Shown here one piece after another: positions 1-24,076 of a stretch of DNA of 24,076 bases. This stretch comes from a virus. The translations under genes and the position numbers were made by a program. The stretch spans positions 1 to 24,076 of the IMG/VR virus record IMGVR_UViG_3300043158_000001; one strand, 5' to 3'. The notes below the pieces were generated by a model. It searched no databases. It was given only the letters and a program-made list of their open reading frames with translations, and was not told the origin of the DNA. Position 1 is the stretch's first letter; each line of letters starts with the position of its first letter.

Positions 1-290
1 ACCAGGTGCGCGAGCGCCTGCGGGGCGATAGTGCCGGCCCCGGTGTCTTGATTTTCGACACCTGCTACCACCTCATCCGCACGCTGCCGGCCCTGCCTCA
101 CGACAAGCACCGCGCTGAGGACGTTGACACAGAGGCCGAAGATCACGCGCCCGATGCGTTGCGCTATGGGCTCATGTCGAGGCCGTACGTGCGCGACAGA
201 CCCGGCACACCGCCGCCGCGCTTCCCGAGTCAGTTGAGCATCAACGAGCTGATACAACGGCAGACCGCGAAGCGGCTGCGCGAGGAGTAA
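1..290 (+). CDS. terL: Terminase large subunit, C-terminal part (partial)
   Basis: The gene enters from the left edge, in frame from base 3, and stops with TAA at 288-290. About 95 C-terminal residues are visible. They match the end of the phage terminase nuclease domain: an IFDTCYHLIRTLPAL segment followed by EDVDTEAEDHAPDALRYGLM. The latter carries the acidic DH(x)nDALRY block that normally supplies the last metal-binding aspartate of the RNase H-like nuclease. By family, the protein is the packaging motor that cuts concatemeric DNA and pumps it through the portal. The portal gene lies 390 bases downstream, as expected. The ATPase domain is outside the window. The in-frame GTG at base 6 is not a credible start, because the conserved domain continues upstream of it. 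Confidence 0.88.
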   Translation, partial: QVRERLRGDSAGPGVLIFDTCYHLIRTLPALPHDKHRAEDVDTEAEDHAPDALRYGLMSRPYVRDRPGTPPPRFPSQLSINELIQRQTAKRLREE

Positions 291-295
291 CACGC

Positions 296-532
296 ATGCA
301 AGGCCCCTGGTCCGGTACTTACTCGAGCTCACAGCCCGCCGCGGTCGGGCTCGCGAACTGTCGCGCGATCTTGTGCACGACCGCCGGCAGTATCACTTAT
401 CAGCAGGGTCCGATCGGATCGCCAGGCCCCGCGACGACGGTCGCGATGGTGGCCGGACAGGTGCTGCCGATCGAGCTCAACACGGGCGCAATCACAGGCC
501 TCGGCGCCGGGGCGTACGAGCTGCTCGCGTGA
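296..532 (+). CDS. Small hypothetical protein between terminase and portal
   Basis: A 78-residue protein starting at ATG 296, five bases after the terminase stop. A strong GAGGAG ribosome site at 282-287 sits inside the end of terL. The sequence is rich in Gly, Ala, Ser and Thr with alternating hydrophobic residues, and ends in GAITGLGAGAYELLA. This suggests a small beta-rich structural protein rather than an enzyme. There is no signal peptide and no membrane segment. Its stop overlaps the next gene's GTG. I do not recognise the family. Its position in the packaging/head cluster suggests a virion or assembly role, which is inference only. Confidence 0.6.
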   Translation: MQGPWSGTYSSSQPAAVGLANCRAILCTTAGSITYQQGPIGSPGPATTVAMVAGQVLPIELNTGAITGLGAGAYELLA

Positions 533-681
533 GCACGAAAGGCGCATCGCTTCAGCCCGCTCGCGGATCCGAGCGCGCTAAGGCCGGCGCGTTTGAAACG
601 GTCGACTTCGCTCGCCGGCGCGACAAGAGCAAGCGGCGGCGTGATATCGCGAAGGCCTCACGTCGGAAGAATCGCCGCTGA
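529..681 (+). CDS. Small basic hypothetical protein
   Basis: A 50-residue protein from GTG 529, which overlaps the preceding TGA by the tetranucleotide GTGA. It ends with TGA at 679-681, sharing base 681 with the portal ATG. The C-terminal half is extremely basic (DKSKRRRDIAKASRRKNRR), which suggests binding to nucleic acid or to an acidic partner. Overlap on both sides implies translational coupling in the packaging operon and is the main support for a real gene. A longer reading of this frame starts at 373 but runs inside the upstream gene, so I reject that start. No family recognised. Confidence 0.5.
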   Translation: MSTKGASLQPARGSERAKAGAFETVDFARRRDKSKRRRDIAKASRRKNRR

Positions 682-3251
682 TGGCCACGCGGCGGACCTA
701 CAAGGGCGGCACGGTGCAAGAGCCCGAGCCGTCCCGGGAACCGCGCGCGCCGCGCCGTCGCTACAAGGGCGACCCAGTGCGGGATCCCGACGAGCCAGCT
801 CCGGTCGATGCGAAGGAACTGCAGGCGACGCGCAAGTGGAAACGCGAGCTCTCACTCGCCCGCAAGCGCGAGAAGGACTGGCGCCTCGAGGGCGAGAAGA
901 TCGTCAAGCGCTACCGCGGCGAGGAGGCCGCGCGCAATCGCTACAACGTGCTGTGGGCCAACACTGACATCCTCCTGCCCGCGATCTACAACTCGAAGCC
1001 TGACCCGGACGTGCGCCGGCGCTTCCGTGATTCGGACGTGCTCGGCAAGGCGGTCGGTGAGGTGCTCGAGCGCGCGCTGTACGTCGTATGCGATGGCGAC
1101 TCGACCGATGACACGCTGAAGGCTGACGTGCTCGACGGCCTGCTCTGCGGGCGCGGAGTCGCGCGCGTTCGCTATGTGCCAAAGCTGGCACAGCAGAGCT
1201 CGACCGAGCCGGCGAAGTCTCCCCAGGACACCGACCAGGACGAGGATGACGATGCCGGCGCGGCCGCGGTCGACCTCGAGGGCGACACCGATGACGGCGG
1301 CGGCAGCGAACCGGTCGAGCCCGATGAGGGCAGTTACGAGCAGGTCGAGTACGAGCAGGTCGTGCTCGAGCATGTCGACTGGCAGGATTTCGCGCACGGC
1401 TACGGGCGCATGTGGGACGAGGTCGAGTGGTGCGGCTTCCGGCACGAGCTCACGCGCACCGATGCCGAGAAACTCCTCGGCGCGGAGGCTATCAAGGGCA
1501 TCAAGTTCTCGCCCGAGCAGATCGCCGACGACAAGAAGTACCACGAGGAGGCGGCGACGGTCTCCAAGGTCGCCGAGTTTTGGGAGATATGGGACAAAAC
1601 CGGCGAGCTCGTGTTTTTCCTGCACGAGGACATCAAGCGCCGCCTCTATCCGGTCGAATCACCTAAGGGCGAGCCACCGCTGCAACTCGAGGGCTTCTTC
1701 CCGATCCCGAAGCCGCTGATCCTCGTACCTAACACCTCGTCGCTCATCCCGACGCCGATGTTTCACCTGTACGAGGACCAGGCGAACCAACTCGACACGC
1801 TCAGCTGGCGCATCGACAAGATCGTCAAGGCGCTGCGGCTGCGTGGTCTCTACGACTCGAAGCTCGCGGAGATCCCGGACCTCCTCGCCGGCGAGGACAA
1901 CCAGCTCACGCCGGTGCAGAACGCGCAGCAGTGGGCTGATGCCGGCGGCATCGACAAGGCGATCACCTGGATGCCGGTCGAGCAGGCCGTCAAGGTGCTC
2001 GAGGCGCTGTACGACGCGCGCGAAAAGCAAAAGGCGATCATCGACGAGCTCACCGGCATCGCCGACATCGTGCGCGGCACGACCGATCCCGACGAGACGC
2101 TCGGCGCCCAGGAGCTCAAGAGCGGCTATTTCTCGATCCGACACTGGCGGCTGCAAAACGAGGTCAAGCGCTACGGGCGCGATCTGCTGCGCCTCGCCGC
2201 CCAGGTGATGTCGCAGAAGTTCGGCGTCGACACCTTCCAGGCGATGACCGACCTTAAGTTCCCGACCCAGGCCGACAAGTCGATGATGATGGCCAAGCTG
2301 CAGATGCTTTTGCGGCCGCCACCGCCTCCGATGCTGCCGCCGCCTGGTGCGCCGCAGCCGATGCCGCCTCCGGCTCTCACGCATACACAAGCGCCGCCGC
2401 CGCAGGTGGCGGCGGGCCCGGGAACACCCGGAGCACCAGCAGCGGGACCTCCCGCGGCCGTGTCGCCTCCGATCCCCGGAGCCCCGCCCCCGGGCGCAGG
2501 AGCTCCGCCACCTAGTGCACCGCCAGGAGCTCCGCCGCCGCCTAACCCCGCGATCGCGAACCTGCAGACCGCGCTCAAGGTGCCGTCGTGGGAGGACATC
2601 ATCGCGATGTTGCGATCGCCGGCGCTGCGTCAGTTCCGCGTCGACGTCGAAACGTTCTCGATGATCGCCGGCACGATGCAGGCGGACATGAGCGGGCTCT
2701 CGCAGGTGCTCAAGGCCGTATCTGACACGCTCATGGGCCTCGCCCCGCTCGTGCAGTCGGGCGCACTCCCGGCCGACGCCGCGAAAGAGCTCGTGATGAG
2801 CGTCATCCGTCGCGCGCGCATGGGTACTGCAGTCGAGGACGCCTTCGACAAGATGCAGCCGCCGAAACCGCCGCCGAATCCTGCGCAGGTCGAAGCGCAA
2901 GCGCGACTCGCCGAGGTGCAGGCCAAGGGCTCGGCCGAGCAGCAGCTCGAGCAGGTGCGCCAACAGGGCGAGAGCGCGCGCCAGGCCTTCGCCGAGCACG
3001 CGAAGAGTCAGCGCGAGCAGAACGCCGAAATGGCGAAGAACATGCGCGAGGACCTCGATCGCCGCTTCGATGCTTTCGTGAAGATCGTGGTCGCCACCAT
3101 CACCGCGACCAAAGCGCCCGACCAGGCGGTGCAGCCGACCGCCGACCGTGTCGTGCTCGAGGGCGGCCGCGCAGGTCCTGCGGGCACGCCATCGCCAGGA
3201 GCTCTCGCCAATGGCAACACGCCCGCACTTCCAGCCCCGGCCAATCAGTGA
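681..3251 (+). CDS. Portal protein (podovirus type) with acidic and Pro-rich inserts
   Basis: An 856-residue protein, long for a portal. The N-terminal third has the typical portal pattern: a basic helix, RNRYNVLWANTDILLPAIYN, then KADVLDGLLCGRGVARVRYVP. By family, twelve copies form the DNA entry channel at one capsid vertex and dock the terminase. Two low-complexity inserts stand out: a very acidic stretch at about residues 175-215, and a run of Pro/Gly/Ala at about 544-630. After the second insert a helical region resumes, and residues about 735-810 form a Gln/Glu/Ala-rich coiled coil. Position directly after terminase supports the call. The inserts lie in what should be wing and crown/barrel regions, though exact placement needs a structure prediction. 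It overlaps the next gene by 41 bases. Confidence 0.85.
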   Translation: MATRRTYKGGTVQEPEPSREPRAPRRRYKGDPVRDPDEPAPVDAKELQATRKWKRELSLARKREKDWRLEGEKIVKRYRGEEAARNRYNVLWANTDILLPAIYNSKPDPDVRRRFRDSDVLGKAVGEVLERALYVVCDGDSTDDTLKADVLDGLLCGRGVARVRYVPKLAQQSSTEPAKSPQDTDQDEDDDAGAAAVDLEGDTDDGGGSEPVEPDEGSYEQVEYEQVVLEHVDWQDFAHGYGRMWDEVEWCGFRHELTRTDAEKLLGAEAIKGIKFSPEQIADDKKYHEEAATVSKVAEFWEIWDKTGELVFFLHEDIKRRLYPVESPKGEPPLQLEGFFPIPKPLILVPNTSSLIPTPMFHLYEDQANQLDTLSWRIDKIVKALRLRGLYDSKLAEIPDLLAGEDNQLTPVQNAQQWADAGGIDKAITWMPVEQAVKVLEALYDAREKQKAIIDELTGIADIVRGTTDPDETLGAQELKSGYFSIRHWRLQNEVKRYGRDLLRLAAQVMSQKFGVDTFQAMTDLKFPTQADKSMMMAKLQMLLRPPPPPMLPPPGAPQPMPPPALTHTQAPPPQVAAGPGTPGAPAAGPPAAVSPPIPGAPPPGAGAPPPSAPPGAPPPPNPAIANLQTALKVPSWEDIIAMLRSPALRQFRVDVETFSMIAGTMQADMSGLSQVLKAVSDTLMGLAPLVQSGALPADAAKELVMSVIRRARMGTAVEDAFDKMQPPKPPPNPAQVEAQARLAEVQAKGSAEQQLEQVRQQGESARQAFAEHAKSQREQNAEMAKNMREDLDRRFDAFVKIVVATITATKAPDQAVQPTADRVVLEGGRAGPAGTPSPGALANGNTPALPAPANQ

Positions 3252-3411
3252 GCTCGTCGCTGCGGCGACGCGCATCGAGGCCGGCAACTTTGAGCTCGAG
3301 CTGTGGCCGGATGGGACCTACTTCGTGCGCGCACCGAGCGGTGAAGGCACCGCTGTCAGCCAGGCCGCCCTCGCCGTGAAACTGCGCGAGCTGTTTGAGG
3401 AGCATTTCTAA
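3211..3411 (+). CDS. Small hypothetical protein after portal
   Basis: A 66-residue protein. I chose ATG 3211, which begins MATRPHF, because AGGAG at 3196-3200 gives it good ribosome-site spacing. An earlier in-frame ATG at 3148 lies deep inside the portal gene with no such site. The core reads like a compact alpha/beta fold: ELVAAATRIEAGNFELELWP then DGTYFVRAPSGEGTAVS, ending in a short helix. No catalytic motif, signal peptide or membrane segment. Its position between portal and scaffold is usual for small accessory head genes. Function unknown. Confidence 0.62.
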   Translation: MATRPHFQPRPISELVAAATRIEAGNFELELWPDGTYFVRAPSGEGTAVSQAALAVKLRELFEEHF

Positions 3412-3412
3412 C

Positions 3413-3769
3413 ATGGGCCGAGTCCGCCTTCGCATGCGATGGGATCCCAAGCGCTGCGAGCTCGTCGAGGTGCCGCTCGAGTCGATGCAACGCCGCCCCT
3501 CGGAGGCGCCCGTCGTGCACGGCGATTACGAGGGTTACACGTCGCCCATCACCGGCGAGTGGATCGAGGGCCGACGAGCTCACCGCGAGGACCTCAAGCG
3601 CCACGGGTGCCGTGTGTACGAGGGCCGCGAGAGCGAGCAGCGCGCCGCGACTCGTGTGCAGGCCGAACACGCACGCCAGACCGAGCAGCTCGCCGAAAAG
3701 ATGGCCGCGCGTGCCTGGGACCAGGCGCCGAGCCGGGTCCGCCGGATCCTTTCCGGCGGCAAAGAGTAA
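3413..3769 (+). CDS. Conserved hypothetical phage protein
   Basis: A 118-residue protein starting at ATG 3413 (MGRVRLRMRWD), preceded by GAGGAG at 3395-3400. Residues about 38-67 read DYEGYTSPITGEWIEGR followed by a basic helix. This 'SPI(T/D)G..I.GR..HREDLKRHG' pattern recurs, from memory, in small proteins located just before the scaffold/capsid genes of podoviruses. The C-terminal half is a charged helix (RVQAEHARQTEQLAEKMAARA), probably a coiled coil. No enzyme motif. It may be a capsid-assembly accessory; the role is inference. Confidence 0.65.
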   Translation: MGRVRLRMRWDPKRCELVEVPLESMQRRPSEAPVVHGDYEGYTSPITGEWIEGRRAHREDLKRHGCRVYEGRESEQRAATRVQAEHARQTEQLAEKMAARAWDQAPSRVRRILSGGKE

Positions 3770-3785
3770 CTACCCACCGACAGGA

Positions 3786-3798
3786 GCGGAAAACCCGC
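3786..3798 (+). promoter_or_regulatory. Mini-hairpin with AAAAC loop at scaffold start
   Basis: GCGG-AAAAC-CCGC, one base before the scaffold ATG at 3800. Its first base is the last base of the AGGAG ribosome site at 3782-3786, so pairing would sit between ribosome site and start codon. Identical to 6979-6991. Confidence 0.35.
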
Positions 3799-3799
3799 C

Positions 3800-5050
3800 A
3801 TGCCACAGCCAACACTCAGCGACAGCGCGGTAGACGATGAAATCGCCAAAGACTGGCAGTCGATCCTCGCGGGCGAGACCCCGAGCGATACCGAGACGCC
3901 AGACGACGATACGCCAGGCGGCCCCGGCGAACCTGCGCAAGGCGGCGAGGGCGGCGATGCGCCGACCGGTGACGCGCCGCCAGCTGACGGGCAGCGAGCT
4001 GAGGGCGATCGTCCTCGGGACGAAAACGGCCGCTTCAAGCCAGAGCGCCGCTACAAAGAGCCGAAGCCCGCGGCAAAGGCTCCTGGCGCCGAAGCTGCTG
4101 AGGGCGCGCAGCCCGGGCAGCAACCGCAAGCCGCCGGCGAGCCAGGTCAGCAACCGGCGCCGGGCCAGCAACCGCGCGACGTAACACGGCCGCCCTCGAC
4201 CTGGTCGCCGAAAGAGCGCGCCGCCTGGGCAACCATTCCGCCCGATGCGCGCGCGGCGATTCACCGCCGTGAGGCTGACTTCATGAGCGGCCAGGCGCAG
4301 CTGATGCCTGATGCGACTTTCGGCCGAGAAATGTCGAAAACGCTTGAGCCATTCAAGCTCTTCATCGAGACCGAGGGCGCCACCGCTCCGGAGGCCGTGC
4401 ACGAGCTGCTGCGCTCGGCGTACGTGCTGAGGACCGGCACGCCGCAGCAGAAGTACGGCACGCTCGCCAACATCGCGCACCGCTATGGGCTCGACCTGCG
4501 CGCGTTCGCACCGCGGCCGCAGGTGGGCCCGAACGGCCAGCCGCTCCCGCAGCAGCAACAGCCGCAACCGCAGCAATTCCGCGATCCGCGCGTCGACGAG
4601 CTCCTGCGCAGCATTCAGACCCAAGCGCAGCAGAAGATGGCGGCCGAACAGCAAGAAACTGAAGGCTTTGTCACGCGCTGGATGAACGAGGCCGACGCCC
4701 AGGGGCAACCCAAGCGGCCGTACGTCGGCGACGTCATCAACGAAATGTCGGCCATGATCCCGCAGCTCAAGGAAGCCGACCCAACACTCACTCATGCGCA
4801 GGCCCTCGAGGCCGCGTACGAACGCGCGACTTGGGCACACCCCGAGATCCGCGCACTGCTGCAGCAAGCGCAGCAAACCCAGGCCAACGCACAACGCCGC
4901 TCTGAAAGCCAGCAGCGAGTCGCGAGTGCGCGCCGGGGCGCAAGCGTCAACGTCCCGCGACGAGGATCGCTGCCACCGAAGCCGCAAACCGGCTCGATGG
5001 AAGACACCATCGCGGACGAGGCGCGTCGACTCGGCCTGATCTCCTCCTAA
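3800..5050 (+). CDS. Putative scaffolding protein
   Basis: A 416-residue protein encoded immediately before the major capsid gene, where tailed phages usually encode the scaffold. The first 95 residues or so are acidic and disordered (Asp/Glu/Pro/Gly-rich), followed by a Gln/Pro/Ala-rich linker. The ordered core starts at about residue 129 with PPSTWSPKERAAWATIPPDA and continues in amphipathic helices. Residues about 245-260 are Gln/Pro-rich again, and the C-terminus has a basic patch near NVPRRGSLPPKP. An acidic, helical, elongated protein with a basic tail fits scaffolds that contact the capsid by the C-terminus. The ribosome site is AGGAG at 3782-3786, next to a small hairpin. I recognise the layout more than the family, so the role is inferred from position and composition. 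Confidence 0.62.
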   Translation: MPQPTLSDSAVDDEIAKDWQSILAGETPSDTETPDDDTPGGPGEPAQGGEGGDAPTGDAPPADGQRAEGDRPRDENGRFKPERRYKEPKPAAKAPGAEAAEGAQPGQQPQAAGEPGQQPAPGQQPRDVTRPPSTWSPKERAAWATIPPDARAAIHRREADFMSGQAQLMPDATFGREMSKTLEPFKLFIETEGATAPEAVHELLRSAYVLRTGTPQQKYGTLANIAHRYGLDLRAFAPRPQVGPNGQPLPQQQQPQPQQFRDPRVDELLRSIQTQAQQKMAAEQQETEGFVTRWMNEADAQGQPKRPYVGDVINEMSAMIPQLKEADPTLTHAQALEAAYERATWAHPEIRALLQQAQQTQANAQRRSESQQRVASARRGASVNVPRRGSLPPKPQTGSMEDTIADEARRLGLISS

Positions 5051-5070
5051 CCAACTCGGAGTAAACCCTC

Positions 5071-6063
5071 ATGCCTGCTGGCATCACCAGTATCTTCGGC
5101 GCATGGACCGAGCTCGCGGCGACGACGTACCGCAAGCACGAGTCCGAAGTCGCCGACAACGTCTCGAAGCACAACGCGCTTTTCCGGCGCCTCACCGCAA
5201 AAGGCAAGATCCGCCGCGAGGATGGCGGCCTGTCGATCGTCACGCCGCTCGAGTACGCCTCGAACAGCACTTACCAGCGTTACAGCGGCTTTGATGCGCT
5301 GAACATCAACGCGGTCGATGTCCTGACCGCGGCCGAGTACCCCTGGCGCCAGGTGGCAGTCAACATCGCGGCCTCGGGCCTCGAGCTGCGCACCAACATG
5401 GGCGACTCGCGCGTCATCAACTTCACCAAGGCGAAGATCCGCAACGCCATCAACTCGTTCAAGAACGGGATGAGCGGCGACATCTATTCGGACGGCACGG
5501 CCGCGAATCAGATCAACGGCCTGCAGGCCCTGGTGAGCGCCACCGGCACCGGCACCGTCGGGCAGATCAACGCCTCGACGTTCGGCTTTTGGCTGAACCA
5601 GGTGCAGTCGGCGGCCGCGCCCCTGCAGGGCGGCTCGGCACTGACCCTCGGCCCCTCCACGATCGAAGCCTTGATGCTGACCATGTACATCAAGCAAACC
5701 CGCGGCGAGGACCAGCCCGACATCATGGTGTTCTCGGACGACCTCTTCACCTACTTCGAGCAGTCGCAGACCTCGATCAAGCGCTACACCAGCGAGCGCG
5801 GCAGCGAGAACGGCGACGCGGGATTCGTCTCGCTCAAGTACAAGAAGGCCGACGTGTTCTTCGACTCGAGCGGCGGCATCCCGGCCGTCACCGGTTACTC
5901 GCTCAACACGGACTATCTCGAGCTCGTGGTGCACCGCGATGCCGACATGACCGTGATGGACGAGCTCAAGTCGGTGAACCAGGACTCGGTCGTCATTCCC
6001 GTGCTTTGGATGGGGAACCTCGCCTGCTCGAACCGCTTCTTGCAGGCCACGCTGCACGCCTAA
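5071..6063 (+). CDS. Major capsid protein
   Basis: A 330-residue protein that I recognise as a phage major capsid family. It has an N-terminal GITSIFGAWTELAATTYRKH segment, then DGGLSIVTPLEYASN, YPWRQVAVNIAASGLELR and a helix INFTKAKIRNAINSFKNG. Further on come TRGEDQPDIMVFSDDLFTYF and a C-terminal VNQDSVVIPVLWMGNLACSN. This family forms the icosahedral shell and is expected to have the HK97 fold. Length is normal for the family, with no sign of an N-terminal delta domain, which agrees with a separate scaffold upstream. ATG 5071 has GGAG at 5057-5060. A hairpin lies downstream, before the next gene. Confidence 0.9.
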   Translation: MPAGITSIFGAWTELAATTYRKHESEVADNVSKHNALFRRLTAKGKIRREDGGLSIVTPLEYASNSTYQRYSGFDALNINAVDVLTAAEYPWRQVAVNIAASGLELRTNMGDSRVINFTKAKIRNAINSFKNGMSGDIYSDGTAANQINGLQALVSATGTGTVGQINASTFGFWLNQVQSAAAPLQGGSALTLGPSTIEALMLTMYIKQTRGEDQPDIMVFSDDLFTYFEQSQTSIKRYTSERGSENGDAGFVSLKYKKADVFFDSSGGIPAVTGYSLNTDYLELVVHRDADMTVMDELKSVNQDSVVIPVLWMGNLACSNRFLQATLHA

Positions 6064-6097
6064 GCGCGCAGCTCGCGTAAATCTTCCGCTCTACCCG

Positions 6098-6126
6098 TGC
6101 CCGGTGGCGCCCTTCGGCCGCCGGTG
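6098..6126 (+). terminator. GC hairpin after the capsid gene
   Basis: CCGGTGGC at 6101-6108 pairs with GCCGCCGG at 6117-6124 (eight pairs including one G-U), with an eight-base loop containing TTCG. No T run follows, so it may be an mRNA-stabilising or attenuating hairpin rather than a full terminator. It lies in the 94-base gap between the capsid gene and the next gene. Confidence 0.45.
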
Positions 6127-6157
6127 TCTCGGCTGAGCTCAACTCGAGGAGTCTCTC

Positions 6158-6973
6158 ATGCGATATGGAGCTTTGTTCCCCTACGCTGGCGCTCGCCCGC
6201 TGCAGGAGTATTTCCTGCCCGCGAGCGATGTCGGCGGCGGCGTCACCGGCATGACCAACTACGCAGGTCCCGGCTCGGCGCCGAACTTCATGCCCGCGGG
6301 CGCGATCGTCCCGGGATTCGACAACTACTGGGGCGGCGTGGAATTCATCTACGGCCAGGCCTCGGCGACCACACCGGTGTGGCAGATCTGCGCTATCACG
6401 CCGGCGCTCGTTGCGGGCAAGTGGCAGTTTCAGATGGCGCCTCAGGCCTCGACCGCCAACGCCGTGCGGCCGCTGTGCGTGGCGATCTCGCAAATGGCCG
6501 CGAATACCTTCGGCTGGTTTGCAGTCGGGGGCCTGGTCCCGGTGAGCTCGACCGCATCGATCGCCGCGAACACGGCATTCGCGGTCGTCGCGACCGGCCA
6601 GGCGGGCGCGGATGCCGCCGGCAAAGAGGTCGAGAACGCGATCGTCATCGCGCCGGCGACGACCACGGTCACGAAGAACGCGACGCTCGTCGCCAATTCG
6701 CCGATCGTGCAGATCACCGGCAACAACACGATCGACGGCCTGTTCATCGGCTGCGCGGTGTCGGGCACCGGTATCCCGGCGGCGACCGTGGTCGGTGCGC
6801 TCGATCCGGATGGTCGGCGATTCACCATGACGGCGGGCCCGGGTGCTGGTGGTGCCAACGTGAACGCGACGGCGGGGGGCGGCATCGTCCTCACCGGCAC
6901 GTACAACGACGGCACCAACTTCTACAACATCGCCCACCTCAACCGGCCGTTCGCCCAGGGACGCATCACCTAA
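6158..6973 (+). CDS. Putative capsid decoration / head protein
   Basis: A 271-residue protein encoded directly after the major capsid gene, with GAGGAG at 6145-6150 before ATG 6158. It is almost entirely beta-type: short hydrophobic alternations, many Gly, Ala, Thr and Asn, few charged residues and no long helix. Residues about 175-225 hold a segment of the type SPIVQITGNNTIDGLFIGC then GTGIPAATVVGALDPDGRRFTMTA. This resembles Ig-like or adhesin-like repeats found in virion surface proteins. No signal peptide. Position and composition fit a head decoration or head-fibre protein that stabilises the shell. I do not recognise a named family with certainty. Confidence 0.6.
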   Translation: MRYGALFPYAGARPLQEYFLPASDVGGGVTGMTNYAGPGSAPNFMPAGAIVPGFDNYWGGVEFIYGQASATTPVWQICAITPALVAGKWQFQMAPQASTANAVRPLCVAISQMAANTFGWFAVGGLVPVSSTASIAANTAFAVVATGQAGADAAGKEVENAIVIAPATTTVTKNATLVANSPIVQITGNNTIDGLFIGCAVSGTGIPAATVVGALDPDGRRFTMTAGPGAGGANVNATAGGGIVLTGTYNDGTNFYNIAHLNRPFAQGRIT

Positions 6974-6978
6974 CACGC

Positions 6979-6991
6979 GCGGAAAACCCGC
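6979..6991 (+). promoter_or_regulatory. Mini-hairpin with AAAAC loop
   Basis: GCGG-AAAAC-CCGC, a four-pair stem with a five-base loop, 18 bases before the ATG at 7010. The identical 13 bases occur just before the scaffold start (3786-3798). A third version with a changed but still paired stem lies before 7663. It may modulate translation initiation; no function is shown. Confidence 0.35.
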
Positions 6992-7009
6992 AAAACACAG
7001 GGGATTTCG

Positions 7010-7225
7010 ATGACCACTCGTAAACAACAGGCAGTAATCGACGAGGCCGAGCTCGTCCTGGTCCGCAAGGTGGCGCGCGCAATCGCTCGCGCCAACGGTC
7101 ACTCACACCCCGACGAGCATGCCGATCGAGTCGTCGCCGCCTACAAGGGCGAGCTCGAGCCGGCGGAGGCGTCGGAGGGCGAGGACGCGGGCGAGGGCGC
7201 CGAGGCTTCAGGAGGTGAGGCTTAA
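7010..7225 (+). CDS. Small hypothetical protein with acidic tail
   Basis: A 71-residue protein. The first 45 residues form a basic amphipathic helix pair (ELVLVRKVARAIARANGHSH). The last 23 are almost all Glu, Ala, Gly, Ser and Asp, a disordered acidic tail. Its TAA overlaps the next ATG (TAATG at 7223-7227). A ribosome site AGGGG at 6998-7002 has good spacing. No family recognised. The neighbours are head proteins, so a minor virion or assembly role is plausible. Confidence 0.6.
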   Translation: MTTRKQQAVIDEAELVLVRKVARAIARANGHSHPDEHADRVVAAYKGELEPAEASEGEDAGEGAEASGGEA

Positions 7226-7593
7226 TGTCACTCCAACAGAGACTGGTGCAAGCCGGCTTTTCGGCGAACCAAGCGACCGGGATCCAGGGCACTGTCGCAA
7301 GCGCATTGGTGGCCACGGGCGCAACGCAGGCAACTGCGCTGCCGCTCGGGGCCGACAATAACGCCTTCGCGACGGTCGGCGCTGGCACGGGCGCGATCCT
7401 TCCGCCGATGAATCCAGGCGATGACATCACCGTGTACAACGGTGGCGCCAATGCCCTGCTGATTTATCCGCCGGTCGGCGCGCAGATCAAGGGTCTCGGC
7501 GTGAACGTCGGCTATTCGCTCGCGGTGGCGACCCCGCTCGCCTACATCGTGTGCATTTCGCCGAACCTGTACGTCGCCAGCCAAGCGGCGTAA
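7225..7593 (+). CDS. Conserved small phage structural-region protein
   Basis: A 122-residue, nearly uncharged protein rich in Gly, Ala, Val and Thr. After a short N-terminal helix it is beta-like, with DDITVYNGGANALLIYPPVG followed by a run ending in AYIVCISPNLYVASQ. From memory, the '(V/I)xNxGANALLVYPPxG' signature recurs in small proteins of tailed-phage head regions, so I regard it as a conserved but uncharacterised family. It is coupled to the previous gene by a one-base stop/start overlap, with AGGAGG at 7210-7215 as ribosome site. A terminator-like hairpin follows its stop. Confidence 0.68.
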   Translation: MSLQQRLVQAGFSANQATGIQGTVASALVATGATQATALPLGADNNAFATVGAGTGAILPPMNPGDDITVYNGGANALLIYPPVGAQIKGLGVNVGYSLAVATPLAYIVCISPNLYVASQAA

Positions 7594-7607
7594 TTCGAGC
7601 ACTTCAT

Positions 7608-7638
7608 GCGGGGCGCCTTCGGCCCCGCTTTCCTTTTT
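7608..7638 (+). terminator. Rho-independent terminator between head and tail genes
   Basis: GCGGGGC at 7608-7614 pairs perfectly with GCCCCGC at 7622-7628 around a seven-base loop. TTTCCTTTTT follows at 7629-7638. It lies between the stop at 7593 and the ribosome site of the next gene, and is the only hairpin plus T-tract I see in the rightward late genes. It could lower transcription from head into tail genes. Confidence 0.7.
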
Positions 7639-7648
7639 CCCAACACCA

Positions 7649-7661
7649 GGAGAAAACCTCC
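7649..7661 (+). promoter_or_regulatory. Hairpin sequestering a ribosome binding site
   Basis: GGAG-AAAAC-CTCC. The left stem is itself most of the AGGAG ribosome site (7648-7652), and the right stem ends one base before ATG 7663. Pairing would block the site. The AAAAC loop is the same as in the hairpins before 3800 and 7010, while the stem bases differ but still pair. Confidence 0.38.
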
Positions 7662-7662
7662 G

Positions 7663-8340
7663 ATGTCAGTCGTCCCGCACGTCGCAAAAGAACGCCCCCC
7701 GTTTGTTCGCTTCGAGGATCGCGAGGTCGGCATCGACCCGGATGCCAGCAAGGAGGCCGGGCGGCAAATTCCGATCATGAAAGCGCTCGCGCTCGTCACG
7801 CCGCACGGATCCAAGGACGTTGTCGAGAAATACGCCGAGCAGTGGCTCGATGAGATCGCCGCGAAAGCGCTGCGCGGGGACTACCCACTCGAGTGGTCGA
7901 ATCTGTTTCGCGCTCAGTATGACGCCTGGCGCAAAGGCAACGAGCTCCCGCGCACCGGCACACCGATCCTCACCTGGCAGATGATCGCGATCAAAGAGCA
8001 GCGCACGCGACTCATCGCTCTCGGAATCACCACCGTCGAGGACCTGGCCGCGGTGCCCGACGGCGGCCTCGGCACGGTCGGACTCGACGGCCGGTATCTG
8101 CGCGATCTCGCCCGCGGCTGGCTCGCCGAGGCGAAAGAGCTCGGCGCGAGTGCGAAAGAGGTCGCAGATCTTAAGGCCGAAAACCTGCGCCTGTCTGAGA
8201 AGGCCGAGCTGCAGCAGGGCACGATCAACAGCTTGCGCGATCGACTCGATGCGCTCGAGCGACGCAACGCCGACCAGGACGCCCAGGTCGAGGCGGATCC
8301 CACACCTCGCCGGCGCGGTCGACAGACCCAGGAGGCTTAA
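7663..8340 (+). CDS. Coiled-coil phage protein, head-to-tail region
   Basis: A 225-residue protein. I chose ATG 7663 (MSVVPHVAKERPPF) because of AGGAG at 7648-7652; the in-frame ATG at 7606 falls inside the terminator hairpin. The N-terminal part is mixed, and the middle (TWQMIAIKEQRTRLIALGIT) is helical. A helix-hairpin-helix-like stretch follows, LGITTVEDLAAVPDGGLGTV. Residues about 165-210 form a heptad-like coiled coil (ADLKAENLRLSEKAELQQGT), and the C-terminus is basic (TPRRRGRQTQEA). The combination of a short HhH-like loop and coiled coil is typical of small virion-assembly proteins. The exact role is unknown. Confidence 0.66.
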   Translation: MSVVPHVAKERPPFVRFEDREVGIDPDASKEAGRQIPIMKALALVTPHGSKDVVEKYAEQWLDEIAAKALRGDYPLEWSNLFRAQYDAWRKGNELPRTGTPILTWQMIAIKEQRTRLIALGITTVEDLAAVPDGGLGTVGLDGRYLRDLARGWLAEAKELGASAKEVADLKAENLRLSEKAELQQGTINSLRDRLDALERRNADQDAQVEADPTPRRRGRQTQEA

Positions 8341-8343
8341 CCG

Positions 8344-9360
8344 ATGTCGCTGCTCACGATGGTGCAACAGGTCGCGCTCAAGGTCCTAAAGATACCGACG
8401 AGCTCGATCATCACCGCCGTGGGCAGCGCGGACCCCAACATCCTCGACATCATCGGATTTCTCAACGAGGACGGCCAGGAGCTCGCGAGCCGTCACACCT
8501 GGCAGGGCCTGCGAAATGAGGCCAGCTACTCGACCCCAGGCGCCGCCGGCGGGATCCTCACACTCGGGAGCCTGGTCGGGGGCGCTGGATACGCCGGCGG
8601 TTTCTCGAGCGTGTACGGTTTCGTGCCGCTCACCGGTGGCCACGGCGCCGGGGCGATCGCCACCGTGTCGGTCGTCAACGGCGTGGTCACCACGGTGACG
8701 CTCGTCGTCAACACGCAGGGCAGCGGCTACCAGGTCGGGGACGTGCTCTCGGCCACCGCGGCGAATCTCGGGGGCTCCGGCGCCGGCTTTTCGATCACGG
8801 TGTTGACCGTCGGCATCGTGGGCAAAACCGCACAGGGCACGATCCAGTCGATCACCGGCAGCAACTTCGCTTTCATCGTCAACGAGACGTTCTGGGATCG
8901 CTCGACCCGCCGCCCCGTGTTCGGCCCGAAAACGCCGCTCGAGTGGCAGCAGCTGCAGGCGCAGCTGATGCAAGGGCCCTGGTATCAGTACACGATCCGC
9001 GGCAACCAGCTGCTCATGATCCCGCCGCCGGCACCTGGGGACCTGATTTACTTCGAGTGGATCCAGAACACCTGGTGCACCAACGCCGGCGCCACGCAGC
9101 AGCAGACGTTCCTGCAGGCCGACACCGACGTGTCGCTGCTCGATGAGGTGCTGCACGTCTTGGGCGGGATCTGGCGCTTCAAGGAGGCGAACGGGCTGCC
9201 CTATCAGATGGCGCAGGACAAGTACGAGCGTCGCTTCGCTGATCTCACCTCGCGCGACGGCGCCAAGGCGCGACTCGATCTCGCCGGCGCGCAGCAGGAC
9301 ATTTACCCCGGCATCATGGTGCCCTCCGGCAACTGGCCGATCGCAGGCGAGCCCGGTTAA
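8344..9360 (+). CDS. Putative head-tail adaptor with inserted Gly-rich domain
   Basis: A 338-residue protein. The N-terminus is helical (LLTMVQQVALKVLKIPTSSI, then DPNILDIIGFLNEDGQELAS), and the C-terminal half (FEWIQNTWC, DVSLLDEVLHVLGGIWRFKE, YQMAQDKYERRFADL) is a helical bundle. This split pattern is typical of podovirus adaptors that sit under the portal. Between them, at about residues 95-160, lies a beta-rich insertion: GGHGAGAIATVSVVNGVVTT, a GSGYQVGDVLSA turn and GSGAGFSITV. From memory, this G.G.GA..T..V..G.V...GxGYxxGD.L unit recurs as a mobile module in many phage virion proteins. ATG 8344 follows the previous stop by three bases, with AGGAGG at 8330-8335. Confidence 0.68.
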   Translation: MSLLTMVQQVALKVLKIPTSSIITAVGSADPNILDIIGFLNEDGQELASRHTWQGLRNEASYSTPGAAGGILTLGSLVGGAGYAGGFSSVYGFVPLTGGHGAGAIATVSVVNGVVTTVTLVVNTQGSGYQVGDVLSATAANLGGSGAGFSITVLTVGIVGKTAQGTIQSITGSNFAFIVNETFWDRSTRRPVFGPKTPLEWQQLQAQLMQGPWYQYTIRGNQLLMIPPPAPGDLIYFEWIQNTWCTNAGATQQQTFLQADTDVSLLDEVLHVLGGIWRFKEANGLPYQMAQDKYERRFADLTSRDGAKARLDLAGAQQDIYPGIMVPSGNWPIAGEPG

Positions 9361-10989
9361 GTGTTCGCGCCTTACGTCATCGGCCAGCGGCAGATCCAGC
9401 AGCCGCAGGCGGTTTCGGTCGCCGGCAAGTCGATCCCGGCGCCGACCGGCGGCCTCAATGCTCGCGATGCGATCGCGAACATGCCAGAGACCGACGCGGT
9501 CATCATGGACAACTTCTTCCCGACGCAGAGCAACGTGCAGCTACGCAAGGGGCGCCTCACGTCGGCCACCTTCGCCGGGGTCTGCGAAACACTCGCCGGC
9601 TATCCGGGGCTCGTGGCGAATGAGCTCTTTGCCGCGGTCAACAATGCCGGCGTCCGCTCGATCTATCGCGTGGACGGCCTCGCCGGCGGCCCTGTCGGCG
9701 CGCCCGTGGTCGGAGGCTCAGGCGGCACGATCCAGCCGATCACGTCCACGCAGTACGACTGGGTGATGAGCTCGACCGGCGCGGTTGAGGCGCTCTACCT
9801 GGTCAACGGCGTCGACAACCCGCTGCTGTTCGACGGAACTGCCTGGCACTCGGTCTCGCAGGTCTCTGTCCCCTACGCGCTCACCGGCATCAATCCCAAC
9901 ACGCTGAGCGCGGTCGGTTCCTATCACGGGTCGCTGTTCTTCATTCAGGCAAACAGCTTCAACGTGTGGTGGCTCGCGGTCGATGCGATCGCCGGCGCGC
10001 TCACACAGCTGCCGCTCGGTGCATACTTCACCCTCGGCGGCTACCTGGTGTCGATCCTGACGGTCTCGATCGACAACTCCCAAGGCCTGCAGGACTACAT
10101 CGCCTTCATCGCCAACACGGGCGAGGTCGTGGTGTTCCAGGGCTACAACCCGGCCTCGGCGACGACCTGGTTTCTCTCGGCGCACTTTCGGCTCGGGCGC
10201 CCGATCGGCTTGGGGCGCCGCTGCTGGCAGAAGATGGGCTCGGACGCGGCGATCATCTGTGTCGATGGCGTCATCATGATGAGCCAGGCGCTGCTCACCG
10301 ATCGCTCGCAAAGCCGCAACGCGGTCTCGGACAAGATCCGCAACGCGGTCAACGCCGACATACTGAATTACGGCAACAACTTCGGCTGGCAGGCACAGCT
10401 CTACCCTGACGGCAACAAGCTCATCATCAACGTGCCGACGACGCAGGCCTCGGCGAGCTATCAGTACGTCATGTGCACGCTCAACGGGAGCTGGTGCACC
10501 TTCGGCAAGTACGCTTCGCCCTGGAACGCCTATTGCTTCGAGGTGCTCGGCAACAACTGCTATTTCGGCACGACCGGTAGCGTGCAGCAGTGCGACACCG
10601 GCCAGGACGATGCCGGCAGCTCGATCCAGGGCCTGTGCACGCCGGCTTTTTCCTACTTCGGCCTGACCGGGCGACTCAAGCGTTGGACGATGGCGCGGCC
10701 GATCTTCACCGTCAACGGATCGCTTTCGGTCGGACTGACCTTCAACGTCGATTTCGCGATGGGTGTGCCGACCGGCACCGTGCCGGTGACCGTGGGCAAC
10801 GCTGCGCCGTGGAACACCTCACCGTGGAACACGACTTTCTGGGGCGATGCGACTGTGATCTCGAAACAGTGGATCGGGATCTCGGGCTTGGGATACGCAG
10901 GCTCGCTGTCGCTGCAGGTCAACGCGAAGGACGTCACGATCCAGTGGCAGAGCACCGATTATCAGTTTGAGCCGGGCGGCTTGATGTGA
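9361..10989 (+). CDS. Beta-rich tail protein (P22 gp10-like stabilisation region)
   Basis: A 542-residue protein starting at GTG 9361 directly after the previous TAA. Residues about 22-60 carry a recognisable phage signature: PAPTGGLNARDAIANMPETD, then AVIMDNFFPTQSNVQLRKGR. The rest is repeated short beta strands with many Trp, Tyr, Gly and Asn (NVWWLAVDAIAGALTQLPLG, then NSQGLQDYIAFIANTGEVVVFQ), which suggests a beta-propeller. This type follows the adaptor in podoviruses and probably closes the portal channel or connects it to the tail hub. Near the C-terminus there is a PWNTSPWNTTFWGDA repeat. It overlaps the acetyltransferase gene by GTGA. Confidence 0.68.
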   Translation: MFAPYVIGQRQIQQPQAVSVAGKSIPAPTGGLNARDAIANMPETDAVIMDNFFPTQSNVQLRKGRLTSATFAGVCETLAGYPGLVANELFAAVNNAGVRSIYRVDGLAGGPVGAPVVGGSGGTIQPITSTQYDWVMSSTGAVEALYLVNGVDNPLLFDGTAWHSVSQVSVPYALTGINPNTLSAVGSYHGSLFFIQANSFNVWWLAVDAIAGALTQLPLGAYFTLGGYLVSILTVSIDNSQGLQDYIAFIANTGEVVVFQGYNPASATTWFLSAHFRLGRPIGLGRRCWQKMGSDAAIICVDGVIMMSQALLTDRSQSRNAVSDKIRNAVNADILNYGNNFGWQAQLYPDGNKLIINVPTTQASASYQYVMCTLNGSWCTFGKYASPWNAYCFEVLGNNCYFGTTGSVQQCDTGQDDAGSSIQGLCTPAFSYFGLTGRLKRWTMARPIFTVNGSLSVGLTFNVDFAMGVPTGTVPVTVGNAAPWNTSPWNTTFWGDATVISKQWIGISGLGYAGSLSLQVNAKDVTIQWQSTDYQFEPGGLM

Positions 10990-11441
10990 GGGTAGTCGGG
11001 GCCCCGGCCGAACGCATCGCGCACTGGCTCGCTGAGCGTGTGCCGCACTTTGTTGTCGGCTCGACGCCTTACACCGCGGTCGCCCTGGTCAAGGATTCCG
11101 GGCCGATCCTGGCAGCCGTGGTCTATGACAACTTCACGCGCATCAATGTCGACACGCACATCGCGATCGAGCACCGGCACGCGATGACGCGGCAATTCCT
11201 GGGTGAAATCTTTCGGTATCCATTCCTGCAGCTCAAGGTCGCGCGCATCACCGGTAAGGTGGCGGCGAGCAACACGGCCTCGAGGCGGCTCTGCAGGCAT
11301 TTCGGTTTCGTCGAGGAGGGCTGCTGCCGCCAGGCGCTGCCCGACGGCGATGATCTGGTCCTCTTCGGCATGCTGAAAAGCGAGTGCCCGTGGTTGGAGG
11401 TGGGGGAAAATGGGAAAGAGCAGCGCGCCACAGGCACCTGA
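10986..11441 (+). CDS. GNAT-family N-acetyltransferase in the tail cluster
   Basis: A 151-residue protein, starting at GTG 10986 in a GTGA overlap. It has the GNAT fold pattern: beta strands around AVVYDNFTRINVDTHIAIE, then a YPFLQLKVARITGKV strand at residues 78-92. Asn96 and RRLCRHFGFVEEG (100-112) are the usual acetyl-CoA-binding helix and GF turn. By family it moves an acetyl group from acetyl-CoA to an amine; the substrate is unknown. Similar short GNATs sit among virion genes of other podoviruses (from memory), so a role in modifying a virion or host protein during infection is possible. The end overlaps the next gene by 32 bases, where its C-terminal residues look unstructured. Confidence 0.78.
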   Translation: MRVVGAPAERIAHWLAERVPHFVVGSTPYTAVALVKDSGPILAAVVYDNFTRINVDTHIAIEHRHAMTRQFLGEIFRYPFLQLKVARITGKVAASNTASRRLCRHFGFVEEGCCRQALPDGDDLVLFGMLKSECPWLEVGENGKEQRATGT

Positions 11442-12411
11442 TCCATACGCCACGGCTGCCGCGCAGTATCAGTACGGCACCGAGGCCGCGGCCTATAACA
11501 AGGCCCTAGGCTCCGGCTCGACCGTCACGCCGACCGGCACCACGAGCCAGGTGCAGACCGGCATCAACCCGCAGACCGGCGCGCCGATCTACACCACGAC
11601 CGAGAGCCTCACGGCGCCCGAGCAGCAGATCCTCGGCGAGCAGCAGGGCGGTCAGATCACAAGCGGCGCCACGGCCGAGCAGCTCGCGGCCGAGTCGCAG
11701 AGACAGCTCGAGTCCGGCGTCCCGCAAAACGTCGCTCAGACGCCCGTGCAGTCGCAGATCAACACCTCTGGCATCGCACCGATCGCCGGCGCCGGCGATC
11801 TCGCCGGCTTCACCGACGAGGCGCAAAACGCCGCTTACGGCACCGGCGAGATGTACCTGCAGCCGCAGATCCAGCAGCAGCAGCAGCAGCTTGACACGCA
11901 GCTGCGCAACGAGGGTGCGCAGCCAGGGTCTGAGGCCTACAACAACGCGATGGAGGACTTCAACCTTCAGACGCAGCAGGAGCAGCAGGGCGTCGAGAAC
12001 AATGCCGTGCAGCAGGGACTCACCGAGCAGCAGGCGCTATACGGCGAGAGCGCAAACACGAATCAGCAGCTCTTCGGCGAGGCGGCCACCGAGCAGCAGG
12101 CGGCGAACGCGGCCGCGGCGCAGAAGTTCGGCCAGGAGGAGCAAGGCCTCGGATCGCAGATCCAGCTGCAGGAGCTGCCGCTCGAGGAATACAACTCAGT
12201 CGAGAGCGGCGTCAATCCGGCGCTGCCTTCGATGGGCCTCACAGGCTCGGGCGGTGCTTCGACCAGCGCGCCGGACATCATGGGCGCCTTCCAAAACCAG
12301 TATCAGGGCGAGCTCGCAAACTACAACGCCGGCGTCGCCTCGCAAAATGCTGACATCGGCGCGGGCTCGAGCCTCGCCGCGTCCTATCTCATGTATCTCG
12401 CACTCGCTTAA
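11410..12411 (+). CDS. Gln/Ala-rich virion protein, putative ejection or tail protein
   Basis: A 333-residue protein from ATG 11410 with a strong GGAGGTGGGGG ribosome site. It has about 20% Gln and few aromatic residues. A central helical segment has a signature that I have seen in other phage virion proteins: QQQQLDTQLRNEGAQPGSEA followed by YNNAMEDFNLQTQQ. It continues as a long Gln/Ala/Glu helix. The C-terminal part is Gly/Ser-rich with a short hydrophobic end (SSLAASYLMYLALA). There is no enzyme motif. Extended Gln/Ala helices in this position are usual for internal or ejected proteins of podoviruses. Function is inferred from context. Confidence 0.62.
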   Translation: MGKSSAPQAPDPYATAAAQYQYGTEAAAYNKALGSGSTVTPTGTTSQVQTGINPQTGAPIYTTTESLTAPEQQILGEQQGGQITSGATAEQLAAESQRQLESGVPQNVAQTPVQSQINTSGIAPIAGAGDLAGFTDEAQNAAYGTGEMYLQPQIQQQQQQLDTQLRNEGAQPGSEAYNNAMEDFNLQTQQEQQGVENNAVQQGLTEQQALYGESANTNQQLFGEAATEQQAANAAAAQKFGQEEQGLGSQIQLQELPLEEYNSVESGVNPALPSMGLTGSGGASTSAPDIMGAFQNQYQGELANYNAGVASQNADIGAGSSLAASYLMYLALA

Positions 12412-12424
12412 AGGTGAAACCAAC

Positions 12425-12808
12425 ATGGGCGTAAATTCCGGCGGTCAACAGATCACTCCGCAGCAGATGGCGATGCAGCGCCTCGCCAGTAATGCGACGA
12501 GTCCGTACCAGGGCAACGCGCCAGGGGGCGGTGCCGCCTCGGGCGCAGCTCAGCTCGCCGCGGCGCTGATGGCCAAACAGCGCATGCAGCAATACCAGCA
12601 AAAGCTCGGCGTGCCCGCGTACGGTGTTCCGGGCGCTCAGCCTGGTGCGGTCACTCCGAACGCGATGCCAGGTGGCGCGCCGCCGCTGACCGCCGGGGGT
12701 CCTGCCGTCATGGGAGCACAACCACAGCTGCCGGGTATGCCGGCGCCGAATCCGCAGGCGAGCGCCGTGCCGCTCACGCAGGTCACGCCGGGGCTGACGC
12801 CACAGTAG
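12425..12808 (+). CDS. Low-complexity Gln/Pro/Gly-rich protein
   Basis: A 127-residue protein. I chose ATG 12425 (MGVNSGGQQITPQQ), preceded by AAGGTG at 12411-12416. The open frame runs further upstream but only as a shadow of the previous gene. Residues about 35-65 form an Ala/Gln/Met helix (GAAQLAAALMAKQRMQQYQQ). The rest is a disordered Pro/Gly/Ala chain that ends in LTQVTPGLTPQ. Similar composition to its two neighbours suggests the three work together as internal virion proteins. No family recognised. Confidence 0.55.
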   Translation: MGVNSGGQQITPQQMAMQRLASNATSPYQGNAPGGGAASGAAQLAAALMAKQRMQQYQQKLGVPAYGVPGAQPGAVTPNAMPGGAPPLTAGGPAVMGAQPQLPGMPAPNPQASAVPLTQVTPGLTPQ

Positions 12809-12820
12809 CAAGAGGTCGAC

Positions 12821-14581
12821 ATGCCCGACATGAGCCAGGTCCCGGCCGGCGTCCCGCCCCAGGACTACTCGGACTTCATCACCGCGCAGCGCCAGCAAAT
12901 GCTGGCCAACGCGTTGATGCAAGGCTCGATGACTCCGATCCAGCAGCCGCAGACGACGCCCGTCAAAGGCCTCTACGTGCAGCCGCGCGTCGGAGCTCTT
13001 CAGGGTGTGTCGAAGGTCGCCGAGGCCTTGTTGGGCAACAGCGCCGCCAAACAGGCGATGCAGTCGCAGGTCAAGCTGCAGCAGGCGCTCAACCAGGCTT
13101 ATGCACCTGGCGGGCAGCAGACGAGCCCGGGCACGCCGCTGCAGGCCGCTCCCCCGCCGAGTGATCCGGACGAGCAAAGCGTGCAGCCGGCGATCGCGCG
13201 CGCACCTGGCCAGAGTCTTGCGACGACGGTGCAGCAGACGCAGCCGACAACTGCGCCCGTCAACCCGCGCAACCCTTACGGCCTGCCGGCCGATGTCGCG
13301 CGTCAACTCGCGATGTCGGACCCTGCAAAATATGCCGCGTATCTGCAGGGCCCCGAGTGGGCGCAGCAGGCGCGAGCGGCCAACATCGATCCCGGCACTG
13401 CAGCTCGAGCACTGCTCGCAAAACAGACCGCCCAGGAGGTACGCCCTGGCGCGACGATGATCGATCCGATCTCGGGCCGCACCATCGTCGGCGCCGATCC
13501 GAGCAAGGGCGAGTTCTACGCTGTCGGTCCCAACGGCCAGGTCGTGGCGATGCCGATCCAGAATGACGCGCAGCTGCAGGCGATCCGCGCCGGTCTCACG
13601 ACCGCGGCGACGCAGGCCAACACTCCGCGCGAGATCCCGATGGGTGGCGGCGTCAGCACAATCGGGTATCCTCCGACTCCGCCGGCATTGCGAGCTCCTC
13701 AGCAGCAGCCCCCTGCTGCTCCCGCTCCGGCCGGTCAGTCGCCTGCTCCGCCTGGTGCCGCACCTGTTGCTGGTCCCGCACCTGGCGCTGCAGCACCTGG
13801 CGCCGCGGGACCGACCTTGCCCGGTCCCCCGCGGCCGCCGGGGACTGCTCAAGCTCCTCCCGCGCCGCAAGCCACCGGTTTCTGGTCGTCGATGCCCAAG
13901 CTGCAGATTCCTGTCACGCCTGGGCAGACTTCCAACACGTACCAGCAGAAGAACCTCGAGGCGGCGTCGGCGAAAAATGCCGAGCTCTCGACGCAGTACG
14001 GCCAGCAGTCCGCGCTCGCCGACCAACAGCTCGACTTGAATCGCCGCGCGCTCGCGGCGCTGCCGAACGCTGAGGTCGGCCCGATGTCCGAGTGGCTGAC
14101 GACGAACCGCGCGCGCCTCATCGAGGCCTTCCCGTCGCTCAAGAGTCTGATCCCTGAATCGGGCAGCGTCACGCCGACGATGGAGCTCAACAAAGAGCTG
14201 CTCAACTCGGCACTGCAAGGTGCGCGGCAGATCTACGGGAATCGCATGACGCAAAACGAGGTCAAGCTGCAGACGGAGGAGATGAGCCCGAGCTCGCACA
14301 TGACCGCGGACGCGATCCAGTCACTCGTCGCGCAGGGCAACGTGCAGGCGCTGTACTCGAAACAGCGCGCCACCGATTACAACACCTTCACGCGCCGCGG
14401 CGGAGATCCGCTGCAGTTCGAGGCCTGGTACGCGCAGCAGCGCCCGCTTAGTGAATTCGCAGCGATGCAGCAGATGAGCCCCGCGCAGCGCCAGGTCGCG
14501 ATGCAGCGTTTCTCGCAAAACCCTGGCTCGCGCGCTGACTTCAAGAACGCGCTCGGATGGGATCCGGTGAACTGGCAATGA
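12821..14581 (+). CDS. Large Pro/Ala/Gln-rich putative internal virion protein
   Basis: A 586-residue protein. The N-terminus has helical segments, FITAQRQQMLANALMQGSMT and SKVAEALLGNSAAKQAMQSQ. Then comes RNPYGLPADVARQLAMSDPA, a motif of the 'GLP...A..L...DPAKYA' type often seen in podovirus virion proteins. Residues about 285-355 are almost pure Pro, Ala, Gly and Gln. The C-terminal third is helical (SEWLTTNRARLIEAFPSLKS, then MELNKELLNSALQGARQIYG) and ends in FKNALGWDPVNWQ. No membrane segment and no lytic-enzyme motif. It is probably an ejected or internal core protein, inferred from position before the next large gene and from composition. Confidence 0.6.
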   Translation: MPDMSQVPAGVPPQDYSDFITAQRQQMLANALMQGSMTPIQQPQTTPVKGLYVQPRVGALQGVSKVAEALLGNSAAKQAMQSQVKLQQALNQAYAPGGQQTSPGTPLQAAPPPSDPDEQSVQPAIARAPGQSLATTVQQTQPTTAPVNPRNPYGLPADVARQLAMSDPAKYAAYLQGPEWAQQARAANIDPGTAARALLAKQTAQEVRPGATMIDPISGRTIVGADPSKGEFYAVGPNGQVVAMPIQNDAQLQAIRAGLTTAATQANTPREIPMGGGVSTIGYPPTPPALRAPQQQPPAAPAPAGQSPAPPGAAPVAGPAPGAAAPGAAGPTLPGPPRPPGTAQAPPAPQATGFWSSMPKLQIPVTPGQTSNTYQQKNLEAASAKNAELSTQYGQQSALADQQLDLNRRALAALPNAEVGPMSEWLTTNRARLIEAFPSLKSLIPESGSVTPTMELNKELLNSALQGARQIYGNRMTQNEVKLQTEEMSPSSHMTADAIQSLVAQGNVQALYSKQRATDYNTFTRRGGDPLQFEAWYAQQRPLSEFAAMQQMSPAQRQVAMQRFSQNPGSRADFKNALGWDPVNWQ

Positions 14582-16290
14582 GCGGAGGCCTGTACGACGA
14601 CCTGGTCGCGACGCCTGGCGCGGCTAGCTCGGCCGCGGCCGCAGGTGGTGCGCCGGCGACGAGCTCCTCGAGCGCCCCGAGCCTGTACGCGGATCTCGCG
14701 CCTCCGGTGCCGGTGCCGGCGAAGCAGTCAGGCCCTCCTGCCACTGCTGCCGATCGCGTGCAGGCAGCCGAGGGCGGCATCATCAAGGGCGCCGCCTACA
14801 CCGCAGGCCTCATTCCCGATACGCTTCTGAACCTTGGGAGCCTGGGCACCGCGGTCTCGGATGCCGCGCGCCACTACATCGGCGGCACCGACTGGGCTGA
14901 CCTCCCGCGCCCGTCAAACCTCTCGCCCGTCGGGCACGCGCTCACGCAGCTCGCGGACAAGTCACCGATCACGACGACGCAGCCGGTGCGGCCGGATGAT
15001 CCTGCCTCGCGCTATCTCAACACGGGCGCGAGCGTGTTGCCGGCGATCGCCGCGGGCGGTGAGGCCTCGGTCCCGAACCTGGTGCGCTCGACTGCGACGG
15101 CCGTACCGCCGGCGCTCGCCGCTCAGTACGTCGCCGAGGCGAAGCCTTTCAAGTCCGATGCGGCGAACAATGCCGCGACCGTGCTGACGCAGGCGCTCGG
15201 GACTGCAGCGATGCCGCGCCTTCCCGGAGCTCCGCTCGTGAGCAAAACCAACCAGGCGGTGCAGGCAGGCCAGGAGGCCGGCTACGTGTTTCCGCCTGGC
15301 ACGACCAACCCGACCGCCGGCAATCGGATGCTGTCGGGCATCGCAGGCAAGGCCGCGATCGACCAACACGCCACGGTAGAAAACCAGCCCGTCACCAACG
15401 AGCAGGCGCGCGCAGCGATGCGCATCGCGCCCGGCGATGGTTCGGCGGTGTCTGACGCCGAGATCGCCGAAGCGAAAGCGAACGCTGCGCCAGGGTACGA
15501 CGCCATGCGCGGCGCCGGGCAGATCACAGCTCCGCCCAACATGGCCGCGCAGCTCGCCGCGGCACTGAAACAGCAAAGCGGCGCCGGGCGTCTCGCGCCC
15601 TCACTGCGCAACACGCAGCTCGACAACCTGACGGCGGAGATCGGGAGCAATAAGACTTTCGACGCCGGTGACGCGATGGACACGATCGCCGAGCTCCGCG
15701 ACAAGTCGAGCCAGGCATACCGCCAGGGCGATGCGAGCGCGGGGCGCGCCTACAAGGGCGTGTCGAACGTGATCGAGAACGCGATCGACCAGCACTTGAG
15801 CGCGAACGGGCAGCCGGACACCGTGCAGGGCTTCCGCGATTCGCGGCAGACCTTCGCCGCGATCAACACGGTCGAGGCGGCGCGCAACCAGACGACCGGC
15901 AACGTGCAAGCGCAGAAGCTGGCGGCGGCGTTGAAGGGCGGCGACTACATCGGGCCCGAGGGCTCGCCGCTGCGCATCGCGGGCGAGGCCGCCGGCCAGG
16001 CGCCGAAGGCCTTCGCCGAACCGACCACGACACCCGGCTCGAGTCACCTCGGATTTTGGGGCAGCGTGGCGCTTGCGGCTGGCGCCGGTGAGCACCTGCC
16101 AGTCGAGCACGGGGCTGCGCTCGCGGCGGCGCCGCTCGTTTACCAGGGCGGCCGGTACGCGGCGCGCAAGTACGCGCTCGGCCCAGGCCAGGGCGGCGCG
16201 GTGCAATACGGACCAGGGCAGGTTGATCCGCGTGTGCTCGCCGCGGCTTTGACGAGCTCGCCGGGGATCGTGCAGCAGTCGCAGCGCTAG
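14578..16290 (+). CDS. Large Ala-rich putative ejection protein
   Basis: A 570-residue protein from ATG 14578, in an ATGA overlap with the previous stop. The in-frame ATG at 14557 has no advantage. The N-terminus repeats a short motif, GLYDDLVATPG and SLYADLAPP, about 35 residues apart, separated by an Ala/Ser linker. Small hydrophobic or Gly-rich segments follow (YTAGLIPDTLLNLGSLGTAV and VLPAIAAGG). Residues about 240-300 hold GYVFPPGTTNPTAGNRMLSG and NEQARAAMRIAPGD, which I recognise as a recurrent podovirus virion-protein region. The C-terminal segment LGFWGSVALAAGAGEHLPVE may contact membranes. The gene ends tail-to-tail with the antisense cassette. A DNA-transfer role is inference. Confidence 0.62.
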   Translation: MSGGLYDDLVATPGAASSAAAAGGAPATSSSSAPSLYADLAPPVPVPAKQSGPPATAADRVQAAEGGIIKGAAYTAGLIPDTLLNLGSLGTAVSDAARHYIGGTDWADLPRPSNLSPVGHALTQLADKSPITTTQPVRPDDPASRYLNTGASVLPAIAAGGEASVPNLVRSTATAVPPALAAQYVAEAKPFKSDAANNAATVLTQALGTAAMPRLPGAPLVSKTNQAVQAGQEAGYVFPPGTTNPTAGNRMLSGIAGKAAIDQHATVENQPVTNEQARAAMRIAPGDGSAVSDAEIAEAKANAAPGYDAMRGAGQITAPPNMAAQLAAALKQQSGAGRLAPSLRNTQLDNLTAEIGSNKTFDAGDAMDTIAELRDKSSQAYRQGDASAGRAYKGVSNVIENAIDQHLSANGQPDTVQGFRDSRQTFAAINTVEAARNQTTGNVQAQKLAAALKGGDYIGPEGSPLRIAGEAAGQAPKAFAEPTTTPGSSHLGFWGSVALAAGAGEHLPVEHGAALAAAPLVYQGGRYAARKYALGPGQGGAVQYGPGQVDPRVLAAALTSSPGIVQQSQR

Positions 16291-16493
16291 CTGCGGCTCT
16301 CGAGGTAGCGGGTAAGGCTGACCGTAAAGCCGAGGATGAGCGCCGCGAGAAACAGCGTCGGGAACAGGTACCCGATCGCCAGGAGGGCGGCGGAGCCGAG
16401 CAGCCAGGTCAGAAAGTAGAGGGCGAACATAGGGGCTCGCAGCAACAGGCTACAGACGACGCAGAAGGCGAGCGCGGTGAGGACTGTGAGCAC
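16287..16493 (-). CDS. Small multi-pass membrane protein of antisense cassette
   Basis: A 68-residue protein, leftward, from GTG 16493 directly after the TGA of the lipoprotein gene. Almost the whole chain is hydrophobic. Two or three membrane spans are visible at about residues 2-18, 22-42 and 44-60, with Arg19 between the first two and a charged end (RYLESRS). There is no cleavable signal. It resembles small phage inner-membrane proteins such as superinfection-exclusion or lysis-control factors, but I do not recognise a family. Its TAG overlaps the opposing structural gene's TAG in the palindrome CTAG. Being paired with a lipoprotein suggests a joint envelope function. Confidence 0.66.
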   Translation of the reverse strand: MLTVLTALAFCVVCSLLLRAPMFALYFLTWLLGSAALLAIGYLFPTLFLAALILGFTVSLTRYLESRS

Positions 16494-16706
16494 TCACTGA
16501 TGGTACCCCTGCGCCGCAGCGTTGTGCACGCACTCGTTGATCTCGTGGGTGGCGATCGCGCTGCTGATGAGACCGACGTAATAGCGTTGGGTGCAGTCGA
16601 TGACGTGACCCTGGTCATCGTGCAAGACGGCGACGGTAGTAGTGCAGCCTGAGAGACTGGCGCCGATGGCTGCTATCACGAGCGCCAGGGTTTTCCTGGT
16701 GTTCAT
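16494..16706 (-). CDS. Small lipoprotein of antisense cassette
   Basis: A 70-residue lipoprotein, leftward. I chose ATG 16706 because it gives a textbook signal: MNTRKTLALVIAAIGASLSG with lipobox LSGC and Cys21 as the modified residue, followed by Thr at +2, which suggests the outer membrane. The in-frame ATG at 16772 would add 22 residues that spoil the signal. The mature part is about 50 residues with two more cysteines (VIDCTQRYY, INECVHNA) that could form a disulfide. The gene is antisense in a rightward late operon and is followed without a gap by a small membrane protein. Candidates are superinfection exclusion, receptor masking or lysis control. The function is unknown. Confidence 0.72.
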   Translation of the reverse strand: MNTRKTLALVIAAIGASLSGCTTTVAVLHDDQGHVIDCTQRYYVGLISSAIATHEINECVHNAAAQGYHQ

Positions 16707-16761
16707 GACGCTCAGCTTGCGCCGGCCTCGGCCTCCTTTCCACGTTTGAGGTGACATAACC

Positions 16762-18138
16762 GTGCCATTCAATGGAACTGGGACGTTCGTCCGGCTTTAT
16801 AACTGGACCAACGACGCCAACAACAGCATCCCCATCAGCGCGAACCGCTTCGATGGCGAGGACAACGATTTCGCCTCGGGGTTATCGCTGTGCCTGACGC
16901 GCGACAGCCAGGGTGCTCCGACCGCGCCTCTCACCTGGGCGCAGCCGCTCACGATCAACGTCGGCACGGATGAGACCGTGATCGCGGCCGGGCGCACCGG
17001 TGGCGTCAACAATCCGCAGCTGCAGCTGCAAGTCGCCGACGCCAGTGGCGGCACGCTCAACCTCTCGACCGCGCAAACGCTCGCGCTTGCGATCGCGGGC
17101 GCGGCGATCCTGAGCCTCGGAGCCGCGCGCGCGACTTTCGCGCAGCCGGTGGCGTTGCCGGTCGGTGCGGTCGGCACGCCTAGTCTCGGCTTTACGGGCG
17201 ACCTGACTTCCGGGCTCTACCACGTCGGCGCCGGCGACATCGGCATCGCCATCAGCGGCGTCGAGGTCATGGACTGGCAGGCCGCGCAGATCACGGCTTT
17301 CAACTCCGCGATCGCCGGCACCGCCGTGCTGCAGGCGATCAACACGAGCACGACTGCGACGCAGGATTTGCGCGAGAACCTCACCGCCGGCTCGAGCTCG
17401 CTCTCGCTTTACGTCGCAAACCAAAACCGCGCGACCGCAGTGCTCACCGGCGGCCCGACAGCAGCGCAGGCGGCGCTCTTCACGACGAGCGCGATCCCGC
17501 TCGCCTTCGGCGTCAATAACATCTACGCCGGGCAGATCGCGAGTACGGGCGCCTGGAGCATTCCGGCCCCGTCTTCGGCGGTCATCGGGCTGACTGTCCA
17601 GGCCGCCAATACCAGCTGGGCGATCGAAGCCCTCGGCGGAGCGACCAGCGGCCAGTCTTTCGGTCTCTTGATCGAGGCGGGCACGACCGCCGCCGACACG
17701 GCTTTCGAGATCGCCACCCAAGGCGGCGCCGCCATTATCTGGGAGACGATCGGCAACGGGCAGAGCTTCGTCTATGTGCCGAACGCTGCGACGGCGGCGC
17801 CCTCCAACATGGCGCAGGTCGGCTACGTCGACATCCCGCAGAATTCGCAGAATGCGAGCTACCAGTTAATCCTGAGCGACCGCGGCAAGCACATCTGGAA
17901 TGCCGGCTCGCTCGCCACGCTGACGATCCCCGCGAACAGCGTGACGGCCTTCCCCATCGGCACGGCGATCACGATCGTCAACATCAACACCGCGCTCACG
18001 ATTGCGCTCGCGACCGACACGCTGCGCTGGCTGCCGAGCGGCACGACGGGCAACCGCACGCTCGCGCAGTTCGGGCAGTGCACGATCCTCAAGGTCGCTG
18101 CGCAGCAGTGGACGATCACCGGTGTCGGCTTGAGCTAA
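16762..18138 (+). CDS. Tail fibre protein
   Basis: A 458-residue protein from GTG 16762. The N-terminus FVRLYNWTNDANNSIPISAN is the typical virion-attachment motif of podovirus tail fibres (RxYNWxNDxxNxIPI). A low-complexity beta shaft follows, including TPSLGFTGDLTSGLYHVGAG, a 'GF.GD.xTGLY..GaG.IG' unit common in phage fibre shafts. The C-terminal third has beta strands such as SLATLTIPANSVTAFPIGTA and IVNINTALTIALATDTLRW, and ends in WTITGVGLS. That end resembles a fibre-tip or trimerisation domain. By family it recognises the host surface. The two downstream genes probably belong to the same receptor-binding module. It is separated from the lipoprotein gene by only 55 bases, head to head. 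Confidence 0.8.
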   Translation: MPFNGTGTFVRLYNWTNDANNSIPISANRFDGEDNDFASGLSLCLTRDSQGAPTAPLTWAQPLTINVGTDETVIAAGRTGGVNNPQLQLQVADASGGTLNLSTAQTLALAIAGAAILSLGAARATFAQPVALPVGAVGTPSLGFTGDLTSGLYHVGAGDIGIAISGVEVMDWQAAQITAFNSAIAGTAVLQAINTSTTATQDLRENLTAGSSSLSLYVANQNRATAVLTGGPTAAQAALFTTSAIPLAFGVNNIYAGQIASTGAWSIPAPSSAVIGLTVQAANTSWAIEALGGATSGQSFGLLIEAGTTAADTAFEIATQGGAAIIWETIGNGQSFVYVPNAATAAPSNMAQVGYVDIPQNSQNASYQLILSDRGKHIWNAGSLATLTIPANSVTAFPIGTAITIVNINTALTIALATDTLRWLPSGTTGNRTLAQFGQCTILKVAAQQWTITGVGLS

Positions 18139-18139
18139 C

Positions 18140-18874
18140 GTGAAAAAGTTCGCGGTTCGCATCGTCGTTGATGGCGTCCCGCTCAAACGCCGGGAATGGC
18201 TGCGCAATCGATGGGCGCGTCCGGCCGAGCGGCGGTTGCGCCGCAGGCTGCGTATTCGCTGCAATGTCACGCAAGCGCTCGCCGGCGCCGGCACTTTCAC
18301 GCCGCTCATCAATATCCACACGAGCGGCACCGGCGCCACTGAGACCGTCCCGAGCGGTGCGAGCCTTGTCACTATCGAGACATGGAGCAGCGGCGCGGGC
18401 GGCGGCAACGGCTCGGGCACCGGCTGCACGAGCTCAGGCGGCGGCGGTGGCGCCTCGGGCGGCTATTCGCGGACGGGCGGTTTCAACGTCGCGACTCAAG
18501 GCGGAAAGACTTTCACCTATACCGTCGGCGCCGCGGTTTCCGGCAATACCGTCGGCAACGCGACGACCGTGTCAGCTGGCACGGTGACCGGCTTCACGAC
18601 GATGACCGGCAGCGCGGCCAATAAGGGCGCAGTCGGTCCCACGGGCGCCGGCGGCACCGGCGTTGCCCCCACCGGCGGCACGAGCGCGAACACTGCGGGC
18701 AACAACGGCACGGCCGGCACCGGCAGCTCGGGCGGTATCGGCGGCTCGGGCATCGCGGGCACAGTGCCGGGCGACGGCTCACCCTACGCGGCTGGCGGAC
18801 ATGGCGGCTACAGCACCGCGGAAACCGGGCAGACGGGCGGCGCTGCTGGCGCAACTGTCTTCTCGTACACCTGA
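18140..18874 (+). CDS. Glycine-rich putative fibre-tip adhesin
   Basis: A 244-residue protein from GTG 18140, two bases after the tail fibre stop. The first 45 residues are strongly basic with many Arg (PAERRLRRRLRIRCN). From about residue 60 the composition changes to Gly, Ser, Thr and Ala with almost no charge. There are runs such as SSGAGGGNGSGTG and SGGGGGASGGYS, then GKTFTYTVGAAVSGNTVGNA and further Gly-Gly-x repeats to the end. The pattern 'GGGG.SGGYS....V..G.TFTYTVG' is that of Gly-rich domains at phage fibre tips that pack as polyglycine helices. I infer a distal receptor-binding protein. The Arg-rich start is odd, and the true start could be further in. TGATG couples it to the cupin gene. 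Confidence 0.66.
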   Translation: MKKFAVRIVVDGVPLKRREWLRNRWARPAERRLRRRLRIRCNVTQALAGAGTFTPLINIHTSGTGATETVPSGASLVTIETWSSGAGGGNGSGTGCTSSGGGGGASGGYSRTGGFNVATQGGKTFTYTVGAAVSGNTVGNATTVSAGTVTGFTTMTGSAANKGAVGPTGAGGTGVAPTGGTSANTAGNNGTAGTGSSGGIGGSGIAGTVPGDGSPYAAGGHGGYSTAETGQTGGAAGATVFSYT

Positions 18875-19233
18875 TGCACTTCACGCACCTGCAAATCGGC
18901 GCGGACTTCGCCGTCCTCTACCGCTTCGACCAGGCGGGCGATGGGATCCCGATGCATGCGCACCCGCACGAGCTCGAGCACACCGTCACATGCACGCGCG
19001 GGACAGTGGAACTCTACGGGCCCGGCCGCGCCTGGCGCCAGGTGCTGCGGATGGGCGAGACGTGTTCGCTCTTCGATTCGACCAAGCCGCACGAGATCGC
19101 AGCGCTCGAGGATCACTCGAGCGTTCTCAACACATTCCTGCACGGGCGTCCACCCGCATACGTCGACCTGCCGCCGCATGAGATCGACGGCAGCCTTGAA
19201 ATGCAACTCACCGAGCCACCTGAGAGGGCCTAA
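18874..19233 (+). CDS. Cupin-domain protein
   Basis: A 119-residue single-domain cupin. The first cupin motif is visible: GIPMHAHPHELEHTVTCTRG, with His28, His30 and Glu35 as likely metal ligands and Gly43. The second motif is GETCSLFDSTKPHEIAAL with the fourth ligand at His73. A metal ion, probably divalent, is therefore expected. ATG 18874 shares a base with the previous TGA. Cupins include sugar isomerases, dioxygenases and binding proteins; nothing here decides the substrate. Its place directly after two host-recognition genes suggests a link to fibre assembly or to sugar at the cell surface, which is inference. Confidence 0.75.
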   Translation: MHFTHLQIGADFAVLYRFDQAGDGIPMHAHPHELEHTVTCTRGTVELYGPGRAWRQVLRMGETCSLFDSTKPHEIAALEDHSSVLNTFLHGRPPAYVDLPPHEIDGSLEMQLTEPPERA

Positions 19234-19506
19234 ATGACGAAGCCGATCGCAAAGGCGGTAGCGAAAGCCGTTACCCGACAGCAACCCGAGCAACCTCCCG
19301 CGCCTGTCATTGCTTCCCCGCCGCCGGCGGGTGATCCGCGCATCCCGAAAACCGCGGCGCTCCTTGTCACGGGAGGCGAGCTGCAGATCCTCTATGGCGC
19401 GCTCGACGAGCTCCCCGGAAAGTTCGGCCGCGCGCTGTACGCGAAGATCCAGGGCCAGGTGCAGGCGCAGATTGACGCAGCACTGAAAGCACCGCCGCCG
19501 AAGTGA
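19234..19506 (+). CDS. Hypothetical protein at the start of the lysis region
   Basis: A 90-residue protein with ATG immediately after the cupin stop. The first 35 residues are basic then Pro/Ala-rich (KAVAKAVTRQQPEQPPAP) and probably disordered. Residues 40-80 form helices (GGELQILYGALDELPGKFGR, then ALYAKIQGQVQAQIDAAL). No membrane segment. The stop overlaps the next gene's GTG by GTGA. No recognised family. Confidence 0.6.
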   Translation: MTKPIAKAVAKAVTRQQPEQPPAPVIASPPPAGDPRIPKTAALLVTGGELQILYGALDELPGKFGRALYAKIQGQVQAQIDAALKAPPPK

Positions 19507-19850
19507 CGCGAGCGTCCGAGTCGGACCCCACGCTCACCGACGTATTCGGACCCGAAAAGGCCCGGCAGTTACGTTGGGCGCTATGGGTGCGCCGTCAGTT
19601 CACGGCGACCTCGCTCACCGTGATCGGCCTCGTCGCCGGCAGCGCCTGGGCGTACATCGGACACCTGCGCGAGCAGATCGCCCAGGTCACGACACGCGTC
19701 GTTGTCCTCGAGACAGAAGTCATCCCCGATAAGGATCTCAAGCTAAAAGTCGCCGAGCACGAGGCGCGTCTGCGCAACCTCGAGGATAACTACCAATTCG
19801 CGCGTGACCACGCGGCCGATCCGCCGGCGAGGGGGCGTGTACCACGATGA
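19503..19850 (+). CDS. Single-span membrane protein with coiled coil (spanin- or holin-like)
   Basis: A 115-residue protein from GTG 19503. It has a cytoplasmic-looking basic N-terminus (RQLRWALWVRRQ), one membrane span at about residues 33-52 and then a periplasmic coiled coil at about 55-97 (IAQVTTRVVVLETEV, KVAEHEARLRNLED). An N-terminal anchor followed by a coiled coil is the design of an inner-membrane spanin (Rz type), and the endolysin is two genes downstream. I see no Rz1-like lipoprotein nested in or overlapping it. It could instead be an accessory holin. GTGA and ATGA overlaps on both sides imply coupled translation. Confidence 0.62.
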   Translation: MTRASESDPTLTDVFGPEKARQLRWALWVRRQFTATSLTVIGLVAGSAWAYIGHLREQIAQVTTRVVVLETEVIPDKDLKLKVAEHEARLRNLEDNYQFARDHAADPPARGRVPR

Positions 19851-20080
19851 ACAACAAGGCAATCGCGCACGCCTTCGACAGCGTCAAGCGATTAAAGCAA
19901 ACCGTGCGCCGCCTCGATGCCGCGATGCAGAAGCTCGAACCGCTGGTCGCTCACGCGCGGATCGACAAGTTTGATGTGCAGCGCTCGCTCAACAACTGCG
20001 ACGCCAACATCGAAGTTGGCACGCACTGGCTCAACAAGGCGATCGCCGACATCTTGGAAGTCGTGCCGGAGGACTCATGA
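19847..20080 (+). CDS. Small helical hypothetical protein of the lysis cluster
   Basis: A 77-residue protein from ATG 19847, with ATGA overlaps at both ends. Helical and amphipathic: DSVKRLKQTVRRLDAAMQKL then DKFDVQRSLNNCDANIEVGT and HWLNKAIADILEVV. No signal peptide, no membrane span, one cysteine. It lies between the coiled-coil membrane protein and the endolysin. No family recognised; the role is unknown. Confidence 0.6.
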   Translation: MNNKAIAHAFDSVKRLKQTVRRLDAAMQKLEPLVAHARIDKFDVQRSLNNCDANIEVGTHWLNKAIADILEVVPEDS

Positions 20081-20523
20081 GCGAGGCGCTGGATATCTTC
20101 GCCGCGCGCGCCATCCGCGAGGAGGCCAAGCGCCGGCTCGCCTATAACGATGCGACCGGCAAAACGGTGACGTGTCAGCCGGGCGGAAACCTCTCGATCG
20201 GCATCGGGATCAACCTCGAAGCCGGGCTCGATGACGCGGAGATCGAATGGCTCTTCCGACACCGCGCCGGGCTCATCGAGACACAGTTGCAGGTGTTCGC
20301 CTGGTACACGGGCGCGGATCCGGTGCGCCAGTCGGTCGCGCTCGATGTCGGCTTCAATGAGGGCCTGCGCGGCCTTTTGCATTTCCCGCACATGATCGCC
20401 GCCTATGCGGTGAAGGATTGGCCGACGGCGGCCAGCGAGTGCCGGATCGAAGATCCGAAAGTCGACGCCCAACGCTACGCGCCGCTGCGCGTGCTTCTCT
20501 TGAACGGAGCGACGTCAGCATGA
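20077..20523 (+). CDS. Endolysin, T4-type muramidase-like (GH24)
   Basis: A 148-residue protein. Glu16 and Asp25, nine residues apart (EAKRRLAYND), match the catalytic Glu/Asp spacing of T4 lysozyme. LSIGIGINLEAGL at 39-51 matches the TIGIGH region, with Ser40 in place of the usual Thr and about nine extra residues between Asp25 and Ser40. The C-terminal half has the family's ALDVGFNEGLRGLLHFPHMI helix-turn and a DWPTAASE helix. The expected reaction is cleavage of the MurNAc-GlcNAc bond in peptidoglycan. No signal peptide or SAR-type N-terminus, so it needs a holin to reach the periplasm. The next gene supplies one. Confidence 0.82.
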   Translation: MSEALDIFAARAIREEAKRRLAYNDATGKTVTCQPGGNLSIGIGINLEAGLDDAEIEWLFRHRAGLIETQLQVFAWYTGADPVRQSVALDVGFNEGLRGLLHFPHMIAAYAVKDWPTAASECRIEDPKVDAQRYAPLRVLLLNGATSA

Positions 20524-21053
20524 CACTCGACAGCCTCGGCCAGACTGCAAAGCAAGTCCTCGCCACGGTGGCGCCGCTCCTCGGTATCGCGCTCGGCGGC
20601 CCCTTTGGCGGCCTCGCCGGCACCATGCTCTCGAAGGCGCTCGGGACAACGGACCCGAGCAAGATCGAAGCGGCCATTACGTCGACCGACCCCGACATCC
20701 TCCTGAAGCTCAAGCAGGCGGATAACGATTTCAAGACGCAGACCGAGGCGCTACAGATCAGCGAGGAGAAGCTCTCATTCGATGACACCGCGAGCGCTCG
20801 CGCGCGGGAAATGACGGTCAAGGATCACACGCCCGCGATTCTCGCTTACTTCATCACGGCCGGCTTTTTCGCAGTCCTCGGCTACATGATGGTCAAGGGC
20901 GCTCCGGCCACCAACGGCGGCGGCGGCGAGGCCTTTCTGATTATCCTCGGCGCGCTCGGGGCTGCCTGGACCGGCGTCATTTCGTACTACTTCGGTTCGA
21001 GTGCCGGGAGCGTCCAGAAGGACAAGACGCTCGCGGACATAGCAAAGTCGTGA
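20520..21053 (+). CDS. Three-span holin-like protein
   Basis: A 177-residue protein. ATG 20520 overlaps the endolysin stop by ATGA; an upstream in-frame ATG at 20418 lies inside the endolysin. Hydrophobic segments are at about 13-38 (VLATVAPLLGIALGGPFGGL), 105-125 (PAILAYFITAGFFAVLGYMM) and 138-158 (AFLIILGALGAAWTGVISYY). Between the first two is a charged helical segment (LLKLKQADNDFKTQTEALQ). The C-terminus FGSSAGSVQKDKTLADIAKS is a familiar end of '3TM' phage holins. By family it forms the hole that releases endolysin and sets lysis time. The position after endolysin supports this. Confidence 0.75.
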   Translation: MTLDSLGQTAKQVLATVAPLLGIALGGPFGGLAGTMLSKALGTTDPSKIEAAITSTDPDILLKLKQADNDFKTQTEALQISEEKLSFDDTASARAREMTVKDHTPAILAYFITAGFFAVLGYMMVKGAPATNGGGGEAFLIILGALGAAWTGVISYYFGSSAGSVQKDKTLADIAKS

Positions 21054-21217
21054 TTCCGCCCGAGCCGGTGGCGCCGCGGCGCTGCCCCTCGACGATGACC
21101 TTCGCTCGCAAAGCCTTTCGCTGCGAGCTGACGGCAGGGCATCCCCCGCCGTGCAAATTCGCCGAAATCATCCCAACGCCAGGAGTGCCCCGACATGGTA
21201 GACCCCGTCGCAAATAA
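21050..21217 (+). CDS. Small Cys/His-motif protein
   Basis: A 55-residue protein from GTG 21050 (GTGA overlap with the holin stop), ending TAA 21215-21217. It contains a compact motif: Cys12-Pro, Cys25, His31 and Cys35, arranged as CP(x12)CxLxAGHxxxC. Four potential zinc ligands in 24 residues suggest a small zinc-binding fold. The same spacing pattern occurs in the C-terminus of the protein at 23265-23819. It overlaps the next small gene by 23 bases. Support comes from the start overlap and the motif. No family name known to me. Confidence 0.5.
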   Translation: MIPPEPVAPRRCPSTMTFARKAFRCELTAGHPPPCKFAEIIPTPGVPRHGRPRRK

Positions 21218-21344
21218 GGATCTCGAGCAGAAGGTGCTCGACAAGGTCAACGCCGATCGATCATGGCTCGCCGCTAATCGCGTGCTGCTGATCGCGGTCG
21301 CGATCGCCGCCGTGCTCGGCTTCATCGCCGGCAAGATCGTGTGA
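21195..21344 (+). CDS. Tiny C-terminally anchored membrane protein
   Basis: A 49-residue protein from ATG 21195 with AGGAG at 21181-21185. It has a charged N-terminal helix (KDLEQKVLDKVNADRSWLAA) and one membrane span at about residues 30-46 (VLLIAVAIAAVLGFIAG) next to the C-terminal KIV. Size and topology fit a small lysis accessory such as an antiholin or pinholin-like factor, but no specific family is recognisable. Its stop overlaps the next gene's GTG by GTGA. Confidence 0.58.
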   Translation: MVDPVANKDLEQKVLDKVNADRSWLAANRVLLIAVAIAAVLGFIAGKIV

Positions 21345-21532
21345 CGTCCGACTACTTCAGCTGGATCGACCGCCATACCAGGCCACGGAAGGCCGGGCGG
21401 CGCGATGAGCTCGATCGCGAAGAAGCCGCTCGGCCCTCGGAGCCGATCCAGGTTCAGGAGTACAACGGCGCCAGCACGACAATAATCAGGCGCATCCGCG
21501 CTGCCATCCGCGACCGCATTAGAGGCGATTAG
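21341..21532 (+). CDS. Small hypothetical protein, last late gene
   Basis: A 63-residue hydrophilic protein from GTG 21341 (GTGA overlap). It begins TSDYFSWIDRHTRPRKAGRR and ends with a basic helix (TIIRRIRAAIRDRIRGD). No cysteine and no membrane span. It is the last rightward gene before the attachment region. Coding status rests on the start overlap and codon context. Function unknown. Confidence 0.5.
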   Translation: MTSDYFSWIDRHTRPRKAGRRDELDREEAARPSEPIQVQEYNGASTTIIRRIRAAIRDRIRGD

Positions 21533-21579
21533 AGCGGCGATCTTTCCACCCTTCCCGAGGTACCGGTTTCCCCGCCGCT

Positions 21580-21607
21580 CGGCAGGGCGCCACACGCCCT
21601 TAAGCCG
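21580..21607 (+). terminator. Hairpin at the end of the late operon
   Basis: CGGC plus AGGGCG (21580-21589) pairs with CGCCCT (21595-21600) and, after a three-base bulge, GCCG (21604-21607), around a five-base loop. TTTT follows at 21616-21619. A weaker long-range inverted repeat, GAGCGGCG/CGCCGCTC, lies at 21532-21539 and 21573-21580, and another hairpin, GAGGCC/GGCCTC, at 21631-21648. They probably end late transcription, though no long T run is present. Confidence 0.4.
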
Positions 21608-21620
21608 GTATGCCCTTTTC
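21606..21620 (+). repeat. 15-bp direct repeat, left copy (possible integrase arm site)
   Basis: CGGTATGCCCTTTTC, identical to 21798-21812 on the same strand. The two copies lie on either side of the tRNA-like core at 21711-21752, about 90 and 45 bases away. Such paired repeats are what arm-type integrase sites look like. The right copy also codes for the end of the gene at 21795-22079. Confidence 0.5.
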
Positions 21621-21710
21621 ATGCCCCGCCGAGGCCGTCTCGGGCCTCCATCAACCCACTAGACCCCACGAAATACGGCCATAACCCCGGTACACGGCGG
21701 TAAATTGGCT

Positions 21711-21752
21711 CTCATAATGCCGGGGTCGAGGGTTCGAGTCCCTCCCTTTCCA
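21711..21752 (+). other. attP: attP core: 3' half of a Met-type (CAT) tRNA gene
   Basis: The sequence has exact tRNA geometry from the anticodon loop to the discriminator base. The anticodon loop is CTCATAA (anticodon CAT), followed by five stem bases (TGCCG) and a five-base variable loop (GGGTC). A perfect T-arm follows (GAGGG, loop TTCGAGT, CCCTC), then a seven-base acceptor strand (CCTTTCC) and A73. There is no D-arm and no matching GGAAAGG upstream. The 5' anticodon-stem base next to the loop (T21710) fails to pair with T21718, so the tRNA copy starts at the loop. Tyrosine integrases use exactly this part of tRNA genes as identity core, and integrase is encoded nearby. A 10-bp palindrome, TCCACGTGGA, at 21774-21783 lies beside it. 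Confidence 0.75.
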
Positions 21753-21794
21753 TTACCTCTCAAGTACTTACGCTCCACGTGGAACGTGGCTCCG

Positions 21795-22079
21795 CTACGG
21801 TATGCCCTTTTCCTGCTCGTCTTGGGCGGCCAGAGGCTCGTTGAGCACGTAGTCGCTCATGTCGGTGCCCGCTTCCTCCAAGGCCTCCCACTGCACGCGG
21901 TTTATCACCAGCTTGATCTGACCCTCGAGCGCAAGGGGGGCGACCCGGATGATGCGAGGGCAACGCTGTACACGGCCGGCTTGGTGCTGGTCCCAGGGCA
22001 GCCCACAGCTGGCGCAGTGCTCCATATCGTCCAGCTTGGGAACCCAGACCGACTCGTCATCAAAGCGCCTTCCAGTCAT
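21795..22079 (-). CDS. Small CxxC protein downstream of integrase
   Basis: A 94-residue protein, leftward, from ATG 22079 in an ATGA overlap with the integrase stop. Residues 20-41 contain Cys22, Cys25, His32 and Cys40 (EHCASCGLPWDQHQAGRVQR then CP), a likely zinc-knuckle pattern of a type seen in many small phage proteins. The C-terminal half is mixed (APLALEGQIKLVINRVQWEA) and acidic at the end. It is the last gene of the operon, and its 3' end carries the right 15-bp repeat next to attP. Its role is unknown. Confidence 0.66.
   Translation of the reverse strand: MTGRRFDDESVWVPKLDDMEHCASCGLPWDQHQAGRVQRCPRIIRVAPLALEGQIKLVINRVQWEALEEAGTDMSDYVLNEPLAAQDEQEKGIP
21798..21812 (+). repeat. 15-bp direct repeat, right copy (possible integrase arm site)
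   Basis: Second copy of CGGTATGCCCTTTTC. It overlaps the 3' end of the small leftward gene, on the integrase side of the attP core. Confidence 0.5.
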
Positions 22080-23098
22080 CGCGGCTTCCCCTTCCGATGC
22101 TCAGCGTACGTCCTCAGGTGCTCGACCGACAGGTGAGCATAGGTCTCAACCATCGACGCGGATTTCCATGTCCCGAGCTTCTGCAGGACGTGGGGCGGTG
22201 TGCCCGCCTGGATATGCCAGCTCGCCCAGGTATGTCGCAGGTCGTGGAACCGCAGCCAGGGCACGCCGGCGCGCCGGGCCGCCGCTTTGAACTCGTGCCC
22301 GTTTGCGTCCGAGAACGGGATCGCCTGACCCTTCGGGCCGCGCCTGAAGGTGAATACACGCGAGTCGTGCGCGCCTCGTTGGGCGCGAATCACTGTCACT
22401 GCGCGCTTGCTCAGCGGTATCGCGATGGTCTCGGCATTCTTCGCGCTCGAGGCGGGGATCAATAGCTGCCGCCGGCGCAGGTCCACCTGGTCCCAGGTTA
22501 GCCCCGTGATATTGCGCATGCGCAGCCCCGTCTCGAGGCCGCATTCGACGACTGCGCGCAGATGCGGAAACTCGCGCAGCTCGTGCAACAGTCGCACAGC
22601 CTGTGCGCGCGTGAGGAACAGCCGCTCGTGCCGCTCGAGCTTCACCATCGGTACCGCGGGCATCTTCTCGATCCAGTCCCACTCGCGCAGAGCCTTGCGC
22701 AGGATCATGCGCATGAGCGCCATGTAGCGGTTCGCTGTCGACACAGAGGTCTCGGCCGTGCGCACCGCGCGCAGCCTCGCAATGATGGAGGGGGTGATGT
22801 CGGCGAGCGCTGTCGGGCCGAGCAATTGCGGCTCGGCCGAGAACCACTTCAGCCGCTCGGCGTCCCGGTCTTTGTCACGACCCGTAGCCTCGGTCGCCCA
22901 TCGCTCGACGGCCTGCTTCCAGGTGTAGCGCGGGCGCTCGCCGAGGCGCCGTTCGCGCCACGCAGCACCGCGAAGTTTCGCTTCGAGCTCGTCGGCGAGT
23001 GCTTTGTCAGTTGTGCCAGACGAGCATCGAGTCTTGATTCCACCGACCGTGAATCGGATCCACCAGTACGGGCTCTTAGGCTGGCGATAGAGTGGCAC
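22076..23098 (-). CDS. int: Tyrosine-type site-specific integrase
   Basis: A 340-residue integrase, leftward. I chose GTG 23098 (PLYRQPKSPYWWIRFTVGG) because this is the normal start of the family. An upstream in-frame ATG at 23158 would add 20 residues inside the HTH gene without a domain. The arm-binding N-terminus is followed by a core-binding helical domain (about 65-155) and the catalytic domain. Catalytic residues are Arg193 (TGLRMRNITGL), Lys220 (SSAKNAETIAIPL), His285/Arg288 (HDLRHTW), a Trp in place of the second His (LGTWKSASM) and nucleophile Tyr320 (ETYAHLS). It cuts and joins attP with attB by a covalent 3'-phosphotyrosine. Its 3' end faces attP, about 320 bases away, with one small gene between. 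Confidence 0.93.
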   Translation of the reverse strand: MPLYRQPKSPYWWIRFTVGGIKTRCSSGTTDKALADELEAKLRGAAWRERRLGERPRYTWKQAVERWATEATGRDKDRDAERLKWFSAEPQLLGPTALADITPSIIARLRAVRTAETSVSTANRYMALMRMILRKALREWDWIEKMPAVPMVKLERHERLFLTRAQAVRLLHELREFPHLRAVVECGLETGLRMRNITGLTWDQVDLRRRQLLIPASSAKNAETIAIPLSKRAVTVIRAQRGAHDSRVFTFRRGPKGQAIPFSDANGHEFKAAARRAGVPWLRFHDLRHTWASWHIQAGTPPHVLQKLGTWKSASMVETYAHLSVEHLRTYAEHRKGKPR

Positions 23099-23268
23099 GC
23101 GCGCTCTTTGGCTTGTTGTCGGATGAGCTCGACCAGGTCGGCCTCGACGAATACCCACCGTCGGCCGATCTTGGCCCCGGGAACCTTACCCGCGCGCGCC
23201 TTGCGCAGCAAACAGTCCTCGCTGAGGTGCAGCAGGCGGGCGGCGTCGGTGAGGCCGAGGGTCGTCAC
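22849..23268 (-). CDS. Excisionase-like HTH protein overlapping integrase
   Basis: A 139-residue protein, leftward, from GTG 23268, which overlaps the previous stop by GTGA. An earlier in-frame ATG at 23385 lies in the upstream gene. Residues 3-52 form a MerR/excisionase-type winged HTH: TTLGLTDAARLLHLSEDCLL, RKARAGKVPGAKIGRRWVF, then EADLVELIRQQ. By family it binds near attP and directs excision or regulates int. From residue 57 the frame continues for about 80 codons through the first 250 bases of integrase in another frame. That tail (RACHSIASLRARTGGSDSR, then Ser/Arg-rich) has low complexity. From memory, related HTH proteins upstream of integrases also have a CHS...GGSxS tail, so the overlap may be real. 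An internal stop-free artefact is the alternative. Confidence 0.74.
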   Translation of the reverse strand: MTTLGLTDAARLLHLSEDCLLRKARAGKVPGAKIGRRWVFVEADLVELIRQQAKERACHSIASLRARTGGSDSRSVESRLDARLAQLTKHSPTSSKRNFAVLRGANGASASARATPGSRPSSDGRPRLRVVTKTGTPSG

Positions 23269-23819
23269 GGTTCCACGTTCGACAATGAGAATGGCATCGG
23301 AGCCAAGTGCTTTCCCTCGTGTCCGGCCGGCAATGTGCAGGGAACGATGGGTCCACCAATTACGGGTTGCCACGTTGCGGGACAAGCCGACGTCTCGACA
23401 GCTGGTCCCTCAAGCCCTCGCACCGCAGCCTTAAACCCGCAGGTGCATTGATCGGGTCCGAGTCGCCGGCAGTCGCTCGTATGACGGCACCATTTCAGGA
23501 ACAGCTTGCGCAGCCGCTCGATCTCGTCGGCCTTCATACCGTTCGCGATCTCGAGGTCGGTGACGCGCTCGCGGAGCTGCTCGAGCTGGCGCCCGACGGG
23601 AATCGGCACGTCGTACTCCGTCCCGTCGACGACGACGCGCAACCGCTCGGCGTCGATCCGGTGCAGCGTCTTGGTGAGGTGCTCGTTGCTCTTGCGCAAG
23701 TCCGCCCACCACCGCACTAGGTCGCGCGCGCATTCCTTGCAGAGTGCCGGACCGCCGCAGCGCGCAAGCACCCCGTCGTCGCGCCGGTAGACATGTCCGT
23801 GCCCGGTGTTGGCGCTCAT
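23265..23819 (-). CDS. Cys-rich coiled-coil hypothetical protein
   Basis: A 184-residue protein, leftward, from ATG 23819 (ATGA overlap with the J-domain gene). There are three cysteine/histidine clusters. The N-terminal one is Cys21-x5-Cys27-x2-Cys30. The middle one is Cys111, Cys117, Cys125 and Cys127. The C-terminal one is Cys146-Pro ... Cys161-x-Leu-Pro-Ala-Gly-His167-x3-His171. A coiled coil (residues about 75-108, QLEQLRERVTDLEIANGM) joins the first two. The C-terminal cluster matches the motif of the small gene at 21050-21217. The protein probably binds several zinc ions and forms dimers. No known family or enzyme motif. Early-operon context suggests a DNA- or protein-binding accessory. 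Confidence 0.68.
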   Translation of the reverse strand: MSANTGHGHVYRRDDGVLARCGGPALCKECARDLVRWWADLRKSNEHLTKTLHRIDAERLRVVVDGTEYDVPIPVGRQLEQLRERVTDLEIANGMKADEIERLRKLFLKWCRHTSDCRRLGPDQCTCGFKAAVRGLEGPAVETSACPATWQPVIGGPIVPCTLPAGHEGKHLAPMPFSLSNVEP

Positions 23820-24076
23820 CGCTGCTCCTCGAGCAGCGCGTCGCGCGCGGCGTTGATGCGTGCCATTGCATGCGCGTCTCCACCTGGTCGATCCGGATGA
23901 TGCTTGGCGGCGAGGAGTCGGTAGGCGCGCTCGACCTCCTCTCTGCTGGCGTTCGCGCCAACGCCGAGAACCTGGAACGGCTGCTCGGGCGCCGGTAATG
24001 CGGCGAAACCCATGAACGCGCGGTCGAGAATCTCAGCGCCACCGTGGCGCTCGATCGCGCGCATCGCCTCGAGCGT
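23816..24076 (-). CDS. Phage J-domain protein (partial, C-terminal part)
   Basis: The gene enters from the right edge and ends at 23816; 86 C-terminal residues are visible. They end in a J-domain: FQVLGVGANASREEVERAYR, LLAAKHHPDRPGG with the diagnostic HPD, and MARINAARDALLEE. Before it is EAMRAIERHGGAEILDRAFM then GFAALP. This is the linker seen in phage DnaJ-like proteins that have an extra N-terminal domain, so I expect that domain beyond the edge. The in-frame ATG at 24064 would cut that linker and is probably not the start. J-domains stimulate the ATPase of DnaK; in phages they may recruit host DnaK, for example during replication or assembly. The stop overlaps the next start by ATGA. 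Confidence 0.8.
   Translation of the reverse strand, partial: TLEAMRAIERHGGAEILDRAFMGFAALPAPEQPFQVLGVGANASREEVERAYRLLAAKHHPDRPGGDAHAMARINAARDALLEEQR

Follow-up and report, generated by a model that had tools for sequence, protein, structure and literature searches.

The closest described arrangement is that of phage P22, where the superinfection-exclusion gene sieA occupies a slot equivalent to the one considered here (PMC10883804, PMC2629481). In P22 this slot lies between gene 16, which codes for the last ejection protein, and the tailspike gene 9, and sieA is read leftward and adjoins gene 16. SieA, an inner-membrane protein, blocks DNA injection, and escape mutants carry alterations in the ejection proteins gp16 and gp20 (PMC10883804). 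The contents of this region, the 'ant moron' (immI-sieA region; PMC2629481, PMC8022706, PMC10883804), vary or are missing among relatives, and in the P22-like phages ST104/L the slot holds a lipoprotein of the family phrog_5685. Exclusion by small phage-encoded lipoproteins is represented by Cor (N15, phi80, mEp167) and by the mEpimmI lipoproteins (Lpp), the latter being encoded in the structural gene cluster and excluding phages when expressed (PMC11893012).

Here we analysed a stretch of 24,076 bases with 66% G+C (record IMGVR_UViG_3300043158_000001), hereafter the window, in which a cassette of two leftward genes lies likewise between the last ejection gene and a tail gene; that this cassette is a moron in the slot type known from P22 is well supported. 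It differs from the 'ant moron' in lacking the mnt/arc/ant genes and in being a two-gene operon of a lipoprotein and a membrane protein. The adjacent ejection protein C is not recognisably gp16 (a short chance-level match), and the membrane protein has 68 aa and no similarity to SieA, which has about 165 aa. The cassette shares with Cor and the mEpimmI Lpp a small phage-encoded lipoprotein, with a lipobox in the window copy, but this is paired with a membrane protein and its gene is on the strand opposite to the structural genes. Library and phage searches detected no SieA-, Cor-, Llp- or Lpp-type similarity in the cassette proteins.

The window and its leftward cassette

The window encodes a portal (phrog_12082), a major head protein (phrog_9953) and tail and internal proteins which, together with a tyrosine integrase, indicate a temperate phage of the podovirus type. 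Searches of the window for tRNAs and Rfam elements found none. The features relevant to the cassette are the following.

12821..14581, + strand: gene preceding the left border, at the 'internal protein B' position of PBR31 by gene order only
14557..16290, + strand: left border, last ejection gene ('internal protein C'-like); tblastn match to PBR31 'putative internal protein C', E 7e-29
16287..16493, - strand: second cassette gene, 68-aa membrane protein; GTG at 16493, stop at 16287
16494..16706, - strand: first cassette gene, 70-aa lipoprotein; ATG at 16706, stop at 16494, signal peptide and lipobox
16707..16761: divergent intergenic stretch of 55 bases between cassette and tail gene
16762..18138, + strand: right border, tail/fibre gene; N-terminus matching the virion structural protein phrog_13989, E 2.5e-12
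22076..23158, - strand: tyrosine integrase; PF00589, E 9e-27, and phrog_1

The Xanthomonas phage PBR31 encodes its internal proteins A, B and C ahead of the tail spike, and the assignment of 14557..16290 as internal protein C-like was also supported by alignment; PHROG and Pfam searches with the gene before it gave no match. The N-terminus of the tail/fibre protein is 94% identical in locus L003 and 47% identical in L004. Elsewhere in the window, a GNAT acetyltransferase gene (10986-11441, + strand; phrog_4470, E 1e-35) lies between the tail and ejection genes, an order also annotated in PBR31, BUCT555, ctMlz233 and ppBjS10J-1, a cupin-like protein of 119 aa is encoded among the tail genes (18874-19233, + strand; PF07883, E 3e-4, under the curated cut-off), and an open-ended ORF near the integrase (23816-24076, - strand) resembles by eye a DnaJ J-domain.

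The initial annotation had described two abutting leftward genes inside a rightward structural run, the first coding for a lipoprotein with a lipobox and two extra cysteines and the second for an almost wholly hydrophobic protein, and this description held: both ORFs are present, their neighbours are both rightward, and the lipoprotein gene ends in a TGA followed without a gap by the GTG of the membrane-protein gene, whose own end overlaps that of the ejection gene by 4 bases. The interval 16291-16761 has room for these two genes only. The lipoprotein has a basic N-terminus followed by a hydrophobic stretch, the lipobox LSGC at residues 18-21 with Thr after the lipidated Cys, two further cysteines (C38 and C59) and no proline. 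Its frame stays open upstream to a TTG at 16772; the start was put at the ATG on the evidence of the signal peptide, and only a weak ribosome-binding site precedes it. The 68-aa protein is hydrophobic throughout, with two or three hydrophobic segments predicted; the positions of Arg19, Arg62 and Arg67 would agree with a three-segment topology that leaves the C-terminus inside.

The location of the cassette on the opposite strand forces its separate transcription, and the 16707..16761 stretch, which belongs to a block of 78 bases with 73% identity to L001, would have to hold both the cassette leader and the ribosome-binding site of the tail gene. A search of both strands of this intergenic region revealed no sigma-70-like promoter, and the terminator-like matches fall inside a gene.

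Both leftward ORFs look like real genes, given their coding-type composition and the presence of a homologous pair in L001/L003. The G+C content at the three codon positions is 0.59/0.45/0.88 for the membrane protein and 0.56/0.45/0.79 for the lipoprotein, resembling undoubted genes of the phage such as that of the major capsid protein (0.55/0.44/0.92). The membrane protein has a pN/pS of 0.71 against L001, and the lipoprotein one of 0.58 against L073, over just 51 poorly aligned codons; each value is the lowest of the six frames.

Contents of the ejection-C/tail slot in relatives

Relatives were gathered by means of ejection protein C (56 loci) and the tail N-terminus (42 loci). In many of them the border genes abut, or nearly so, and in others they are separated by a gap holding other genes, so that relatives differ in whether they carry an insert at one site between otherwise syntenic genes. 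The proposal that the pair forms a moron of envelope proteins was supported: its genes are oriented against the structural genes, in a slot that relatives fill differently or leave empty.

We surveyed all gaps of at least 90 bases for ORFs with a transmembrane or lipoprotein signal, taking the expectation from dinucleotide shuffles. Leftward envelope ORFs were present in 19 of the 26 gaps (2.5 expected) and rightward ones in 2 (0.7 expected); after pruning, the leftward count was 15 of 22, against about 1.8 expected, and the rightward one 1 of 22, counts that do not amount to a formal probability because the loci share ancestry. Pruning removed L032, L047 and L060, in which the ORF reads by eye as the probable reverse strand of a remnant of the tail N-terminus, and L093, which duplicates L092; the 30-43-aa ORFs of L051, L069, L074 and L075 are each weak singly. 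The asymmetry between strands is the best control for this survey. The slot so keeps its type of content, that is reverse-strand envelope genes, while the proteins turn over and are often unrelated.

The pair itself recurs in L001/L003, which are one viral contig (IMGVR_UViG_3300043777_000418). A homologue of the 68-aa protein, 56% identical, is encoded at L001:4550-4756 in the same slot and orientation, and its gene is preceded by a lipoprotein gene, reproducing the two-gene arrangement of the window; this lipoprotein has 101 aa as listed and 97 from the second ATG. In the window, a conserved TTATGTCACCTCAA block forms the ribosome-binding region of the tail gene. The block is kept in L003/L001 (near L001:4185-4205), even though some 110 bases there separate it from the start of the tail gene at L001:4077.

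Other loci hold other occupants. In L073 the stop of a leftward lipoprotein gene overlaps the GTG of a 30-aa protein with one transmembrane segment, directly followed by a third membrane protein, containing IPEGPAKRFLFKPR. A six-frame search of 1.1 Mb of loci for the motif PEGxxKRxL, written as PEG followed by one or two residues, then KR, a residue of any kind and L, gave five occurrences, all of them leftward in the slot and in membrane proteins (L048:7009-7197, L073 ~3340-3578, L092:3791-3985, L093:1501-1695 and L094:3843-3968, all on the - strand); the L092 protein had no match in annotated phages. The L004 slot encodes a 58-aa protein with two transmembrane segments and a good ribosome-binding site, that of L076 two overlapping leftward membrane ORFs, and that of L097 a different leftward lipoprotein. 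In L007 (Acidovorax phage AP1, 9123-10559) the slot comprises one rightward protein with two transmembrane segments, together with four leftward CDS that show no obvious membrane signal.

Both the slot type and the exclusion idea are already known, and the occupants appear undescribed or uncharacterised in the sources searched. What appears to be new is that reverse-strand envelope genes recur in the slot among podoviruses with border genes that cannot be recognised as counterparts of the P22 ones, and that a PEGxxKRxL family is present in it.

Kinship of the two proteins

The initial annotation had recognised neither family. For the window proteins this stands, since they match no described family in PHROGs, Pfam or NCBIfam; it does not for the lipoprotein of the relatives, which belongs to the known, uncharacterised phrog_5685. 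Hits obtained with both proteins in these libraries, to LptM (E 0.14), Rrn7 (E 0.46) and phrog_3641 (E 0.16), were discarded as chance. The search for homologues of known structure that had been proposed gave no credible match in the PDB: for the lipoprotein, viral NS3 protease chains were alone among the 60 matches listed, at E values of 0.02-0.16 attributable to chance, and a profile search with the 68-aa protein returned none. The AlphaFold model of the lipoprotein was poor (pLDDT 52), and that of the membrane protein, one 66-residue helix, was judged an artefact because its alignment had two sequences. In two scans of genome contigs neither the membrane protein nor ejection protein C had a relative, scanning viral sequences with the alignment of the lipoprotein gave nothing, and among 50,697 phage records no phage protein was similar to the window lipoprotein. 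The 68-aa protein gave no tblastn match to P22-like phages and no PHROG match.

The lipoproteins of the relatives were more informative. That of L001 matches phrog_5685 (E 2e-7), the lipoprotein of Burkholderia phage JC1 (E 9e-10) and, weakly, orf62 of Salmonella ST104/L/ST64T; the ST104 protein is a full phrog_5685 member (E 4e-62). The leftward lipoprotein of L073 is 61% identical to that of L001 and, used as a query, matched the Salmonella protein at E 3e-4 over 87% of its length. Between L001 and L073 the pN/pS is 0.43, the lowest of six frames, showing that this lipoprotein family is under purifying selection.

The window lipoprotein has no PHROG match at E<=10. Against a four-sequence profile built for this analysis it scored 4.8 bits, equalled in 42 of 1995 shuffles, and its local score against L073 was reached by 2 of 1000 shuffles. 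It shares with the phrog_5685 relatives the signal region, the IxC and the CxxxA motif, and is without their C-terminal third, including the conserved RSLIVSC. It looks, if only weakly, like a shortened and diverged member of phrog_5685, a kinship that is plausible. This family consists of small lipoproteins with conserved GxxIxC and CxxxA, counts L001 and L073 as clear relatives and, with orf62 of ST104/L, reaches the equivalent slot, but the ST104/L gene is on the late strand and JC1 gp17 lies in the early region, outside the slot.

Possible functions of the cassette

Superinfection exclusion is our best guess for the function, because of the slot position and the type of the proteins only. 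In this slot the pair unites the two types, a predicted inner-membrane protein as with SieA and a lipoprotein as with the mEpimmI phages. We consider it quite possible, if somewhat short of probable, that the moron is expressed in the lysogen and that the pair protects it against superinfection by hindering the DNA entry of related phages, by blocking a receptor, or both. The two genes would be expressed as a leftward operon, independently of the late genes and probably from the prophage. The lipoprotein would be exported, lipidated and probably carried to the outer membrane, since under the +2 rule a Thr, with no Asp, after the lipidated Cys points to that destination, and its 68-aa partner is predicted to sit in the inner membrane. 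Together or separately, the two would most likely shield the lysogen from the same or related phages. The block may fall at the inner membrane, on the assembly or function of the conduit formed by incoming ejection proteins, as with SieA of P22, and/or on a receptor at the outer membrane, as with Cor/Lpp-type lipoproteins.

An integrase was found in the window and in four of the five other independent well-supported carriers (L068, L073, weakly, L092 and L094; not L048), against 4 of 10 records of at least 24 kb whose border genes abut or nearly abut. This correlation, drawn from few records, some of them incomplete, is suggestive only for the prediction that cassette carriers are temperate. 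Counting against an exclusion moron, the ST104/L lipoprotein gene runs with the late genes, and the window lipoprotein, shorter than its relatives, could be decaying.

The pair might instead serve another kind of lysogenic conversion, altering the envelope of the lysogen (permeability, stress resistance, surface) to the benefit of the host and leaving phages unaffected. Moron anatomy suits any conversion gene, and phrog_5685-like lipoproteins also occur outside the slot, in the JC1 early region and on plasmids; we nevertheless hold this to be rather unlikely, as a target in phage entry accounts better for envelope proteins turning up repeatedly next to ejection and tail genes. The missing RSLIVSC part, the weak ribosome-binding site and the only moderately low pN/pS of the membrane protein (0.71) would be expected of a remnant, functionless in the window phage, whose lipoprotein has lost its C-terminal third, but both frames are intact, the TGA/GTG junction is tight and the codon-position composition is normal, making decay an improbable account.

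A role accessory to lysis, the membrane protein being a holin or antiholin or the pair a spanin-like complex, seems very unlikely: the size and hydrophobicity of the 68-aa protein do suit a small holin and the pairing resembles Rz/Rz1, yet the cassette is on the strand opposite to the late genes, and an endolysin-like gene (weak T4-lysozyme matches) followed by a membrane protein is present downstream at 20077-21053. A two-component spanin was rejected, as the membrane protein has no long periplasmic domain, which an inner-membrane spanin needs beside a single N-terminal transmembrane segment, the lipoprotein is proline-free and not proline-rich, and the pair lies outside the lysis region. That only the leftward transcript matters, tuning late transcription into the tail gene, is hardly to be believed, given that leftward ORFs encode membrane proteins and lipoproteins repeatedly and beyond chance, in conserved families under purifying selection (pN/pS 0.43, L001 versus L073 lipoprotein).

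Returning to exclusion, a broader proposal, which we regard as doubtful, is that podoviruses far beyond the P22 group generally use the site as a reverse-strand 'exclusion slot', filled by tiny inner-membrane proteins and lipoproteins of many unrelated families, among which we count the 68-aa family, the PEGxxKRxL family and the phrog_5685-like lipoproteins, each tuned to the adjacent ejection conduit. If this were true, the slot would be a diverse and mostly unannotated reservoir of blockers of phage entry, and one address, leftward ORFs in the gap between ejection protein C and tail genes, would predict small proteins of superinfection exclusion, overlooked by gene callers and by family libraries, in phages from many environments. 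Next to each such candidate the phage would then encode the ejection proteins that it probably targets, making specificity directly testable.
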